A DNA stretch of 64,000 nt from Sulfuriflexus sp. (GTDB lineage Bacteria > Pseudomonadota > Gammaproteobacteria > AKS1), in contig JAGLUW010000004.1 in assembly GCA_023134145.1 (NCBI GenBank), positions 1 to 64,000 on the forward strand. The letters run 5' to 3'. Under the pieces are notes generated by a model. It did no database searches. It worked only from the letters and a program-made list of their open reading frames with translations, and was not told where the DNA came from. Positions 1-64,000 of this stretch are shown here, one piece after another. Numbering within the stretch: position 1 is the first letter of the stretch; the number at the start of each line of letters is the position of its first letter. The translations under genes were made by a program, and so were the position numbers.

Positions 1-2
1 AA

Positions 3-479
3 ACTATTGGAATGTTTAACCCAACTTGGCAAGAAGATAGTCACTTTGATAGCTGTTTTGATGACGCGGTTGATTTTGCATCGCGCGTTTTGGCACGGTT
101 CATTGCATCGGCTAACGGCGGGATTAATGCTAAGGAAATTGTCGCTAAAGCGATTGAAGATGCAGAAGATCCAAGAGTGATTGTATTAGAAAAATATACT
201 CCGTGGAAAAGAACAGTTCACACCTTATCTGAAGAGGCTCTCTATGTGGTTTACCCATCTCAGACTGGCGAATGGAGAATTCAAACAGTACCGGTTGAAT
301 TAGGTTCATTCGAAGATAGAAAATCGTTGCCTAAACCATGGGCAGGCTTATCCGATAAAGAGCTTAAAGAAGTGACCGGTATTGATGACGCTATGTTTTG
401 CCATAATGGTTTATTTATTGCGGGTGCAGAATCATTTGAAAGCACTATGAAAATGGCATCCATCGCACTTACACACTAG
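3..479 (+). CDS. MYG1/UPF0160 family protein, C-terminal part (5' end outside window)
   Basis: This is the C-terminal part of a MYG1 (UPF0160) family protein, a DHH-like metal-dependent hydrolase family whose eukaryotic member is an RNA exonuclease. The frame is open from base 3 and reads through before the first ATG at 12, so the N-terminal metal-binding half lies upstream of the window. Family features visible are a FNPTW segment near the start, a VLEKYTPWK segment, YPSQTGEWRIQTVPV, the GSFEDRKSLPKPWAGL block and the terminal HNGLFIAGAESF block. It ends with TAG at 477-479. A glutaredoxin gene follows 50 bases downstream on the same strand and may share the transcript. The family assignment is from recalled motifs; the activity in bacteria is inference. 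Confidence 0.78.
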   Translation, partial: TIGMFNPTWQEDSHFDSCFDDAVDFASRVLARFIASANGGINAKEIVAKAIEDAEDPRVIVLEKYTPWKRTVHTLSEEALYVVYPSQTGEWRIQTVPVELGSFEDRKSLPKPWAGLSDKELKEVTGIDDAMFCHNGLFIAGAESFESTMKMASIALTH

Positions 480-529
480 AAGTGGAATCCAAATTTTCAT
501 CACTTTTAACAGGATGAGTAACACAATTC

Positions 530-787
530 ATGACAGCCAAAGTTGAAATGTACGCCACCAGTTCTTGCAGACACTGCATGGATGCCAGAGAGTTTCTGCA
601 AGCGAAGGGTATTGAATATGAGGAGTACCTGTTAGATCTGATGCCACTCGAAAAAGATACGATGATTGAGCGCTGTGGTCAGAAGTCCATACCGCAAATA
701 TTCATAAATGCTCAGCACATTGGTGGTCTAACGGATCTAAGAGAGTTGGATAGTAATGGTAAACTGGATAAACTACTCACCAGATAA
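530..787 (+). CDS. grxC: Glutaredoxin 3 (GrxC-type)
   Basis: Small cytoplasmic dithiol glutaredoxin of 85 residues, the usual length. It reduces disulfides and glutathione mixed disulfides using glutathione. The active site is C13-R-H-C16 in the context SSCRHCMDA; the canonical motif is CPYC, so the two middle residues are unusual, although both cysteines are kept. The cis-proline loop (KSIPQIFI, about residues 52-59) and the glycine pair that binds glutathione (HIGGLTDL, about 63-70) are present. A purine-rich stretch (aggatgag) lies about 10 bases before the ATG. It sits just after the MYG1-family gene. Confidence 0.9.
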   Translation: MTAKVEMYATSSCRHCMDAREFLQAKGIEYEEYLLDLMPLEKDTMIERCGQKSIPQIFINAQHIGGLTDLRELDSNGKLDKLLTR

Positions 788-874
788 ACGCAATTAAGTG
801 GTCAGAGAAAACAATTGGTACCAGAGAGTAATTGTTTCTAATTTAGTTTTATTTTTTGAATGAGGATTGTTTAG

Positions 875-1276
875 TTGGATAATCAGAAGCAAATAGAGCA
901 GTTGGTATTATTGTGTATTGATACGGCTAAGGAAATGTTAAAAGAATATAAGGTGATTATTCCTTTTGGCATTCGTAGTTTTAATGATTCTGAAGACATG
1001 AAGATGAATTGCCCTGGGGATAAAATTCCTGATATGGATTATTCTGAACAGATTGATAATGTTGTGAGTGAGTTAAAAGAATTTGTTGTGAATGAAAATA
1101 TATTTGCGACGGCTTTTGTTATGAATCTCGAATCAGATGATGGTTCGGGTATTGGTTTGCAAATTGAAACGGAACAGTCATCTGTATTGTTTGTTTATCC
1201 TTATAGAGAAGAAAAGGACGATTGGGTTATTGATGAGCCGATACAAACAGGTCAGTTGATGACGAAAGTTTTTTAA
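875..1276 (+). CDS. Hypothetical protein, 133 aa, TTG start
   Basis: I do not recognise this protein. It is acidic, has no signal peptide and no membrane segment, and looks like a small cytoplasmic alpha/beta protein. The N-terminal 25 residues form a likely amphipathic helix (QIEQLVLLCIDTAKEMLKEY). No ATG is available at the 5' end: the frame starts with TTG at 875, preceded by TGAGGA at 861-866, a good ribosome binding site at 8 bases spacing, which decides the start. A short hairpin (1278-1300) follows the stop. The gene belongs to a run of small same-strand genes (530-2133) with intergenic hairpins, so each may be its own unit. Confidence 0.6.
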   Translation: MDNQKQIEQLVLLCIDTAKEMLKEYKVIIPFGIRSFNDSEDMKMNCPGDKIPDMDYSEQIDNVVSELKEFVVNENIFATAFVMNLESDDGSGIGLQIETEQSSVLFVYPYREEKDDWVIDEPIQTGQLMTKVF

Positions 1277-1277
1277 A

Positions 1278-1300
1278 TTAAAGGCGACAGTACCCTTTAA
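1278..1300 (+). terminator. Short gene-end hairpin with CAGT core
   Basis: TTAAAGG and CCTTTAA pair around a loop containing CAGT, followed by an AT-rich stretch (ttattctt). It is a weak intrinsic-terminator candidate directly after the 133-aa gene, and one of several similar hairpins in the window (see findings). Confidence 0.4.
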
Positions 1301-1329
1301 TTATTCTTAATAAAATGCCGGAGTATCGT

Positions 1330-1743
1330 ATGTTAGAAGAAAATGCCCAACAGATTGCAGAGCAGTGGTTAACGCATGCGGCAGAAAGTGCCGGGCAAAA
1401 AGACCTTCAGTCACATATGGGAATGATATCAAAACGCATTAGCGTTCAGGGTGTTCCCGGGTTTGATAGCATTGATTACGATGTATGGTACAAGCAGTGC
1501 AGACATCAGTTTGAAAATTCCATGATAAAAAGCATTGCTTACAAGGGTTTTAATTTTATAAGTGCAACTGAAACTCAGATTGTATTTACAGTTTTTGAAA
1601 CAGTGATAGGGGCAGATGGCACCCTCAATGAACAGATCGTAGAGAAGTCACTGGAGAAAGAGGGCGATGATGTGTGGCGACTAGTGCTGGAGCGGGTGCT
1701 TATCGAGAATGATGCGATGAGAAATCATGAGTTATCAAAATAA
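1330..1743 (+). CDS. NTF2/SnoaL-like small protein, 137 aa
   Basis: Probable NTF2-like (SnoaL/DUF4440 type) cone-fold protein, judged only from length and layout: an N-terminal helix (ENAQQIAEQWLTHAAESA), a middle segment with WYKQCRHQFEN, then alternating strands (FNFISATETQIVFTVFETV; VWRLVLERVLIE). Such folds serve as ligand-binding or enzymatic scaffolds, so no reaction can be given. An upstream in-frame ATG exists at 1315, but GGAG at 1320-1323 sits 6 bases before the ATG at 1330, so I take 1330 as the start. The frame ends at 1743 and is followed at once by a hairpin. Confidence 0.55.
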   Translation: MLEENAQQIAEQWLTHAAESAGQKDLQSHMGMISKRISVQGVPGFDSIDYDVWYKQCRHQFENSMIKSIAYKGFNFISATETQIVFTVFETVIGADGTLNEQIVEKSLEKEGDDVWRLVLERVLIENDAMRNHELSK

Positions 1744-1761
1744 AAGGGATTCGCCCCTTTG
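1742..1761 (+). terminator. Short gene-end hairpin
   Basis: AAAGGG and CCCTTT pair with a 6-base loop directly after the stop codon of the 137-aa gene. The U-tract is poor, so it is only a candidate terminator. Confidence 0.4.
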
Positions 1762-1782
1762 AATGGTATAGAGAATCGATAG

Positions 1783-2133
1783 ATGGACAACGAAAAACTA
1801 GACAAGATAGTAGCTGATGCCCACAAGGCCAAGGATAAGCGTGACCTGGGTTATCGTGAACGGGCGCTTAAGATGTACCCTCATATCTGTGGTCGGTGTG
1901 CGAGGGAGTTTGCTGGCAAGGAATTGCGTGAGTTGACGGTGCATCATCGTGATCATAATCACGATAACAATCCAGCCGATGGTAGTAACTGGGAATTGCT
2001 GTGTTTGTATTGCCACGACAACGAACATCAGCGGCAGCAGGTGGCGGGTCAGGGCTCAGGCGCGTCGGCTAAAACGGATGCCGCAACGTTTAATCCCTTT
2101 GCCGATCTTAAGTCGATGATCGATAAAAAATAA
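1783..2133 (+). CDS. yajD: YajD-family HNH nuclease
   Basis: Homolog of E. coli YajD, a small HNH endonuclease-fold protein of about 115 residues; this one has 116. Zinc ligands are visible as C36-G-R-C39 and C74-L-Y-C77-H, and the HNH core lies between them: H54-H55-R-D-H58-N-H60, then the strongly conserved stretch DGSNWELLCLYC and a terminal DNEH. The C-terminus carries the family's NPFADLKSMIDKK tail. A less conserved Gly/Ala/Ser linker separates core and tail. The physiological DNA substrate is unknown; the family is widespread in Gammaproteobacteria. The ATG at 1783 gives the normal length. A good hairpin terminator follows. Confidence 0.88.
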   Translation: MDNEKLDKIVADAHKAKDKRDLGYRERALKMYPHICGRCAREFAGKELRELTVHHRDHNHDNNPADGSNWELLCLYCHDNEHQRQQVAGQGSGASAKTDAATFNPFADLKSMIDKK

Positions 2134-2152
2134 AAGGGTCAGTGACCCTTTA
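2132..2152 (+). terminator. Intrinsic terminator after yajD
   Basis: AAAGGGTCA and TGACCCTTT form a near-perfect stem at the yajD stop codon, followed by tatattctta. The CAGTGACC core recurs in other gene-end hairpins of the window. Confidence 0.55.
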
Positions 2153-2174
2153 TATTCTTATAGTATTAAGACGC

Positions 2175-2471
2175 TTACTCTACTGGAGGTTTCTTTTCCC
2201 GCTGGCATGGTTTTACAAGTATCTCTAGATAAAAGGACTCAAGCCCCTCAGACTCAGCCCAGCTAATCGACTTATTAATCTCAGACAGGTGAATAACTTT
2301 ACTACTGGCTTCATCTGCGCCAAAGCGGCAGTCAAACCCCCAATAATCAGCCCCTTCAGGTAAAGCCTTGCCACGTTCTCGCTTTACATATTTATTTACT
2401 TCGTGCTTAAAGGCTTCAAACATCCTTGGTGGTTTAATTTTTTTGTGTGCTACTAAAAACGTTTTTTTCAT
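2175..2471 (-). CDS. DUF6172 family protein
   Basis: Small soluble protein of 98 residues that I assign to the DUF6172 family by its pattern: MKKTF at the start, KIKPPRMFEAFKHEVNKY, RERGKALPEGADYWGFDC, RFGADEASSKVIHLSEIN and SFYLEILVKP near the end. The function of the family is not known to me. The frame can be extended three codons to a GTG at 2480, but the family normally begins MKKTF, so I chose the ATG at 2471. It is transcribed against yajD and divergent from the dsbB-like gene. No membrane segment is visible. Confidence 0.65.
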   Translation of the reverse strand: MKKTFLVAHKKIKPPRMFEAFKHEVNKYVKRERGKALPEGADYWGFDCRFGADEASSKVIHLSEINKSISWAESEGLESFYLEILVKPCQREKKPPVE

Positions 2472-2617
2472 AATACCCACATATTATTTAACTTGAACTT
2501 CGATATTAGCATTATAAATAGTAATAGGGTTTAGATCCTCATTTTCTCTAATATAGTAATAGACTCCATTTTAGTTATATATTTCCTATATTCATGTATT
2601 TCAAATAGAATTCATAA

Positions 2618-3070
2618 ATGACTGAAACACAACACATACAATTACCAACGCCGTCCGATACCGGTTGGATGCTCATTTTTATTTGCTGGTTATTAGCCGC
2701 AGCGGGCACATTGGGAAGCTTGTTCTTCAGTGAGGTGATGGGACTGAAACCGTGCGTATTGTGCTGGTATCAACGTATTTTCATGTATCCATTAGTGATC
2801 ATTTTTTTCGTTGGCTTATTTCCGCTTGATCGGGCTGTTTTTCGTTACGCATTACCCGTCGCGATGATAGGTTGGTGTTTTGCCGTTTATCATTATCTTG
2901 TTTACTCAGGCTATATTCCTGAGAATCTACAGCCATGCAGTGAAGATGCCTCATGTGCAGAAATTAATTTGGAATTGTTTGGTCTTATTACCATCCCGAT
3001 GATGTCCATACTTTCTTATACGGCAATCATTGTATTGCTTTTTATGTTTCGGAGAAGAACTCAATCATGA
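2618..3070 (+). CDS. DsbB/BdbC-type disulfide bond formation membrane protein
   Basis: Inner-membrane quinone-dependent thiol oxidase of the DsbB/VKOR-like group. It re-oxidises a periplasmic thioredoxin-fold oxidase. The 150-residue chain has four membrane helices (about 18-38, 54-72, 76-96, 119-145). The first cysteine pair C46-V-L-C49 lies in the family motif KPCVLCWYQR, and the second periplasmic pair C107...C113 lies in QPCSEDASCAE. It overlaps the next gene by ATGA (3067-3070), and that gene is a DsbA-like oxidase, so the pair forms one redox module. Pairing and size resemble the BdbC/BdbD systems rather than enteric DsbB, whose partner gene is elsewhere. Confidence 0.85.
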   Translation: MTETQHIQLPTPSDTGWMLIFICWLLAAAGTLGSLFFSEVMGLKPCVLCWYQRIFMYPLVIIFFVGLFPLDRAVFRYALPVAMIGWCFAVYHYLVYSGYIPENLQPCSEDASCAEINLELFGLITIPMMSILSYTAIIVLLFMFRRRTQS

Positions 3071-3720
3071 AGAAATTTTCCTTTGTCGCCATTGCGATAG
3101 TGCTGCTATTTTCTGTTTTTGCTGCCGGTACTTATTTTTATAATAGCCAAAAAGCAGATGAGGCTAACGCAAATGCACAAAAAAATAATTCGGTACTTGA
3201 ACGAGCCTATTCTCCATCCATAGGTAACAAAGATGCGAAAGTGACCATTGTGGAATTTTTTGATCCGGCTTGCGGTACCTGCAAGGCCTTTTCGCCATTT
3301 CTGAAAGAATTAATGGAAGCCTATCCTGGCAAGATAAGATTGGTAATGCGTTACCTGCCATTGCACCAAGGTTCCGATGAAGTGGTTAAGATTCTTGAAG
3401 CTGCAAACCAGCAGAATAAATTCTGGGGAACGTTGAGCGCGGCGTATGTGACCCAATCATCATGGACTAAGCACCACGTGGCTCAACCGGATGAATTTTG
3501 GCGGATGGTGAGTTACACAAAACTGGATATCGAGAAAGCGAAACAAGATGTAAAAAGTACCGTCATTTCAAAACGCATACAGCAAGATATTGCAGATGCT
3601 AAAAAACTAAACGTCACTAAAACGCCGGGTTTCTTTGTGAACGGGAAACCACTGACGCGTTTTGGTTACCAGCAATTACAGGACTTGGTTGAAACCGAAC
3701 TTCTTAATAATTACAAATAA
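3067..3720 (+). CDS. DsbA/BdbD-like thiol:disulfide oxidoreductase
   Basis: Membrane-anchored or secreted thioredoxin-fold oxidase of 217 residues. An N-terminal hydrophobic segment (about 5-25) is a signal anchor, followed by the thioredoxin domain, with active site C69-G-T-C72 in EFFDPACGTCKAFSP and the cis-proline loop in VTKTPGFFVNGKPL (about residues 190-203). CGTC differs from the CPHC of E. coli DsbA. The start overlaps the DsbB-like gene by four bases (ATGA), implying translational coupling and that the membrane protein re-oxidises this one. Likely role: introducing disulfides into exported proteins. Substrates cannot be read from the sequence. Confidence 0.87.
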   Translation: MKKFSFVAIAIVLLFSVFAAGTYFYNSQKADEANANAQKNNSVLERAYSPSIGNKDAKVTIVEFFDPACGTCKAFSPFLKELMEAYPGKIRLVMRYLPLHQGSDEVVKILEAANQQNKFWGTLSAAYVTQSSWTKHHVAQPDEFWRMVSYTKLDIEKAKQDVKSTVISKRIQQDIADAKKLNVTKTPGFFVNGKPLTRFGYQQLQDLVETELLNNYK

Positions 3721-3788
3721 GTGGTGTCTGTGTTCTGGCTTCAATTATGCATTTGTTATTGTACCAATTAATTAAACTATAAAAGTGT

Positions 3789-4064
3789 ATGGATAGATTG
3801 AATACTGAGACCGACATTAATCCTCTCGATAAACTTCCATCGCTCTTAAAGAAAAATTTAGATAAGAACCTTTGTACCTGTAATGAGGTACCCAAGATGG
3901 ATATTATCAATGCTATTGTTAATGGAGCGACAACGGTGGAAGAGGTGAAGAAACAAACCTACGCCACGATGGGCACTGGCTGTTGTACTCAGCAGGTCGA
4001 GCGGCTAATTGAGTGTCTTTGTGCACCTGAGCCGGGGAAAAGAAGGAAGAGAAGAGGGAAATGA
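3789..4064 (+). CDS. BFD-like [2Fe-2S]-binding domain protein
   Basis: 91-residue protein with a bacterioferritin-associated-ferredoxin-like (BFD) [2Fe-2S] domain. Such domains hold four cysteines as C-x-C and C-x2-C. Here the first pair is C29-T-C31 in NLCTCNEVPKMDI. The second region reads GTGC65-C66-TQQVERLIEC, so the cysteines are adjacent instead of separated by two residues; C76 is a further cysteine. The helix DIINAIVNGATTVEEVKKQTYAT is typical of the domain. The C-terminus is short and very basic (KRRKRRGK). It may act as an electron-transfer or regulatory subunit, but no partner reductase is adjacent. Cluster binding is inference because of the altered ligand spacing. Confidence 0.72.
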   Translation: MDRLNTETDINPLDKLPSLLKKNLDKNLCTCNEVPKMDIINAIVNGATTVEEVKKQTYATMGTGCCTQQVERLIECLCAPEPGKRRKRRGK

Positions 4065-4081
4065 AAGATCCCATTTTCTTA

Positions 4082-4110
4082 ATGGGGTCAGAACACAATA
4101 CTTTCTAATA
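4082..4110 (+). repeat. GGGGTCAGA dispersed repeat, left-hand half
   Basis: The segment contains GGGGTCAGAACACAATAC followed by TTCTAATAT. The same words occur in the inverted element at 9196-9256, and a reverse-oriented partner (gtgctctgcccca) lies at 4888-4900 on the other side of hsp20. It is read as one unit of a REP/BIME-like family. Confidence 0.5.
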
Positions 4111-4121
4111 TAGGGTGAAAT

Positions 4122-4142
4122 AAAGGAGGCAGTGCCTTTTTT
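4122..4142 (+). terminator. Hairpin with T-tract after BFD-like gene
   Basis: AAAGGAGGCAGTGCC followed by six T residues. The stem (AAAGG/CCTTT, with an internal GGCAGTGCC palindrome) plus the T-run fits an intrinsic terminator for the upstream [2Fe-2S] gene. Confidence 0.5.
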
Positions 4143-4164
4143 ACAGTTCAGGCAGCATTCGAAG

Positions 4165-4191
4165 AATCAAGGGGGGCAGCCCCCCTTGATT
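4165..4191. terminator. Strong 12-bp hairpin at the 3' end of hsp20
   Basis: AATCAAGGGGGG and CCCCCCTTGATT form a perfect 12-bp stem with a 3-base loop. It lies 24 bases beyond the hsp20 stop codon (minus strand). There is no clear U-tract on either strand, so it may be a transcript 3'-end stabiliser or weak terminator rather than a classic intrinsic terminator. Confidence 0.45.
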
Positions 4192-4214
4192 ATTAAACTC
4201 CCGACTTTTCTAAC

Positions 4215-4730
4215 TCATTCCACTTTAATATTACGGCGTTGTGCACGCGCTACTTTTGGAACAGTTAATTCCAGTACACCATTTTTAAAACTGCTTTTAG
4301 CCTTATCAATATTCACATCGGCGGGTAGTCCGATAGTGCGTGAATATTCTCCATGTGCTATTTCGGATCGGAAATAGTCGGCTTTCTCTTCCTTGTCTTC
4401 ATAGCTGGTACTGGCTTTTAGTGTGACACTATTATCGGTCATGGATATATCCAGATCCTTTTTGTCTACACCGGGCAATTCAGCTCTAATTAGTAAGTCT
4501 TTATCACTATCAATGATATCGACCTTCGGTAGTTTACCTTCGGCAAACATTGGAATATGTGACTGAGCAGCACTCGGCCAATGGAATGGATGCATCCAGT
4601 CCCGATTTCTTAGGTTAGAAAATAAGTTATCAAATTCATCAAATGGTGACATTATCCTGCGTGCAGGATTAGGCGTGGTTTCCTCGATATCAGTCACAGT
4701 GGGGTTCGTTTTCTTGTGAGCTTGTGTCAT
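4215..4730 (-). CDS. Hsp20 / alpha-crystallin family small heat-shock protein
   Basis: ATP-independent holdase chaperone of 171 residues. A variable N-terminal arm (residues 1 to about 65, with SPFDEFDNLFSNLRN) is followed by an alpha-crystallin domain (about 65-160): KVDIIDSDKDLLIRAELPG, KKDLDISMTDNSVTLKAS, YFRSEIAHGEYSRTIGLP and GVLELTVPKV, which carries the conserved G-x-L. The frame extends upstream, but GGAGGT five bases before the ATG at 4730 fixes the start. About 95 bases upstream lies an FNR-type site (4825-4838), placed where an activator would touch RNA polymerase, so induction under low oxygen is possible. No sigma-32 promoter is obvious. Confidence 0.92.
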   Translation of the reverse strand: MTQAHKKTNPTVTDIEETTPNPARRIMSPFDEFDNLFSNLRNRDWMHPFHWPSAAQSHIPMFAEGKLPKVDIIDSDKDLLIRAELPGVDKKDLDISMTDNSVTLKASTSYEDKEEKADYFRSEIAHGEYSRTIGLPADVNIDKAKSSFKNGVLELTVPKVARAQRRNIKVE

Positions 4731-4797
4731 GACATACCTCCGTTGCAGAGGCCGCTGGCTAAACAACCAACTACGCGGCGGTTTAATTAAACTAGAT

Positions 4798-4803
4798 AGT
4801 ATA
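4798..4803 (-). promoter_or_regulatory. Candidate -10 element of hsp20
   Basis: On the minus strand this reads TATACT, a good -10 hexamer. A start about seven bases downstream would give a leader of roughly 60 bases and put the FNR-type site near -41. There is no good -35 hexamer, as expected for an activator-dependent promoter. Confidence 0.4.
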
Positions 4804-4824
4804 AATTAATTTAGGGAAATTGCA

Positions 4825-4838
4825 TTGACCTATATCAA
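4825..4838. promoter_or_regulatory. FNR/ANR-type binding site upstream of hsp20
   Basis: TTGACCTATATCAA matches the FNR family dyad (TTGAT-N4-ATCAA) with one change in the left half. Its centre is about 31 bases from the candidate -10 box, which is the class II activator position. The match is seen; regulation is inferred. Confidence 0.5.
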
Positions 4839-4887
4839 ACGCAGATCAAATAAAGACATTACAGAAATAGATACTATTCGAACAACT

Positions 4888-4900
4888 GTGCTCTGCCCCA
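4888..4900 (-). repeat. CTCTGCCCCA dispersed repeat, right-hand half
   Basis: gtgctctgcccca is the reverse-oriented end word of the GGGGTCAGAG family, with one base missing compared with the copy at 9239-9252. It lies upstream of hsp20, opposite to the unit at 4082. Confidence 0.45.
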
Positions 4901-4925
4901 TTTATTTGGTTTTTAAAAATCACTA

Positions 4926-5356
4926 TCAGCGTTTAAGGGGGTGTTTACCCCAGTACCATAATAATAAAAAGCCAAACAACATTCCACCGAGATGAGCGAA
5001 GTGGGCGATACCTGCCAGAGTGCCAGTCACCCCTGCGTATAACTCGACACAGGCATAGATCAATACAAACCACTTTGCCTTCAAGATGATGGGCGGAAAG
5101 AGTAACATCAATCGTTCATTTGGAAAGGCCATGCCAAACGCCAGCAGCAGGCCAAACACACCGCCCGAGGCACCGACAGTGGGATAGATAGAGCCATCAC
5201 TTACTGCCTGGCAACGAATAACTGCACCAGACCTGCACCTATTACACAAACAAAATAATAAATTACAAAAGCCTTGGAGCCCCAGGCGTTCTCAATCCGT
5301 GAACCAAACAACCACAGCGCGTACATATTGAGCAAAAACTGCGTCGGCTTTTCATG
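4926..5356 (-). pseudogene. Rhomboid-family intramembrane protease, 5'-truncated and frameshifted
   Basis: Remnant of a rhomboid serine protease. Reading leftwards from 5356, one frame encodes FLLNMYALWLFGSRIENAWG and GSKAFVIYYFVCVIGAG, then hits a stop at 5201-5203. The family sequence resumes in another frame with SDGSIYPTVGASGGVFGLLL and runs to the normal end at 4926. The catalytic serine motif GASGG and the histidine motif AHFAHLGG are both kept in the distal part. A single-base frameshift lies between about 5203 and 5215. Everything upstream of the histidine opening the N-terminal membrane block is gone: at about 5356 the homology ends against the MlaC-like remnant. Not functional as written, unless the frameshift is a sequencing error, and even then the N-terminus is missing. 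Confidence 0.8.
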
Positions 5357-5661
5357 GCGGGATGGTGGAGAAGCTGGCTCAGTATCGTCACGGTCGTGTG
5401 GTTTTTTTACGCCCTATGGGTAACCCGCAAACAGGTGAGTTAACGCTTCGCGTGATAGCCTATCGGCAGGGAAGCCCGCAATCTCGGCATTTGAGTTTCA
5501 GAAGCGGTTGGAAGATCTATGATGTTTCGTCGAATGGACAAAGTGCGTTGGCCTATTACCGGACGCAATTTGCTATTGAGGCACGGCAACAGGCTAGGCC
5601 TTATTTTGCAGGTCAACCACCGGTGGCTTACCGCGGAAGGCCATACCAGTACCGCCGTTAG
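5357..5661 (+). pseudogene. MlaC/Ttg2D-like C-terminal fragment
   Basis: Open frame whose body resembles the last third of MlaC/Ttg2D-type periplasmic phospholipid-binding proteins: YRHGRVVFLRPMGNPQTGEL, a strand LTLRVIAYRQG, then the hallmark GWKIYDVSSNGQSALAYYR with TQF and a short tail. Family members are about 200 residues long with a signal peptide; only about 95 codons remain and no signal peptide or ribosome binding site precedes the ATG at 5362. The 5' side abuts the truncated rhomboid gene in the opposite orientation, so I treat it as a deletion remnant. The family call is from recalled pattern and is moderate. Confidence 0.5.
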
Positions 5662-5726
5662 GCAATTATAGTGTGGCTAAAATTTAATTTCTCCATCCGC
5701 TTTAAATCATTGAAAAAAAATAAATT

Positions 5727-5761
5727 AGGTACATACTGAATCTGGAAAGCGCGGAAGTCTT
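5727..5761 (+). repeat. Upstream block shared with second host-attachment gene
   Basis: GGTACATACTGAATCTGG and the following GAAAGCGCGGAAGTCTTATT recur with few changes at 23469-23503, in front of the paralogous gene. The duplicated segment therefore included upstream regulatory DNA, probably the promoter. Confidence 0.55.
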
Positions 5762-5782
5762 ATTCTAAGAAGGAGGAAGACA

Positions 5783-6226
5783 ATGTCAAAATTCTGGATA
5801 CTTGTAGCAAACAGTAGTCATGCCCGTTTTTTTACCACTGATACGGATTCTGCAGCATTGCAGGAAAGAGAAGACCTAGTCCACCCGGAATCACGCGAGC
5901 ATGCCCGTGACCTTACTAGCGACTTACCCGGTAAACAGCATGATGCCAATGCGTCTGGTCACCATGCTGCGGATACAACGAGTGACCCGCACGCAGAGGA
6001 AGTGATTCATTTTGCCCGGGAGGTTGCTGATCATTTACGAGAAAAATTAATGGGCAATGAATTCTCTCACCTAGTGGTTGTTGCTGAGCCTTCTTTTTTG
6101 GGTGTGTTACGTAATGAATTTGATGCACAGGTAAAGAAGGTGGTGACATTGGAAGTAAATAAAAATCTGGTTAAACACTCGCTGGAAGATATTCGTGCGC
6201 ATTTACCAACGAGCCTGCCTGTTTAA
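5783..6226 (+). CDS. Host attachment family protein (PF10116-like), copy 1
   Basis: 147-residue soluble protein of the family named for attachment of Agrobacterium to host cells. Structurally it belongs near the release-factor-1/baeRF-like fold; the true role in free-living bacteria is unclear. Family marks: FWILVANSSHARFF at the start, the DLTSDLPGK segment, a His/Asp-rich loop (HDANASGHHAADTTSDPH), the helix EVIHFAREVADHLREK, and FSHLVVVAEPSFLGVLRN with terminal EVNKNLVKH. AGGAGG 7 bases before the ATG sets the start. A near-identical paralog is at 23525-23968, including its upstream region. Confidence 0.85.
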   Translation: MSKFWILVANSSHARFFTTDTDSAALQEREDLVHPESREHARDLTSDLPGKQHDANASGHHAADTTSDPHAEEVIHFAREVADHLREKLMGNEFSHLVVVAEPSFLGVLRNEFDAQVKKVVTLEVNKNLVKHSLEDIRAHLPTSLPV

Positions 6227-6299
6227 AATAGGTCAATGAGGTCAGGCTCCATATTATTCTTGTCCACTTTTATTATGACAAATTAAAAGAGAGTATCTA

Positions 6300-6800
6300 A
6301 TGAAAAATTTATTAAATCTTCCAATTATTCTTGCTACTGTTTTTTTCTGTAACTCGCTGTTCGCAGCAGATGTGATCAGTGATAAAAGTATCGGTATGGA
6401 ACTAGCACGTGATATTGCTAATGAGGCAGTTATGGCCTGTCGTAAGGATGGATATCATATCGCTGCAGTAGTCGTGGATCGTCACGCTATCATGCGGGCA
6501 GCATTAAGGGATGATTTGGCTTCACGCTTTACGCTGGAGATAGCTGAGCGCAAAGCGAATATGACGGTAATGGCATGGACAGATAGCGGTCGGTTTAAAA
6601 GTGCTCGTAGCGATATTCGGCAAGAATTAAATCATATCAATGGTCTTATCGTTATGACGGGCGGCGTCAAAATTATAGCCGGTGGTTTTAATCTTGGTGC
6701 AATTGGCGTGAGTGGTGCGCCGGGTGGTGAAAAGGATGAAGCCTGTGCAAAGAAGGCATTAGATAAACTTCAGGAACGTATTGAGTTTTCTATCGAATAA
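6300..6800 (+). CDS. GlcG/HbpS family heme-binding-type secreted protein
   Basis: 166-residue periplasmic protein of the GlcG/HbpS (DUF336) family. A signal peptide covers residues 1-22 (ending FCNSLFA/AD). The mature domain shows the family pattern: ELARDIANEAVMACRKDGYH, IAAVVVDRHAIMRAALRDD, ERKANMTVMAWTD, GLIVMTGGVKIIAGG and LGAIGVSGAPGGEKDEACA. Family members bind heme or related ligands in some bacteria or sit in glycolate operons. The ligand here is unknown and no glycolate oxidase genes are nearby. GAGAG lies nine bases before the ATG. It precedes the DUF5706 gene by 48 bases on the same strand, possibly sharing its transcript. Confidence 0.85.
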   Translation: MKNLLNLPIILATVFFCNSLFAADVISDKSIGMELARDIANEAVMACRKDGYHIAAVVVDRHAIMRAALRDDLASRFTLEIAERKANMTVMAWTDSGRFKSARSDIRQELNHINGLIVMTGGVKIIAGGFNLGAIGVSGAPGGEKDEACAKKALDKLQERIEFSIE

Positions 6801-6848
6801 TTTAACCGGGGCAGCTCACTGTTTCCGCTAAAATAAGAAGAAAAACAT

Positions 6849-7373
6849 ATGGAAAATGTAAGCACAACACCTGAAGACAAGCATGACATTATTTATGTTT
6901 TGCGTACCTCGCAACAACATCACGTTATGTTGGGAATGATTGCGGATCAGAAAGCGAACATTATTTTAGGTTCGTACCTTATTTTTATCACGGTGACACA
7001 AGGGATACTTGATAAGAATGAATTATTAAATATACCAATCTGGATGCTGACGATTGCTTATACGCTTGCCGCTATTTTCTCGCTGTTGGTCATTACGCCA
7101 CGTTTTCGCGATAAGAAAAGCGAGTCAGGGGTAAAGTATGGGAACCTTTTATTCTTTGGTGGTTTTGCCAAATTAAGTCAGGATGAATTTATTACGGAGC
7201 TAAGTAGTAAGTTGCAAAGTAATCAGGCTGCGCATGAAATGCTCATGCAGGATATTTATCAGATTGGGCAAGTACTAAATAAAAAATACACTAATCTACG
7301 ATTCAGTTATGGAATACTCGCCTTCGGTGTATTTGTTTCGTTTGTTGCCTTTTCGATGGTGCGATTTTTTTGA
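6849..7373 (+). CDS. Pycsar effector-type membrane protein (DUF5706/PycTM domain), orphan
   Basis: 174-residue protein with the DUF5706 domain, the transmembrane effector (PycTM) of Pycsar anti-phage systems, in which a cyclic pyrimidine nucleotide from a dedicated cyclase triggers membrane damage. Seen here: an N-terminal soluble helix (HDIIYVLRTSQQHHVMLGMI), the family junction ADQKANIILGSYLIF leading into TM1 (about 38-56), TM2 (about 65-84), a cytosolic segment with KYGNLLFFGGF and LSQDEFITEL, and TM3 (about 150-173). No uridylate or cytidylate cyclase gene lies nearby, so it is an orphan or acts with a distant partner. A decayed copy of its last codons is at 13112-13216. The function in this genome is inference. 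Confidence 0.72.
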   Translation: MENVSTTPEDKHDIIYVLRTSQQHHVMLGMIADQKANIILGSYLIFITVTQGILDKNELLNIPIWMLTIAYTLAAIFSLLVITPRFRDKKSESGVKYGNLLFFGGFAKLSQDEFITELSSKLQSNQAAHEMLMQDIYQIGQVLNKKYTNLRFSYGILAFGVFVSFVAFSMVRFF

Positions 7374-7385
7374 TCTAATGGGTTC

Positions 7386-7420
7386 CAAAAAAAGGTCAAT
7401 GGAGTCTCCCCCATTGACCT
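7386..7420 (-). terminator. Intrinsic terminator
   Basis: GGTCAATGG and CCATTGACC form a stem with a short C-rich loop. Read on the minus strand it is followed by seven T residues, fitting a terminator for the leftward gene ending at 7458. It may also stop rightward transcripts from 6849-7373 less efficiently. Confidence 0.65.
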
Positions 7421-7457
7421 CGGTCAAAATTTAATCTTTGCGTCCCCATGATTATGG

Positions 7458-9038
7458 TTACAGGTTCTTCATCAACATCTTGGTGACAACATGTTTTCCA
7501 TCGCGGGTTTGTACGCCAGCATTGATGGAGCTATTAAGGTTGTTTTTATTTATATAGGCAGGGTAGATAGTTGCAATGTCACTATTTGTCTTGGTGACTA
7601 CGACTGTTTCAAGGTATGACCAATCAGAGTGCTCCCATGAGAGTAATACCTGATTCCAACGCAGAATATTATTACGTTTCCAGCTGTCTCTGTGGAAAAT
7701 AACGGATAGCACTTCCTCGTTAGGATATTCTTTTTTCCAGGCAGCAAGAATAATCTTCTCAAGTTTTGACTTATCAGAACCTGTGTAAATTTCCTTTGGT
7801 GTACGGTTAGATTCCAGAATTTCTTTTTCAAGCGTAGCAGCAGCGTCGTTTGTGGTTTTCCGTGTTTCATCAAGCTGTCTGGATAGGGCTACAACTTCTG
7901 ATTTGAATTTTTGCGCCTTGTCGAGGAATTCAAAATGCACCTGTGCTCTTCTGAGTGAGTGAGGGATACCCGATGAAAATATTAACGGGTTTTTTGTCTT
8001 TTTAGCCCGTTCAGCATCCTGCTGAACATTCTTGAGTATTTCTTTGACCTCAGACATTGAGTCCTTGGTACATTGTTCAATTTTTACACGCCAGCCTTTT
8101 ATATTGTTTGTGTAATGTCTGAGTTTAGTTTCAAAATTTCTTTTTTCGGACAGATCTGAATTGATCATATTGGCATGTTTGGTTTTTAATTCATCAGCCC
8201 ATTTCAAACTATAGTCGAGTCTTTCCCACAAGATGGCAGATTGTTCTGAGGCAGAAACGCCCCCAGCAGGTTGATAACGATGGGTCAGGTCTTTTACCAA
8301 TTCCATATCTCTAGCGTATGCTTTTGCATCTGCTTCAGTCGCTGCGCCTGTCGCTGAGCCGAACAGGCCTTTCTTTTCAGCAATGAGTTGTTCTGCTTGG
8401 GCAAATTTTTGTTGTAGTTGCTGATGCGTCTTATCATTCTCGGGTATGTTGTAAGTACCTAAGGCGCGTTTTGTACCACTGACAAATTTTTCATCACTGA
8501 GTAATTCATTCAGATTACTCACGTTCTGTATGCGACGCATAGCATTGTTCAGGTCACGCTTAACATTTGCCATTGTCTTTTTCTGCTTGTAAGTAAGCGG
8601 AACATTTTTGGGAGGTGATGCAGCAGCTGGTTTGGAGACAGGTGCTGCTGCAGGAGCCGGTGTGGCGGCGACTTTTGGTGCAGCGACAGGTGCGGCTGAG
8701 CCACCCATGGCAGTTATTTTCTCACGGGTGTTTGTGAATAGTTGTTTCAGTTTTACATAAGCCGGATCATTGGCAGGAATATTATAAGTTGCAACGGCAC
8801 TGTCCATTTTGTCAATTTTTTGTAATAAGGTGGCTAGGTCATTTGCTGATTGTTGAGATCTGAGCCTGATGTCAATGTTGCGAGTCGCTTTTGTTGCTTG
8901 CATCATGACCTTTTTCTGATCATAGCTGAGGGCGAATGAGATCTTGGGAAGAAGCATCGCACCTATCAGCAGTAGCAAGACTGCAAGTGGTAAAAATCCG
9001 AGTGTTCGATTATTGGTGGCAATTGTTTGCGACTTCAT
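7458..9038 (-). CDS. Secreted or anchored helical protein with internal duplication, 526 aa
   Basis: I do not recognise a family. A hydrophobic N-terminal segment (about 13-35, ending ISFALS) is a signal peptide or anchor. Two related blocks follow: residues about 37-112 (LSYDQKKVMMQATKATRNID... TYNIPANDPAYVKL) and about 146-225 (LTYKQKKTMANVKRDLNNAM... TYNIPENDKTHQQL), separated by an Ala/Pro/Lys linker (VAAPKVAATPAPAAAP). The middle (about 235-420) is long, helical and coiled-coil-like. The C-terminal 110 residues look globular (IILAAWKKEYPNEEVLSVIF and WNQVLLSWEHSDWSYLETVV). AGGAGA 5 bases before the ATG supports the start. Probably an envelope structural or adhesion protein; this is inference. 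Confidence 0.6.
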   Translation of the reverse strand: MKSQTIATNNRTLGFLPLAVLLLLIGAMLLPKISFALSYDQKKVMMQATKATRNIDIRLRSQQSANDLATLLQKIDKMDSAVATYNIPANDPAYVKLKQLFTNTREKITAMGGSAAPVAAPKVAATPAPAAAPVSKPAAASPPKNVPLTYKQKKTMANVKRDLNNAMRRIQNVSNLNELLSDEKFVSGTKRALGTYNIPENDKTHQQLQQKFAQAEQLIAEKKGLFGSATGAATEADAKAYARDMELVKDLTHRYQPAGGVSASEQSAILWERLDYSLKWADELKTKHANMINSDLSEKRNFETKLRHYTNNIKGWRVKIEQCTKDSMSEVKEILKNVQQDAERAKKTKNPLIFSSGIPHSLRRAQVHFEFLDKAQKFKSEVVALSRQLDETRKTTNDAAATLEKEILESNRTPKEIYTGSDKSKLEKIILAAWKKEYPNEEVLSVIFHRDSWKRNNILRWNQVLLSWEHSDWSYLETVVVTKTNSDIATIYPAYINKNNLNSSINAGVQTRDGKHVVTKMLMKNL

Positions 9039-9174
9039 TGCTATCTCCTGATTCTTATTCGCGGCTAATACCGGTTATTTTTTTGGCGTTAATGTTAATA
9101 ATCGCTATCGGCCGTTGATGCGAAACATTTAGGAGTATAAGCACTTGCTTGATTAGCAAATACTAATAAATAGT

Positions 9175-9185
9175 GGGGGGGGGGG
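9175..9185. repeat. Homopolymer of 11 G
   Basis: An uninterrupted run of 11 G lies about 140 bases upstream of the start of the leftward 526-aa gene, at the edge of the 9196-9256 inverted element. Such tracts are prone to slippage. Confidence 0.6.
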
Positions 9186-9195
9186 CAGACCAAGT

Positions 9196-9256
9196 AATTG
9201 GGGTAAGAGTACAATTGTTCTAATATTTTGAGGAAACTGTGCTCTGACCCCAATTA
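9196..9256. repeat. REP/BIME-like inverted repeat, best copy
   Basis: The left arm reads ATTGGGGTAAGAGTACA and the right arm TGTGCTCTGACCCCAAT. They pair almost completely around a central part containing TTCTAATAT. It is the most complete copy in the window of the GGGGTCAGAG/CTCTGACCCC family. It sits between the leftward 526-aa gene and the lipase gene end at 9260. Confidence 0.65.
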
Positions 9257-9259
9257 GTA

Positions 9260-10045
9260 TTAATTCTGTTTTGCCAGTATGTTTACCAGTAATACACCAT
9301 CAACGGGGTTGAGTTCATGACCGCTATCCGATGTTAGTACAATACTCTGGCTTGCAAGCGGCGGCACGTTGTTCATATCTTGACTGCCGGCATCTACTAA
9401 CTCGTCATTCAAATGGATGATAGAAACATACCGCGCCTTCGGATGTTGGCGTGTATTCAACCAACCGAGTAAATTTCCAGCATCGGGTCTGCCAAGATCA
9501 CGATATAAACCTCTGGAGCGATTAAGGGTATTTAAACCAAACAGAGGAGCTACCCATGAAGCAGGACTATTCGAAATGGCTTCACCCAGTTCTGCGGCAT
9601 CACTACCTGAGTGTGGGCTCGCAATGGTTATCAGTGTGTCTATTTTAACGCTTGGACGTGACACCATAATATAACGGCCAAGTACACCGCCAGCAGAATG
9701 TCCGACTAGAATCAGTTTATCTTCAGGATGCATGATCCGCACGGCATCGATGTAGCTATTAATATAACCGGCCTGTAGCGGAAGAGGGGCTTCATTGGGT
9801 AGTTCGACGGTATAAAATCGATGACTACTGGTTGCAGGTGGTAAATCTAGGCGAACCCCATTGGGACCTAAAATGAAGTTACCCCCATCGGACCAGCCAT
9901 TGGCAATCAAGTTTTGTGTGATCCCGTGCGTACGCCATGCATGACCACCGCTGAGATAGCCGGGTATAAGAATAAGCACATCGGCAATCGCATTGATTGG
10001 CAATAGAAACAGCATAACCAGGATAAGAAGTCGTTTTTTCAACAT
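9260..10045 (-). CDS. Secreted alpha/beta-hydrolase (lipase/esterase-like)
   Basis: 261-residue exported hydrolase. A signal peptide covers residues 1-21 (INAIA/D). The mature chain begins with VLILIPGYLSGGHAWR (oxyanion-loop region), has the nucleophile elbow G115-H-S117-A-G-G with serine 117, the SPHSGSDAAELG lid-like segment typical of triacylglycerol-lipase-like and PGAP1-like hydrolases, a likely acidic residue in HLNDELVDAG and a late SGHEL histidine. The substrate is unknown; lipid or other esters are plausible. AGGAG 8 bases before the ATG supports the start. It lies 21 bases after the coiled-coil/SPOR gene on the same strand, so the two are probably cotranscribed. Confidence 0.8.
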   Translation of the reverse strand: MLKKRLLILVMLFLLPINAIADVLILIPGYLSGGHAWRTHGITQNLIANGWSDGGNFILGPNGVRLDLPPATSSHRFYTVELPNEAPLPLQAGYINSYIDAVRIMHPEDKLILVGHSAGGVLGRYIMVSRPSVKIDTLITIASPHSGSDAAELGEAISNSPASWVAPLFGLNTLNRSRGLYRDLGRPDAGNLLGWLNTRQHPKARYVSIIHLNDELVDAGSQDMNNVPPLASQSIVLTSDSGHELNPVDGVLLVNILAKQN

Positions 10046-10066
10046 AACAAATACTCCTTTTAAAAT

Positions 10067-11494
10067 TTAGATAAATTTCTGGATATCACCAATTCGGCTG
10101 ATAATCGGGCGTTGGAAGTTTATTTGCTGTGGCATATTCCACATCACTGAAGCTGCTTCATTATTGCTGGCGAAATTGCCATAAACCAATACATAGCGTT
10201 GACCTTGCGTGGTATTGAAAGTGTAGTACGACAAGTTTTCTTTGAAGTAGTAGCTGTAACGTTGGGCGATGGTATAAAGTTCTTCCTTGCTGGCCGTTGA
10301 TGCTACCTGTATGGCATAACGATCGGCAGATTGTGTTGCCAGCCACTGTGGTCCGTGAATGGTATTGTCCTTACCGAATTGGCTAAAGGGTGAGATATAA
10401 CTGAGACGTCCATCAACACTGTTAAGCTGATCATCGACAGTGTGTAACTTCTGATTGATCGTTTCCAGTTCGCCTTGTACTCCGGCAAATTGTTGCACAT
10501 CGCTGCTATTGATCGTGTTTTGGTAATAGCTTATTCCGGCTATTATCAATGCAATCGTGGCGAACATACCTGAACTAATCCAGAAGTGTTTCTTTACCGT
10601 GTTGGCTAGTGCAACAATGTTTCTGCCCATTATTGCGGCGCTGACCTGAATATCGATAATTTGTTCTTCGTGTTTGCTGGTTTTTACTCGCAACTGTCTT
10701 ACTGCGGTGTCTAATTCTTCAGTGCGGTTATCGAGTTGTTGCAACGCGTCCTGATGTGCGACGCTTTTCTTGATTAATGCGGTGGTGGTTTTTTCCAGTT
10801 CGCTAGCGCGTTTATTCAGCGCTGAATCGACTGCCTGCATTTTGATAATGTTGGCCTTATTGGTGGCGATGTTCTTTTCAGCCTTGCTCAGTTTGGCGTT
10901 GAGTTCATCATCACGTTCTTGTGTGGCATTTGTCAGTACATCGATTTCGCCGATGAGCTGCTTTTTAAGATTGAGCAGGGAGGTAGTATTTTTCTCGATA
11001 CTTTTATTTAACTGTGCGTGTGTATCCTGTGAATTTTTAACCAGATTATTAATACGCTCGATCAGCTGGTCGTGTTGTTCACTAAGTTGGCTGTATTTCC
11101 CTGAAGATAACACTTCGAGATTTGCCAGGTCCATTGTGGACTGTTCGGCTACGTCGGCAATCTCTACGGTGAGCTTTTTGACTTCACTATCAATATCGTC
11201 TGAAATCGCAGAAAGAGATTGGTAGGTAGTGTCGATGTCACCTAGTCGTTTGTATGTTTCTGATACCTTGGCAGTGAGGTCGAGGTCACTATCGGTCAGA
11301 CACTCCATTCCAACTTCAACACTCTTATTAACGGTCTCGAGTTCTGTTTGTAATTTACCTAGACTGCTTTCCAGCGTATTGAGTTTGCTGTTGATATCGT
11401 TTGCTTGTTTAACAGCGACAGAATCAGTTTCAAGTTGAATCAGGTTTTTATAGGCATCCAGAGATTTGGCACCTGCATGTTTTACTTTGGTCAT
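10067..11494 (-). CDS. Long coiled-coil single-TM protein with C-terminal SPOR-like domain
   Basis: 475-residue protein with three parts. Residues 1 to about 300 are almost continuous coiled coil (many heptads, for example LNTLESSLGKLQTELETVNK). One membrane helix at about 305-325 (WISSGMFATIALIIAGISYY) follows, then a short helical stalk (about 330-370). The C-terminal 95 residues look like the SPOR-type domain of DamX-like proteins: YAIQVASTASKEELYTIAQ, YYTFNTTQGQRYVLVYGNF and SRIGDIQKFI. SPOR domains bind denuded peptidoglycan at division septa, so this may be a septal or envelope scaffold with a large cytosolic coiled coil. ATTTACTCC upstream gives a good AGGAG start. An inverted repeat at 11575-11598 may regulate it. 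Confidence 0.65.
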   Translation of the reverse strand: MTKVKHAGAKSLDAYKNLIQLETDSVAVKQANDINSKLNTLESSLGKLQTELETVNKSVEVGMECLTDSDLDLTAKVSETYKRLGDIDTTYQSLSAISDDIDSEVKKLTVEIADVAEQSTMDLANLEVLSSGKYSQLSEQHDQLIERINNLVKNSQDTHAQLNKSIEKNTTSLLNLKKQLIGEIDVLTNATQERDDELNAKLSKAEKNIATNKANIIKMQAVDSALNKRASELEKTTTALIKKSVAHQDALQQLDNRTEELDTAVRQLRVKTSKHEEQIIDIQVSAAIMGRNIVALANTVKKHFWISSGMFATIALIIAGISYYQNTINSSDVQQFAGVQGELETINQKLHTVDDQLNSVDGRLSYISPFSQFGKDNTIHGPQWLATQSADRYAIQVASTASKEELYTIAQRYSYYFKENLSYYTFNTTQGQRYVLVYGNFASNNEAASVMWNMPQQINFQRPIISRIGDIQKFI

Positions 11495-11574
11495 TATTTA
11501 CTCCTATTGGGATCCGTCACTGGAATTCATAGTTGGTCAATAATCAATCAGAAAACGGCTTAAACTCAGCAAAT

Positions 11575-11598
11575 GTTAGCATATTAGAATATGTTAAC
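11575..11598. promoter_or_regulatory. Inverted repeat upstream of the coiled-coil/SPOR gene
   Basis: GTTAGCATATT and AATATGTTAAC form a dyad with one mismatch around a 2-base centre, 80 bases upstream of the ATG at 11494. It could be an operator or part of a small hairpin. No regulator family can be named. Confidence 0.35.
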
Positions 11599-11709
11599 AC
11601 ACTTAGAAATAAAGGGGATAAAAGGAGCTAACAGACTTTTTATTTTATTAAGATAAACAGTTAGTTAGAAGGGAGACAGAAATAGTTAAGCTTGTATGTG
11701 TGATAGCTT

Positions 11710-12969
11710 TTATTCTGCAGGGATGGCAAAAAAGACAATCAACATAAGCACGAGAGCAACAGTCATGAACAATATGCGCATCCATAAAGTCATTCTCGAT
11801 TCAGGTGTACAATCCCGATAGCAAAAATTAAGGGCTAGCAAGGCCTGCAGAAAATAATAAAAAGCAAAGGCACGGGAAGCGAGCGTAATGATCTCAATTA
11901 GATCTACTGCCCAGACCAGCAAGATTGCACAGATTGAAATACCCATATAACTGATGTGAGTTGATATCCGTTTACCACTATTCTCACTTAATAATCCACC
12001 GCCGCCTCCGGTATCTGCGACGGCAGCACTAAACTGACTCATTAATGCTGCACCTATTAGTAAGAAGGGCAATACCACTGCGGCCATGCCAGTAACATCA
12101 ACTATTTTTGCCAATTGGATATGTTGAAGATCAAGGTGCTGAACAACCGGTAAAAATAAAGCAACAGAAACGACATAGAGGATGCCCGAAATAATTTGCG
12201 CCTTTTTCATTGTTGCAACACGCATTTCAGGACTGTATTTTTCACCAAGAAACCGCGAGGTCTCAAAGCCTTGCACGACTAGTAAAGCGCCAGCAAGTAT
12301 TCGTATCTGGGTGCTGAAATCACGCTGGGGGTAGTCGAAATTCAAACTCTCACCCGATGTGTAAAAAAGATAGGAAAAGGCAGCCAGACCCAGTAATAAA
12401 GCAAAGACAATGGCAAGCTGAACGGTCATTGATATGGCTTCGAGTTTTTCCAGTCCACCCAGGCCTCGCTTATAACCGACGACGGAAATAAAGATGATGA
12501 TTAGCGTTGTTAGCCATCGCTCTGCATCGAGGCTTTGTATACCGAGATAACTCAATAAAAAGGAGGATAGTAATGATAGGTAGAACGCTATTGCGACCAT
12601 ATAGGCCAGGACCAGAGCGATATCACCAAGGTATTCAACTTCCCTGGTTTTTTTCGACAAGGTGCCCTCTCTTATTCGTGGCTCGACATGTAAAATATTG
12701 AACCGTATAACGCTGCCGATAGCATATGCCAGTACAACAATAGCGATCACCGCAAGTGGTGAAAGCCCACCAACAACACTGGCTAATAGCGGGGACATGA
12801 TGAGAAATCCACTACCAATGATTGATGATAATGGTGTCAGGGTTGCCTGCCAGGACTCGCTGTTCTGTAACTTTGGTCTACGTAGAAAATACAGTGCGAA
12901 CAGTGCAGCGAGAATTAGCCCCGAATTGAGGATCATACTTGGAGCTGCTAACAAAGAATCAGGGTTCAT
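11710..12969 (-). CDS. APC/LeuT-fold-like membrane transporter, unknown substrate
   Basis: 419-residue polytopic inner-membrane protein with about 11-12 hydrophobic helices. The first core helix contains LTPLSSIIGSGFLIMSPLLA; the broken-helix glycine motif IIGSGF is characteristic of APC-superfamily transporters (amino acid/cation symport). Other features are a VGYKRGLGGLEKLE loop, QGFETSRFLGEKY in the middle (compare the QGFE-type motif of APC helix 6) and a poly-Gly loop ADTGGGGGLLSE. The substrate cannot be inferred. It is flanked by an unrelated leftward operon and the 13-kb relic region, and appears monocistronic. The 5' end has no clear alternative start. Confidence 0.65.
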   Translation of the reverse strand: MNPDSLLAAPSMILNSGLILAALFALYFLRRPKLQNSESWQATLTPLSSIIGSGFLIMSPLLASVVGGLSPLAVIAIVVLAYAIGSVIRFNILHVEPRIREGTLSKKTREVEYLGDIALVLAYMVAIAFYLSLLSSFLLSYLGIQSLDAERWLTTLIIIFISVVGYKRGLGGLEKLEAISMTVQLAIVFALLLGLAAFSYLFYTSGESLNFDYPQRDFSTQIRILAGALLVVQGFETSRFLGEKYSPEMRVATMKKAQIISGILYVVSVALFLPVVQHLDLQHIQLAKIVDVTGMAAVVLPFLLIGAALMSQFSAAVADTGGGGGLLSENSGKRISTHISYMGISICAILLVWAVDLIEIITLASRAFAFYYFLQALLALNFCYRDCTPESRMTLWMRILFMTVALVLMLIVFFAIPAE

Positions 12970-13111
12970 GTGTATTCCTCACTAAACGAGTAAGCGTATA
13001 GGAAGAATAAAAGCCCTTTTACTAATAGTCCAGTTTATAAGTAAAGGAGGTCAGTACCCTCATTCATTAGCACCCCATACTTTTCTGTCTTATTTTAAGA
13101 TAGTCGATAGT
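12970..13111. other. Intergenic stretch with one short CAGT-type hairpin
   Basis: Between the transporter start and the DUF5706 relic I see no gene. The stretch holds a small stem GAGG-TCAGTAC-CCTC (13047-13061) of the CAGT-core type. Otherwise it is AT-rich and probably contains the transporter promoter. Confidence 0.4.
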
Positions 13112-13216
13112 ATGTTTCGTAAAAAATAAATGGCGTCCCTAAGATTTAGTTATGGGCTATTAGCTGTAGGTGTGTTGGTTTCATTTATTGCTTTCTCAGT
13201 TGTGCGGTTTTTCTAA
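13112..13216 (+). pseudogene. Decayed 3' end of a second DUF5706 (PycTM) gene
   Basis: Reading from 13112 the frame gives FRKK, a stop (13127-13129), then MASLRFSYGLLAVGVLVSF and IAFSVVRFF before TAA at 13214-13216. The intact gene at 6849-7373 ends NKKYTNLRFSYGILAFGVFV followed by SFVAFSMVRFF. Thus about 30 codons of a paralog's last transmembrane helix survive, and the rest is gone. The 28-codon piece starting ATG at 13130 is too short and lacks a ribosome binding site, so I call it a relic. Confidence 0.72.
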
Positions 13217-13357
13217 ATTCTAAACAGTCATTATTGGCGTATAGGCTTATGAAAAGGGCTAAATATATGGCATTTAGGCTAAAAGTTGTTTTGACCTACA
13301 AAAAACATCTAATAGGCCGTTATAGTCACTATATAGAGTGTATCGAGGTTTGGAATA

Positions 13358-13570
13358 ATGGCAGTTGGCATATTTTCAGCGCAAAATGTAGCTACTTTTA
13401 CTGGACGTGTTCAGAATGCAGTGCATGAAGTCAGCATTGTAAAAAAGCTCAATGAGAACCAAAAGCTCGAAGGTGATGCCGCACTGCAGCTGATTCAAGC
13501 CGCTACACAGACAGCTCCTCAAGCCTCCGGTAGTAGTGTTTCTGGCAGCATTATTAATGTAACCGTATAA
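13358..13570 (+). CDS. Small YjfB-like (putative motility) protein
   Basis: 70-residue soluble protein. The layout resembles the YjfB_motility family of short proteins: an N-terminal segment, a helix with VSIVKKLNENQKLEGDAALQ and LIQAATQ, then a Gly/Ser linker and a terminal strand (GSIINVTV). Function is unknown even in the family. GAGG lies 9 bases before the ATG. It is followed 74 bases later by hrpA on the same strand. The match is a recalled pattern only; it could equally be an unrelated small protein. Confidence 0.45.
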   Translation: MAVGIFSAQNVATFTGRVQNAVHEVSIVKKLNENQKLEGDAALQLIQAATQTAPQASGSSVSGSIINVTV

Positions 13571-13644
13571 GGCAGCAACCTCCGATTATTTAACGTAAAA
13601 TACGTGAATCGATAATGATTTATGTATAAACCTTGAAACGTTAA

Positions 13645-16600
13645 ATGAAAACACTCTCCAATTCTTTGTATGATTTGATTGCCAACGGTATGTTGCGCGA
13701 TCAATTTCGGTTTCGCCGACGTTTTAAACAAATACAACGACAAAACAATCAAGATAAGCATGTTCAGCAGTTGGCAAAGTTGGAGAAGGATATCCATGCT
13801 TCGGTTGCGCTTTGTTCAGATCGCCTAGCGGGTTTACCTGCACCTACTTTCCCTGAAAATTTACCTGTTTCTGACCGTCGTGATGAAATAAGCGAGGCAA
13901 TTAAGAATAATCAGGTTGTTATTATTGCTGGTGAAACGGGCTCAGGTAAAACAACACAGTTACCGAAGATTTGTATGGAGCTAGGGCGTGGTGTTGCTGG
14001 CTTAATTGGTCATACGCAGCCCCGACGTTTAGCGGCAAGGAGCATTGCAAACCGTATTGCAGAAGAGCTGAAGACCGAAGTCGGTGCGACGGTGGGGTAC
14101 AAGGTTCGTTTCAAGGATAAGGTTGGTGCAAATACTTATCTTAAGCTGATGACAGATGGTATTTTGTTGGCTGAGGTTCAGGGTGATCGTTTTCTTAATG
14201 ATTACGACACGCTGATTATTGATGAGGCTCACGAACGTAGTCTGAATATTGATTTTCTATTGGGTTATCTCAAGCATCTGTTGCCCAAGCGGCCGGATCT
14301 GAAGTTGATTATTACTTCTGCAACGATTGATACCGAACGCTTTTCTCGTCATTTTAATAATGCACCAGTAATCGAAGTATCAGGTCGTACTTATCCGGTG
14401 GAGGTGCGTTATCGTCCGCTATTAGATGATGCGAATAATGTGGACGCACTACCTAAAGATCCGCAACAAGCGATTCTTGATGCAGTGGATGAGCTTTCGG
14501 CAATAGATATTTCACAAGGTAAAAGTCCAGAGCACATTCTTATATTTTTTAGTGGTGAGCGCGAGATCCGTGAAGCAGCAGAATCACTGCGAAAACATCA
14601 TCCGCCACAGACTGAGATATTACCCTTATACGCACGCTTGAGTGCGGCGGAACAAAATCGTGTTTTTAGTCATGCAAAACACCGGCGTATTATTCTTGCA
14701 ACAAATGTAGCCGAAACATCGTTGACGGTACCGGGCATTCATTATGTGATTGATACGGGTGTGGTTAGGATTAGCCGTTACAGTTACCGTAGCAAGATCC
14801 AACGCCTGCCAATTGAACCCATTTCCCAATCCAGCGCCAATCAACGTAAGGGGCGTTGTGGCCGCATTGCCGACGGTGTGTGTATTCGTCTGTATTCGGA
14901 AGATGATTTTAATAGTCGCCCAGAGTTTACCGAGCCAGAAATAAAACGTACTAACTTGGCGTCGGTTATTTTACATATGGAATCCCTGCGCCTCGGACAT
15001 ATTGACGACTTCCCCTTTATTGAGCCACCTGATTCACGTTATATCAAAGATGGTTATAAGTTGTTGCATGAATTACGAGCGGTAGATGAGCGCAATAATG
15101 TCACGCCATTGGGTAAAGATATTGCACGATTACCGGTTGACCCTAAAGTTGGCCGCATGTTGGTGTCGGCGCAACAATCAAATTGCCTGCAAGAGCTATT
15201 AATCATTGGTAGTGCACTGAGCGTACAAGACCCACGTGAACGCCCAGTGGATAAGCAACAAAAGGCAGATGAGAGACATCGGCTTATTAATGAAACGACC
15301 TATGACCAGAATGGTGTAGCGGTTGATAGTGACATTGATAATAAAAACAAAGAAAAACTTAAATCTGACTTTTTGTTTTACCTCAAGCTATGGCGTTTAT
15401 ATGAAGGCAAGCGTAAGCACCTTAGTCAAAATAAGTTGCGTAAGTTCTGCAAGGAACATTTTTTATCTTATAACCGCATGCAAGAGTGGCGTGATATTTA
15501 TCAGCAGATCTTTACCTTGTTTAAAGAACAGGGCGTTAAACTTAATACCACTGAGGCAAGTTATGATGCAATACATCAAGCATTGTTGTCTGGTTTATTG
15601 GGCAACATTGGTAATAAGTCGTTAGAGAACAATGAATTTCTCGGGGCACGTAATATTCGTTTCTATATTCATCCCGGTTCATGGCAAGCAAAGAAACCAC
15701 CGAAGTGGGTAATGTGTGCCGAGCTGGTTGAAACCACGCGCTTATATGGTCGTATGGTGGCGAATATTTCTCCGCAGTGGATTGAGTCTCTCGCTGGGCA
15801 TTTAATTAAACGCAGTTATTCGGAACCGCATTGGCAGAAGGGCCCGGCACAGGTTTCGGCCTATGAGCGCACGACCTTGTATGGCATTACCCTGTGTGCG
15901 AAACGGCGTATTAACTATGGCCCAATCGATCCTGTTTTGGCGCGCGAGTTATTTATTCGCGAGGCATTGGTGCAAGGTGAATTTCGCACTCGTGCATCGT
16001 TCTTTAAATACAATCAATCGGTAATATCAGAGATTGAAGACCTAGAAGCCAGAGGCAGACGCCGTGATATTTTGGTAGATGAACAGGCGCTATTTCAATT
16101 TTACGATGAGCTTATTCCGGCTGATATTTATAATGGCAAGGCATTTGAGAAATGGCTCAAATCTGTGCAGCAAAATAATCCGGAGGTCTTATATTTACAA
16201 AAACAGGAGTTGATGCGGCATGAGGCAGAACATATTAACGAGGGACAGTTTCCTGATTCGATGGAGCTTAACGGCATCGCGCTGAAGCTAGATTATCATT
16301 TTGAGCCAGGGCATGCAGAAGATGGTGTGACCGTTATCATACCGCTGGCAATCTTAGGCCAGTTACGTGAACAGTCATTTGATTACCTTGTACCGGGATT
16401 GTTGCGCGATAAGATTATTGCCTTAATTAAATGTCTACCGAAAACGTTACGAAAATTATTTGTACCAGTGCCAAATTATGCTGATACGTTTCTTACAGAA
16501 AACAATGATCGCTCTTTAACTTTAATTGAAAATCTTACCGAGCACATGCAAAGACGCAGCAATACATCGATTGCTAATGATGCTTGGCAACTGGAAAATT

Positions 16601-17610
16601 TGCCTGAGTTTTATCACATGAACTTCCGAGTGATTGACCAAGATAATCAAGTGTTGGCTGTAGGTAGGGATCTATTTAGTTTACAGCAAGAATTATCGGG
16701 CATGAGTGAAGCCGTATTGTCTGAATTGCCGACTTCTGACATTGAGAAAAATGATATTACCGAGTGGGACTTTGGTGATTTACCAGAAGTTGTTGAATTG
16801 GAACAACATGGTTTAGTGATTCGTGCTTATCCCGCCATTGTTGATGAAAGTGAAGGCGGTGAGAGTGTCGCTGTTCGTTTATTTAATGACGAAGCGCAAG
16901 CCAGTGAGCACATGCGTCCAGGTTTACGACGTTTGTTTAGGTTAGTTGCGCGTCAGGAAATGAAATATATGCGTAAGAACCTGCGCCATTTAGATAAAAT
17001 ACAATTGCATTATGTCTCTATCGGTAACAAGCAAAGTCTGCTTCAGGATCTGGAAGATGCCATTATTGATTACGCTTTATTTGCCGGCATGGATGACATC
17101 CGCTGCGAAGCTGATTTTATTCAGCTTGCCAGTACTGCACGTAAGAACTTAATGGCCGTTGCAGATGAAACCTGTGAGAAGATTCATGACACACTTGAGC
17201 AATACCATAAAGCGGCTAAGCGCATGCAAGGGAATATGCCTCTGACTTGGTTTGCTGCGGTTAAAGATATTAAGCAACAACTAGGATGCTTAGTTTACGA
17301 AGGGTTTATTAGTGCCACACCACGCCAATGGTTGAAACACATGCCTCGTTATATAAAGGCGGTTAATCTACGTTTGGATAAGCTGGAACGTGCACTCGAT
17401 GCCGACAAGAAACGACAGGCTGAAGGACAGAAGCACTGGAACCGAATTTATCAGCACATTGGTGATGAACCAGAACAAATGCTTAGTTCAGAATGGCAAA
17501 CCTATCGCTGGATGATGGAAGAAATGCGTGTCTCACTATTCGCGCAGGAGTTAAAAACATCAATACCTGTTTCGATTAAGAAACTCGACACGCAAAGTTC
17601 CTTACTTTAA
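13645..17610 (+). CDS. hrpA: ATP-dependent RNA helicase HrpA
   Basis: 1321-residue DEAH-box 3'-5' RNA helicase, close to E. coli HrpA in length. It acts on mRNA and stalled ribosomes in the cytoplasm. Motif I is GETGSGKT (96-103), motif Ia includes TQPRRLAARS, motif II is D193-E-A-H196, motif III is SAT (225-227) and motif VI is QRKGRCGR (about residue 400). Winged-helix and ratchet (HA2) regions follow (FPFIEPPDSRYIKDGYKLLH), then an OB-fold region (YGITLCAKRRINYGPIDP) and the long HrpA-specific C-terminal DUF3418 region to the end (QHIGDEPEQMLSSEWQTYRW). All catalytic motifs are intact. The gene ends two bases from the convergent soxXA-like gene. Confidence 0.96.
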   Translation: MKTLSNSLYDLIANGMLRDQFRFRRRFKQIQRQNNQDKHVQQLAKLEKDIHASVALCSDRLAGLPAPTFPENLPVSDRRDEISEAIKNNQVVIIAGETGSGKTTQLPKICMELGRGVAGLIGHTQPRRLAARSIANRIAEELKTEVGATVGYKVRFKDKVGANTYLKLMTDGILLAEVQGDRFLNDYDTLIIDEAHERSLNIDFLLGYLKHLLPKRPDLKLIITSATIDTERFSRHFNNAPVIEVSGRTYPVEVRYRPLLDDANNVDALPKDPQQAILDAVDELSAIDISQGKSPEHILIFFSGEREIREAAESLRKHHPPQTEILPLYARLSAAEQNRVFSHAKHRRIILATNVAETSLTVPGIHYVIDTGVVRISRYSYRSKIQRLPIEPISQSSANQRKGRCGRIADGVCIRLYSEDDFNSRPEFTEPEIKRTNLASVILHMESLRLGHIDDFPFIEPPDSRYIKDGYKLLHELRAVDERNNVTPLGKDIARLPVDPKVGRMLVSAQQSNCLQELLIIGSALSVQDPRERPVDKQQKADERHRLINETTYDQNGVAVDSDIDNKNKEKLKSDFLFYLKLWRLYEGKRKHLSQNKLRKFCKEHFLSYNRMQEWRDIYQQIFTLFKEQGVKLNTTEASYDAIHQALLSGLLGNIGNKSLENNEFLGARNIRFYIHPGSWQAKKPPKWVMCAELVETTRLYGRMVANISPQWIESLAGHLIKRSYSEPHWQKGPAQVSAYERTTLYGITLCAKRRINYGPIDPVLARELFIREALVQGEFRTRASFFKYNQSVISEIEDLEARGRRRDILVDEQALFQFYDELIPADIYNGKAFEKWLKSVQQNNPEVLYLQKQELMRHEAEHINEGQFPDSMELNGIALKLDYHFEPGHAEDGVTVIIPLAILGQLREQSFDYLVPGLLRDKIIALIKCLPKTLRKLFVPVPNYADTFLTENNDRSLTLIENLTEHMQRRSNTSIANDAWQLENLPEFYHMNFRVIDQDNQVLAVGRDLFSLQQELSGMSEAVLSELPTSDIEKNDITEWDFGDLPEVVELEQHGLVIRAYPAIVDESEGGESVAVRLFNDEAQASEHMRPGLRRLFRLVARQEMKYMRKNLRHLDKIQLHYVSIGNKQSLLQDLEDAIIDYALFAGMDDIRCEADFIQLASTARKNLMAVADETCEKIHDTLEQYHKAAKRMQGNMPLTWFAAVKDIKQQLGCLVYEGFISATPRQWLKHMPRYIKAVNLRLDKLERALDADKKRQAEGQKHWNRIYQHIGDEPEQMLSSEWQTYRWMMEEMRVSLFAQELKTSIPVSIKKLDTQSSLL

Positions 17611-17612
17611 TT

Positions 17613-18917
17613 TTACTCAGCACCTCTCGGTTTACTTTTTGTTGGCGCTTGCATAGGTAAGCCATTCGCCAGACTTGTTATATAAAGTTCCATATCAATA
17701 TATTCATCTGAGCCTAAATTTTGCGGGTAAGTTTGGGTGACGATTTGGCAATGACGGATACGTTGTTGTAAACCAATTAATCCTAAGTCATGCAGTGCGA
17801 CAAAGTGTTTTGGCCACGTTGCTGCGGTATGGCGGTGTTTCCCTTCAGCTTGGATACTACTGAGTGCTTGTCCTCGTAGCCATTTATTAGCCGCATCGAC
17901 ATGACAATTTGCACAAGAGAAACTCAGTTGACCGGTTTTTTTATAAAAGGATTGTTCACCTCGTCGTAGAGCCTCTTTTGTATGTGTATTAGCGACGATC
18001 TTTATGGGTGTGTTTCTCGATAAATACTTCACATAGGCACTTAATGTATTGGAGGAACGGCTACCTAATTTATAAGGATGACTATTCGTATATTTTTGGC
18101 GACAGTGATTATTGCGTGTCTCGATGAGCATGATCTTATCCAGCTCGTGATCATATTTTGGGTAGCTGGTGGCAATGTTTTTAAGATCAGGGCCTTTGGC
18201 GTTGTTTGAAGTATGACAGCTGGCACAGGACTGACCATTCTTCCCCAGTTTATTGAATAGTGCCTGGCCTTCTTCAATATAGATATCGGCCAGCGTCAGA
18301 TCTTCACCTGCGACATAGTAGTTGGGTGAATCTATTTGAGGTCGTGCCGGTGCTGCAACAGGTGTGTTGAGCGTTTCAAGATAGGCGATGAGGTGCATCA
18401 CTTCATGTGCTGATAATAAACCATTAGTACCAAGTGGTGGCATCAGGGTGTTGGGCTTATGTGCGCGCGCATCCCATATTTGCTGGAAGCTGTAGTCACG
18501 TGAACGTCCAAGATTTGCATAGTTGCTTAAGTTAGGGCCTACATTACCGGCTTGGTCAAATTCTGCTCCCATAATATGACAGCTTAGGCAGCGGCCTTTG
18601 CTGTTAGCCAGTTGTTTGCCCTTAATTGGATCACCTTGCATGGAAGGCAGCGCAGGGCGCTGTATATCTCGCATGCTTTTATTGTCGGTGTAGCTAATAG
18701 TTGGAAATTTTTCTATGCCCTTGGTGATAGCACCATGATGCCCACCTGCATGATGACCTCCGCCATGCTTCATCTTCATATGATGCGATTTCTTATGTGG
18801 TGAAGCGGTTGAATGCTCTTTTTCGGCATGGAGCGGATAATGAATAGTTAGTAATAACAACGATAGCAATAAGTTTTGCAAAAAAGAGATTGATTTTATG
18901 GACTGTGAAGGTGACAT
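17613..18917 (-). CDS. SoxX-SoxA fusion cytochrome c (thiosulfate oxidation)
   Basis: 434-residue periplasmic multiheme cytochrome. A signal peptide (1-31, YPLHA/E) is followed by a His-rich segment (HHMKMKHGGGHHAGGHH, about 45-61). The N-terminal half (about 95-185) is SoxX-like: heme site C110-L-S-C113-H, GNVGPNLSNYANLG, and axial Met159 in TLMPPLG. The C-terminal half (about 195-430) is SoxA-like: C231-A-S-C234-H, IATSYPKYD, ETRNNHC, RRGEQSFYKKTGQLSFSCAN with C335-A-N-C338-H, then R386-I-R-H-C390, matching the SoxA arginine plus active-site (persulfide) cysteine spaced four apart, and a LYITSLANGLPMQAP end. SoxA and SoxX are normally separate subunits. No soxYZ, soxB or soxCD lies in the window. 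The fusion is seen; the activity is inferred. Confidence 0.85.
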   Translation of the reverse strand: MSPSQSIKSISFLQNLLLSLLLLTIHYPLHAEKEHSTASPHKKSHHMKMKHGGGHHAGGHHGAITKGIEKFPTISYTDNKSMRDIQRPALPSMQGDPIKGKQLANSKGRCLSCHIMGAEFDQAGNVGPNLSNYANLGRSRDYSFQQIWDARAHKPNTLMPPLGTNGLLSAHEVMHLIAYLETLNTPVAAPARPQIDSPNYYVAGEDLTLADIYIEEGQALFNKLGKNGQSCASCHTSNNAKGPDLKNIATSYPKYDHELDKIMLIETRNNHCRQKYTNSHPYKLGSRSSNTLSAYVKYLSRNTPIKIVANTHTKEALRRGEQSFYKKTGQLSFSCANCHVDAANKWLRGQALSSIQAEGKHRHTAATWPKHFVALHDLGLIGLQQRIRHCQIVTQTYPQNLGSDEYIDMELYITSLANGLPMQAPTKSKPRGAE

Positions 18918-19025
18918 AGGGCTCTCATGTGACTGTTAGCGGGTATAAGCAATGGATACCTCTAATATACAATAAATGGTGTTCTAATAAATAATAAAAA
19001 GGGGCAGTACGGGTATTCGCCACAA

Positions 19026-19058
19026 ATAAAAAAACCGTCCACAAGGGACGGTTTTTTG
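19026..19058 (-). terminator. Strong bidirectional intrinsic terminator after the chemoreceptor gene
   Basis: CCGTCC and GGACGG pair around a 5-base loop, flanked by A6 and T6 tracts, so it works on either strand. It lies just beyond the chemoreceptor stop (19074). Confidence 0.85.
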
Positions 19059-19073
19059 TTTATCAAGACAGTT

Positions 19074-21107
19074 TTAAACCCGGAAGGTACTAACCAACCC
19101 CTGTAGTTCGTCAGCCAAACCCGCAAGTTCAGTACTTGAAGTACTGGTTTGTTGTGTCGCACCAGCTGTCTGATCCGAGATCTGACTGATGTTATTGATG
19201 TTGCGGTTTATTTCCTCTGCAACGGCACTTTGCTGTTCTGAAGCGCTGGCAATCTGCGTGTTCATGTCATTAATAATGGTGATGGCACTCACGATAGAAT
19301 CAAGTGCCTCTCCGGCTTCGTTTGCTTTGGTTACAGTATCGTTTGCACCTCGTCTGCCACGTTCCATACTATTGACTGCTTCGTTAGCAGAGGACTGGAG
19401 TTTGGAAATCATACTTTCAATTTCCTGAGTCGACTCTTGTGTGCGTTGAGCCAGTGTCCGAACTTCATCGGCAACAACCGCAAAGCCACGACCTTGTTCA
19501 CCAGCACGTGCTGCCTCAATGGCGGCATTCAGGGCAAGCAAGTTGGTTTGTTCAGCAATACCTTTGATGACATCCAATACAGAACCAATGTCTTCACTTT
19601 CCTTTTTCAGGTGCTGAATTACGGTGGCCGTGCTTTCAATCTCATTGGCTAATGACGTTATGGATGCAACCGTTTCATTGACGACGTTTTTACCATTATT
19701 AGCCTGCTTATTAGCATTATTGGCTTCATTAGCGGCAGAGCTCGCATTTGATGCAACCTCTTGTACGGTGGTGCTCATTTCATTAATCGCAGTGGCAACC
19801 TGTGTGGTGTCATTTTGTTGCTGGCTAACACCTTGAGCAGTTTGCACGGTGATTGCCGACATTTGCTCTGAAGCAGTTGCAACCTGTGATGTTGAACCTT
19901 GAACCTTTTCGATTACGGTGCCAAATTTTTCAGCCATATCATTAAAGACATCAGCTATATGACTCATTTCATCTTTACTGTTGAGGTCTGCACGTGCTGT
20001 CAGATCACCGTCAGCAAGTTTTCCTGCAGCATCAGATAATTGTCTGATGGCATTTTGCACAGAAGTATAAAAACCGGCAAACAGATATATGGTGATAAAT
20101 ATGGCAGCAATAATTGTCAGGATTGTAGTCAGACGCTGACTCTTATCGTGTTCAATTCGTTGTGTAAAGATACTATCCAATTCTGGTGAGATGGCATCGT
20201 AAAAAGTGTAAACAGCATTGATCGCCTGGCTACCATTGCTGAAAAAGTGATTTGCGGTCAATGTCACTTCATCTGCATCAAGTAAATCATTTTTCAACAT
20301 TTTATTAAATTTGGAAATAGAATTAATAGCGTCATTTTTTTCAGCCGAAATCTTGCCTGTAAGTTCTGTGTTCGCACTGAGAATCGTTGCAGATTCTTTT
20401 GTTAAAATTGAAGATGAAACTGTCAGGCGATCAATAAGGTTTGATAGTTTTGCCCAACTCTGAGGAGTCAGTCCACCTGATGCAACAATACCGGATGAAA
20501 AACCGCGTGCAACAGCCATTGATTCAATTATTGATGGCAAGGTCTTTGAAAGCATATTCATCATGTAGAAGCTGTCTAGTTCCGGATCCAGCGTCAGGCC
20601 TGACTTGTCAGCAATCAGTGACATATGGTCGATGATCTTTTGTACTAATTCGGTATGCTTTGTGAAGCTTTCTTCAGCTTCCATCTTTGTTGAAGATGTT
20701 TCGATCGCTAGCCATTGTGATTTTATTGTGGCAAAGCCGGTTGTGATATTTAAGGTATCGCTGTGCTTGCTGTCGGTTTTTTCCAATTGTGCCAGCTGGG
20801 TATTAATCACGGCTCGTTGCTTCATAATGGCGGATTTGACAGATTTATCACCCTTTAAATAGGTGTTGGTTAGGCCTCGGTGCTTGGGGATTTCCGCCAT
20901 GACATTGCGGACGGCAACCAGATATTCCAGACCGACTCGTTCTTTTTCAAGAAAGGCAATGTCATCATTAATAGATGACACGATATTCCATGCCATGGGG
21001 AGCAAGGCCAGTACGAAAATAGTTATTACCAGACTGAATTTAAGCGTGTAATTCAGTCTATCCATTAGCTTGATAGCAGGGAAAAAAAGAGCCTTCATTT
21101 TTATCAC
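19074..21107 (-). CDS. Methyl-accepting chemotaxis protein
   Basis: 677-residue transmembrane chemoreceptor. TM1 is at about 22-45 and TM2 at about 322-345. Between them is a large periplasmic helical sensor (about 46-320) with [15 protein letters not shown] and [20 protein letters not shown], resembling NIT-type four-helix sensors. A HAMP domain follows (about 345-400, [20 protein letters not shown]), then the signalling domain (about 415-677) with the highly conserved tip [20 protein letters not shown] and [20 protein letters not shown]. There is no C-terminal CheR/CheB pentapeptide tether; the chain ends LVSTFRV. The ligand is unknown. A second ATG (codon 4) is also possible. It is isolated from che genes. 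Confidence 0.93.
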
Positions 21108-21439
21108 CTTATTCTTGTTTTGAACGTATATATTTATTCGGCAACACTGTTTTATTCAATATTGATTGGATGAACAGTATCCCCCCAGATTTGTTTCACA
21201 GAGTCTTTATCGTCATCTTCCATAAAATCTTTAATGAATTTATCAGGACTGATTTATATGCTTTTTATATATAATTTTTGATAAAAAACCTCAAATATAC
21301 CCTAAAGATTTTGCTGGAACGTCCGTTCTAGAATTGTAGGAAGGGGAGTTTTTGGCTTCCGGAATAACAAAATTGCGGTAAAACAATCTGAATAAATCTG
21401 TTTCCGCATGTATACAGCATTTATCGGGAGATTAAGAAT
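21108..21439. other. 332-bp intergenic region, divergent promoters
   Basis: No gene is visible. The region lies between the leftward chemoreceptor and the rightward secreted 158-aa gene, so it must hold two promoters. It is AT-rich with TATA-like words near 21260-21290. I found no convincing sigma-28 or sigma-54 promoter and no strong hairpin. Confidence 0.5.
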
Positions 21440-21916
21440 ATGGGTATTCGTTTTTCACTACGTACACTGCTTGTTTCATCAATGGCGGGTATTGGTATGT
21501 TGTTTTCATTTGCAGCGCATGGTTCTGCTATGAACTCGATTATGTCGAATCAATGGGCGCTGAATGGTAGTGATAATGCGGAGATTCTGCCATCTGAGCT
21601 GAATAACTGTAAGTTACATATGAAGAGTAATTCATTGCGCTGTAAATCATCAAGAATTGAAAAAGAAACAATGGTGGCAGATCTGGTTTATGAGATGGAA
21701 TCTGAGATTGGCAACTTCAAGGGAAAGGGTTTTACTATCTCACATCGTCGTAATTTCCTTGTTGTGATTCCAACTGATATGGATAATCCAGATGCAAAAC
21801 CGGTTGAGATACAGGAAGGCTGGGAAGCGGCACAATCAGTGAAATGTACAATGAAAGGTGCTGCTGTTGTCTGTAAGGATGCAGCTGGTAAGAAACACCT
21901 TTATTCCAAGCGTTGA
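21440..21916 (+). CDS. Hypothetical secreted protein, 158 aa, four mature cysteines
   Basis: Unknown family. The N-terminal stretch to about residue 29 is a signal peptide (RTLLVSSMAGIGMLFSFAAHGSA). The mature part contains four cysteines in two groups (NNCKLHMKSNSLRCKSS and SVKCTMKGAAVVCKDAAGKK), with similar C-x-M-K...C-K spacing, which suggests two disulfide-linked hairpins that could be repeats of each other. GGGAG lies 9 bases before the ATG. A GGGGTCAGATC element follows the gene. Periplasmic location is inferred from the signal peptide. Confidence 0.6.
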   Translation: MGIRFSLRTLLVSSMAGIGMLFSFAAHGSAMNSIMSNQWALNGSDNAEILPSELNNCKLHMKSNSLRCKSSRIEKETMVADLVYEMESEIGNFKGKGFTISHRRNFLVVIPTDMDNPDAKPVEIQEGWEAAQSVKCTMKGAAVVCKDAAGKKHLYSKR

Positions 21917-21936
21917 GAATAAATTCTTAGTAAAAC

Positions 21937-21988
21937 GGGGTCAGATCCCGGCTTTCTTTATATATACGATTACTGTGATCTGACCCTG
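21937..21988. repeat. GGGGTCAGATC inverted repeat
   Basis: CGGGGTCAGATC and GATCTGACCCTG form the two arms around a central AT-rich part. It is a variant of the dispersed GGGGTCAGAG/CTCTGACCCC family and may also act as a gene-end hairpin. Confidence 0.55.
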
Positions 21989-22073
21989 ATTTTTCTTTAA
22001 TTACATTCACTCGAATTGTAATTTTTTAATTTCCAGAAGCCTTCGGCATTACTCACAAGTTTTAGTTATTAAT

Positions 22074-22574
22074 TTATTGGAAAAGGTCTTCCATGAACCA
22101 GGCAGAAAAACCATGTCTGCCCGGGAGATCTGATTTACGATAAATAGCAGAGGCTTGTTGGCGAACAGTTTTTTCTAATGTTTGCCGAATGATCGAGATC
22201 TCTTTGAGGCTGAGGCCTTTTAATAATAGCCAGGCGACTTCTTTTTCACTGGTGGTTAGCGACCAGGCTTCAAATTGTTGTGCTACGACTTCGCTGAAGT
22301 TTTTGCGTGCATTCAACAGGTACTCATCGGGTTGTTTTTGCGTTTGCGTATGTTGTTTCAAGCTTTTATGTAATTCATTTATCTCTTTTTGTTGTTCATT
22401 CAGGCTATATAACAGCCAAACGATACCCGCGATAGAAAATAGCATGACCATACTTTCTTTGACGGTGTGCTGAAAGGGTGCGCCGTGTGAAATGTCGGTA
22501 TATAAATCAAGGCCGCTGGCGAAGACAACGAGGACTAGTAATAGGATGAGTACACTTTCTTTAGAGACATTCAC
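22074..22574 (-). CDS. Membrane-anchored LuxR-type HTH regulator
   Basis: 166-residue protein with two N-terminal membrane helices (about 6-24 and 38-56), a coiled-coil linker (SLNEQQKEINELHKSLKQH) and a LuxR/GerE-type helix-turn-helix (about 105-160): LTTSEKEVAWLLLKGLSLKE, IISI-like turn, ASAIYRKSDLPGRHGFSAWF. Direct control of transcription from the membrane is the likely mode. The frame is open further upstream to an ATG at 22616, but the GTG at 22574 has AGGA 7 bases upstream and leaves the palindrome at 22605-22631 outside the gene, so I prefer it. Divergent from a cytochrome b561 gene, its probable target. Confidence 0.7.
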   Translation of the reverse strand: MNVSKESVLILLLVLVVFASGLDLYTDISHGAPFQHTVKESMVMLFSIAGIVWLLYSLNEQQKEINELHKSLKQHTQTQKQPDEYLLNARKNFSEVVAQQFEAWSLTTSEKEVAWLLLKGLSLKEISIIRQTLEKTVRQQASAIYRKSDLPGRHGFSAWFMEDLFQ

Positions 22575-22604
22575 AATGGTTATCCTGTTTAAACAATAGC
22601 TTAA

Positions 22605-22631
22605 GCTATGGGACATATGTCCTACGATAGC
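22605..22631. promoter_or_regulatory. Palindrome between LuxR-type regulator and cytochrome b561
   Basis: A perfect 12-bp palindrome GGACATATGTCC (22611-22622) is flanked by GCTAT on the left and ATAGC on the right. It sits in the divergent intergenic region and is a candidate operator for the adjacent regulator. Confidence 0.45.
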
Positions 22632-22708
22632 AGATTAGACATTGGCCCGATGATATTTAATGTATTGAGGCCAATACTACGATCATCTTTTTATTAAAAC
22701 GAGTAGAG

Positions 22709-23338
22709 ATGGTTATGAATAAAATATATGTATGGGATCCCGTGGTTCGACTTTTCCACTGGTCATTGGTTGTGGCATTTGTGGTGGCTTATATCTCGGG
22801 TGATGAAGAATCTGTTATTCATACTAATGCGGGTTACGTAATCCTTGCGCTTATTGGTATCAGGGTTATTTGGGGCCTTATTGGTACGCGTCATGCGCGT
22901 TTTATGGATTTTATGACGTCACCGAGAAAAGCGATACAGTATCTGTGGAATTTGATCACGGGGCAGAAAGTTAAGGCTTACCGTGGTCATAACCCCGCTG
23001 GTGGCTGGATGATAATCGGATTAATCGTGAGCCTTCTTTTTACTGTTTATAGTGGCTTGAAAATGGAAGCAACTGAGGGGCGTGGGTTGCTGGCAACGAC
23101 TGTTTCTACACCGGCATATGAGCAGGGATTCTTTATTTCTACGGCTCGTGCCGATGATGATGAACATGACGGTGATGATAGAGACGAACATGATGGTGAT
23201 GAATTCTGGGAAGAAATTCACGAGTTCTTTGCTAATTTTACCGTGTTCCTAGTGATATTACATATCGCTGGTGTATTGCTGGGCAGCTATCGACATAAGG
23301 TCAATTTGATAAGATCAATGTTTACTGGATATAAATAA
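22709..23338 (+). CDS. Cytochrome b561-family membrane protein
   Basis: 209-residue diheme-type cytochrome b (b561/b6-like), an inner-membrane electron carrier. Helices are at about 15-33, 41-60, 98-116 and 175-195. Candidate heme histidines are in VVRLFHWSLVV, the H38-T-N-A-G-Y region, AYRGHNPAGGW and LVILHIAGVLLGSYRH. Between helices 3 and 4 is an insert of about 45 residues with an acidic, His-containing stretch (DDDEHDGDDRDEHDGDEFW). The start may be the ATG at 22709 or at 22715 (MNKIYVWDP, the usual family start). It likely passes electrons between quinol and a periplasmic cytochrome. Divergent from the membrane LuxR-type regulator. Confidence 0.83.
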   Translation: MVMNKIYVWDPVVRLFHWSLVVAFVVAYISGDEESVIHTNAGYVILALIGIRVIWGLIGTRHARFMDFMTSPRKAIQYLWNLITGQKVKAYRGHNPAGGWMIIGLIVSLLFTVYSGLKMEATEGRGLLATTVSTPAYEQGFFISTARADDDEHDGDDRDEHDGDEFWEEIHEFFANFTVFLVILHIAGVLLGSYRHKVNLIRSMFTGYK

Positions 23339-23398
23339 ATTCGGTCCTCATTATTAATGCATGAGGTTTAGTTTAGTGACTATAATATGTTGCTTTGT

Positions 23399-23434
23399 CT
23401 AATCGAGCGCCGAGCCAAGAGAAAATTCAATAAT
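23399..23434 (-). pseudogene. Fragment of the 3' end of the 74-aa gene at 24463
   Basis: The 36 bases read on the minus strand as IIEFSLGSALD and a stop. The intact gene at 24463-24687 ends IIDFALGPALD and a stop; 29 of 36 bases agree. No further open frame continues upstream. It is a relic of a local duplication, directly in front of the second host-attachment gene. Confidence 0.55.
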
Positions 23435-23468
23435 GGCGATGAGATAGCATTGGAAAAACAATAAAATT

Positions 23469-23503
23469 GGGTACATACTAAATTTGGAAAGTGTGGAAAT
23501 CTT
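23469..23503 (+). repeat. Upstream block shared with first host-attachment gene
   Basis: GGGTACATACTAAATTTGG and the following GAAAGTGTGGAAATCTTATT match the block at 5727-5761 with a few substitutions, mostly transitions. Confidence 0.55.
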
Positions 23504-23524
23504 ATTTTAATAAAGGGGAAGATG

Positions 23525-23968
23525 ATGTCAAAATTCTGGATACTTGTAGCCGATAGTAGTCATGCCCGTTTTTTCACAGCTGATACGGCTTCTGCAGCAT
23601 TGCAGGAGAGAGAAGATTTCGTCCACCCGGAATCACGCCAGCATGCCCGTGATCTTACTAGCGACTTGCCAGGCAAACAGCATGATGCCAATGCTTCCGG
23701 TCACCACGCTACAGATACAACGAGTGATCCGCACGCAGAGGAAGTGATTCATTTTGCCCGAGAGGTTGCCGGTCATTTACGGGAGAAATTAATGAGCAAT
23801 GAATTCTCTCATCTGGTGGTGGTTGCGGAGCCTTCTTTTTTGGGTGCGTTGCGTAATGTGCTTGATGCACAGGTCAAGAAGGTTGTGACACTGGAAATAG
23901 ATAAAAACCTAGTCAAACATTCGCTAGAAGATATTCGTGCGCACTTACCAACGAGCTTGCCTGTTTAA
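23525..23968 (+). CDS. Host attachment family protein (PF10116-like), copy 2
   Basis: 147-residue paralog of the protein at 5783-6226, differing at about a dozen positions (for example VADSSHARFFTADTAS against VANSSHARFFTTDTDS). All family blocks are kept: DLTSDLPGKQHDANASGHH, EVIHFAREVAGHLREK, FSHLVVVAEPSFLGALRN and EIDKNLVKHSLEDI. Two ATGs stand in tandem at 23522 and 23525; the second matches the start of copy 1. GGGGAAG lies just upstream. Nucleotide differences are largely silent, so both copies look maintained by selection. Function in this organism is unknown. Confidence 0.83.
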   Translation: MSKFWILVADSSHARFFTADTASAALQEREDFVHPESRQHARDLTSDLPGKQHDANASGHHATDTTSDPHAEEVIHFAREVAGHLREKLMSNEFSHLVVVAEPSFLGALRNVLDAQVKKVVTLEIDKNLVKHSLEDIRAHLPTSLPV

Positions 23969-24114
23969 GATAAATTGGTTCAGTTCCTTATATTAATATC
24001 CTTTGTCTAGTTGAAATAATAGTACATTTATTGGTATGTTTGCCTAGCTTGCTAGTTGCTGGAAACCGATAATAAGCATCCCTTATAAAATAATAAAAAA
24101 GATAGGGAAGAGAT

Positions 24115-24441
24115 ATGGAAGATTATTTTAATTACTTAGGCGGAATGGTTGGAACCATCACGATTGTCCCATTTTTATTTGTTGCTGCCGTTGCTGGTCC
24201 TTGGATTATATTCTATCAATTACATAATGATAAACTGCAATGGTTATCTAGACTAAGGTGGCCACTTGCCGTGCTAACATTTTTCTCGTGTTTGTTTTTA
24301 TTTATTAGTACTGGTGGCTATATCGGTAGCAAATTTGATTATGCATCACTTGGGATGGGTGCGGGTCTGGTGAGCTTTTACTATGCGTATGATTATTTTA
24401 CTTCATTGCTACCGAGTACTTGCTCGATTGATAATAAATAA
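24115..24441 (+). CDS. Hypothetical membrane protein, 108 aa
   Basis: Unrecognised small inner-membrane protein with three hydrophobic segments: about 12-34 (GTITIVPFLFVAAVAGPWII), 50-68 (PLAVLTFFSCLFLFISTGG) and 78-98 (SLGMGAGLVSFYYAYDYF). There are no conserved catalytic-looking residues. GGGAAGAG directly before the ATG supports the start. It lies between the host-attachment paralog and the convergent 74-aa gene. Confidence 0.55.
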   Translation: MEDYFNYLGGMVGTITIVPFLFVAAVAGPWIIFYQLHNDKLQWLSRLRWPLAVLTFFSCLFLFISTGGYIGSKFDYASLGMGAGLVSFYYAYDYFTSLLPSTCSIDNK

Positions 24442-24462
24442 TGAAGTTATAGTTTAGCTGCT

Positions 24463-24687
24463 CTAGTCGAGTGCTGGGCCAAGAGCAAAATCGATAATCT
24501 CAATGTCATGGTCTTCTAGCATGGCGGCAATGTCATCCCAGCCATAATCAGGATTTTCTTCTTCAACCTGCGCAATTAGGCCGGTGATATGGCGGTACGC
24601 TTCATGTTGTTCAAAATCTTTTGGGATTCTGACTAAACGAATAGATGAATATTTGTGTGCAGGGAGTATCACGTAGCGGTTGCTCAT
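24463..24687 (-). CDS. Hypothetical protein, 74 aa
   Basis: Small acidic soluble protein of unknown family: MSNRYVILPAHKYSSIRLVR, a helix HEAYRHITGLIAQVEEENPD, then DDIAAMLEDHDIEIIDFALG. The frame is open further upstream to 24738, but the ATG at 24687 has AGGA nine bases upstream and gives a cleaner N-terminus. A degenerate copy of its last 12 codons lies at 23399-23434. Confidence 0.55.
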   Translation of the reverse strand: MSNRYVILPAHKYSSIRLVRIPKDFEQHEAYRHITGLIAQVEEENPDYGWDDIAAMLEDHDIEIIDFALGPALD

Positions 24688-24813
24688 TACTGTTAGTCCT
24701 GTCATGTGATTATGGTTTTTGATAAGACTACACTGCATATATCTGGACGCATAGTATTTTTAATAAAGAAATAACTGCCTATCTTTAATGATATAGAGCC
24801 ATATAATAAGTGT

Positions 24814-25506
24814 ATGGATGAAAATAGACTGCAATTTCTATATGGCGATCGAGAACTATTAATTGAGATAGGAGATCTCTTTTTGGCTCCGGTTGATGTC
24901 ATTGTGAATGCTGCTAATGGTGGCTTGTCGCACGGTGGTGGTGTGGCTGGGCAATTTATTGAACGCGGTGGTGAGATCATTCAGCAAGAGAGTGATCAAT
25001 TTATAAAAGAACATGGTGAATTGGAAACCGGTATGGTGGCACTGACCTCGGCAGGTTCGTTGCCTTATCAGGCTGTGTTGCATGCGGTGGGCCCTCGGAT
25101 GGGTGAAGGTGATGAGCAGGAAAAGGTCAGGCTATCGGTGTCACGTAGTTTAAAGTTGTGCAATATGCATGACTGGGATTCCGTTGCCTTTCCCGCTATT
25201 AGCATGGGCATTTTTGGTGTGCCGGTCGATGTGGTTGCGAAAGGTTTTTTCCATGCCATTTCTTCTTTTTGGGATGCAAGGCTGGATGAGTCACCCAGTA
25301 AGATTATTATTTGCCTTACCAAAGATAGTTTTCAGTCTTTCAGGGATGCCTTTAATGAGGCGGCAAAGATACCGGGAGAGGCAGAGCAAAAACTGCAACC
25401 AATAAGCAAGGATGAAAGTGAGGTGGCAACCGGTATTGTTAGTTTGGATGAGGATGACATCTCTGCACTAGAAGATGACGATGATGTTAATGGCTGGTTT
25501 AAATAA
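24814..25506 (+). CDS. Macrodomain protein with acidic C-terminal tail
   Basis: 230-residue protein. Residues about 15-185 form a macrodomain, a fold that binds ADP-ribose and often hydrolyses ADP-ribosylated substrates or O-acetyl-ADP-ribose. Motifs: VDVIVNAANGGLSHGGGVAG (residues about 27-46, the NAAN and glycine-rich loop), GMVALTSAGSLPYQAVLHAV, and the second glycine loop PAISMGIFGVPVDV. The extra ending of about 45 residues is strongly acidic (SLDEDDISALEDDDDVNGWF). The domain resembles YmdB/TARG-like macrodomains; no ADP-ribosyltransferase or toxin partner is adjacent. The start has only a weak ribosome binding site. Confidence 0.85.
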   Translation: MDENRLQFLYGDRELLIEIGDLFLAPVDVIVNAANGGLSHGGGVAGQFIERGGEIIQQESDQFIKEHGELETGMVALTSAGSLPYQAVLHAVGPRMGEGDEQEKVRLSVSRSLKLCNMHDWDSVAFPAISMGIFGVPVDVVAKGFFHAISSFWDARLDESPSKIIICLTKDSFQSFRDAFNEAAKIPGEAEQKLQPISKDESEVATGIVSLDEDDISALEDDDDVNGWFK

Positions 25507-25678
25507 AAAGATAAAGAGTTAGTGGCATACCTTAGATTTATTCCATATTAGAATGTCCTGATGAAGCTGTTTTTTCTGTTCCTGGATTGTAAAGAAGATG
25601 TTGTAGCGTTATTCTTTTTATTATAAATCGAGGGCAGAGAAGTTTTTGCCTATAGCTAGTTTAGCGAGGTATCTCCTA

Positions 25679-26947
25679 ATGAAACATATCCAGCAGTTGA
25701 GTCTTTTATTCTCGGTGTTTTTAGCAAGCACATCATTGTTTGCTGCTGCACCTGCAAATGATCTAGTGCCAGATCATTATATTGTTATCTTGTCGGCTGA
25801 CTCTAATCCGGCCAGTGTGGCTAATGAGATGGCGGTGAAACATGGTTTGTCGGTACGTCATGTTTACCGATATGCATTGAATGGTTTTGCTGCGCGTATC
25901 CCCGCTGGGCGGTTAGCCGTGTTACAGCGTGATTCACGTGTTACCTCAGTAAGTCCGGATGCATATGTCAGTATTAACAAGAAATGTGCGACACCACCAT
26001 GTAAGGGTGGCGGCGGTGGTGAAGAGCCACCTCCAACAGTTAATCCGCAAGTTACGCCAACCGGTGTATTACGTATTAATGGTGATCTTAGTAGTACCTT
26101 AGCCGGTAATGGCAGTGGCAGTGTTGATGTAGATGTTGCGGTGATTGATTCCGGTATTTCAAACCATGCAGATCTAAACATTGCCGGTGGTATTAATTGC
26201 TCAAAGGGCAGAGCTAGCAAGTTTGCTGATGGTAACGGCCATGGCACACATGTTTCGGGCACGGTGGCAGCAAGGGATAATGATCTTGGTGTTGTGGGCG
26301 TGGCACCGGGTGCGCGTTTGTGGGCAGTGCGTGTGCTCAATAATGCTGGCAGTGGTTTTACCTCGGATGTAATTTGCGGCATTGATTATGTGACGGCCAA
26401 CGCGGATGTGATCGAGGTTGCCAACATGAGTTTGGGTGGCGGAGGTTCCGATACCGGTTGTAGTGGTGATGCCTATCATCAGGCAATTTGTAACTCGGTT
26501 GCTGCGGGTGTGACTTATGTTGTTGCTGCGGGGAATGAAGCTGACGATGCGTCGAACCATCGCCCTGCTGCTTTTGATGAAGTTATTACCGTTTCTGCCT
26601 TAGCTGACTTTGATGGTGAACGTGGTGGACTCGGTAGCCCAACTTGTCGAGCAGACGAGGATGATACCTTTGCCAACTTTAGTAACTTTGGGGCCGATGT
26701 AGATATTATTGCCCCTGGTGTTTGTATTCGTTCAACCTGGAATGATGGTGCTTATAATACGATTAGTGGTACATCAATGGCATCACCGCATGTTGCGGGT
26801 GCAGCGGCCTTATATAAAGCAGCTAACCCTACTGCAAGCCCGTTAGATGTAAAGGCAGCATTAATGGCGAGTGGTAGTAATGACTGGAATAGTGATGATG
26901 ATCCAGATGGTATGAAGGAGTCCTTATTGGATATCAGCGGGTTTTAG
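25679..26947 (+). CDS. Secreted subtilisin-like serine protease (S8)
   Basis: 422-residue exported protease. A signal peptide covers about 1-24, an I9 propeptide about 28-98 (DHYIVILSADSN... SVSPDAYVSI), then a Gly/Pro linker (PCKGGGGGEEPPPT) and the S8 catalytic domain (about 125-420). The triad is Asp157 in VAVIDSGISNHADL, His188 in GNGHGTHVSGTVAA and Ser366 in SGTSMASPHVAGAAAL; the oxyanion asparagine is in VVAAGNEADD. A TTG start further upstream (25646) would add 11 residues before the signal peptide, so the ATG at 25679, with GAGGT 9 bases upstream, is better. There is no C-terminal anchor. A terminator follows at once. Confidence 0.93.
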   Translation: MKHIQQLSLLFSVFLASTSLFAAAPANDLVPDHYIVILSADSNPASVANEMAVKHGLSVRHVYRYALNGFAARIPAGRLAVLQRDSRVTSVSPDAYVSINKKCATPPCKGGGGGEEPPPTVNPQVTPTGVLRINGDLSSTLAGNGSGSVDVDVAVIDSGISNHADLNIAGGINCSKGRASKFADGNGHGTHVSGTVAARDNDLGVVGVAPGARLWAVRVLNNAGSGFTSDVICGIDYVTANADVIEVANMSLGGGGSDTGCSGDAYHQAICNSVAAGVTYVVAAGNEADDASNHRPAAFDEVITVSALADFDGERGGLGSPTCRADEDDTFANFSNFGADVDIIAPGVCIRSTWNDGAYNTISGTSMASPHVAGAAALYKAANPTASPLDVKAALMASGSNDWNSDDDPDGMKESLLDISGF

Positions 26948-26964
26948 TTCCGCGCTACATATTC

Positions 26965-26990
26965 AAAATACCCGCATATGCGGGTATTTT
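26965..26990 (+). terminator. Intrinsic terminator after the secreted protease
   Basis: AAAATACCCGCATATGCGGG then TATTTTTTT: a perfect stem with a T-tract, 18 bases after the stop codon. Confidence 0.9.
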
Positions 26991-27006
26991 TTTATCTGGC
27001 TTTAAT

Positions 27007-27050
27007 GATGTTAGAGTTAGTAGCATGAGATGTTAGAGTTAGTAGCATGA
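27007..27050. repeat. Tandem direct repeat, 2 x 22 bp
   Basis: The 22-base unit (gatgttagagttagtagcat plus ga) occurs twice without mismatch, between the protease terminator and the DUF2238 gene. A recent slippage or duplication event. Confidence 0.85.
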
Positions 27051-27093
27051 AAGGAAATATTTCAATAAAAAATAGCTAGCAATAGCAACGAAT

Positions 27094-27693
27094 TTGGGAT
27101 GGATAGTGTTTAAAAAGTATCTGGTAGTGGTTTTTATTCTGATCTGGATTGCATTGGCGATTAATCCTATTGATCGCGGTATCTGGATGCTAGAGAATCT
27201 GGTTGTTGTCACTATTTTCCCAGCGGTTCTTTGGTTAGATAAAAAATATAATTTTACAAATTTCACTTTCCTCTGTTTGACGGTTTTCGTTGTATTACAT
27301 CTATTTGGTGCACACCTGACCTACGAGAAGATGGCTTATTTTACCTGGCTATCGGATTTATTTGGCCTGCAAAGAAATTATTATGACCAGATTGTGCATT
27401 TCCTGTTTGGTTTATTGGTATTTATGTCGTTTTATGAAATATCTTTGCGTCAGGGCTTATCACGAAAATTAAGTTATCTGATTGCTTTTCTTTTTATATC
27501 AAGCATTAGCTCCTGGTATGAGATTTTGGAATGGTTTGCAATGGCTGCCTTCTGTGATGCGACTGACTGTGTAGCTCTTATCACTCAAGGAGATGAATGG
27601 GATGCGCAAAAGGATATGCTATACGCTATTTTTGGAGCACTTATTACTATGACGCTACATAGTGCAAAAGGAATAGAAACAAGCCGTCACTGA
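27094..27693 (+). CDS. DUF2238/YjdF-family inner-membrane protein
   Basis: 199-residue polytopic membrane protein of the DUF2238 (YjdF) family. About six hydrophobic segments are visible. Family landmarks are [20 protein letters not shown], the [20 protein letters not shown] block with the conserved Y-D-x-x-[17 protein letters not shown], and [19 protein letters not shown] with the Asp-Gln-Asp group. These charged residues inside membrane helices suggest an enzymatic or transport role, not known. The frame begins with TTG at 27094; a GTG at 27106 with GGGAT upstream is an alternative start and keeps the first helix. It precedes the kinase/phosphatase/glycosyltransferase operon by 32 bases. 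Confidence 0.78.
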
Positions 27694-27725
27694 TACAAGT
27701 TCATTCTGTTAAGATTACCTTCAAT

Positions 27726-28697
27726 ATGAATCACGATTTTCAAGAAACGATACGTGAAGCTACCCATGCGGATGAGTTATTCCATATAGAAGACATTCAG
27801 TCTCTATGGAGTGGTTACGGCAAGATCATGCGCTATGGTCTTCGTGGTGGTTCTTGCGAACGGGTTGTTGTTAAACACGTTAAATTGCCAGATCAGGCAC
27901 ATCATCCACGTGGCTGGAATACCGATCTTTCTCACCAACGCAAAATGAAATCTTATCAGGTAGAAAGTGTCTGGTATCGTGATTTTGGTAGTGCCTGTGA
28001 TGATTCTTGTCGCATTCCCCATTGTCTGGCGTTGGAGTCGGATGATGATGAATTCTTGATGGTCTTTGAAGATCTGGATGCCAGTGGTTATCCCGTGCGT
28101 AAGAATTCGCTATCGATGGCTCAGATGCAGGTTTGCTTGTCTTGGCTAGCAAACTTTCATGCGACTTTTATAGGCCAAACACCTGTGGGATTATGGCCGA
28201 TAGGCACTTACTGGCATTTGGATACTCGCCCTGATGAATTGGCAGTACTGGAAGATACCAAGTTAAAGAATGCAGCTGCGCAGATTGATACACGTTTGAA
28301 TAATGCGCGTTATCAGACCCTCGTACATGGCGATGCCAAACTGGCGAATTTTTGCTTCTCAGAGGATGGAGATAAGGTGGCCGCAGTTGATTTTCAATAC
28401 GTCGGTGGCGGTTGTGGCATGAAGGATGTCGTTTATTTTATTGGTAGTTGTTTGCATGACGCTGACTGTGAACGTTATGAAACAGAATTGCTTGATTACT
28501 ATTTTTCTCAGTTGAGAGACGCACTGGAAAAACGTAATAGTGAGATTGATCTAGATGACATTGAGCAAGAATGGCGTGATCTTTACCCTGTTGCATGGAC
28601 TGATTTTCATCGTTTCTTAAAAGGTTGGAGTCCAGGGCATTGGAAAATTAATAGTTACAGCGAAAAACTGGCTAATCAGGTCTTGGCAGAATTATAG
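27726..28697 (+). CDS. APH/choline-kinase-like phosphotransferase
   Basis: 323-residue soluble kinase-like protein of the aminoglycoside phosphotransferase/ecdysteroid-kinase-like superfamily. The N-lobe has [15 protein letters not shown] with the ATP-binding lysine, and [16 protein letters not shown] is the hinge. The catalytic loop is [13 protein letters not shown] (H-G-D...N) and the metal-binding motif is [11 protein letters not shown]. These match family catalytic residues, so it is probably active, phosphorylating a small alcohol or sugar. It is two bases from the next gene (an IMPase-family phosphatase) and close to a glycosyltransferase. A resistance role is unlikely from this context. 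Confidence 0.78.
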
Positions 28698-28699
28698 CT

Positions 28700-29590
28700 A
28701 TGCAACTGACACCTGAAAATCTTACCTCCCTTTCTGAATGTGCTATTAACGCAGCGAAACAAGCAGGTGCATTGATTTCAAGTTATGCGAATAAATCGGT
28801 AGCGGTTGAACATAAAGAAGGTGGTGACAGTATTGCATCACAGGTTGTTACTGAAGTTGATCTGCTTAGTGAAAAAATTATTACTAAAGTACTTTTACCA
28901 ACTTGCGAGAAATATGACCTTGCCTTATTAACCGAAGAGAGCGAAGACGACAGAGAGCGGCTTGAAAAAGATTATTTCTGGTGTGTTGACCCTATGGACG
29001 GCACGCTCGCTTTTACTGAATCAACCTCCGGGTATTCTGTTTCTATTGCTCTGGTATCGAAATCAGGAGAGCCGATAATTGGCGTTGTCTATGACCCAGT
29101 AACGCATACTTTATATTCAGCAGTGAAGGGGCAAGGTGTCTCGCGTAATGGTAAACCATGGACTCTTACTTCTACATCGATACAGGACAAGTCGTTAACT
29201 CTGGTTTGTGATCGGGGTTTTGTTGAAAAGCCTTACTATGCAGATGTATGCAAGGCACTTGAACCGATTGCAATTAATTATGGTTATTCAGGCCTACAGA
29301 CACAGGAAAAGAATGGCGCGGTATTGAATGCCTGCTTTGTATTAGAGAATCCAGCTGCTATTTATTTTAAATTCCCGAAACCGGAACAAGGTGGCGGTAG
29401 TTTGTGGGATTTTGCGGCAAGTGCGGCACTTTTTCATGAACTGGGGTTCATCGCAACAGACTTTTATGGTGATTCGCTAGATTTGAATAGAGCCGATTCA
29501 ACGTATATGAATCACAGAGGTGTGCTCTTTACTATGGATCAATCACTAGCTACTGAAATTCAGAAGCTAGTGAGATTGCTTAATAAATGA
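28700..29590 (+). CDS. Inositol monophosphatase/CysQ-family phosphatase
   Basis: 296-residue Mg-dependent, lithium-sensitive-type phosphatase of the IMPase/3'(2'),5'-bisphosphate nucleotidase superfamily. Metal-binding motifs: LLTEESEDD (the E-E motif, about residue 77), DPMDGTLAF (about 98-106, motif DPxDGT) and SLWDFAASAALFHELG (WD motif). The middle stretch GVVYDPVTHTLYSAVKGQG is typical. Substrate choice between inositol-phosphate, PAP and a sugar bisphosphate cannot be read. It starts two bases after the kinase and overlaps the glycosyltransferase by ATGA (29587-29590), so it is translationally coupled to it. Confidence 0.85.
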   Translation: MQLTPENLTSLSECAINAAKQAGALISSYANKSVAVEHKEGGDSIASQVVTEVDLLSEKIITKVLLPTCEKYDLALLTEESEDDRERLEKDYFWCVDPMDGTLAFTESTSGYSVSIALVSKSGEPIIGVVYDPVTHTLYSAVKGQGVSRNGKPWTLTSTSIQDKSLTLVCDRGFVEKPYYADVCKALEPIAINYGYSGLQTQEKNGAVLNACFVLENPAAIYFKFPKPEQGGGSLWDFAASAALFHELGFIATDFYGDSLDLNRADSTYMNHRGVLFTMDQSLATEIQKLVRLLNK

Positions 29591-30807
29591 AAAAGATCTT
29601 GGTCATTGGTTATGTGTGGCCTGAGCCGAATTCATCAGCGGCAGGTCGGTATATGATGTCGATCTTGCGTTTGTTTAGGCAACAAGATTGGCAGGTTGAA
29701 TTTGCAACACCCGCGCAACCCACCGATCACATGATTGATCTGGCTAGTGAAGGTATTACAAGTCAGGAGATAAAACTTAATTGTGATAGCTTTGATACGT
29801 ATGTTGCGGAATATCAACCTGATATCGTAATGTTTGATCGTTTCATGATGGAAGAGCAATTTTCATGGCGGGTTGAGAAACAATGTCCTGATGCCCTTAA
29901 GATATTAGATACCGAAGATCTGCAGTGCTTACGACAAGCACGTCATGAAGCCGTTAAAGCCGATCGGGATATGACACAAGTCGATCTTTTTAGTGATATT
30001 GCTAAACGTGAAATAGCAGCCATTCTTCGCTGCGATCTTTCTTTGATTATCTCTAGTTATGAAATGGAATTGTTAACTAAGACATTTAAGGTTGATGCCA
30101 ATTTATTACATCATCTACCTTTTATGGTTGAACTTGAAACTTGCCCAGACCAAACAAAATCATATTCTGAACGACAAGACTTTATAAGTATTGGTAATTT
30201 TCGTCATGCACCCAATTGGGATGCGGTATTGCAGTTGCAAAAGATCTGGCCATTGATTCGAAAAAAATTACCAGAAGCTGAATTACATATTTATGGTGCC
30301 TATCCGCCACCTAAGGCGACTGCCTTAAATAATTCCAAAACGGGTTTTCTAATTAAAGGCTGGGCTAAAGATGCCTTAGCCGTAATGGAACAATCTCGAA
30401 TCTGCTTGGCACCATTACGCTTTGGTGCAGGTATTAAAGGGAAATTATTAGAAGCAATAATTATGCAAACACCTAGCGTGACCACTTCTGTTGGTAGTGA
30501 AGGTATGCGTCAAGATGAACCTTGGGCGGGGATAATTAAGGATGATTGGCAAGAATTCGCAGATGCAGCAGTTAACCTATATAACGATCAACAAGCTTGG
30601 ACTAAAGCACAACAGCATGGGACTTCTCTATTAAAATCATACTATGATGCTAAGCAGTTAAGCGAAAAATTAATTACAAGAATAAAGAATATAGAAGACA
30701 ATTTATCTGAACACCGTTCAAATAACTTTACTGGCAGCATGCTTAAGCATCATTCGATGGCGAGTACTAAATATATGTCGCAGTGGATTGCTTTAAAAAA
30801 CAAATAA
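29587..30807 (+). CDS. Glycosyltransferase, GT4-like (group 1)
   Basis: 406-residue GT-B-fold glycosyltransferase. The N-terminal half starts MKKILVIGYVWPEPNSSAAG, typical of acceptor-binding domains. The C-terminal half has DFISIGNFRHAPNWDAVLQL, ELHIYGAYPP, AVMEQSRICLAPLRFGAGIK and GKLLEAIIMQTPSVTTSVGS, the E-x7-E-like nucleotide-sugar site of GT4 enzymes. The last 50 residues (NIEDNLSEHRSNNFTGSMLK) are extra. It overlaps the phosphatase gene by four bases. With the kinase and phosphatase, it suggests synthesis of a small glycoconjugate or envelope sugar. No polymerase or flippase is adjacent. Donor and acceptor are unknown. Confidence 0.83.
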   Translation: MKKILVIGYVWPEPNSSAAGRYMMSILRLFRQQDWQVEFATPAQPTDHMIDLASEGITSQEIKLNCDSFDTYVAEYQPDIVMFDRFMMEEQFSWRVEKQCPDALKILDTEDLQCLRQARHEAVKADRDMTQVDLFSDIAKREIAAILRCDLSLIISSYEMELLTKTFKVDANLLHHLPFMVELETCPDQTKSYSERQDFISIGNFRHAPNWDAVLQLQKIWPLIRKKLPEAELHIYGAYPPPKATALNNSKTGFLIKGWAKDALAVMEQSRICLAPLRFGAGIKGKLLEAIIMQTPSVTTSVGSEGMRQDEPWAGIIKDDWQEFADAAVNLYNDQQAWTKAQQHGTSLLKSYYDAKQLSEKLITRIKNIEDNLSEHRSNNFTGSMLKHHSMASTKYMSQWIALKNK

Positions 30808-30839
30808 GCTACAAAATAAACTTAAATCATGAGGGGTTA

Positions 30840-30866
30840 ATGAATACTCCTTATGTATTATTATGA
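30840..30866 (+). other. 8-codon leader ORF ahead of the cupin gene
   Basis: ATG AAT ACT CCT TAT GTA TTA TTA TGA encodes MNTPYVLL and is preceded by GAGGGG, a strong ribosome binding site. The cupin ATG at 30873 lies just after it and has no binding site of its own, so the leader may couple translation. It may also be a chance frame. Confidence 0.3.
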
Positions 30867-30872
30867 CTGAAC

Positions 30873-31289
30873 ATGATTGATGAATTATCTATGAGTAAAG
30901 ATGCACCGAATACAGTAAATAGTGAAACCAGTGCAATATGGCAGAATCATATTTCGATACCAGATACACCAGAAGGATTCACACTGCGTACAACCTACCC
31001 AACAAATGAGAATGGTGCAGAAGTTATGCTCGAGTGCTGGGAAGCGGGTTCGGCTGAGCCAATACATTCACATCCGGGTGATGATATGACGGTCGTCATT
31101 GAAGGAAGAATGGAAATTCAATTTTTCACCAAAACAGATTCTGGTTTGGTTAAAGATGGCGAGGTGCTTATTTTAAATAAGGGCGATACAGGTTATATCA
31201 AAGCGGGTCGAATTCATGATGCAAAGTATGTAGAAGAATGTAAGCTGGTTTACGTACACGATAAGGCCTTTGGATTTACTGCGGAATAA
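30873..31289 (+). CDS. Cupin-domain protein
   Basis: 138-residue single-domain cupin (beta-barrel, often metal-binding). Motif 1 is recognisable in PIHSHPGDDMTVVIEGRMEI (H-x-H...E-G), and motif 2 in ILNKGDTGYIKAGRIHDAKY (G-D...P/A-G-x-x-H). Metal ligands would be the two His, a Glu/Asp and the late His. The enzymatic role is unknown. Two starts are possible, 30873 and 30891 (MSKDAPN); neither has a clear ribosome binding site, but a short leader ORF with a strong one lies just upstream. It may be transcribed with the preceding operon. Confidence 0.75.
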   Translation: MIDELSMSKDAPNTVNSETSAIWQNHISIPDTPEGFTLRTTYPTNENGAEVMLECWEAGSAEPIHSHPGDDMTVVIEGRMEIQFFTKTDSGLVKDGEVLILNKGDTGYIKAGRIHDAKYVEECKLVYVHDKAFGFTAE

Positions 31290-31366
31290 CAGTAGAAGTT
31301 TAAATTGCTTCAAAACAGAGAGATTAGCTTTCCCTAAATAGACGTTTATAAATTATACTCTCCAGT

Positions 31367-32518
31367 ATGATTATTCATCTCGATATGGATGCGTTTTTTG
31401 CTTCGGTGGAAATGCGTGAACGACCAGAATTAGCCGATCTGCCTGTTGTGGTTGGTGGTTCGGCTGCGGGTCGAGGTGTAGTCGCAGCAGCAAGTTATGA
31501 AGCGAGGAAATTTGGTGTATTCAGCGCTATGCCAATGGCCAAGGCATTGAAGCAGTGTCCCAAGTTAATTTGCTTACCAGTTAATATGCCACTGTATATC
31601 GAGGTTTCACAACAAATTCATGAGATATTCTATCGCTATACCCCCGAGATTGAACCTTTATCATTAGACGAGGCTTTTCTGGATGTAACCGCAAGTGAAA
31701 AATTATTTGGATCTGCGGCTGAAGTTGCAAAAAAGATAAAGACTGATATTAAAAATGAATGCCAGCTGATTGCCTCTGCGGGTATTGCGCCGAATAAGTT
31801 TGTTGCCAAGATAGCTTCTGATATCGATAAACCCAATGGTTTTGTTATTGTCGAACAAAATGAAGTGCAGGATTTTCTAGACCCTCTACCGATTAAACGC
31901 ATTTGGGGTGTTGGTAAGAAGACTGAGCAACAACTACACGAATACGGAATTAATACCGTATATGAATTACGTAATAAAACATCAGATTGGTTGATTCAAC
32001 GCTTTGGTAAATTAGGCGATCATATTTTTCGATTGGCGAACGGACAAGATAAACGCGAAGTGGTTTCCGATGCCAAGGCAAAATCTATTTCTTCGGAAAC
32101 CACCTTTGCTACAGATATTCGAGATAAAGAAGTCTTGTTGGCAATACTCTCGCAGTTGTCAGAACAAGTCGCATCACGATTACGTGTTAAAGATGTAAAG
32201 GGAAAGACCATCAGTATAAAAATTCGTTTCCATGATTTTAAAACCATTACACGCTCCAAAACTTTATTCGAGAATAGTTCACAAACCATGCTGATATGGC
32301 AGGTAGTGAAACAATTATTTCTTGATACATGGCAAGAAGGAAAGATGTCGATACGGTTGGTCGGTGTTAGTGTTTCTGGCTTTTCAAAGAGTGAATCACT
32401 ACAAAGTGAACTATTTGAGCAAGACACGAAACAGGATACACTGGACGTACTAAGCGATAAGATTAACCAACGTTTTGGCAAGGCCAAAATACACCGTGGT
32501 AGGAAAAATAATGGATGA
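31367..32518 (+). CDS. dinB: DNA polymerase IV (Y-family)
   Basis: 383-residue translesion polymerase. Catalytic acids are D6 and D8-type residues in MIIHLDMDAFFASVE, and D101-E102 in LSLDEAFLDV. The palm/fingers include the steric-gate aromatic region (DAFFASVE), then the helix-hairpin-helix thumb (PIKRIWGVGKKTEQQLHEYG) and the little finger (about 240-350). QSELF at about 346-350 resembles a beta-clamp binding pentapeptide. Length is normal for DinB. It adds nucleotides across damaged bases, without proofreading. The 3' end overlaps the next gene (a DEDDh exonuclease) by eight bases, so the two are co-translated. No LexA box was recognised upstream. Confidence 0.95.
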   Translation: MIIHLDMDAFFASVEMRERPELADLPVVVGGSAAGRGVVAAASYEARKFGVFSAMPMAKALKQCPKLICLPVNMPLYIEVSQQIHEIFYRYTPEIEPLSLDEAFLDVTASEKLFGSAAEVAKKIKTDIKNECQLIASAGIAPNKFVAKIASDIDKPNGFVIVEQNEVQDFLDPLPIKRIWGVGKKTEQQLHEYGINTVYELRNKTSDWLIQRFGKLGDHIFRLANGQDKREVVSDAKAKSISSETTFATDIRDKEVLLAILSQLSEQVASRLRVKDVKGKTISIKIRFHDFKTITRSKTLFENSSQTMLIWQVVKQLFLDTWQEGKMSIRLVGVSVSGFSKSESLQSELFEQDTKQDTLDVLSDKINQRFGKAKIHRGRKNNG

Positions 32519-33389
32519 TTGCATTAAACAACTCGAAGCCTCTGGAGACTATCGCATTATTAAGCGGTTTATCCCAGTTGATATGTACCATGAGCCGAAT
32601 GATGCCGCTAAAAGAATCGGCATTTTCCTTGATACGGAAACGACAGGCTTAGATCCTGATGCAGATGAAGTCATTGAGCTTGCGATGGTGCCATTTGAGT
32701 TTGATGCATCGGGAAAGATATATCGTTTATTGCCTGAATATAACGGTCTTAATGATCCACATATGCCAATTCCAGAGATTGCTAAACAGATCACAGGTAT
32801 TACCGATGAAATGGTAAAAGGTCAGTCAATTGATTTTGATGCAGTTAAGAAAATGTTATCAGAGGCGGCTATTGTCATCGCACATAATGCACGTTTTGAT
32901 CGACCTTTCTGTGAAGACTTACTTAATGAATTTAAAGATATCTCTTGGGCATGTTCAATAGCCGATATCAATTGGAATGAAGAAGGTATTGAAGGCGTTA
33001 AACTTGAGTTTCTTGCCTATAAATATGGTTTCTTTTTTGAAGGCCATCGCGCCACGATTGATTGTCAGGCAGGAATTGAAATTCTATCTCAGCCATTAGC
33101 TAAGTCTGGTGAATTGAGTTTAAAACGATTACTCGACACGGCACGTCAAACCAATATTCGTTTGTGGGCAGAAGGCGCACCGTTTGATAAAAAAGATGAT
33201 TTGAAAAAGAGAAATTATCGTTGGAGTCCAGGTGACAATGGTAAACGTAAGGCATGGTACAAAGATATACTTGAAGATGAGCTTGAAGAAGAAATGGTTT
33301 ATTTAAATGAACATATCTATACGCGTGTCGTCGCGGAGCTACCGATGGATAAGTTTAATGCGATGCTGCGCTATTCTCGGCGGTTATAA
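32511..33389 (+). CDS. DEDDh 3'-5' exonuclease (DnaQ/PolIII-epsilon-like)
   Basis: 292-residue exonuclease of the DnaQ-like superfamily. The DEDDh residues are visible: D41 and E43 in FLDTETTGLD, D130 in AHNARFDRPF, and H179 plus D184 in HRATIDCQAG. The extra C-terminal region (about 200-292) reads RLWAEGAPFDKKDDLKKRNY and RWSPGDNGKRKAWYKDI. It is longer than the exonuclease domain of DnaQ and lacks its clamp/polymerase tail. The frame is open upstream, but AGGA seven bases before the ATG at 32511 fixes the start, giving an 8-base overlap with dinB. Coupled expression suggests a role in trimming ends during repair. This is inference. Confidence 0.83.
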   Translation: MDDCIKQLEASGDYRIIKRFIPVDMYHEPNDAAKRIGIFLDTETTGLDPDADEVIELAMVPFEFDASGKIYRLLPEYNGLNDPHMPIPEIAKQITGITDEMVKGQSIDFDAVKKMLSEAAIVIAHNARFDRPFCEDLLNEFKDISWACSIADINWNEEGIEGVKLEFLAYKYGFFFEGHRATIDCQAGIEILSQPLAKSGELSLKRLLDTARQTNIRLWAEGAPFDKKDDLKKRNYRWSPGDNGKRKAWYKDILEDELEEEMVYLNEHIYTRVVAELPMDKFNAMLRYSRRL

Positions 33390-33414
33390 TTTTTGTTGCA
33401 GAGGAAAGCAGACA

Positions 33415-34296
33415 TTGCGTTATCTTATTTATTTATTATTTCTCTTAAACATCAATATCACTTTAGCTGATTCATTACAGCCAATTGCTGATGTGCATGT
33501 CCACTATAAGTGGAGCCAAACCGAAGTTACTACACCGCAACAAGCTGTGGATGCGATGCAGCGTAATAGTGTGGTATTGGCCGTGATTTTTGGTACACCA
33601 CCTGAGCTTGTGTTGGATGTAAAGCCAACAGACAGTTTAAAAATTATTTATTTCTTCCAACCTTATATACATCCGTACCTTAAACCACATTGGTTTTTAA
33701 ATAAGCGTGCTCCAGAGGCTGTGCGCAAGGCACTGGCGAGCGGTATATACAAAGGTGTTGGAGAGATTCATATCTCGGATGGCATTGGTCCACGTATGGA
33801 CAATGTGAATTTTAATCGTATTTTACAAATAGCCGCTGAGTTTGATGCGCCGGTTAACCTACATACAAACTCTTCTAGCCCAAGATACATGCAGCGTATA
33901 TGTAGCAAACATAATAAAACTAGATTTATCTGGGCGCATGCAGGTGGGCTGCAGGCAGATGGCGTCGGTGAGTTATTGTCACAGTGCGATAATGTTTGGG
34001 TAGAGTTTTCTGCTCGCGATCATCTGAAAAGTGTTGGTGGAATACCTGTTGCAGATAATGAGGGAAATCTGGCGAAAGGTTGGTTAGCGTTAATGCAGCG
34101 TTACCCCGATAAGTTTATGATCGGTAGTGATCCTATTTGGCCGATTACTGAAATTGATTCATGGCATACTGATGACACTGGCTGGCAAACAGTGGATGAA
34201 GTCTATGCGTTTCATAGACGTTGGCTAAATACCCTACCCAGAGAGCTTGGGGATAAATTGCGTTATCAGAACGCGGCTAAGTTATTTAAGCAATAA
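33415..34296 (+). CDS. Secreted metal-dependent amidohydrolase
   Basis: 293-residue exported protein of the amidohydrolase (TIM-barrel) superfamily, PF04909-type. The frame is open back into the exonuclease gene, but the natural start is TTG at 33415, preceded by AGAGGAAAG and followed by a signal peptide (LRYLIYLLFLLNINITLADS). Metal-site features: IADVHVHYKWS (H-x-H), GVGEIHISDGIG, APVNLHTNSSS, FIWAHAGGLQ and the catalytic aspartate in MIGSDPIWPI. The substrate is unknown. It lies 25 bases behind the exonuclease on the same strand and may be cotranscribed, though a repair-linked role for an exported hydrolase is doubtful. Confidence 0.8.
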   Translation: MRYLIYLLFLLNINITLADSLQPIADVHVHYKWSQTEVTTPQQAVDAMQRNSVVLAVIFGTPPELVLDVKPTDSLKIIYFFQPYIHPYLKPHWFLNKRAPEAVRKALASGIYKGVGEIHISDGIGPRMDNVNFNRILQIAAEFDAPVNLHTNSSSPRYMQRICSKHNKTRFIWAHAGGLQADGVGELLSQCDNVWVEFSARDHLKSVGGIPVADNEGNLAKGWLALMQRYPDKFMIGSDPIWPITEIDSWHTDDTGWQTVDEVYAFHRRWLNTLPRELGDKLRYQNAAKLFKQ

Positions 34297-34342
34297 TTAA
34301 CTTCCTTGTTATTGAAGGCGTGAATCTGGCGGCAATTTTCTC

Positions 34343-34348
34343 TATAAT
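34343..34348 (+). promoter_or_regulatory. Candidate -10 element of icd
   Basis: A perfect TATAAT lies 70 bases upstream of the icd ATG (34418). The matching -35 region is poor. A likely but unproven promoter. Confidence 0.4.
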
Positions 34349-34396
34349 ACGCGTCTTTTGTGACTGCCTGTATCCGTACTTGCTATCAGTAACTAA

Positions 34397-36616
<2,220 letters not shown>

Positions 36617-36620
36617 ATTT

Positions 36621-36760
36621 CTACTTAGTCGCTGTTTTCTGCATACAGCGTAACTCATTAAGTGGTGTATCGCGTACTTTACGCTCTGCACGCCAACCGT
36701 GCGGCTGTGTGATCTTGCCATCTCTGCCTATTAACAATGATAAGTCCAGCGGATAGTTTA
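36621..36760 (-). pseudogene. Out-of-frame 3' tail of the anti-sigma-like gene
   Basis: Reading leftwards beyond the present stop of the gene ending at 36758, another frame gives NYPLDLSLLIGRDGKITQPH, then GWRAERKVRDTPLNELRCMQ and KTATK before TAG at 36621-36623. No start codon or ribosome binding site precedes it. The composition looks coding and it ends exactly against icd, so I read it as the lost C-terminus of the anti-sigma-like protein after a single-base frameshift near 36760. Confidence 0.5.
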
Positions 36761-37867
36761 TGGTGTTTCCGGATCGGCGTGAGTGTCCGCAGCACATTGC
36801 ATATCAGGAATAGTGACACTACGTTGTATGCCATATTGCTGCCATGTCAATTTTAGTGAGAATGAACTGGCAGGTGCCAGATCAAAAGTCGACATACCCT
36901 TGTTGTTATCGCCTGGCTGGTAATCCTGCATGGTTGGTAACAGACTCGAGATAAAGGCGAGTTTTGCCAGTATTGTCGCGTTTGATTGTTGCCATTGCGT
37001 AGCCCATTTTTCACGCGTTTTCATTTCGCCCGCTTTACCTTGATGGGTTACGATCCAGTTTTCCATGTTGTAAATAATTTCTGAAGGTTTTCCTTTATCA
37101 GAAATATTCTTAAACACAGTTTGGAATACACAGCTTTGTGCAATGAGTTCGGCATGCTCGGTAGAAAAACCACGTGCTACAAAATAACCTCGGGTTTGAT
37201 CGGGTAAGCGTTGTATTAAACGAATTGACAACCCTTCATCTTTATATTGCCAATAGGGAAGCCTGGCTTGTTCATCAGTGCCGGTGGTAATAGCTGGAGG
37301 CGCAGATAAAGGCATGGCTGCGGCTAGTGAAATTCGATCTGTAGTTTTAGCTGCTGTTCTTTGTGATTCTTGTTTTTTCTTGCGCGCCAATTGTTCATTA
37401 CGCTTTCTATCTTGCCCCCGGAAGCTAAGTAGACCTTGGCCCGTTTCTACATCTGATGTGTCTGCTGTTGTGATAGGTGGACGTTTAGCTGCGGGTTGTC
37501 GTAGCGATGGTTTAGCGCGGGCTTTGATGGGAGTTTTTTTCAGTGCTATTTTTTCTTTTGCAAGATTCGCTGGCGGTTGAAATAATTCATCCTCTTCAAT
37601 AGCTAAAGGTGCGACACCATCTAAGATAAATTCATCTTCCATTAGCGTTACGATACCAACGCTTAACACAAGAACAGCAGCAAGGGATGCCGATATGCGC
37701 CAATTATTTGAGAATGGATTGTATGGCAGCGAGTATTTCTCGGTCTCATGTTTCGCCGCAGCAAGAATGGCATCATCAATATGTGTAGCAGGCATTTCTT
37801 GTTCAGCTTGCTTGTATAGTGATGATAGCTGCGTGTCTTCCGGAAGCTTATTGTCTTCAGTATTCAT
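36758..37867 (-). CDS. Probable membrane anti-sigma factor (partner of ECF sigma)
   Basis: 369-residue protein encoded directly after the ECF sigma gene with an ATGA overlap (37864-37867), the classic sigma/anti-sigma arrangement. The N-terminal 50 residues (LPEDTQLSSLYKQAEQEMPA and AILAAAKHETEKY) would be the cytosolic sigma-binding part. One membrane helix lies at about 52-72 (ISASLAAVLVLSVGIVTLM), then a basic/Pro region and a periplasmic domain from about 195. There is no zinc-binding ZAS motif. The ATG at 37867 has GAGGA 7 bases upstream. The present stop at 36758 is probably premature (see 36621-36760). Role inferred from position. Confidence 0.68.
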   Translation of the reverse strand: MNTEDNKLPEDTQLSSLYKQAEQEMPATHIDDAILAAAKHETEKYSLPYNPFSNNWRISASLAAVLVLSVGIVTLMEDEFILDGVAPLAIEEDELFQPPANLAKEKIALKKTPIKARAKPSLRQPAAKRPPITTADTSDVETGQGLLSFRGQDRKRNEQLARKKKQESQRTAAKTTDRISLAAAMPLSAPPAITTGTDEQARLPYWQYKDEGLSIRLIQRLPDQTRGYFVARGFSTEHAELIAQSCVFQTVFKNISDKGKPSEIIYNMENWIVTHQGKAGEMKTREKWATQWQQSNATILAKLAFISSLLPTMQDYQPGDNNKGMSTFDLAPASSFSLKLTWQQYGIQRSVTIPDMQCAADTHADPETP

Positions 37868-38418
37868 AACAATCCTCGCAGACAACGACGTAATCCATTG
37901 AGAGCATAACGTAAGCGGCTTTTTATCGTTTCGCGACTTGTTCCCGCGACCTCGGCAATATCAATGAGTGATAGGCCACTTTCTTCTTTGAGTAGAAAAC
38001 TTTCCCGTTGTGCCTCGGGTAACTGACCAATGCAGTCGAGTAGCTTCTCTGCCTGTCGACTGCGGTTTATTTCTGAAACCGGATCAAGTTGGCCATCATC
38101 TTCAATTTCGTCTAGCAGTTCTTCATCATAAGAAGTAGGTAAGTGACTGTTCTTTCGGTAATGGTCTATCAGTCGGTTATGTGCAATGTGATAGAGCCAG
38201 GTTGTGAATTTTGCAGAGGCCTTATAACGTTGGCGTGCCTTGACGATATTCATCCAGACATCTTGAAATAATTCTTCTGCAATTGCTTCGCTGCCACATT
38301 GGCGTTTGAAGTAGCGATAGACTCCACCTTTATGCTGGTTGTAGAGATGCTCGAATGCTGTGGCATCGCCACTGCAATACGCCAGCATCAAGGTTTCGTC
38401 TGTCATGGTTTGATCCAT
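37864..38418 (-). CDS. ECF-type RNA polymerase sigma factor
   Basis: 184-residue group 4 (ECF) sigma factor. Region 2 (about 10-85) has AFEHLYNQHKGGVYRYFKRQ, AEELFQDVWMNIVKARQRYK and FTTWLYHIAHNRLIDHYRKN. Region 4 (about 125-182) has IGQLPEAQRESFLLKEESGL, SLIDIAEVAGTSRETIKSRL and RYALNGLRRCL. It directs RNA polymerase to its own regulon, held in check by the overlapping anti-sigma gene. Upstream on the same strand is a YfbK-like VWA lipoprotein, a frequent association. The start at 38418 could shift to codon 5. An extended acidic linker (EELLDEIEDDGQ) joins the regions. Confidence 0.93.
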   Translation of the reverse strand: MDQTMTDETLMLAYCSGDATAFEHLYNQHKGGVYRYFKRQCGSEAIAEELFQDVWMNIVKARQRYKASAKFTTWLYHIAHNRLIDHYRKNSHLPTSYDEELLDEIEDDGQLDPVSEINRSRQAEKLLDCIGQLPEAQRESFLLKEESGLSLIDIAEVAGTSRETIKSRLRYALNGLRRCLRGLL

Positions 38419-38463
38419 ACTCTATATAATGGCATTGCTTTATATAGATGTGAAGGGAGCGTG

Positions 38464-38577
38464 AGGGGTAAGGTGTGAAGTGTTAGGTGAAAAACACAAC
38501 TTCACTCCTTACTCCTGCTCACAAAACCCTTAAAGGGTTTGTTGTGAGTACCCTAACCTTCGATGAAGGTTCAGGGC
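38464..38577. repeat. Three consecutive hairpins between VWA and sigma genes
   Basis: Three inverted repeats follow one another: about 38465-38514 (GTGAAGTGTT against AACACAACTTCAC, imperfectly extended on both sides), 38518-38548 (ACAAAACCCTT against AAGGGTTTGT) and 38551-38576 (CCCTAACCTTC against GAAGGTTCAGGG). They lie between the VWA lipoprotein and the downstream sigma factor gene on the minus strand, and could attenuate read-through or stabilise processed RNA ends. Confidence 0.6.
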
Positions 38578-38583
38578 AACTCC

Positions 38584-40305
38584 TTACTTAGAATCTAGAC
38601 TTTTAGCTAAATTAACTAACTTCACAAATTCGCCACGATAGCCAAACGGATCATTACCGCGTGAATGACGTGCTAGCTCGAGAATATCGGTATAACCGTA
38701 GTCCTTTAGATAGTCTGCACCACGTAATTGCTGACCAAAAGCAGCGACAGAGGCTGAAAAGCGGAAACGATCGCTGGTTTGAGACAGTTTGGTTTGTATA
38801 TGCTGACGACTAATAGACTGCTCAATCAAAGTACTTTTGTCGCCATCGGGTTGTTTATAGCGTAGGCGCAGAAAGGCAAGCTCATTATTCTTGATACTCT
38901 TTTCTAGGCGATTTTTTAAGCCATAACGAAGTGGGTCATTGAGATTGCCTTTGCTACCAACCAGAGATATTTCATATAAAGCGGTGACAGAATGTCCCGC
39001 ACCAATTTCGCCGGCATCGATCTTGTCGTTATTGAAATCTTCGCGTTTAAGCAGTCGGTTTTCATAACCAAGCAGACGGTATTCGGCAACTTGTGATGGA
39101 TTGAACTCGATCTGAATTTTTACATCCTTGGCAATGGTGTTAAGTGTTGAACTTATTTCATCTACTAATACCTTTTGTGCTTCGTTGATAGTGTCGATAT
39201 AGGCGTAGTTACCATTACCCGCGTCGGCAATTTGTTCCATGAGGTGGTCGTTGTAATTACCCATACCAAAACCCAGTGTGGTAAGGGAAACACCGCCTTT
39301 ACGTTTTTCTTCAATAAGGTCAATTAAGGCTCGAAAGTTAGTTGTACCCACATTGAAGTCACCATCGGTGGCAATAATTACACGGTTAATTCCGTTTTTA
39401 ACGAAACCTTGAGCCGCCATCTGGTAAGCCAGCTTGATCCCAGCCGCACCATTGGTACTACCGCCTGCGCTTAATTGATCTAATGCTTGATGAATAGCGG
39501 CAGTTTGGTCACCTGCTGTCGGTGGTAATACTACACCGCTAGCACCGGCATAAACCACAATGGAAACTTTGTCTTGCGGACGAAGCTGTTTACTAAGTAA
39601 TTTCATTGAGGTTTTTAATAACTGAAGTTTATTTGCTGAGTGCATTGATCCAGAAACATCAATAAGAAATACTAAATTTGATGGCGGTAAATTTTGTTTA
39701 GCAATATGCTTACCTTGAACGCCGACATGTAGCAGCAGTGTATTTTTATTCCACGGGGTGGCCGAGATCTCAGTAGTAACACTAAAAGGATGATTTCCTT
39801 TAGGTTGTGGATAGTCATAACTGAAATAATTAACCAATTCTTCAATACGCACGGCATCTTCACGTGGCAGGTTGCCCTGATTTAGAAAACGGCGCACATT
39901 GGAGTACGCACCGGTATCGACATCAATACTAAAAGTAGATACGGATTGTTCTGCAACGATCTTAATTGGGTTTTTATCTAGATGCTTATAGTTTTCACGA
40001 TCAAGTGATTCAGATGCTTGACGTATATGTGAAAGGTCAGCGCTTTGGGGTGCATGGGCAAAAGTCATAATGCCATTATGTTTTGCTTTTCGTTTACGCA
40101 GGGCTTCTCGATGACGTATAGATTTTGCAACAGTTTTGGCTGAAGCCGCAGATTGAGTCATGGCCGGTTTGGTTGTAACGATTCTGTCATGATTCCCTTG
40201 TTCTGTGTGTGAAATAGAGTCCTTATCTGTCGCCATGCAACCCAGCATAAAGACCGCACTGGCAACGGCAATAGCGATGGGTTTTAGTGTTGTATTGATT
40301 TTCAT
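38584..40305 (-). CDS. YfbK-like von Willebrand A domain lipoprotein
   Basis: 573-residue lipoprotein of the YfbK family (VWA plus N-terminal vWF_A-associated and C-terminal DUF3520 regions). The signal ends at a lipobox, FMLGC (Cys23). The conserved region at about 130-220 contains VSTFSIDVDTGAYSNVRRFL, REDAVRIEELVNYFSYDYPQ and ISATPWNKNTLLLHVGVQGK. The VWA domain (about 225-400) has a complete MIDAS: FLIDVSGSMHSANKLQ, GGSTNGAAGI and IIATDGDFNVGTTN. The C-terminal part is RFRFSASVAAFGQQLRGADY and GRGNDPFGYR-like. It is likely a metal-dependent protein-binding envelope factor. It precedes the ECF sigma and anti-sigma genes and may be part of the same stress circuit. Confidence 0.88.
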   Translation of the reverse strand: MKINTTLKPIAIAVASAVFMLGCMATDKDSISHTEQGNHDRIVTTKPAMTQSAASAKTVAKSIRHREALRKRKAKHNGIMTFAHAPQSADLSHIRQASESLDRENYKHLDKNPIKIVAEQSVSTFSIDVDTGAYSNVRRFLNQGNLPREDAVRIEELVNYFSYDYPQPKGNHPFSVTTEISATPWNKNTLLLHVGVQGKHIAKQNLPPSNLVFLIDVSGSMHSANKLQLLKTSMKLLSKQLRPQDKVSIVVYAGASGVVLPPTAGDQTAAIHQALDQLSAGGSTNGAAGIKLAYQMAAQGFVKNGINRVIIATDGDFNVGTTNFRALIDLIEEKRKGGVSLTTLGFGMGNYNDHLMEQIADAGNGNYAYIDTINEAQKVLVDEISSTLNTIAKDVKIQIEFNPSQVAEYRLLGYENRLLKREDFNNDKIDAGEIGAGHSVTALYEISLVGSKGNLNDPLRYGLKNRLEKSIKNNELAFLRLRYKQPDGDKSTLIEQSISRQHIQTKLSQTSDRFRFSASVAAFGQQLRGADYLKDYGYTDILELARHSRGNDPFGYRGEFVKLVNLAKSLDSK

Positions 40306-40441
40306 TAGATACTCCTGATATTTAAAATAATGTTGTGATGCTATAAACGTAGGGGTAGCTTGAAAGGGGTTAGTTATTTATCTTGTTTTTGTAAAACAGG
40401 GACTAGATAATCAGAATTGTGTAATTATGTGACCACAGCCA

Positions 40442-41836
40442 ATGAACTATAAAAATTATAAGCTAATTATCTTTGCCATCCTGATTTCTCTAGGTATCGC
40501 AAATACTGCTAATGCAGGCCTGATTTCCTTAATAACGAAAGCAAGTAAGGCGGTTAAGAAGGCCGACTTTGATATTCCTGTTTCAAAGATTGAGTTACCT
40601 GAACATCTGGATGATTTTACTCCGGCCAGAATTAGACCAAATTCATCAGGGCAATGGGATATAAAGCTAGATGACGGTGCTGCGCTTTCTTTTGATGATT
40701 TAGTGAAACGTGGTGGTAGTAATGATAGGCCCGTGCTTGTTCTTGAGTCAGTAGATATTCCCCGCGATTTTTCGATGTTTAAAAGCATTCCAGAATTACT
40801 GCCAATTTATATTAGAAGTAAGAGTGGCAAAGTATTTGAGTTGCAGCGTGGCAAGGGTGTGGCATTAAAATATAAAAATGTGCGATTGCCAGTTAAGAAT
40901 GAAAATCAGCTCAAGGATGGAATATGGCATTTACAAAGGCCGGCGCTGGCAGGGCCAGTTAGACTCTTTCAGTTAGATAAAGACGTTAATAAACGGCTAC
41001 AGACAAAAGTCTATGGCAGTAAGACGGTAGTTGAGAAAGTAGCTGGTAATGTCTTGCTTGATTCCATGGCATTACTGAAAAGACAAACTGTTGTTATCTC
41101 TGCACCAATAAAGAATGGGCTGCTAGAGGGTATTTCGATCAAGCAGCTGCAAAAAGCAGCAGCCGATAATGATATTAATCTTGTTATTATTGATTCCGAT
41201 AAGCCTGCCAAGCTGCTTAAAGGTTTTGCCAAAGATGCGAATGTAGGCAGCAGAGGTGTTCATGATCTTTATGACACGACTGGAGATTTTTTAAACAAGT
41301 TTAGAGACCCAAAAAATTCGGCACCACTGGAGCTAAATTTAAGTGACGCGGGCAATGCTCAATCAGTGATTCAGCTTAAACTAGCAAAGCAGGCTGTAGT
41401 TAATAAAGGATCGCTAATAGTAGAAGATAGTTTGATTGATGCGACTCATATCTCGTTACATCTTTTTAGCAAGGCAGTTACAGTGTATCGTCCTGATGTT
41501 GAGCGTAGTAAGGAGCTTGATCGACGCATCGTGCCGGGGCTGCATTCAGATATTCATTTCTATTTGATTGCATCTACTATATTAGGCTTGTTTGTTTTTT
41601 CAACGAGTTGGTCGTTGTGGAAGAGACTTTGGTCACTACGAAGAAGAACGGAATATAGCTATGTAGTTGAATTTTTATTCATATGGTTTATTCACCGATT
41701 GTTATTTATTTTATTATTCATACCCGTTTTTGGGCTGTTAAATTTTATTTATGCCGTGGTAATGTTGATTGTCAAAATTATTAATTTCTTATTTATTAGC
41801 CCTGTTCGTTGGGTAATAGGTAAGGTAAGCGGTTAG
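40442..41836 (+). CDS. Hypothetical exported/membrane protein, 464 aa
   Basis: Unrecognised family. A signal peptide covers residues 1-25 (ISLGIANTANA/G). A large periplasmic region (about 26-365) includes FDIPVSKIELPEHLDDFTPA, VLVLESVDIPRDFSMFKSIP, a segment resembling a nucleotide-free Rossmann-like fold (NGLLEGISIKQLQKAAADND and INLVIIDSDKPAKLLKGF), and GSRGVHDLYDTTGDFLNKF. Two or three C-terminal membrane helices follow (about 375-392, 412-440, 442-455). A signal peptide plus C-terminal helices implies a type I-like topology with the big domain outside. It is followed 13 bases later by the DUF2058 gene, so probably an operon. Confidence 0.55.
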   Translation: MNYKNYKLIIFAILISLGIANTANAGLISLITKASKAVKKADFDIPVSKIELPEHLDDFTPARIRPNSSGQWDIKLDDGAALSFDDLVKRGGSNDRPVLVLESVDIPRDFSMFKSIPELLPIYIRSKSGKVFELQRGKGVALKYKNVRLPVKNENQLKDGIWHLQRPALAGPVRLFQLDKDVNKRLQTKVYGSKTVVEKVAGNVLLDSMALLKRQTVVISAPIKNGLLEGISIKQLQKAAADNDINLVIIDSDKPAKLLKGFAKDANVGSRGVHDLYDTTGDFLNKFRDPKNSAPLELNLSDAGNAQSVIQLKLAKQAVVNKGSLIVEDSLIDATHISLHLFSKAVTVYRPDVERSKELDRRIVPGLHSDIHFYLIASTILGLFVFSTSWSLWKRLWSLRRRTEYSYVVEFLFIWFIHRLLFILLFIPVFGLLNFIYAVVMLIVKIINFLFISPVRWVIGKVSG

Positions 41837-41849
41837 ATGGAGTATTAAG

Positions 41850-42395
41850 ATGGGGAACACACTTTTTGATCAGTTGAAGAAAGCCGGTCTTGCCGATAAA
41901 AACAAGGCGAATAAGATCAAGCAAGATAAATATAAGAATAAAAAGCAAAAGAAGAAAGGCAGTGCTGCCAAGCAGGTGGATGAGTCGAAATTGTTGGCGA
42001 AAAAGGCACTCGCTGAAAGTACTGAACGTGATCGTAAAATTAATTTACAGAAAAAAGAACAAGCTGATCGTAAGGCTATTGCTGCACAGATTAAACAATT
42101 AATCGAAACACACGGCGTGCAAGATCAAGATGGTGATATTATTTATAACTTTACCGATGCCAGTGTGGTTAAACATATATACGTTTCAGAGCAGGGTTAT
42201 AAATTACTCATGGCGGGTCGTTTAGTCATCGCAAAATTACTTGAAGGCTATGAGCTAGTCCCCGCGCCTATAGCAGAGAAGATCAAACAACGCGATCCGG
42301 AATCTATTATTGCGGCTGAACACAGTACCGAAGTCGAATTAGATGAAGATGACCCCTATGCAGATTATGCAATCCCTGATGACTTGATGTGGTGA
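41850..42395 (+). CDS. DUF2058 family protein (YaiL-like)
   Basis: 181-residue cytoplasmic protein of the DUF2058 family. It starts with NTLFDQLKKAGLADKNKANK, the usual MxNxLQDQLLKAGLV-like opening, followed by a very basic Lys-rich stretch (KQDKYKNKKQKKKGSAAK) and a predicted helix, then the conserved half: QIKQLIETHG, DIIYNFTDASVVKHIYVSEQ, LLMAGRLVIAKLLEGYELVP and an acidic tail ending IPDDLMW. It may bind ribosomes or RNA, but this is not established. GGAG lies about ten bases before the ATG, and the previous gene ends 13 bases upstream. Confidence 0.88.
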   Translation: MGNTLFDQLKKAGLADKNKANKIKQDKYKNKKQKKKGSAAKQVDESKLLAKKALAESTERDRKINLQKKEQADRKAIAAQIKQLIETHGVQDQDGDIIYNFTDASVVKHIYVSEQGYKLLMAGRLVIAKLLEGYELVPAPIAEKIKQRDPESIIAAEHSTEVELDEDDPYADYAIPDDLMW

Positions 42396-42437
42396 TGTAG
42401 AGTTTGTAATAACATGCCCGATTAGATTGGTAATAAT

Positions 42438-43211
42438 ATGTTTCAATTTATTAGTAATTGGCTTGATCGTCGTACTATTAGGCGTTCTACGGTGACGGAT
42501 ATTCAGTGGTTAAAGGCATTTAGTGCTTTACCACTGCTTAATAAATTAACAGCGGATGAAAAAACCAAGTTACGTAAATTAGCAATTCTATTTATTGATA
42601 CCAAGTCTTTTGAAGGCGCGCATGAGCTGGTGGTTACCGACCATATGGTGCTCATTATTGCTCTACAAGCTTGTTTGCCTGTTTTAGAGTTAGGTATAGG
42701 AGGCTATGTCGGCTGGACATCCGTAATTGTTTATCCTGCCGGTTTTGCACCAGAGCGTACGGTTACGGATGAATATGGTGTAACGCATCATGTGCAATCT
42801 AATTTAGCGGGTGAGTCATGGTTACGAGGGCCTGTCGTCTTGTCCTGGGATGAAACTGAACGTGGTGGGATTATTGATGGTAGCAATCTTGTGATCCATG
42901 AATTTGCACATAAACTGGATATGCAGAATGGTGTCGCAAATGGTTTTCCACAACTGCACCCTGAAATGTCATCAAGGTTATGGGCCGAGGCTTTGGGTGC
43001 CGGGTTTAAAGACTTTGTTAGTAAATGCAGCAATGGTGAATCAAAGGCTATGAAAATAGATTGCTACGGAGCAACTTCTCCTGCTGAGTATTTTGCAGTA
43101 CTCAGTGAGGTGTTTTTTGAACGCCCTGAACTTATTTTGGAACACTATGCCGATGTTTATGAGCAGCTAAGGCAGTATTACCGTCAAGATACCCTGACTC
43201 GATTGAGTTAA
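42438..43211 (+). CDS. mtfA: MtfA-family zinc peptidase
   Basis: 257-residue homolog of MtfA, a gluzincin-type zinc metallopeptidase that in E. coli binds the glucose repressor Mlc and so tunes sugar uptake. The HExxH motif is in NLVIHEFAHKLDMQNG (about residues 151-166), and the third ligand is a downstream Glu in SPAEYFAVLSEVFFERPELI. The opening block FSALPLLNKLTADEKTKLRK is typical. A conserved middle is VGWTSVIVYPAGF. Length matches the family (about 260-270). It follows DUF2058 by 42 bases, same strand. Whether Mlc is present is not known from this window. Confidence 0.9.
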   Translation: MFQFISNWLDRRTIRRSTVTDIQWLKAFSALPLLNKLTADEKTKLRKLAILFIDTKSFEGAHELVVTDHMVLIIALQACLPVLELGIGGYVGWTSVIVYPAGFAPERTVTDEYGVTHHVQSNLAGESWLRGPVVLSWDETERGGIIDGSNLVIHEFAHKLDMQNGVANGFPQLHPEMSSRLWAEALGAGFKDFVSKCSNGESKAMKIDCYGATSPAEYFAVLSEVFFERPELILEHYADVYEQLRQYYRQDTLTRLS

Positions 43212-43334
43212 AGCACTTTTATTTTAAGGTTTATAGTTTATCTATTCATAGCGAGAAAGTATTACCCTTTTTTTTCTTTAGGAGTACTCTGTAGAAATAA
43301 ATAATAATACAGCATCTTATCGGGAGTTCTAACT

Positions 43335-44897
43335 ATGAATAAAAATAGTGGTTTTCTGAAGCGCTACAGCGGAGCCCAATGGTCATTTTTTTGGGCCGGT
43401 ATTACATTCGGTGTTGCACAAATTATTTATATGATTGGCCTGTGGATGGAAAAGGTACAGGCAGGTAAGACGCCATCTTTAAAACCAATCACGGTAACCA
43501 CCGATCTTGGCAAGATGTTTCGCAGCATGGAAGTTTCCTTCTATCGTTTATTTGATCTCCCTGATTTTCAACTTTACGGAAAAGCTATCGATGGTGTTGC
43601 CTCAACGGGTGGCGCATTTATCCCCGGCATTGGTTGGCCTATTGTTGGCATGATCATTGGTGGTTGGTTAGTAACGCGAATGGAAAAAGAAAGTCGTGCT
43701 TGGGTTTACTACCCACCTAAGGTTCTATTCATTTCTTTTCTCGGCGGGATGGTCTTTAGTTACGGCACACGGTTAGCAGGTGGTTGTACATTGAATCATC
43801 TGATGGGCGGTATCCCACTGATGAATATTCATTCGTTTGTGACCGTATTCTTTATGGCTATTGGCGGCGCACTAGGGTTTTACATATTGAGCCGAGTTGG
43901 TATGGCATCTTATTTTAAACATCAGGAAACACGCTCCTATGTTTGCGGCAATGATCCTGGTGAATCAGCAACTTGCCCACAAGGTAAAAAAGGCACAAGC
44001 AATCCGCTCTACTGGGTTGGCTTATTATTCGCGATATTCTTTATTGGTATCGCATTTTATGGTGGTCTGTTTAATCCGGAGAGTCTGCAACATTTAAAGA
44101 AAGGTGAGTTGGTTGCTTTTGGTAAGTCAGTTGATAGCAAGGGTTGGTATTACGTTATCTTCACTTTAACTGCCGGTATTATTGGTGGCGTTGGTCTGGC
44201 CAAGAGCGGTATGGGTACAGAGTGCGCGCTGGTTTCATGGGAAGCGGGTGGCATGATGAAGAAGCACGATGGCCATTATGCGAAAATGGGCGTGCCACGC
44301 ATTACTCGCACGCTGATGCGCAGTTACTTACCGATGATCGGTCTAATGGCGCACTGGGTCGTGATGCTTGGTTTCATTGTATTCGCCTGGATAGCATTTG
44401 ATGTGTCTCCTGCTTTTTCCGGAGCGCTAAAATTCCAGACCACGGCAGGCAACCTGATCGGTGGTGTATTCTTAGGGTTGGGCGCAGTGATGCTGATCGG
44501 TTGTGAGATTCGTTCTTACATGCGAATTGGTATGGGCTACCTCAACACATTGGTAGGTTTTATGGGGTTTGCAATTGGTTACCTGCCATTCACCTTGAAC
44601 TACGCTGCACACAAGGAGTTCCTGTCTTCATCTGTGATGATAGAAACTTACAAATGGTATGAATATATTGCACCAAATAGTATTGCCGGACAGAAGGCCG
44701 TGCTGGCATTGTGGTGGGTAGTGCTACTGTTAGCTCTTATATATGTCATTAAGATCGGTGCAAGAAATGTTGGAGCAGCTACGAGTAGCCTTGTGCATAA
44801 AAGCACTGAAGATGTTCAAAATGAGATCGATGAAAAGGGCAAGCAGCAAGGTGGCAGCATTGATGGTGTAAGTGTGCCAGTTCCTGCTAGTGTTTAA
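43335..44897 (+). CDS. YeeE/YedE-family (TsuA-like) thiosulfate/sulfur transporter
   Basis: 520-residue polytopic membrane protein of the sulphur-transport family (PF04143). In characterised members (TsuA) thiosulfate is passed along cysteines through the membrane. About 11-12 helices are seen. Conserved cysteine/glycine motifs: TRLAGGCTLNHLMGG (about 149-163), SGMGTECALVSWEAGG (about 293-308) and LIGCEIRSYMRIGMGYLNTL (about 393-412), one in each repeat region. Other residues C198 and C207 lie in a loop (SYVCGNDPGESATCPQG). It is longer than small YeeE proteins. GGGAG precedes the ATG. Thiosulfate uptake fits the SoxXA-like cytochrome elsewhere in the window, though substrate is inferred. Confidence 0.83.
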   Translation: MNKNSGFLKRYSGAQWSFFWAGITFGVAQIIYMIGLWMEKVQAGKTPSLKPITVTTDLGKMFRSMEVSFYRLFDLPDFQLYGKAIDGVASTGGAFIPGIGWPIVGMIIGGWLVTRMEKESRAWVYYPPKVLFISFLGGMVFSYGTRLAGGCTLNHLMGGIPLMNIHSFVTVFFMAIGGALGFYILSRVGMASYFKHQETRSYVCGNDPGESATCPQGKKGTSNPLYWVGLLFAIFFIGIAFYGGLFNPESLQHLKKGELVAFGKSVDSKGWYYVIFTLTAGIIGGVGLAKSGMGTECALVSWEAGGMMKKHDGHYAKMGVPRITRTLMRSYLPMIGLMAHWVVMLGFIVFAWIAFDVSPAFSGALKFQTTAGNLIGGVFLGLGAVMLIGCEIRSYMRIGMGYLNTLVGFMGFAIGYLPFTLNYAAHKEFLSSSVMIETYKWYEYIAPNSIAGQKAVLALWWVVLLLALIYVIKIGARNVGAATSSLVHKSTEDVQNEIDEKGKQQGGSIDGVSVPVPASV

Positions 44898-44917
44898 ATA
44901 GAAAGTTCATATAAAAC

Positions 44918-44948
44918 CGGGGATCAGAGATTTATGCTCTGGTCCCCA
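44918..44948. repeat. GGGGATCAGAG hairpin between yeeE-like and RND genes
   Basis: CGGGGATCAGAG pairs with CTCTGGTCCCC over a short central loop. It is a compact member of the dispersed GGGGTCAGAG family and may also serve as a bidirectional gene-end hairpin for the two convergent genes. Confidence 0.6.
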
Positions 44949-44962
44949 GTACCTTAATCACT

Positions 44963-47900
44963 TTATGATGGCTCTTCTTGAAGTTCGTTGTTGTTATTTT
45001 CTATAACTTCTACAAAACCAAAATCTTCCATAATGGTATAGCTGGCAGGCAACACCAGTAATGTAAGGAAGGTTGAGGCGATCATACCGAAGATAACGCT
45101 GGTGACCAGAGGTATTAGTACCTGTGCTTGCAGGCTGGTCTCGAGTAATAATGGGAACATGCCCGCAACAGTTGTAATTGAGGTTAGGAAGATAGCGCGG
45201 AAACGATCTCTTACTGCCTGACCTGCGGCAGCGTGTAAAGACATGCCTTCACGGCTATGAATTTTTACATATTCGACCAGCAAAATTGAATCGTTCACGA
45301 CAATACCCGCGAGAGATACAAAACCGACCATACTGGGTAGGCTTAGATCTAATCCCATGAGTAAGTGCCCCCAAATAACACCAATCAGAGCAAGTGGAAT
45401 ATTGATCAGCACGACCAGCGGCTCACGGTAATTACGGAAGGTCAGACTCAATAATAAAAACACACCAGCAATACCGGCAATAAATCCACTCAAGACAGAT
45501 GTATTGGTCTCCTGTGAATTTTTGACTTCGCCTTCTAGACTGAATACCAGGCCGGGGTAGTTTTCTTGTAATTGAGGCAGGAAGCGTTTCTTGGTGTCAC
45601 TAATGACTTCTTTGGTATTCGCTATTTCACTGTCTATATCACCAGAGATGGTGACGGTGCGTTGATGATTGATGCGTACAATACGTGAAAATTCTCGGAC
45701 TTCATTTATTCGTGCTACCGAGGTTAGCGGGATCGCTTCGCCTTGTTTCGAAAATATTGTTAGCGCTTCAAAATCGCTTAGTGCACTTTGTGGTTCACTG
45801 TCTAATTTTATATTAACTTCATAGGCTTCACGGCCATGGTAGACATCACCAATTTTGCTGCCTTGATAAGCTGCGCGCAGTTGTAGTGATAATTGCTGTG
45901 CATCAAGTCCCGAATTTAATGCACCAGGATAGAGGCTAACGCTGAGTTGAGGTTTCCCCGGACGCAGATCATCCATAATGTTGGATACACCGGGATAACC
46001 GTTTAGCCAGTTTTGTAATTCCCATGAAGCGCGAGACAGTTGTTGTGGATCTTGGCCTTGTAGTCGTATTGAGATGGCCTGACCTGCTGGACCAAAAGCC
46101 GGTTCTTTATATTGAATGGAAATAGCGTCGGCAATAATAGGGGTGTTTTTTGACCATAAACGGCGTAAGTGGTTTAAGGAATTATTACGAGTTTCTGCAT
46201 CGAGTAAATCAAGGCTAATGGTTGCAAGGTGCCCACCTTCCTCGCCTGCATCAGCATTTGTACTGTATGAGACTTGAATATTCTTAACCAGTTTTCCTGA
46301 TTCTTCTGGTGGCAATTGCTTCAAAGATTTCTGTAAGCTATCCAGAAGTATTGAAACAACATCTTCTGTGCGTGAAAAGGGTGTGCCTTGTGGCATGATA
46401 ATACGCGTATCAAGAATGTCACCTTCCAGATCAGGGAAGGCCTTGAATTTAACGTAACCGCCAAAGATTAAACTAAGAGATATAATAAAAAGTGCAATGG
46501 CGCTGCCGAGTACGGCGTATCGGTAGTGAATTGCCATATCACCCATGACACCAACACGATCACGCAGCCGTTCGAAGCTTGCTTCAAAACGATTACGCCA
46601 GTTGGCACGCTTCTTATCATGTTGGTGTTCAAGTGAATGTTTGAGGTGGTGAGGTAAAATCAAAAAGGCTTCGACGAGACTGATAGTGAGTACGCTAAGT
46701 AGCACCACGGGTAATACACCCATGATCTGACCCATGTCACCTTTTAAAAATAACAGGCTGCCGAAGAGGATTGCCGATGTTGCAAAAGATGAAAACACAC
46801 CGCGTGCGACTTTGTGGATACCATCTATAGAGGCCTGTAATGGAGTTTTGCCGTTACGATACTCGGATTCAATACTCTCGGAAATAACGATGGCATCATC
46901 CATTAAGATACCAATGGCCATAAGCAATGCGACCATGGATATCATGTTGATGCTGATACCAAAGGCACTCATTAGTACCAGGCCACCAATAAATGAAATA
47001 GGTAAACCAAGTGCGACCCAGAAGGTATAACGCCAGACAAAGAATATGAGTAAAGCCAAGCTGGCAAGAAGCAGTCCCTGCCAACCGTTTGACAGCAATA
47101 GCTTCATGCGATCTTTGACAATGGATGCCGTATCTTGAGTAATGAGAAGTCGAGTGGTTTCGGGTAAACGAAGATTTTCTGCATTAACAAATTTTTCTAC
47201 AGCATCGAATATGGTTAAAGAGTCATCGGTAATGTTTTTAGTGATCTTTAATATTGCAGCAGGTTTACCATTCAGTTCGGTACGAACTTCTTCGTTAGTG
47301 AAATTATCAACAATACGTGCAATTTCACCAAGGCGTAGTTGCGCACCATTGATATTATTTAGGATAATTAGATCGGCGAGTTCACTGACTGTGCGTCGTT
47401 CATTGAGAAAACGGATTTGATAAGATAGCTCATCGGTATCCATTGTCCCCGCAGGCATATCCATAGACTGGCTTTTAATGCGATTAGCGATGTCTTCAAT
47501 ACTGAGTTGATATTGGCGCAGGCTTTCGGGTTTAATCAATACGCTGAGTTGGTGAGTCGAAAAACCGGAGATAGTAACAATAGGTACTTCTGGTAGCGCG
47601 AGTAAACGATCACGGTAATATTCTGCTAAGGCCTTTAATTCTGGTTGTGTTAATTGTGCATTAATGGCGACACTGACTACCGGTTTGGTACGGCCCAGTT
47701 CTTCTACTATTGGTTCTTCGGCATTATCTGGAAAATCAGTAACACTATCTACGGCAGCATTTACGTCATTTAAAAACTGCTGGATATTTCCTTCTTCCTG
47801 CATATCCAAGGTCAGTATGCCGATGTTGTCACGCGCTTCGCAGCGTTGTTCTTCCATAAAACTGATGCCATCAGTGATGTCTTCCAGACGATTGCAAATC

Positions 47901-48079
47901 CCTTCTTCTACTTCACTAGGGCTGGCGCCAGGGTAGGGCACAGTTACCTTTACTTTGTTGGTATCTATTTCTGGAAAACTCTCTTTATTAAGAGTGGGTA
48001 ATACAAGCATCCCAGCCATCAGAATGATAAACATCAAAATATTGGCGGCAGTTTGGTGGCTGGCGAAGTAGCGGATCAT
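44963..48079 (-). CDS. RND-family efflux pump, inner-membrane subunit (AcrB/HAE-like)
   Basis: 1038-residue proton-driven RND transporter with about 12 helices and two large periplasmic loops. Landmarks: NKESFPEIDTNKVKVTVPYP near the N-terminus, GASPSEVEEGICNRLED, the proton-relay aspartates in MAIGILMDDAIVISESIE, and in the second half PLALIGVIWGHLLMGLDLSL and VGFVSLAGIVVNDSILLVEY. It is the AcrB/MdtB-like rather than heavy-metal type, as the metal-specific CusA motifs are not seen. It forms an operon with the adaptor gene (two-base gap). No outer-membrane factor or regulator gene lies nearby, so it probably borrows a TolC-type channel. Substrate unknown. Confidence 0.93.
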   Translation of the reverse strand: MIRYFASHQTAANILMFIILMAGMLVLPTLNKESFPEIDTNKVKVTVPYPGASPSEVEEGICNRLEDITDGISFMEEQRCEARDNIGILTLDMQEEGNIQQFLNDVNAAVDSVTDFPDNAEEPIVEELGRTKPVVSVAINAQLTQPELKALAEYYRDRLLALPEVPIVTISGFSTHQLSVLIKPESLRQYQLSIEDIANRIKSQSMDMPAGTMDTDELSYQIRFLNERRTVSELADLIILNNINGAQLRLGEIARIVDNFTNEEVRTELNGKPAAILKITKNITDDSLTIFDAVEKFVNAENLRLPETTRLLITQDTASIVKDRMKLLLSNGWQGLLLASLALLIFFVWRYTFWVALGLPISFIGGLVLMSAFGISINMISMVALLMAIGILMDDAIVISESIESEYRNGKTPLQASIDGIHKVARGVFSSFATSAILFGSLLFLKGDMGQIMGVLPVVLLSVLTISLVEAFLILPHHLKHSLEHQHDKKRANWRNRFEASFERLRDRVGVMGDMAIHYRYAVLGSAIALFIISLSLIFGGYVKFKAFPDLEGDILDTRIIMPQGTPFSRTEDVVSILLDSLQKSLKQLPPEESGKLVKNIQVSYSTNADAGEEGGHLATISLDLLDAETRNNSLNHLRRLWSKNTPIIADAISIQYKEPAFGPAGQAISIRLQGQDPQQLSRASWELQNWLNGYPGVSNIMDDLRPGKPQLSVSLYPGALNSGLDAQQLSLQLRAAYQGSKIGDVYHGREAYEVNIKLDSEPQSALSDFEALTIFSKQGEAIPLTSVARINEVREFSRIVRINHQRTVTISGDIDSEIANTKEVISDTKKRFLPQLQENYPGLVFSLEGEVKNSQETNTSVLSGFIAGIAGVFLLLSLTFRNYREPLVVLINIPLALIGVIWGHLLMGLDLSLPSMVGFVSLAGIVVNDSILLVEYVKIHSREGMSLHAAAGQAVRDRFRAIFLTSITTVAGMFPLLLETSLQAQVLIPLVTSVIFGMIASTFLTLLVLPASYTIMEDFGFVEVIENNNNELQEEPS

Positions 48080-48081
48080 GA

Positions 48082-49440
48082 TTATTTTATTCCACTAGCG
48101 CGCTTGGCTAATGCTTTTTCATAATCAATGGCCTGTATAGGCGTTAGCGGCATGTCTTCGATCACAGGAATTAAATCATTAATGATGATTTGGTCGCCTT
48201 CTTCAATACCGCTGCGCACGATAACCAGATCATCTTGTTGTTGCTGAATATTAACGGTTTTGATGACTAAGCGATTATCTTTACTGACAACATAAACACG
48301 GCCGTAGTGTATCGCCTTGCGAGGAATAACAATGGCCTTGTATTTTGGTGCATAGAGTTCCACTGCCATAAACATACCTTTTAACAGTGGCGGCCTGCGG
48401 CCAGGAATTATTTTTTCATAGGGCCGATCTATGCCAACAACAATACCAATGGTACGGCGAACAGGATCAATAGATTCACTGAAGCGTAAAACCCGAGCAT
48501 TCCATATTGCATCAGGCATATCTCCGACGAGTTTTACTCGTGCGGATAAATTTAGATTAGCGAGTACATCCCGAGTAATACCAACGGCAGGTCGATCAAA
48601 GTTTTTATTGTCTAAGTGACCAACCAGAGAACGCATATGAAGAATAGGTAGTTGTGCGTTGATCTCTACACCGTTAATGTCGAGTGCCTCAAACAAGCTT
48701 GACCCTACATTAACGAATTGTCCTTTATCAACAGATACCTTACCGATGCGTGCGCTGAAAGGCAGGGTGATTTCTGTTCGACCTAGATTGGTTTTTTGTC
48801 CCTTGACCTGTTCTTCTGCACGAGTAATTTGAGCTTGTACAGTATCTTTGCGGCTGGCATAGGTATTCAGTTGCCCTTGTAACTCTGATACTTGTTGGCG
48901 GAGTTGAATCACCTTTTGTTCTTCGGCGTCTAATGTTGAGCGTGCAATCAATTTACGATCCCAGATACTGCGAATCCGCTCTAGTTCTTTTTCGCCTACT
49001 TGTAGATTTTTCTTTGCCAGCGCAAGAGAGCGGAGTGTTGTTTGTTTTTCGACGTCCAATTGTTTGAGTGAGGATTTACTCGCAGCCAGATCAGCCTGGG
49101 TTTGTTTCAGGCTGACTTCATAATCTTGAGAATCAATACGTATCACTATCGTATTGGCACTTATACTGTTGCCTTGTTTTAGATCGGGATGAATATAACT
49201 GATCTTGCCACGAACCTCGGCCAGTGTTTGTAGAGTGACTGTCGGCTCGACATTGCCATAGGCAGTGACCTTTGCACTAAAAGGAATGCGCCGTGCTGTA
49301 ATGGTGTCGACACTTTTGCTGGGCATTTCCGTACCAGCATGTTGTAAGGGGGTACGACTACTGATAAGCATTATCGCAATCAGTATCCCAAGACCAATAG
49401 CGATAAATAGTATATAGGGTTTTTGTAGGTGTTTTATCAT
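48082..49440 (-). CDS. RND efflux periplasmic adaptor (membrane fusion protein)
   Basis: 452-residue HlyD/AcrA-like adaptor. An N-terminal anchor helix (about 11-27) is followed by the barrel-sandwich half-motif (ARRIPFSAKVTAYGNVEP... VIRIDSQDYEVSLK), a long coiled-coil hairpin (about 115-215), the second lipoyl half (LGRTEITLPFSARIGKVSVD) and beta-barrel/MP domains with IVIPRKAIHYGRVYVV and GIEEGDQIIINDL. It bridges the inner-membrane pump and an outer-membrane channel. It is the first gene of a two-gene operon with the RND subunit two bases downstream. Confidence 0.92.
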   Translation of the reverse strand: MIKHLQKPYILFIAIGLGILIAIMLISSRTPLQHAGTEMPSKSVDTITARRIPFSAKVTAYGNVEPTVTLQTLAEVRGKISYIHPDLKQGNSISANTIVIRIDSQDYEVSLKQTQADLAASKSSLKQLDVEKQTTLRSLALAKKNLQVGEKELERIRSIWDRKLIARSTLDAEEQKVIQLRQQVSELQGQLNTYASRKDTVQAQITRAEEQVKGQKTNLGRTEITLPFSARIGKVSVDKGQFVNVGSSLFEALDINGVEINAQLPILHMRSLVGHLDNKNFDRPAVGITRDVLANLNLSARVKLVGDMPDAIWNARVLRFSESIDPVRRTIGIVVGIDRPYEKIIPGRRPPLLKGMFMAVELYAPKYKAIVIPRKAIHYGRVYVVSKDNRLVIKTVNIQQQQDDLVIVRSGIEEGDQIIINDLIPVIEDMPLTPIQAIDYEKALAKRASGIK

Positions 49441-49568
49441 AGCGGAACCACGTCATAGGTAATGATGCTTCAATCAATAGAATGTAACACAGGTATTAAT
49501 TAAGCGAACACTTATATAGACGGATGAGAATGATTGTGATTCTTGATTATTATTTATGTGTGAGCAAT

Positions 49569-49597
49569 AAAAAGGCCCATCACGAAGATGGGCCTTT
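49569..49597 (-). terminator. Intrinsic terminator of the large subtilase gene
   Basis: AAAAGGCCCATC and GATGGGCCTTTT form a 12-bp stem with a five-base loop. It lies 23 bases beyond the stop of the leftward subtilase gene, with T and A tracts on the two sides, so it can act in both directions. Confidence 0.85.
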
Positions 49598-49619
49598 TGT
49601 TATAGAAAAGATTCTCATA

Positions 49620-51749
49620 TTACTTCTTAGGCCCTCCTTTCTTAGTGCTTCCTCCATCAGTCGTTTTACCACCGCCACCACCTTTGGTGCTGCCATTGAT
49701 GGTAATTGTTACGGTTACTGCAGTAGAATTTTCAGCGCCATCATTGGCAACGTAACTGAACGTATCAGTACCAGTGAAGCGTTTCTTAGGTGTATAGGTG
49801 AAGCCACCTGTATTGGCATCGTAGCTAACCGAACCGGTACTTGGTGCGCTTGTCACATTGTAGTTTAGTGCATCACCATCTGCATCGCTGGCGCTGAAGC
49901 TGCTGCTTACAGGTGTGTTCTTTTCAGTAACTAAACTGAGTGCTGATGCAACAGGAGCTGTGTTTACTACTGGGTCAGTGGCAATAGGCTCTTCAGGTGC
50001 AACAGGTTCTTCAGGAATAACTTCTTCCGGTACAACAACCGTCACAGTGATTGTTGCATTGCTGCTTAGCTTAACGTCATCAGTGGCAGTAAAGCGAAAG
50101 CTCAAGCTTGCATTCTCAGTACCTGATATGAAACTAGCCGTCGTAGAGTCAGCGCCATTTAGTGCAACAGCGGTACCGGCAACTTGTGTCCACTGTTGTG
50201 CTGTTAAAGAACCATCATCACTTGCTTGAGCTACAAGTATGACTGTTTCGCTGGGGCCAACAGTAATGTCGGCATCAACACTGACGACAGGTGATGTTGA
50301 AACGGCATTGACACCGCGACTTGCATCAGCAATACCATCACCACAAAGTGCGGTGGTGCAACTTGAACCAGCAGGGAAAGAGCGTGCGGATGAAAGTAGT
50401 TTATTACTCAACGTTGAAGGTGATAAGAACTGACCTGTTTTTGCATGGTTAGCAGAAATCATTAATGAAACTACACCGGCAATATGTGGTGCGGCCATAC
50501 TTGTTCCTTGATAAAAGGCAAATACATTATCACCTGTTGCGTAAGTTGAACCTGAATCTAAGGTGGAAAGAATGCCATCTGGGTTCAAAGGTGATTCACC
50601 ACCAGGGGCTGAAATTTCAACCGTGCTGCCGTAGTTACTGTAATAAGTTTTACTTGCTGCGCGATTATTGGCAGCAACAGAAATAACATTATTACAACCG
50701 GCTGGAGTAAAACCGCTCGCATCCATGTTTGAGTTACCTGCGGCAACAACAATACTAGTACCTTGAGCAACAGCATCGTTGATAGCTAATTGCGTTGCAC
50801 CTGTTGCGCTACAAACATAACCACCGCCTAAGCTCATATTAATAACTTGTGCAGGAGTAGCATTGTTAGGAACACCGGCAACACTTATACCTGCTGACCA
50901 GCGAATTGCATCGGCAATGTCAGAGGTATAGCCGCCACACTTACCTAATACGCGAACAGGTTGGATCTTTGAAACCCAGTTTACGCCAGTAACACCATAG
51001 CCATTGTTACTTGCCGCGCCGATAGTGCCGGCAACGTGCGTACCATGCCATGAGCTATAAGAAGCAGGAGAGTCGGCATAACATTCACCGTAGTTAGACC
51101 AGTCACCGGCATCAGTTGGATCGTTATCACGGCCATTGCCATCATTGCCAACAAAGGCAGTACTAATAAAATCGTAACCGGCTACTGTGCGGCCAGCAAG
51201 ATCGGCATGCGGTAAGATACCTGTGTCGATAACGCTAATAACAACATTGTTACTGCCTGTTGTTACATCCCATGCAGCAGGTAGATTGATACCGCCGGGT
51301 TCAGAAACGCTGTCGTGATATTGCCAGTGATAGCTATTGTAAAAAGTATCATTAGGGATTTTTAGACTCTGCATAACAGCATCGGCTTCAACGCTTTCTA
51401 CATCAGGGTCATGGCGAAGTCGTTCAAGTAACCCGCGCATGGCTTGTTGGGGAAGACGGTCAGCTAATTTCAAGACATGAGAGCGGCCAGACATGCTGCG
51501 TGCATAAGAAATTTCAATGCCGGCGCGTACTGTTAAGTCTTGTAATTTCTCTTCGCGGCGAGAATTATTTTCAAGTGCATCATTATCTTTGTTAAAGCGA
51601 ATAATAATTTGATCTGTTGCAATATCGGCACGCTGCGTCAGTGTGCGGTCATGACCTGAGACAATCGTTTCTGCCGATAATATAGTGGAAGCAGATAGTA
51701 AGGATGCCAATATACTGGCGGTAAAAAGTGTTTTCTTGAAAGCTGACAT
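49620..51749 (-). CDS. Secreted multidomain subtilisin-like protease under c-di-GMP riboswitch
   Basis: 709-residue exported S8 protease. Signal peptide 1-26 (STILSA/E); an inhibitor-like propeptide at about 30-125; catalytic domain about 140-505 with Asp175 in ISVIDTGILPHADL, His235 in SSWHGTHVAGTIGA, Ser417 in QGTSMAAPHIAGV and the oxyanion Asn in VVAAGNSN. Cysteine pairs suggest disulfides. Then a PKD/REJ-like domain (VDADITVGPSETVILVAQAS), a Pro/Glu linker with PEEPVAPEEP, a cadherin-like domain (NTPVSSSFSASDADGDALNY ... GTDTFSYVANDGAENST) and a Gly/Lys-rich end. GGGGAA before the ATG at 51749 sets the start; the frame runs further into the riboswitch leader. Likely cell-surface or matrix proteolysis tuned by c-di-GMP. 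Confidence 0.93.
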   Translation of the reverse strand: MSAFKKTLFTASILASLLSASTILSAETIVSGHDRTLTQRADIATDQIIIRFNKDNDALENNSRREEKLQDLTVRAGIEISYARSMSGRSHVLKLADRLPQQAMRGLLERLRHDPDVESVEADAVMQSLKIPNDTFYNSYHWQYHDSVSEPGGINLPAAWDVTTGSNNVVISVIDTGILPHADLAGRTVAGYDFISTAFVGNDGNGRDNDPTDAGDWSNYGECYADSPASYSSWHGTHVAGTIGAASNNGYGVTGVNWVSKIQPVRVLGKCGGYTSDIADAIRWSAGISVAGVPNNATPAQVINMSLGGGYVCSATGATQLAINDAVAQGTSIVVAAGNSNMDASGFTPAGCNNVISVAANNRAASKTYYSNYGSTVEISAPGGESPLNPDGILSTLDSGSTYATGDNVFAFYQGTSMAAPHIAGVVSLMISANHAKTGQFLSPSTLSNKLLSSARSFPAGSSCTTALCGDGIADASRGVNAVSTSPVVSVDADITVGPSETVILVAQASDDGSLTAQQWTQVAGTAVALNGADSTTASFISGTENASLSFRFTATDDVKLSSNATITVTVVVPEEVIPEEPVAPEEPIATDPVVNTAPVASALSLVTEKNTPVSSSFSASDADGDALNYNVTSAPSTGSVSYDANTGGFTYTPKKRFTGTDTFSYVANDGAENSTAVTVTITINGSTKGGGGGKTTDGGSTKKGGPKK

Positions 51750-51844
51750 AGTTGTTCCCCATCCAATAGCGCGATGTCTGGGGCTGTGCAAGGTCAAGAG
51801 GATTATCAGCTGGGCACACGCGAAATAGAATTCACGTGTGAAGT

Positions 51845-51935
51845 GCATCTGGTAATCCCGCTGTCGTAGGAATTGAATCCCCGTAGACCGGTGACTTTGC
51901 GTCTCCACCTTTCGATGGGTTTGCCTTTTTCAGTT
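51845..51935 (-). promoter_or_regulatory. Cyclic-di-GMP-I (GEMM-I) riboswitch
   Basis: Read on the minus strand, the region carries the core words of the GEMM-I aptamer in order: GGCAAACC, a GAAA tetraloop receptor partner (CGAAAGG), GACGCAAAG, then CACCGG with TCTAC, and finally AGCGGGATTACCAGATG, which closes the P3 side. Positions: aptamer start near 51935, end near 51845. A hairpin (CACACG... CGTGTG, about 51813-51840) follows as a possible expression platform, and the protease ATG is about 95 bases downstream. Binding of c-di-GMP is established for this class; the on/off direction here is unknown. Confidence 0.9.
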
Positions 51936-52175
51936 CATCGCGTTGTTAACAATAACAGTACGTTAAAATGACTATAGAGGGTATTTCGTGAATTACAAAC
52001 TCCGGATTTGAAGTCTTTTGATATATTTTGTATTTGGTAAATTAATTCAATAACTTATGATGTAAAGTTAAATGTTAATATTTGTAAACATAGACGATCT
52101 ATAAATGCAGGGTAAATTATCACATAATTATTAATGTTATTATCGCTTACTCTATTATTTGGCAATTATTAAACA
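51936..52175. other. AT-rich intergenic region, promoter of the riboswitch transcript
   Basis: Between the riboswitch and the SpoU-type methyltransferase I see no gene. The DNA is AT-rich and must hold the leftward promoter for the protease leader and the rightward promoter for the methyltransferase. I found no convincing hexamer pair to name. Confidence 0.4.
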
Positions 52176-52697
52176 ATGAAAGAATCAAACGTCAGCATTG
52201 GCTTAATCAATCCTAAGAGCCCTTATAATGTGAGTTCGGTAATGCGAACAGCAGGGAACTTTGTAGTTGATAGCGTTTTTTATACAGGTAAACGTTACCC
52301 GCGTGCCTTAATGCGTAATCCGGGCTTGCCTGATATGCATCGCAAGGTAGGTCAGGCTATCTCGCTCACAGAAGTGACTTCCATAATCGATGCAGCATCA
52401 AACGATATGAAGTTGGTGTGCATAGAGTTCGCTGAAAATGCCATAGCGCTACCTGAGTTTGAACATCCTGATAATGTTTTATACATCTTTGGTCCAGAAG
52501 ACGGCACGATGAGCCAAGAAATTATCGATAGCGCAGATGCGGTTGTATATGTGCCAACCATCAATAGTATGAATCTGGCTGCTACCGTTAACGTGGTACT
52601 TTATGATCGTTTAGCTAAATCGTCACAAGAGTTTGAAGGTAACGAGTTAATTTTACAGAGTCGAGATATTAATAATAGTTTAAAGGTGAAAGAATAA
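52176..52697 (+). CDS. SpoU/TrmH-family RNA 2'-O-methyltransferase
   Basis: 173-residue SPOUT-class methyltransferase. Motif 1 is INPKSPYNVSSVMRTAGNF (catalytic Asn/Arg region, about 11-29), motif 2 is NVLYIFGPEDGTMS (SAM-binding G-x-E, about 100-113) and motif 3 is VYVPTINSMNLAATVNVVLY (knot, about 128-147). It lacks the N-terminal substrate-binding extension of TrmH/RlmB, resembling TrmL-like short members in size. It methylates tRNA or rRNA ribose; the target is unknown. The start is supported by position; the ribosome binding site is weak. Confidence 0.85.
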   Translation: MKESNVSIGLINPKSPYNVSSVMRTAGNFVVDSVFYTGKRYPRALMRNPGLPDMHRKVGQAISLTEVTSIIDAASNDMKLVCIEFAENAIALPEFEHPDNVLYIFGPEDGTMSQEIIDSADAVVYVPTINSMNLAATVNVVLYDRLAKSSQEFEGNELILQSRDINNSLKVKE

Positions 52698-52720
52698 TTT
52701 TCTAGCGGTGAAGAGAACAA

Positions 52721-54982
52721 TTACTTACGGGTCGGTTTCTTTCGTGTCGACTTTTTACGTGTTGTCGCGCGCAATTTTTCTGATGGCTTGCCTCGACCTT
52801 TCGAGACTGCTTTTTTTGCTACTCGCTTCGTATTAATTTTATTAGTTTCTTTTCTCTTCGTTTTTTTCTTGCTGCCATGCTTGTCTTGAGCCGTTTGTTT
52901 CTTTTCAGCGGCATAGCCGCGAGCACCTTCAGGACGACCGCCAGTACCGGCTGGTTGCCAACTAGGCACAAGTTGTTTCTTACCATTACCAATTAAATCA
53001 GTACGTCCCATTCGTTTTAAGGCGGCACGTAACATCGGCCAATTTTCTGCATCATGGTAGCGCAAGAAGGCCTTGTGTAGACGGCGACGTTTATCACCGC
53101 GTACAACGCTGACACGTTCTGAGTTTCTATCAACCTTCTTTAAAGGATTCTTTGCGGTGTGATACATCGCAGAGGCAATTGCCAGTGGCGTAGGTAGAAA
53201 GGCTTGCACTTGATCCGGTCGGAAATCATTTTCCTTTAACCATAGCGCTAAATTCAACATGTCTTCATCAGTCGTGCCGGGGTGGGCCGAGATAAAGTAA
53301 GGAATTAAATACTGTTCTTTACCCGCTTGTTTTGAAAACTTCTCAAACATTTCCTTGAACTTGTTATAGCTACCAATGCCCGGTTTCATCATCTTGCTTA
53401 ATGGGCCTTGTTCAGTATGTTCAGGTGCTATTTTTAGGTAACCGCCAACATGATGTTGCACTAACTCTTTTACATACTCCGGATCTTGCACAGCAAGATC
53501 GTAACGTAAGCCCGAAGCAATAAAGATCTTCTTAATGCCTTTGAGTTTACGAGCACGACGATAGAGATGAATTAACGGTTTGTGATTGGTATCAAGGTTT
53601 TTACATATTCCGGGGTATACACAAGACAAGCGACGGCAGGCTGATTCGATTTTTTCACTTTTACAAGCTAAGCGATACATGTTCGCGGTTGGCCCACCTA
53701 AATCAGATATGTTGCCGGTAAAACCGGGTGTGGTATCGCGAATCGTTTCTATCTCATGAATAATAGAATCTTCGGAACGGCTTTGAATAATACGACCTTC
53801 ATGTTCAGTAATAGAACAGAAGGTACAACCACCAAAACACCCGCGCATAATATTAATAGAGAAACGGATCATCTCCCATGCTGGCAATTTCGCTTTGCCA
53901 TAAGCAGGGTGAGGCATGCGGGTGTATGGAAATTCAAATAGCTGATCCATTTCCTCGGTAGACAGTGGAATAGGTGGTGGGTTTAACCAAACCGTACGTT
54001 GGCCATGCACTTGTATGAGTGCGCGAGCATTGCCTGGGTTGGTTTCCATATGAAACACCCGTGAGGCATGTGCGTAGAGTACCTTGTCGCAGGCAACTTG
54101 TTCAAAAGACGGTAAGCGTAAAACAGTTTTGTCACGGTTAAGTTTTACACGACGTGTATCAAGTTCCACAACAACTTTATCGGTGCTTTCGGTTTTGCTT
54201 TCGGCGCTAGCTTGTTCGCAATCTGGTTTTTCAGCATAAGGGTCAGGGTGCTGTTCAATCTTGCCTGGCTTATCTACATCCGTGGAGTTCACAATAGCCC
54301 AATCACTGGGTACTGTTTTACTCATGTAGGCTGTGCCGCGAACATCAGTAATTTCACTAATTGCTTCGCCGTTAGCAAGACGGTGAGCAACTTCGGTAAT
54401 AGCACGTTCGGCATTACCATAAATAAGCAGATCGGCTTTTGAATCGGGCAGAATAGATTTACGCACTTTGCCAGACCAATGGTCATAGTGTGCAATACGC
54501 CGCAAGCTTGCTTCAATACCACCAATAATGACTGGTACACCTTTATAAGCCTCGCGTACGCGTTGGCTATAAACCATCACTGAACGATCAGGACGTTTAC
54601 CCGCTTCACCATTGGGAGTATAAGAATCGTTATGGCGCAAACGTCGATCGGCGGTATAACGATTTACCATTGAATCCATGTTGCCAGCGGTAACACCAAA
54701 AAACAGATTAGGCTTACCTAATTCCATAAAGGCATTTTTATCCTGCCAATTTGGTTGAGAAATAATACCGACTCGAAAACCTTGTGATTCTAGTAAACGA
54801 CCAATCATCGCCATACCAAAGCTAGGATGATCGACATAGGCATCGCCAGTTACGAGGATGATGTCGCAACTATCCCAGCCAAGCTCATCCATCTCTGCAC
54901 GTGACATGGGCAATACCGGTGCGATACCGAAGCGCTTGGCCCAGTACTGACGATGAGAAAATAGGTTGGTGGCTTTGTGCAT
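52721..54982 (-). CDS. ygiQ: YgiQ family radical SAM protein
   Basis: 753-residue member of the YgiQ family. An N-terminal cobalamin-binding-like region ([20 protein letters not shown] ... [16 protein letters not shown], about 17-70) is followed by the radical SAM domain with C-x3-C-x2-C in [17 protein letters not shown] (about 365-380) and [23 protein letters not shown]3362 lies C-terminal, about 595-650. Extra C-terminal sequence (about 690-753) is highly Lys/Arg/Thr rich ([16 protein letters not shown]). A candidate -10 TATAAT (minus strand, 55036-55041) and a palindrome at 55017-55031 lie upstream. Function unknown, and the chemistry beyond SAM cleavage cannot be read. Confidence 0.92.
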
Positions 54983-55016
54983 AATCGAAATGTCTTACAA
55001 AGTAAGGTGTATTACC

Positions 55017-55041
55017 CGAGTAAATTACTCGAGCAATTATA
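55017..55041 (-). promoter_or_regulatory. Promoter and overlapping palindrome of ygiQ
   Basis: On the minus strand TATAAT (55036-55041) is a consensus -10. About seven bases downstream is a perfect palindrome CGAGTAAATTACTCG (55017-55031), covering the expected transcription start. A second dyad, CTTAC/GTAAG, lies at about 54993-55005. The arrangement suits a repressor site; no regulator is identified. Confidence 0.45.
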
Positions 55042-55065
55042 GCGCAGTTAGGCTTGTTTGCGGGG

Positions 55066-55434
55066 CTAACTACCCCTTTTAATTTTCAGTGCCAAAAGTA
55101 GATAGAGACTCAGATTTACAATGATGACAAGGCTGCCGAGTAGAATTTGTATGTCGTAGTTGAGTTTAGCAGGGTAGATTAGGGGTAGTAGGTAGTGTTC
55201 TATGAAACCGGAATTATAGCTTGCTTCACCTGCTGTTTGGCGAAGGCTGTTTTCCCATGGCGTTAGTGGGCATATCCAGTGGTTAAATTCGATGAGTATT
55301 CCCCAAAATACGGTTGGAAGATGCAAGTAAATCAGCCAGCGCCACTTCATAACAAGCAGCGCGCCAAGCACAACAAAAAGGATAAACAATAAATGCACAA
55401 TTAGAAGTGCATCAGCGGCAAGTGAATAAAACAT
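55066..55434 (-). CDS. DUF2784 family membrane protein
   Basis: 122-residue inner-membrane protein of the DUF2784 family. Three helices: about 6-28 (ALLIVHLLFILFVVLGALLV), 33-52 (WLIYLHLPTVFWGILIEF) and 95-115 (IQILLGSLVIIVNLSLYLL). Conserved residues include the HLLFILFVVLG helix with its histidine, and ICPLTPWENSLRQTAGEASY with the conserved PLT-x-x-E. Function unknown. It is divergent from the TIGR02647 gene. Confidence 0.85.
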   Translation of the reverse strand: MFYSLAADALLIVHLLFILFVVLGALLVMKWRWLIYLHLPTVFWGILIEFNHWICPLTPWENSLRQTAGEASYNSGFIEHYLLPLIYPAKLNYDIQILLGSLVIIVNLSLYLLLALKIKRGS

Positions 55435-55511
55435 AAGCTACTTATACCAGTCAAAATATGTAAATATCAACATATTGAGGTTATTAACTAACAAAAATTT
55501 AAGGTGTTCAG

Positions 55512-55757
55512 ATGGCTTATACCCAAGAAAATATTACAGAATTAGATTTATTGATGCTTTACGATTTATCAAATACACAAAAAGGTATTAAAATTCATAA
55601 AACAGCTGACGCAGAGAAGATAGCAGCAGCAAAGCGTTTATTTAAAAAAGGGTTTATTTCTCAGGTTGATGGCGGCTATTTAACGACCTTAGGTAGTGAA
55701 GCAGCCGAACAAGCACAATCGCTTTTTACTATGTTGAATGCACATAGTGGCGAGTAG
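55512..55757 (+). CDS. TIGR02647 family DNA-binding-like protein
   Basis: 81-residue protein of the TIGR02647 family of short conserved proteins. Seen: the opening TQENITELDLLMLYDLSNTQ, GIKIHKTADAEKIAAAKRLF, KKGFISQVDGGYLTTLGSEA and a final helix AAEQAQSLFTMLNAH. The order helix, helix, then LTTLG-type winged hairpin resembles small MarR/ArsR-like winged-helix proteins, but DNA binding is not demonstrated. AAGGTG lies seven bases before the ATG. It ends eight bases before the convergent peptidase gene end. Confidence 0.85.
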   Translation: MAYTQENITELDLLMLYDLSNTQKGIKIHKTADAEKIAAAKRLFKKGFISQVDGGYLTTLGSEAAEQAQSLFTMLNAHSGE

Positions 55758-55764
55758 CTTGCAG

Positions 55765-56424
55765 TTAACTGAGACCAGTTAAGGTCAGGATAAGTCTCAT
55801 AACGGTATTAATGATTGGCCCGATAACCTTCCAAAGAATGCCGCTGAATATTAAAGCAATTAAAATGAACATGCCATAGGGTTCGATCCGACTGACTGCA
55901 TAGGCCATTTTAGGTGGTAATAGACTCGTGAGGATTCGGCCGCCATCGGTGGGGGGAATCGGTATGAGGTTGAACACCATTAATACAGTGTTAATTAAGA
56001 TTCCGAATAATCCCATGTAACCGAGCGGCTCGCTGATTAACTCCATGCTATTCGGCAGTAGGTTGGCGAACTTCATTACCAATCCCCAGGCAATCGCCAT
56101 GAGTAAATTAGAACCAGGGCCAGCGATAGCAACTAGCGCAATATCGCGTTTTGGTTTTTTAAGATTACGCCAATTAATAGGAACTGGCTTGGCCCAACCA
56201 AAGGCAAAACCAACCGTATAAATAAGTATGGCAGGGACTAGGATAGTGCCAATAGGGTCAATGTGCTTGATTGGATTAAGAGTAAGACGACCCATCATAT
56301 AAGCCGTACTATCGCCAAGACGGTAGGCCACCCAGCCATGCGCAACCTCATGCACGACGATGGCAAACAAGGTCGGCAGGATGGCGATGGCCAGTAACTG
56401 GTAGGTGCTGAGTTCGGAAAACAT
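55765..56424 (-). CDS. Site-2 protease family (M50) membrane metallopeptidase
   Basis: 219-residue intramembrane zinc protease of the M50/S2P YwhC-like group. The active site H25-E26-x-x-H29 is in AIVVHEVAHGWVAYRLGD, and the second metal motif is in NLIPIPPTDGGRILTSLLPP (Asp of the DG motif). Helices at about 8-28, 55-72, 95-112, 130-152 and 180-212. There is no PDZ or CBS domain, so it is of the compact class. It may cleave membrane-embedded anti-sigma factors or signal peptides in principle; no target is shown. It stands alone next to TIGR02647. Confidence 0.92.
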   Translation of the reverse strand: MFSELSTYQLLAIAILPTLFAIVVHEVAHGWVAYRLGDSTAYMMGRLTLNPIKHIDPIGTILVPAILIYTVGFAFGWAKPVPINWRNLKKPKRDIALVAIAGPGSNLLMAIAWGLVMKFANLLPNSMELISEPLGYMGLFGILINTVLMVFNLIPIPPTDGGRILTSLLPPKMAYAVSRIEPYGMFILIALIFSGILWKVIGPIINTVMRLILTLTGLS

Positions 56425-56613
56425 AGTGCGGCGATTATATCAGACTCGAATGGTTTAATACCTTGACAGGCAATCATTAAATGATAAAAAACAGGCCAAA
56501 TTGTAGTCATATTTAAATCACTAAGTGATTTTATTTTCTACCGACCCGCTCACGGAACGAATAAATTAAATGTGTTCTCATTGAAGGAATGTTGAATTGA
56601 ATGAGGATATTTT

Positions 56614-57045
56614 ATGTTTAAGCTACGTTTGATTATTCGTAACACCCGAGTATTAATGATGACTGTCAGTCTTGGCATGATGTCAGGATGGGCAAATGCC
56701 GCAGAGATCCTTTGGACGCCAGAGCAAGATGTAGCAGGGTTTATGGTCATGGAACCGAGTATCAATATTGATGCATTGGTTGACGATGTCGTGACGCTGA
56801 AGATTGCGCTTAAGCAGGACGAAAAACGCCTATCTCGTCAGGTAGAGCAAAAACGTATTACAGGCAATGAAACGTGGTTGTCCTTCCTGCTACCCGGGGG
56901 GATGTTATACGCGGCTTACAAAAAGAATGCTCATACCAATGCGATACGCGAACATAAACTGGTGTCTTCCCAGCTTCTAGATATTACGGTTGATCTCGTT
57001 GCATTGACCACAACAGCTGAACCAATCGTAGTGGCTAAACGCTAA
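56614..57045 (+). CDS. Hypothetical secreted protein, 143 aa
   Basis: Unrecognised family. Residues 1-29 contain a signal peptide (TVSLGMMSGWANA/AE). The mature part is helix-rich: ALVDDVVTLKIALKQDEKRL, then a moderately hydrophobic segment (TWLSFLLPGGMLYAAYKK, about 90-107) that may be a membrane helix or amphipathic patch. The segment LVSSQLLDITVDLVALTTTA follows. GAGGA eight bases before the ATG supports the start. A terminator-like hairpin follows. Confidence 0.55.
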   Translation: MFKLRLIIRNTRVLMMTVSLGMMSGWANAAEILWTPEQDVAGFMVMEPSINIDALVDDVVTLKIALKQDEKRLSRQVEQKRITGNETWLSFLLPGGMLYAAYKKNAHTNAIREHKLVSSQLLDITVDLVALTTTAEPIVVAKR

Positions 57046-57055
57046 CAGGTTGCGA

Positions 57056-57084
57056 AAATGGGTCGGCAACAAGCCGACCCATTT
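57056..57084 (+). terminator. Hairpin after the 143-aa secreted protein gene
   Basis: AAATGGGTCGGC and GCCGACCCATTT form a 12-bp stem with a five-base loop eleven bases after the stop. The following T-tract is short, so termination strength is uncertain. Confidence 0.65.
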
Positions 57085-57168
57085 AGTACGCCATTCTGAA
57101 AATATTTTTCACACCAAATCGCTTTATTACAAGTTGCGCTGAGCATTAGAACCAAATACTATTTTTTA

Positions 57169-57927
57169 ATGCATGTTGCATTTGGAAATCACGCCGTGCC
57201 TGGAACCAGCAAGTTATTCCTTGTGCTGCTTATGCTATTGCCTGTTGTAGTACTGGCACAGGATGTGGTTGAAGTAGGTTCATTCTCGAAGGCAACGAGT
57301 GACGCCGTATTGCCAACAGGTTGGGAGCCATTAAATCTTGGTGGAGCTGAACGCCATTCTGAATACACACTGGTTGAAGATGATGGTGTGCTGGTGATGC
57401 GTGCGGACAGCGACAATGCCGCATCTGCATTGTTTTATCCCTTGAAGATTGATCTTGAACAAACACCGATCGTGCAGTGGCGCTGGAAGATCGGTAATTT
57501 ACTCGAAAAGGGCGATGCAACACGCAAGGATGGCGATGACTATCCAGCGCGCCTGTATATTATTTTTGACTATGATGCATCACGCTTGTCATGGTTTGAA
57601 AAGTTGGAATACGAAACCTACCACCTCCTTACTGGTACATATCCACCACTCGCTGCACTGAATTATCTGTGGGCAAATAAACTGCCCGTCGGTTCGTTAA
57701 TACCTAATACTTATTCCTCACGTGTGCAGATGTTCGCAGTGCGTAGTGGTGATGCTCAGCTTGGAGAATGGGTAATACAGGAACGTAATATCTACGAAGA
57801 TTACCTGCGTGCATTTGGTGAGGTGCCGCCCGATGTTGTGGGGATTGCCATCATGACAGATACTGATAATACCGGTGAGCAAGCAACGGCCTATTATGGA
57901 GACATTCGGTTATTGTCGGCAGAGTAA
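57169..57927 (+). CDS. DUF3047 domain exported protein
   Basis: 252-residue secreted protein of the DUF3047 family. The first ATG (57169) precedes a GTG at codon 10 (57196) that is preceded by GGA and gives a cleaner signal peptide (SKLFLVLLMLLPVVVLAQ). The family signature in the mature part reads LPTGWEPLNL, SALFYPLKIDLEQTPIVQWR, WKIGNLLEKGDATRKDGDDY, ARLYIIFDYD, LNYLWANKLPVGSLIPNTYS and FGEVPPDVVGIAIMTDTDNT, with GEQATAYYGDIRL at the end. Periplasmic beta-sandwich, possibly carbohydrate-related. Function not established. Confidence 0.85.
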   Translation: MHVAFGNHAVPGTSKLFLVLLMLLPVVVLAQDVVEVGSFSKATSDAVLPTGWEPLNLGGAERHSEYTLVEDDGVLVMRADSDNAASALFYPLKIDLEQTPIVQWRWKIGNLLEKGDATRKDGDDYPARLYIIFDYDASRLSWFEKLEYETYHLLTGTYPPLAALNYLWANKLPVGSLIPNTYSSRVQMFAVRSGDAQLGEWVIQERNIYEDYLRAFGEVPPDVVGIAIMTDTDNTGEQATAYYGDIRLLSAE

Positions 57928-58063
57928 TGTTTTAACAGGTATTTATGTGGCGATGATTCTAAAGTATTGCTTTATTTATCTTCACTGCTTGGCAAGTTCT
58001 ATTTTTAAATAAAATCTATTATAAAAATGTTGGACGAAGGATGACAAGTAAAATGTATCTGAG

Positions 58064-58654
58064 TTATTTTTTATAACGAGTCGCATATCGTAGTAATAAC
58101 ACTGAAATAAATATCATGATTATTTGTAGTAAGGTCATCCAATCGTAAAGCAATTCATAGAAATCCATGCGCGTGCCAGAATTAACATTGGTTGAAAATA
58201 CATAGTTCAACAACATTGTATCTAAAGTCCAACCCGGTACCGCGCCACAGCATCCGGCAAGCCAAACATAGTTAATTGAAACCAAGAACATTGTGCCTGC
58301 AATAAGAAAGGGTAGGCGAATAAGCCTCATCGGTTTCTTAAGTACTTGCGAGGTGATGAATGCTGCAAAGAGTATATGTAATAGGCTGTTGACAGGGTAA
58401 TAGTACAACGCGGCAATATATTCATTCGGCGCTGAGCTATTACCAAGGATAAGCACGGGCTGCGCAATGAGTTCACGTAAGCCGCTGCCAATATTACTTT
58501 TTATTAATAGTATTAAAAAATCAATATTATTAAGAATAGGTAGAGTAATGCTATTGAATAGTGCCCCGCTAGCAAGCATTAATAACAGTGCTTCCAGCCC
58601 TAGTATAATAAAAAGGTATAAAATACTAAGAGTGGTAAATTTGATGAACTTCAT
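58064..58654 (-). CDS. Hypothetical polytopic membrane protein, 196 aa
   Basis: Unrecognised inner-membrane protein with about four helices: about 7-30, 84-102, 113-130 and 171-190. The loop QPVLILGNSSAPNEYIAALY lies between the first helices, and a cysteine pair is in VWLAGCCGAVPGWTLD before a loop that includes STNVNSGTRMDFYELLYDWM. GGAATAG precedes the ATG. It stands alone, transcribed leftward, between DUF3047 and the His/Arg-rich protein gene. Confidence 0.5.
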   Translation of the reverse strand: MKFIKFTTLSILYLFIILGLEALLLMLASGALFNSITLPILNNIDFLILLIKSNIGSGLRELIAQPVLILGNSSAPNEYIAALYYYPVNSLLHILFAAFITSQVLKKPMRLIRLPFLIAGTMFLVSINYVWLAGCCGAVPGWTLDTMLLNYVFSTNVNSGTRMDFYELLYDWMTLLQIIMIFISVLLLRYATRYKK

Positions 58655-58760
58655 GAATGCTATTCCAATAATAATAGCGGTTACACTATCCTCGTAATGA
58701 AATAGCTGTCAAGTTATTAGGGTTGCCGGTGGCAGACTTATATGCCACCGGCAGTCGAAC

Positions 58761-59213
58761 CTAGTAATAGCGACTACGGGAATAATAACGGCGTTCTTTG
58801 TAGTTATCGCGGTTACGGTGACGATCCCTGTAGTTATCATGGCGTATGTCATGACGGGTATAACGATTATTACGTTTTATATGACGCCAGTAGGCATGAT
58901 GTTTCCGCCAGCTTTTATGAGGGTGTGAGAAGCTGCGAGGGTGACGATGTGAAATCCCCCGCTTATGTTGATATTTGTGTTCGAGATAAAATGCGCTGGA
59001 GGATATGTATCGCTGCTTCTTACGTTGCTGTGAGCGTTTATTTTTCTTGTGATGATTATCACGGTTCCGCGTATTACGTTGATGAGAGTCTTGGCTATGG
59101 CGTTGCTCATTATGACTAGTATGACGAGTCTCACGTTCATGGGCTTGAACTGTATTTATACCTATTAAACTAGTGGCCAAAGCCAATATGCTAATAATTA
59201 CTTTAGTATTCAT
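58761..59213 (-). CDS. Exported His/Arg-rich basic protein, 150 aa
   Basis: Low-complexity exported protein. A signal peptide (MNTKVIISILALATSLIGIN, cleaved near TVQA/H, about residue 24) precedes a chain made mostly of His, Arg, Asn, Lys, Tyr and Ser, ending RRYYSRSRYY. No domain is recognised; metal or polyanion binding is a guess. AGGTG lies before the ATG at 59213, which I prefer to the ATG at 59225. The complementary strand also carries an open frame (58742-59119), but the signal peptide argues for this strand. Confidence 0.6.
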   Translation of the reverse strand: MNTKVIISILALATSLIGINTVQAHERETRHTSHNEQRHSQDSHQRNTRNRDNHHKKNKRSQQRKKQRYISSSAFYLEHKYQHKRGISHRHPRSFSHPHKSWRKHHAYWRHIKRNNRYTRHDIRHDNYRDRHRNRDNYKERRYYSRSRYY

Positions 59214-59381
59214 GGTGCACCTCATTGTTCTTTAAATCGCTCAAACTTGCTTGAGCCTTGAATGTAGAATACGCGGTGATGCCTGAATGAAAGCTGAACA
59301 CACATATAGATCATCTAGGGATTGATTAACACCTTAGTATTTATGTATAAATAGAGTGCGGTTACACACCAAGGAAATAAT

Positions 59382-60161
59382 ATGTTGATTCAAGAAGACC
59401 ATGTAGACCTCGATACACCGATTGGCGTTATGCGTACGTTCATTTTTAGGCCGGTATCTGAAGGGAAATTTCCCGGTATTGTTTTATTTGCCGAGATTTA
59501 TCAAATGACAGGACCTATCGCACGTACCGCAAGAATGTTGGCTTGCCATGGTTATGTGGTTGCCGTACCAGAGATTTACCATGATTTTGAAAAGCCAGGC
59601 ACACCGTTTGAATATAATGAAAAAGACACAGAAAAAGGTAATAACTATAAAACAGAAAAGACCTTACAGTCTTACGATGACGACGCGCGTGCCTGCATTG
59701 ACCATTTACTAACGCGTGATGACTGCAATGGTCGTATTGGCAGTGTCGGTATCTGTCTTGGTGGTCATTTGAGTGTGCGTTGTGCGGAGAATCCAGAAGT
59801 ACAAGCTGCGGTGAGCTTTTATGCAACCGATGTTCATAGCCGCACTCTAGCCAAAGGCATGCAGGATAATACCCTGGATCGTTTTGCTGAGATTAAAGGT
59901 GAAATGTTGATGATATGGGGGCGACAAGATCCACATATCCCGCCAGAAGGTAGGCAACTTATTTATAGCGAACTAATTAAGGCTGATGTTAATTTTACCT
60001 GGCATGAATTTAATGCCCAGCATGCCTTTATTCGTGATGAAGGCTATCGATATAATCAACCCTTAGCTGATATTTGTAATGACATGATGTTCGAACTATT
60101 TAATCGTGTCTTGCAATTAGGTGTGAGAGAGCCGAAGGCATCAGATAAACAGAGTTGCTAA
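59382..60161 (+). CDS. Dienelactone hydrolase family protein
   Basis: 259-residue alpha/beta-hydrolase of the DLH family. A cysteine nucleophile sits in GSVGICLGGHLSVR (about residues 126-139), acid aspartate in MIWGRQDPHIPPEG (about 185-198) and histidine in FNAQHAFIRDEGYRYN. Opening motif GVMRTFIFRPVSEGKFPGIV is family-typical. Cytoplasmic, no signal peptide. It may hydrolyse lactones or small esters; no aromatic-degradation genes surround it. AAGGAAATAAT precedes the ATG. It is followed 25 bases later by the CHAT protease on the same strand. Confidence 0.9.
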   Translation: MLIQEDHVDLDTPIGVMRTFIFRPVSEGKFPGIVLFAEIYQMTGPIARTARMLACHGYVVAVPEIYHDFEKPGTPFEYNEKDTEKGNNYKTEKTLQSYDDDARACIDHLLTRDDCNGRIGSVGICLGGHLSVRCAENPEVQAAVSFYATDVHSRTLAKGMQDNTLDRFAEIKGEMLMIWGRQDPHIPPEGRQLIYSELIKADVNFTWHEFNAQHAFIRDEGYRYNQPLADICNDMMFELFNRVLQLGVREPKASDKQSC

Positions 60162-60186
60162 TACATATTAAGGTTAATATTGTTGT

Positions 60187-61500
60187 ATGAGGTTTAAATA
60201 TTTATTAAGTGTGTTATTTGGTCTGTGTATATTGCCAGCGTGGGTGTATGCGCAGAGTAGCTACGAAGAAGCAGTTGCTGAATTTAATAATGCGACAGGT
60301 GCATTTAAAATAGAATACAACAAGCTATTAGTTTATCGAGGCGTCAGAAAAGCACAGCAGCAGAATATCGATCTGGATTATGTACGCAAAGCATTAAAAG
60401 ATTATCCGCAAGACACTATGTTGTTGTTTTATAAATATGCTCCAGATAAGTCGTTGGCCGTCTGGGCCGTATCAGAAGAAATATTCGCATGGGAAAAAAT
60501 CAAAGCAAACAAACAGGTTCTGGCAAGTGTGCAAAACAAGTTGCGCAAACGCATATTATTAGATGTTCTAAAAAATGGTCGCATGCCAAAACGACGCGGG
60601 GCGGCAGAACCTAATCTTGATGATGTTAAATCAGTATCTGTTGCAGATTTAACACAATCCTTGTCGCAGGAATTATTGCCCAGTGATATCAGTGAAGCCC
60701 TGGGTTATGCAAAGCATCTTGTCATTGTCCCAGTCGAGTCTATTGGGACTATTCCCTTTTCTATGTTGTCGCGACAGGGTAGTAATAAACTATTAATTGA
60801 AGAAATGTCGATGCAAGTGGCGCCAAGCATGATCGATGCAGTTAAGCCTAAAAGCAGAGGTAATGCTTCAGCACGGCAAAGCGAGAAATTGCCACTAGTC
60901 GTTGGTAATCCCTTGTATGCAAATGATCCTGTTTGGGAATTACCGGATCTGCCTGGAGCAAAAGAAGAAGCAACAACAGTTGCTAAATTACTTGGTACGA
61001 CGGCATTAACAGGTGAACTGGCGAATGAGAAAAGTATTAGGCAAAAAATAGAAAATGCATCCTTACTCTATTTCGCAACACATGGCATTGCTGATGCTGA
61101 GTCACCACTAGACAATAGTTTTATTGCAGTGGCAGCAGAAGAAGGTGGTGATGGTCGCTGGACGTTGCGTGAGATAATGAATAGTGATTTAGATGCAGTG
61201 GATGTGGTCGTGCTGAGCGCTTGCCAAACGGGTTTGGGGAAAGCCATGTCGGGTGGCACAGTAAACTTGGCACGTTCTTTTACATTGGCGGGTGCTAATA
61301 AAGTAGTTATGAGCTTATGGAGTATTGAAGATACGGCAACGGCGACATTGATGGACGATTTTGTTAAATACTATCATCAGCAAGGCCAGTCGGTACCACA
61401 AGCATTGCGTTCGGCAATGTTAGAGTTGAGAAAGACACACGCGGACCCATTGTTTTGGGCCCCCTTTGTTACATTTGGTGGTAGAACTGCAATAAAATAA
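60187..61500 (+). CDS. Exported CHAT-domain cysteine peptidase-like protein
   Basis: 437-residue CHAT (caspase HetF-associated with TPRs) domain protein. A signal peptide lies at 1-22 (CILPAWVYA/Q). An N-terminal helical region (about 25-170) follows, then the CHAT fold (about 175-433): HLVIVPVESIGTIPFSMLSR, PLVVGNPLYAND, catalytic His299 in LLYFATHGIADAESPL and Cys346 in VVLSACQTGLGKAMSGG, ending DPLFWAPFVTFGG. The His-Cys dyad is intact. CHAT proteases are usually cytoplasmic, as in bacterial caspase-like defence and Craspase systems, and have TPR repeats. This one lacks clear TPRs and appears to be exported. No partner sensor is adjacent; dienelactone hydrolase is upstream. Confidence 0.87.
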   Translation: MRFKYLLSVLFGLCILPAWVYAQSSYEEAVAEFNNATGAFKIEYNKLLVYRGVRKAQQQNIDLDYVRKALKDYPQDTMLLFYKYAPDKSLAVWAVSEEIFAWEKIKANKQVLASVQNKLRKRILLDVLKNGRMPKRRGAAEPNLDDVKSVSVADLTQSLSQELLPSDISEALGYAKHLVIVPVESIGTIPFSMLSRQGSNKLLIEEMSMQVAPSMIDAVKPKSRGNASARQSEKLPLVVGNPLYANDPVWELPDLPGAKEEATTVAKLLGTTALTGELANEKSIRQKIENASLLYFATHGIADAESPLDNSFIAVAAEEGGDGRWTLREIMNSDLDAVDVVVLSACQTGLGKAMSGGTVNLARSFTLAGANKVVMSLWSIEDTATATLMDDFVKYYHQQGQSVPQALRSAMLELRKTHADPLFWAPFVTFGGRTAIK

Positions 61501-61568
61501 ATTTTTTAATGGGAAATCACTTACACGAAGTTGAATATTAGCGTGTTATTCTGTGCCAGGAGGCGGCG

Positions 61569-61805
61569 ATGAAAAAACTAAAAAATGAAAAAGAATTAGT
61601 AAAAAAGGCGATTGCTGCTGGCGTTAAGTATGGAGAGGAGCGCGGAGTCGTTGAATTTGAAGCGACAGATTCTTCTAGTGATAAGATTGAATATATTTAT
61701 CGCTTACTTTGTCATGACAAAATAATAACGCCATTACCTGAAGATCAGATTTCACAAAAATCGATGAAACATCGTTTAGCCATTTGGGCGTCGAAATTAA
61801 AATAA
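61569..61805 (+). CDS. DUF5062 family protein
   Basis: 78-residue cytoplasmic protein of the DUF5062 family. It is basic at the ends, with the conserved stretch LVKKAIAAGVKYGEERG, SDKIEYIYRLLCHDKIITPL and MKHRLAIWASKLK. No function is known to me. AGGAGG nine bases before the ATG is an excellent ribosome binding site. It ends in a bidirectional hairpin terminator shared with the convergent rhlE gene. Confidence 0.83.
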   Translation: MKKLKNEKELVKKAIAAGVKYGEERGVVEFEATDSSSDKIEYIYRLLCHDKIITPLPEDQISQKSMKHRLAIWASKLK

Positions 61806-61836
61806 AAAGGGCACGAAAATTTTCATGCCCTTTTTT
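61804..61836. terminator. Bidirectional intrinsic terminator
   Basis: AAAAAGGGCA pairs with TGCCCTTTTTT around a stem continued by GAAAA/TTTTC. A and T tracts flank both sides. It serves the DUF5062 gene (+) and rhlE (-), whose stop codons are 36 bases apart. Confidence 0.88.
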
Positions 61837-61840
61837 ATAT

Positions 61841-63133
61841 CTAACGATTACCGCTGCGATTTCCTGAACTTTTTTGTCTATTACGATGCCCCTTAGGATT
61901 AGAGCGAGCCTTGCCTCGACCTGTGCCTGAAGGTCGGCGGGTTCCACGTTTTTGACCACCTCGGCCATTTTGAATCGGCTCTGGTTTAATAGATGGATCA
62001 GGCTCATAACCTTCAAAGGTGATGCTAGGGATATCTTTCTTGATGAGGCGTTCAATGTCTTTCAACAATTTCAGCTCATCAACACAAACCAGTGACATCG
62101 CTTCACCTTCGTTACCGGCACGGCCAGTACGACCAATACGGTGTACATAATCTTCGGCAACATTAGGTAACTCAAAGTTAACCACGTGTGGCAGCTGATC
62201 AATATCGATGCCACGAGCGGCAATGTCGGTAGCAACCAATACACGAATTTGGCCAGATTTAAAATCAGCTAATGCCCGAGTACGTGCACCTTGGCTTTTA
62301 TTACCATGAATAGCAGCAGAGGTAATGCCGTCTTTACCTAGTTGTTCAGAAAGACGATTCGCGCCATGCTTGGTACGTGTGAAAACCAATACTTGTTGCC
62401 AGTCATTGCCGCCGATTAATGCAGATAATAATTCACGTTTACGACCTTTATCCACTGGATGAACAACTTGCTTGACGGTGTCGGTTGCAACATTACTACG
62501 AGCAACTTCGATCAATGCAGGGTCTTTCATTAAGCCATTAGCGAGCTGTTTAATATCATTCGAGAAGGTTGCTGAGAAAAGTAATACTTGTTTTTGCTTT
62601 GGTACGATATTAAGCACTTTACGAATATCGTGAATGAAGCCCATGTCGAGCATACGATCGGCTTCATCAAGCACCAATATATCTACTTTTGATAAATCGA
62701 TAGAGCGTTGACCAACGTGATCAAGTAAACGACCCGGTGTTGCAACAACAATGTCGACACCTTTAATGAGTTTCTGTTTTTGTGGGTTAATACTCACGCC
62801 ACCAAAAATCACGACAGACTTTAAATGCAGATGACGTCCATAGGTTTGAACGCTTTCATGTACCTGGGCCGCAAGTTCGCGGGTAGGGGTTAAAATTAGC
62901 GCGCGAACAGGACGGCGGCCTTTGCCCTGGTGAGGGTTCTCAATTAAACGCTGTAATAAAGGTAAGGTGAAACCAGCTGTTTTGCCTGTTCCGGTTTGCG
63001 CGCCACCCATGAGGTCACGACCTTCAAGAATAAGAGGAATGGCTTGCTGTTGAATAGGGGTCGGTTCGCTATAGCCTTTATCGGATACAGCACGCAGTAA
63101 ATCGGCCGAAAGACCGAGTGATTCAAATGACAT
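61841..63133 (-). CDS. rhlE: DEAD-box ATP-dependent RNA helicase RhlE
   Basis: 430-residue DEAD-box helicase. Q motif in [14 protein letters not shown] (about 20-33), motif I AQTGTGKT (about 44-51), motif Ia PTRELAAQV, motif II D-E-A-D in [13 protein letters not shown], motif III SAT, motif [10 protein letters not shown] and motif [12 protein letters not shown]. The C-terminal tail (about 370-430) is basic and Gly/Arg-rich ([20 protein letters not shown]), likely RNA-binding. It unwinds short duplexes in rRNA assembly and mRNA turnover. The leader upstream is at least 150 bases long and rich in structure, a common feature of DEAD-box genes. Confidence 0.95.
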
Positions 63134-63583
63134 GTTGTGTTTGCCCTTAGAGGGTTTGGGTTCGCCGCCTGCCCAGGCCAGTGGCGTGAGACAGTCCAGG
63201 AGGGAACAATTTCAATTGTATTCGAGGCTTACCATAGGAGGTTCCGCGAAGGAGACACAGACTGAAGTGTGTCATGTATACCTAATTTGGTGGCGAGTAT
63301 ATCAGAAATCAAGGGTAAACGAGCATACGTGTGTGAATAGCGAGAGATTATAGGTATGGAGGCCAGATATAATGGCTTGAATAACGATTGGAGTTAAGAG
63401 TAAACCCGGCGAAGGTAGTACTTTCCGGATAGAGTTACCATTAACGAATAATGGATAATAGCTAAATATATCGTGCAAGAATTTGCTTTTCTGATTTTTT
63501 GACACATACTTTGAATGAATCTATATAACCACTTGAGATACCTGAACAGGAACGTGATTGGTGTCAAATGAAAGAGAGACACC
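63134..63583. other. 450-bp non-coding region, rhlE leader and divergent promoter region
   Basis: No gene is visible. On the minus strand a TATACT -10-like word (63296-63301) could start the rhlE transcript and leave a leader of about 155 bases. The region 63134-63290 is GC-richer than its surroundings and can fold, for example around GGCCAGTGGC. The remaining part, up to the lipoprotein gene, is AT-rich. No tRNA or known riboswitch was recognised. Confidence 0.4.
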
Positions 63584-64000
63584 ATGAATAAATGTCGAAT
63601 CATAACCCCTGTGCTTTTGTTGGCACTTACTCTTACCGGCTGTTCTACAACAATTTCCAATAAAGCAGTTCAGGGTGAGCATAAACAAGTTGTCGCCATT
63701 GCAGAATCATCTGGGAACTTCCAGAAGTTAACAATGGATGATCACCATAAGGTATGTAAAAGCTTGGTTAAGTTACGTGAGTTCAAGGTGTTCTTCACTT
63801 GCCACAAGTCATTAAGCCAACGTGTAGCCGCTAATAATGGTTATCTTGAATTCAGTTCGCCAAACATAATTAGTTTTAGTGCCCCTAGATATAATCAGCC
63901 TTGGTCAACTTATTTTTTAGAAACAATGTTATCTGAAGCATATTTAGCACTAGGGCAGTATGACGATGTGATCGAGCATGCAGGAAAGGCACTTAAGGTG
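63584..64000 (+). CDS. Lipoprotein with possible TPR repeat, 3' end outside window
   Basis: The frame starts with ATG at 63584 (AAAGAGAGACACC upstream) and is open for 139 codons to the window end. The N-terminus is a lipoprotein signal: NKCRIITPVLLLALTLTGCS, with the lipobox LTGC (Cys20). The mature part includes EHKQVVAIAESSGNFQKLTM, SLVKLREFKVFFTCHKSLSQ and, near the end, EAYLALGQYDDVIEHAGKAL, which looks like the start of a TPR motif. It is therefore probably an outer-membrane or periplasmic TPR lipoprotein; its full length cannot be seen. Confidence 0.7.
   Translation, partial: MNKCRIITPVLLLALTLTGCSTTISNKAVQGEHKQVVAIAESSGNFQKLTMDDHHKVCKSLVKLREFKVFFTCHKSLSQRVAANNGYLEFSSPNIISFSAPRYNQPWSTYFLETMLSEAYLALGQYDDVIEHAGKALKV

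Follow-up and report, generated by a model that had tools for sequence, protein, structure and literature searches.

The stretch of DNA analysed here (64,000 nucleotides, henceforth referred to as the window) carries on its reverse strand a gene, soxXA, which encodes a single protein of 434 amino acids counted from its ATG start, in one uninterrupted frame. Read from the N- to the C-terminus, the protein consists of a signal-like start, a segment rich in histidine, methionine and glycine, a SoxX domain, a short linker and a diheme SoxA domain (see Table 1 for the coordinates of all features). The three closest relatives of the protein (see below) have a similar hydrophobic start. The gene is flanked by hrpA on one side and by an MCP (chemotaxis receptor) gene on the other. 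A terminator-like hairpin separates it from the MCP gene, which lies upstream, and suggests that soxXA may be transcribed separately. We found no Rfam matches at 13-24 kb of the window. The base composition of the gene is unremarkable (GC 43.8%, GC3 38.4%; the 45 window ORFs of at least 150 amino acids have a mean GC3 of 38.0 with a standard deviation of 3.9), so that we draw no conclusion from composition about a recent horizontal gain.

Table 1 Features of the soxXA locus (window coordinates; residue numbers refer to the encoded protein).
Feature	Coordinates	Strand	Evidence or remark
soxXA fusion gene	17613..18917	−	ORF, NCBIfam matches, fused relatives
Probable Sec signal peptide, residues 1-31	18825..18917	−	cleavage site (between HYPLHA and EK) placed by eye
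His-rich (His/Met/Gly) segment, about residues 35-62	18732..18815	−	
SoxX domain, residues 106-183	18369..18602	−	TIGR04485, 79.4 bits (cut-off 61)
SoxX heme c motif, C110-x-x-C113-H114	18576..18590	−	aligns with 3oa8_B and 1h31_B
Met159, probable distal ligand of the SoxX heme	18441..18443	−	aligns with Met of 3oa8_B
SoxA domain, residues 210-426	17640..18290	−	TIGR04484, 167.8 bits (cut-off 110)
SoxA heme 1 motif, C231-x-x-C234-H235, diheme type	18213..18227	−	
C272, probable distal ligand of heme 1	18102..18104	−	aligned with Cys of R. sulfidophilum SoxA
SoxA catalytic heme motif, C335-x-x-C338-H339	17901..17915	−	invariant in 75/75 SoxA domains
P369-K370-H371-F372 in place of SoxA Pro-x-aromatic-Arg	17802..17813	−	active-site Arg missing
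R386-I-R-H-C390, catalytic Arg and heme-ligating Cys	17748..17762	−	
Terminator-like hairpin between the MCP gene and soxXA	19029..19057	−	pattern scan only

A preliminary description of the locus, made from the sequence without database searches, had read the protein as a natural fusion of a SoxX-like and a SoxA-like part. The profile searches that it proposed bear this out: each half exceeds the cut-off of its own equivalog model (Table 1), and generic cytochrome profiles, a better fit to which would have spoken against the naming, score lower on the protein. Comparison with PDB sequences gave SoxA chains as the best matches (1h31_A with E = 1.6e-20, 2c1d_A and 3oa8_A) together with the SoxX chain of 3oa8, and a profile built from eight fused proteins additionally detected the SoxX chains 1h31_B and 2c1d_B. 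Since both equivalog cut-offs were passed and solved SoxA and SoxX chains matched first, we regard the SoxX and SoxA names as correct. The gene itself is real, because a scan of a genome collection recovered a fused protein 65% identical to that of the window from an independent MAG (locus L009). We therefore consider it confirmed that the region encodes an intact triheme SoxX-SoxA fusion, with SoxX placed N-terminal to a diheme SoxA in a single chain of three hemes, as in the published fused SoxXA of Halorhodospira.

Including the window protein, we collected 11 complete fused proteins, all of which pass both the SoxA and the SoxX cut-offs. Specifically, 41 of the 369 genomes in a sample of Gammaproteobacteria had a match at E ≤ 1e-25, with five full-length fusions besides the one in the window, and 43 of the 398 genomes in a sample of the phylum had a match at E ≤ 1e-40, with the window protein as the sole fusion; weaker fusions could escape these two limits. 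Within the order to which the genome of L009 belongs, 3 of 40 genomes (L009's own counted in) had a match at E ≤ 1e-35; in this order genome G764 has two fusions of different kinds and genome G784 also carries a fusion. Another fusion lies on a plasmid of Indioceanicola profundi. A scan of the class of genome G747 gave no new member (its sample was largely the same as that of the Gammaproteobacteria, as seen from identical contig coordinates), and two scans of a collection of viral contigs gave no relative. G747 also has a second His-rich fusion copy on contig C69 (L142/L146), a fragment which ends soon after the first heme motif.

We then placed the fused proteins among separate SoxA and SoxX proteins in two trees, having removed low-coverage domain matches and duplicate sequences before building the trees and before the residue counts given below. 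The SoxA tree comprised 73 of 75 rows (the distant rows L014 and L121 were omitted) and the SoxX tree 61 of 63 rows (those beginning L007 and L119 were omitted) with 107 columns, which is a small number. In the SoxA tree the window protein forms one clade with L009, L140 and L141 (group A; support 100/99), its three relatives being 52-66% identical to it and coming from other species. Five further fusions form group B (100/99), and the remaining two, group C, are mixed with adjacent separate soxX-soxA genes in a 70-row tree. A single origin of all 11 fusions was rejected on the SoxA data (p-AU = 0.0017), as was a single clade of 8 fusions on the SoxX tree (p-AU = 0.0007); a clade uniting groups A and B was not rejected on the SoxA tree (p-AU = 0.36), and group B was not coherent on the SoxX tree with its 107 columns. 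Given that one clade of all fusions is rejected, the SoxX-SoxA fusion has, on these trees, arisen at least twice. The members of group A are spread over two different orders (G000 is absent from the scan of the order of L009's genome) and the fusion is absent from the three other genomes of the window's genus, one of them 80% complete; this distribution suggests that group A was gained by transfer or repeatedly lost. The description of the group A clade rests on four sequences.

The heme motifs, Met159 (in TLMPPLG), R386 and C390 were found where the preliminary description had placed them, and all aligned with solved SoxAX structures. In the SoxX part, the column of Met159 holds methionine in all eight fused proteins aligned. 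In the SoxA part we compared 75 SoxA domains, i.e., the four of group A and 71 others. The first cysteine of the heme 1 motif (C231) is present in 41 of these 71, and the cysteine corresponding to C272 in 63 of the 71 as well as in all four members of the clade; another six of the 71 have histidine in this column. Such a histidine is seen in group B fusions (L046 9704-11014, L047, L048 and L145; ...VARHAKATTG...), suggesting that their heme 1 may be ligated differently. C390 is conserved in all 75 domains, and R386 is arginine in the whole of group A and in 69 of the 71 others, the remaining two (L040 and L151, both separate SoxA proteins) having lysine in place of the arginine of RxxxC (EKFIGC), an arginine that the accessible text of PMC4423706 calls invariant in SoxA and TsdA. 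The region of C390 aligns with the SoxA active site, with C390 and R386 corresponding to Cys222 and Arg218 (in PDB-chain counting) of R. sulfidophilum SoxA. Altogether, Cys390, Arg386, Arg348 and all heme motifs are retained in the four group A proteins.

SoxA carries a Pro-x-aromatic-Arg motif in the stretch that runs from its catalytic heme motif to the heme-ligating cysteine; in all four members of group A this motif reads Pro-Lys/Arg-His-Phe/Tyr. Column 372 is phenylalanine or tyrosine throughout the group and arginine in every one of the 71 other SoxA domains and in all three PDB chains; column 371 is histidine in the group and aromatic in all 71 others; column 370 is basic in each of the four. 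All fusions of groups B and C keep the arginine at column 372. An HMM built from the 71 non-clade SoxA domains alone aligned the four group A members nearly identically. These pocket residues were read from alignments alone, a predicted structure being set aside at a pLDDT of 31.9. According to PMC4423706, SoxA has one more invariant arginine (Arg232 in R. sulfidophilum), whose position would favour coordination of thiosulfate. We infer that this is the PxYR arginine missing from group A, because it falls at chain position 206 and is the sole arginine of the stretch that is invariant in the 71 other domains and the three PDB chains; the arginine matching R386 is excluded as the sole invariant one because of the two lysines in its column. 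The window protein would accordingly have Phe372 where SoxXA has this additional invariant arginine.

The histidine-rich stretch which the preliminary description had noted after the signal peptide is real: with 9 histidines in 30 residues, the protein ranks top of the 57 window ORFs of at least 100 amino acids. All four group A members have such a segment after the signal peptide, differing in length and sequence, and their richest 30 residues contain 6 to 9 histidines (at most 4 in the fusions of groups B and C). Among 139 SoxX- or SoxA-bearing frames examined as a control, four ORFs from outside the clade, all of one family, reach 8 histidines in 30 residues. Their stretches occupy residues 17-47 of stop-to-stop frames in which the SoxA domain starts near residue 145, and probably lie upstream of the true start. 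We think that the tail of group A is probably a transition-metal site. PMC4423706 mentions a published alternative to the cysteine mechanism of SoxAX that relies on copper, which makes the tail worth testing and implies nothing beyond that.

No sox operon surrounds the fusion and no sox gene adjoins it, and the earlier statement that the window holds no other sox gene is correct for the families searched, i.e., SoxA, SoxX, SoxB and SoxY. Following its suggestion to look for sox genes elsewhere in the genome (2.32 Mb in 40 contigs, 89% complete), we found a separate SoxX (C37:174961-175191), a separate SoxA which has no CxxCH at heme 1 (C17; 210-1046 of L004), an adjoining soxB (C17:1718-3430) and a SoxY (C38:680-1138). 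These pieces lie at contig ends and are probably parts of one canonical operon broken by assembly, given that G001, a one-contig genome of the same genus, holds soxX, soxY, soxA and soxB in a single run (L054). As the window genome has a separate soxX and soxA, its fusion is an additional copy. The same is true of group A as a whole, since each of its four genomes, the window's included, has SoxA and SoxX matches apart from the fusion; those of G747 comprise one adjacent complete pair and another, partial set at contig ends. Off its main sox operon, G001 has a second separate SoxX/SoxA pair (L053 7764-9325, − strand), with SoxA similarity of the 3oa8 type.

We did not find a conserved gene neighbourhood around the fusions compared (window, L009, L140 and L144). 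The fusion in L009 is flanked by a DUF2238 gene and an ung-like gene (identified by eye), that in L140 by a glycosyltransferase gene and that in L144 by genes for a porin and a SoxH-like hydrolase. In G784 a SoxH-like hydrolase gene is adjacent to the fusion and a rhodanese gene is near, a sulfur-related setting peculiar to this genome among the four of group A. Several other genes of the window recur near SoxXA copies. Homologues of its DUF2238 membrane protein (27094-27693, + strand; 65% identical) and of its glycosyltransferase (29587-30807, + strand; 73% identical) are immediate neighbours of the fusion in L009 and L140, respectively, and in the window these two genes are about 8-11 kb from the fusion. 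A 142-amino-acid protein with no Pfam match (1315-1743, + strand) has counterparts in L053 (1191-1649), L146 (4141-4452) and L009 (2500-2715), and at each place an extra SoxXA copy or a fragment of one is no more than about 16 kb away; the protein is 85-90% identical in G001 and G747, against just 65% between the fusions of G000 and G747. The window also contains a pair of Host_attach (baeRF family 12) genes that closely resemble each other (5783-6226 and 23522-23968, + strand).

Other fusions occur in a different genetic context. In two genomes that are 98% and 99% complete (G136 and G285), the fusion is the sole SoxA and the sole SoxX over the cut-off, with SoxB and SoxY present, and on the I. 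profundi plasmid soxY, soxB and a probable soxC (assigned by eye) come after the fusion. All three of these fusions belong to group B and, judging by gene content, show that a fused SoxXA can replace the two-chain enzyme. Several genomes (e.g., G001, G022 and G784) have two or three SoxXA sets.

Fused SoxXA as such is already known. Halorhodospira has a triheme SoxXA in which SoxX forms the N-terminal part, joined to SoxA (PMC8877833), and a fused SoxAX occurs in Beggiatoaceae (PMC11172852). Going by the published descriptions, these proteins, like that of the window, combine SoxA and SoxX in one chain, and the order of domains in Halorhodospira is the same; the accessible text of the two reports mentions neither a His-rich tail nor a missing arginine. 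According to the same text, no individual SoxX gene was found in Ca. Parabeggiatoa (PMC11172852), whereas the window genome has a separate soxX and soxA. Within the open-licence literature searched, a His-rich, arginine-lacking clade of accessory SoxXA looks new.

The SoxAX proteins of R. sulfidophilum and P. pantotrophus (1h31-1h33/2oz1 and 2c1d) share with the window protein the heme motifs, RxxxC, the catalytic cysteine, the distal cysteine of heme 1 and the SoxX methionine. They differ from it in being made of two chains with Pro-x-Tyr-Arg, as opposed to one chain with Pro-Lys-His-Phe, and have no His-rich tail in the aligned stretches. The structures 3oa8/3ocd, which we take to be a Starkeya-type SoxAX, resemble the window protein in the longer loop that precedes Trp-Pro (ATWP) and share its RxxxC, but the SoxA of 3oa8 has no CxxCH at heme 1 and keeps Pro-Thr-Tyr-Arg, whereas the SoxA part of the window protein is diheme and without that arginine.

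Taken as a reading of sequence, these observations lead us to favour, with a probability of roughly 55%, an accessory periplasmic triheme SoxXA paralogue which has kept the disulfide-forming chemistry of the cysteine-ligated heme and has changed its substrate pocket. The protein would be exported as a one-chain triheme cytochrome, consisting of the His-rich tail, SoxX with its His/Met heme and diheme SoxA. A reduced sulfur compound would be joined oxidatively to Cys390, which ligates the catalytic heme. The two electrons would reach the SoxX heme through the chain and then leave to a soluble cytochrome, and a thiol would take over the sulfur adduct, the cysteine of SoxY in SoxYZ being the most likely acceptor. 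The fusion would set the ratio of SoxX to SoxA at 1:1 and keep the donor and acceptor hemes together. Chemistry of the SoxAX type is to be expected because the catalytic residues and heme motifs listed above are kept in all four members, and a different substrate, affinity or partner is likely because the pocket of the window protein has Lys370-His371-Phe372 and not the putative thiosulfate arginine.

The strongest competing explanation, possible and clearly less probable than the reading just given, is that of an ordinary, redundant SoxXA isoenzyme which conjugates thiosulfate to SoxYZ, with Lys370 standing in for the lost arginine and the tail being incidental. It agrees with the scores above both equivalog cut-offs, with the group B fusions that are the only SoxXA of their genomes or sit in a sox operon, with the multiple SoxXA sets of single genomes and with the basic residue at 370 throughout group A, which might substitute for the arginine and leave the substrate unchanged. 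Against it speak the loss, in group A alone and together with the preceding aromatic residue, of an arginine found in all other SoxA domains, and the His-rich tail kept by every member. A more far-reaching version of our favoured reading, which we offer tentatively, makes group A a distinct SoxXA-derived enzyme that has dispensed with the thiosulfate-binding arginine in favour of another sulfur species, with a metal held by the tail taking part; its substrate may then be sulfide, persulfide, sulfite or an organic thiol.

Two other functions appear improbable. An enzyme resembling TsdA or acting on free thiols, which would yield tetrathionate or polysulfide independently of SoxYZ, would be in keeping with the catalytic domain family that the window protein has in common with TsdA (PF21342; 4wq7 and 4v2k) and with the distance of the gene from other sox genes. 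However, TsdA chains matched the protein at E = 0.007, far more weakly than the SoxA chain 1h31_A, the second domain of TsdA is unlike its counterpart here, and two SoxA cytochrome domains joined to SoxX amount to the architecture of SoxXA and not of two-domain TsdA. Still less credible is a periplasmic cytochrome without catalytic function that has kept the SoxXA scaffold and serves to carry electrons or to handle metal: the His/Met-rich tail of all four members and the arginine missing from the pocket would suit it, but a mere carrier has no need of the Cys390, Arg386, Arg348 and complete set of heme motifs which all four preserve. Finally, an assembly or frameshift artefact that merged two neighbouring genes can be dismissed for practical purposes, for although the related loci L102 and L029 have soxX and soxA as adjacent separate frames in the same order, with at most a dozen bases between the stop-to-stop frames, the frame of the fusion runs through 440 codons without interruption and three other genomes have the same fusion, including a linker that can be aligned, so that independent assemblies refute the artefact.

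PMC4423706 describes SoxAX as highly resistant to mechanistic analysis. With SoxX and SoxA in one chain, the stoichiometry of the three hemes is fixed, a natural variant that lacks the putative thiosulfate arginine and occurs beside a canonical SoxXA in one cell provides a ready test of the role of that arginine, and the His-rich tail offers a direct handle on the question of metal in SoxAX. If group A does use another substrate and hold a metal in its tail, this would bear on the dispute over copper in SoxAX and, as regards the substrate, on how a cysteine-ligated heme selects what it acts upon.

Follow-up and report, generated by a model that had tools for sequence, protein, structure and literature searches.

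The window analyzed here, a 64,000-nucleotide stretch of a contig from Sulfuriflexus sp., carries on its minus strand a riboswitch aptamer followed by the gene for a secreted protease of the subtilase family. The features of this locus, with the evidence used to assign each, are as follows.

51971-51998, minus strand: possible sigma-70-type promoter, TTGTAA-16-TATAGT, approximately 36 nt upstream of the aptamer (9/12 matches)
51848-51935, minus strand: c-di-GMP-I (GEMM-I) riboswitch aptamer (cmscan with RF01051, Vc2-numbered positions)
49620-51749, minus strand: secreted subtilase, 709 aa (Pfam domains and motif positions)
49569-49598, minus strand: predicted intrinsic terminator after the protease stop codon, AAAAGGCCCATC-TTCGT-GATGGGCC-TTTTT (spacer sequence and fold)

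The protease ORF begins with an ATG at 51749, 7 nt after a Shine-Dalgarno (SD)-like GGGGA, and its N-terminus, MSAFKKTLFTASILASLLSASTILSA, resembles a signal peptide when read by eye. The S8 domain spans residues 167-455 (Peptidase_S8, PF00082; E 3e-49, passing the cut-off), and its catalytic Asp, His, and Ser motifs are intact (DTG at 175, HGTH at 235, GTSMAAP at 415). This domain is followed by an accessory region that comprises a K319L-like_PKD domain (494-571) and a Big_9/cadherin-like domain (596-683; Pfam Big_9, Cadherin_5, and Cadherin_4), and the C-terminus is a basic tail rich in Gly and Lys. A GTG start at 51908, which would give a 762-aa product from an ORF crossing the aptamer, was rejected because the signal peptide and the SD begin at the ATG at 51749. 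Elsewhere, the window (25646-26947, plus strand) encodes another S8 protease, which has an I9 inhibitor propeptide and no riboswitch.

The terminator at 49598-49569 on the minus strand, predicted to be strong, was found from the sequence of the spacer and its fold, having been omitted by a simple scan. Given its position after the stop codon, the riboswitch and the protease appear to form a single-gene transcription unit, with the RND pump genes located further along lying outside it. The upstream neighbor is a divergent gene for a SpoU methylase. Sigma-70-type sites as good as the candidate promoter at 51971-51998 are no more frequent in the region than expected by chance.

Identity and probable ligand of the aptamer

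The RNA at 51935-51848 is a full-length class I c-di-GMP aptamer located on the sense strand within the 5' leader. In a whole-window Rfam scan run at the curators' threshold, it was the sole match, aligning to RF01051 over model positions 1-87 of 87, not truncated, with 80.9 bits (E 2.5e-14) against a gathering cut-off of 35 bits. The preliminary description had proposed a GEMM-I aptamer from five short motifs, all of which were found, in the GEMM-I order, on the minus strand; its proposal that the aptamer precedes an S8 protease with PKD-like and cadherin-like domains is likewise borne out by the Pfam matches and by the protease ATG located 98 nt downstream. No second copy of RF01051 was found when the same search was run on the host assembly, which comprises 40 contigs totaling 2.3 Mb and is 89% complete.

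The consensus structure is kept except for one non-standard pair (C-A in P2). Alignment of the aptamer to Vc2 numbering places the expected base at each of the ligand contacts equivalent to G20 (51925), A47 (51898), and C92 (51852), and the expected bases at the interhelical pair equivalent to C44-G83 (51901 and 51861). The position equivalent to G20 is a selectivity factor among cyclic dinucleotides, influencing the choice between c-di-GMP and cGAMP (PMC9262584). A genuine aptamer could accordingly respond to another cyclic dinucleotide, such as 3',3'-cGAMP, and an aptamer that precedes an S8 gene in another genome (L092 in G169) has an A at this position and fits RF03167 better. We consider such a ligand very unlikely for the window aptamer, which has a G at 51925 and scores best with RF01051, so that c-di-GMP is the probable ligand. 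In the sample of aptamers from the class, G occupies this position in 102 of 111 and A in 9 of 111, by a fixed-offset tally in which a few aptamers may be misregistered.

With 24 GGDEF and 9 EAL domains encoded in the host genome, c-di-GMP signaling is very probably present. The genome also contains one GspD secretin above the cut-off, which makes export of the protease past the outer membrane possible.

Leader folding and the direction of switching

Ensemble folding of the leader predicted two further elements.

51800-51858, minus strand: predicted alternative (anti-aptamer) stem, 51858-51849 (GGAUUACCAG) paired with 51809-51800 (CUGAUAAUCC)
51757-51785, minus strand: predicted ribosome-binding-site hairpin, CCCCA (about 51785-51781) paired with UGGGG (51761-51757)

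The anti-aptamer stem is predicted to bury the C92 position and to enclose a hairpin (CACACGUGAA...UUCGCGUGUG). Its pair probability was approximately 1 in the unconstrained ensemble at every transcript length tried and zero when the aptamer was enforced, that is, the two structures are mutually exclusive in the predicted folds. In the riboswitches Cd1 and pilM, sequestering of the C92-equivalent residue abolishes binding of the ligand (PMC9262584). The duplex taken alone is within chance expectation, with 607 of 5000 shuffled sequences (12%) yielding one as good.

The hairpin over the ribosome-binding site was predicted in both the free and the aptamer-enforced folds. With 5' extended transcripts, the SD was modeled to open more cheaply in the free state, by 1.1-2.6 kcal/mol relative to the bound state; with a minimal transcript lacking the 5' extension, the cost was about equal or slightly reversed. 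The modeled accessibility thus varies with the assumed 5' end and the transcript length, and in the leader of the closest homologue, described below, the modeled difference was mixed. A call of ON or OFF from folding alone was dropped, leaving only a weak lean toward OFF. A simple scan, the same one that omitted the terminator at 49598-49569, detected no terminator-like element between the aptamer and the ATG. The folding results together with this leader favor translational OFF control: the switch would act at translation rather than termination, and we lean weakly toward OFF at high c-di-GMP.

We consider it fairly probable that a class I c-di-GMP riboswitch in the 5' leader controls the production of a Sec-exported S8 protease by translational repression at high c-di-GMP. 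High c-di-GMP would fold the aptamer and hold its 3' strand off the downstream anti-aptamer strand, such that less protease would be translated. When c-di-GMP drops, the anti-aptamer stem would form, the start site would become more open, and the protease would be made; it would then trim surface or matrix proteins, its putative substrates, as cells leave the attached state.

The opposite direction is appreciably less probable but still a serious contender: c-di-GMP would raise the level of the protease, which would act in the attached state as a nutrient-scavenging or matrix-maturing enzyme. Such an ON switch has a parallel in Vc1 of Vibrio cholerae, which lies upstream of the gene for the secreted protein GbpA and regulates it positively (PMC4744006), and is compatible with the many secreted proteins encoded downstream of c-di-GMP-I aptamers and with the minimal transcript, in which the modeled cost of SD opening is slightly lower when the ligand is bound. 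The folds with an extended 5' end, however, lean toward OFF, and PPEP-1 of Clostridioides difficile, the sole proven riboswitch-controlled secreted protease known to us, is an OFF case.

Inheritance of the unit and recurrence of the protease linkage

A search of 369 genomes of the class placed the closest homologue of the protease, by a wide margin, in genome G097 (52% identity, E 8.7e-205), with the same domain order. This gene, too, is preceded by an RF01051 aptamer (77.6 bits), located 101 nt before the ATG, and it is the only one of approximately 30 homologues checked to share the riboswitch with the window gene; RF01051 was not found at the 28 other homologue loci scanned (L118-L145) or at L014. 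The two proteases group together in a clade of a maximum-likelihood tree (support 100/99). Their gene neighborhoods are unrelated, which indicates that the riboswitch and the protease stay together while their surroundings change. The simplest reading is that the unit was inherited or transferred as a whole. In G097, the unit is directly preceded by a same-strand gene for a CHASE-GGDEF protein (L156:10410-12373).

The conservation of the pair also bears on whether the window aptamer could be a decayed or chance structure devoid of regulatory function. The single copy in the genome and a platform pairing that alone does not exceed chance would fit such an origin, but the score of 80.9 bits, the retention of every contact residue, and the persistence of the aptamer before the sister protease in another family, where the remaining leader has diverged, make it highly improbable.

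Neither the protease nor the riboswitch was found in three genomes of the same genus, so that the pair is an accessory trait and close relatives provide no covariation for the platform. In one of these genomes (G001), the genes that in the window flank the block (41850-42395 and 52176-52697) are adjacent, with no protease or riboswitch. The window interval 42395-52176, approximately 9.8 kb, encodes a sulfur transporter, an RND pump, an HlyD protein, the protease, and the riboswitch. From this comparison, the block looks like an accessory segment that was either inserted here or lost in G001.

The class sample comprised 111 aptamer matches in 66 genomes, and 96 downstream ORFs were scanned for domains; the downstream gene was taken as the longest ORF starting no more than 500 nt from the aptamer, a pick that is sometimes wrong. 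Peptidase_S8 was present in 4 of the 96, compared to approximately 0.06 expected from the S8 density of the same genomes, about 120 domain matches per 205 Mb, assuming one gene per 1,050 bases. The enrichment has a P value of about 5e-7, which rises to 3e-5 when the window is left out and to 2e-3 when G097 is left out as well. Genes for secreted proteins of all kinds often follow c-di-GMP-I aptamers, and the S8 enrichment may in part reflect this broader one. More distant S8 genes in G250 and G169 also lie behind such aptamers, which suggests that the link between riboswitch and S8 protease arose more than once.

Other proteases encoded downstream of aptamers include two Peptidase_C1, one trypsin-like, and one M12B-like protein. 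Behind c-di-GMP-I aptamers we observed an M12B reprolysin-like protease at L039 (G201), a trypsin with a PKD domain at L106 (G134), and a papain-like protease with a lectin domain at L078 (G331). At L092 (G169; 2537-2650, minus strand), an S8 gene follows an aptamer of the c-di-GMP-I-GGC type (RF03167) whose selectivity position is an A; with its 11 GEMM-type aptamers, G169 is possibly a cGAMP or mixed system. Same-strand pairs of c-di-GMP-I aptamers, possible tandem arrangements, occur at L059 (G057:C36:975-1279), L049 (G276:C7:719338-719649), and L105 (G324), with the members of the first two pairs approximately 140 nt apart.

Relation to known systems

A literature search for a c-di-GMP riboswitch paired with a subtilase or subtilisin found no paper describing that combination; a study of MogR in Bacillus thuringiensis came up and was judged off-topic. 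Switching of surface proteolysis by c-di-GMP at the RNA level is not new, given the precedent of zmpI/PPEP-1; the novelty here lies in the type of protease, in the bacterial group, and in the recurrence. The one proven riboswitch-controlled secreted protease that we know of would thereby be joined by a case from another phylum involving a different family of proteases, and the loci in the window, G097, G250, G201, G134, and G331 offer material for testing c-di-GMP control of extracellular proteolysis. A far broader proposal is that c-di-GMP-I riboswitches came to control secreted proteases on more than one occasion, giving Gram-negative bacteria a general RNA-level counterpart to PPEP-1 and LapG that ties S8, M12B, trypsin-like, and papain-like proteases to dispersal; we put this forward tentatively and regard it as rather unlikely.

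The preliminary description had drawn a parallel with LapD/LapG. What it said of the class of riboswitch, of its probable ligand, and of the gene under its control is supported, but the parallel does not extend beyond analogy. The resemblance to LapD/LapG/LapA, where c-di-GMP governs proteolysis of surface adhesins, is functional, of logic and not of parts: in that system a protein receptor restrains a periplasmic C93 protease after translation, whereas no match to a LapG-type C93 peptidase (Peptidase_C93, PF06035) was found in the host assembly (89% complete).

V. cholerae is a proteobacterium in which the same RNA family occurs as Vc1 (gbpA) and Vc2 (VC1722), with Vc1, like the window aptamer, leading a gene for a secreted protein. 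The regulated genes differ, and Vc1 is a positive element with no apparent terminator or anti-SD (PMC4744006).

The nearest precedent is zmpI/PPEP-1 of C. difficile and not LapD/LapG. In C. difficile, as at the window locus, a class I c-di-GMP riboswitch leads the gene for a secreted protease (zmpI/ppep-1, CD2830), which is repressed at high c-di-GMP, and the protease releases adhesins that have class II ON riboswitches of their own (PMC6366702, PMC11477304). The two systems differ in that PPEP-1 is a metalloprotease whose adhesin substrates are known, whereas the window enzyme belongs to the S8 subtilases and carries PKD and cadherin-like domains, and in that the class I riboswitches of C. 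difficile are transcriptional OFF switches, whereas the leader in the window has no terminator that we could see.
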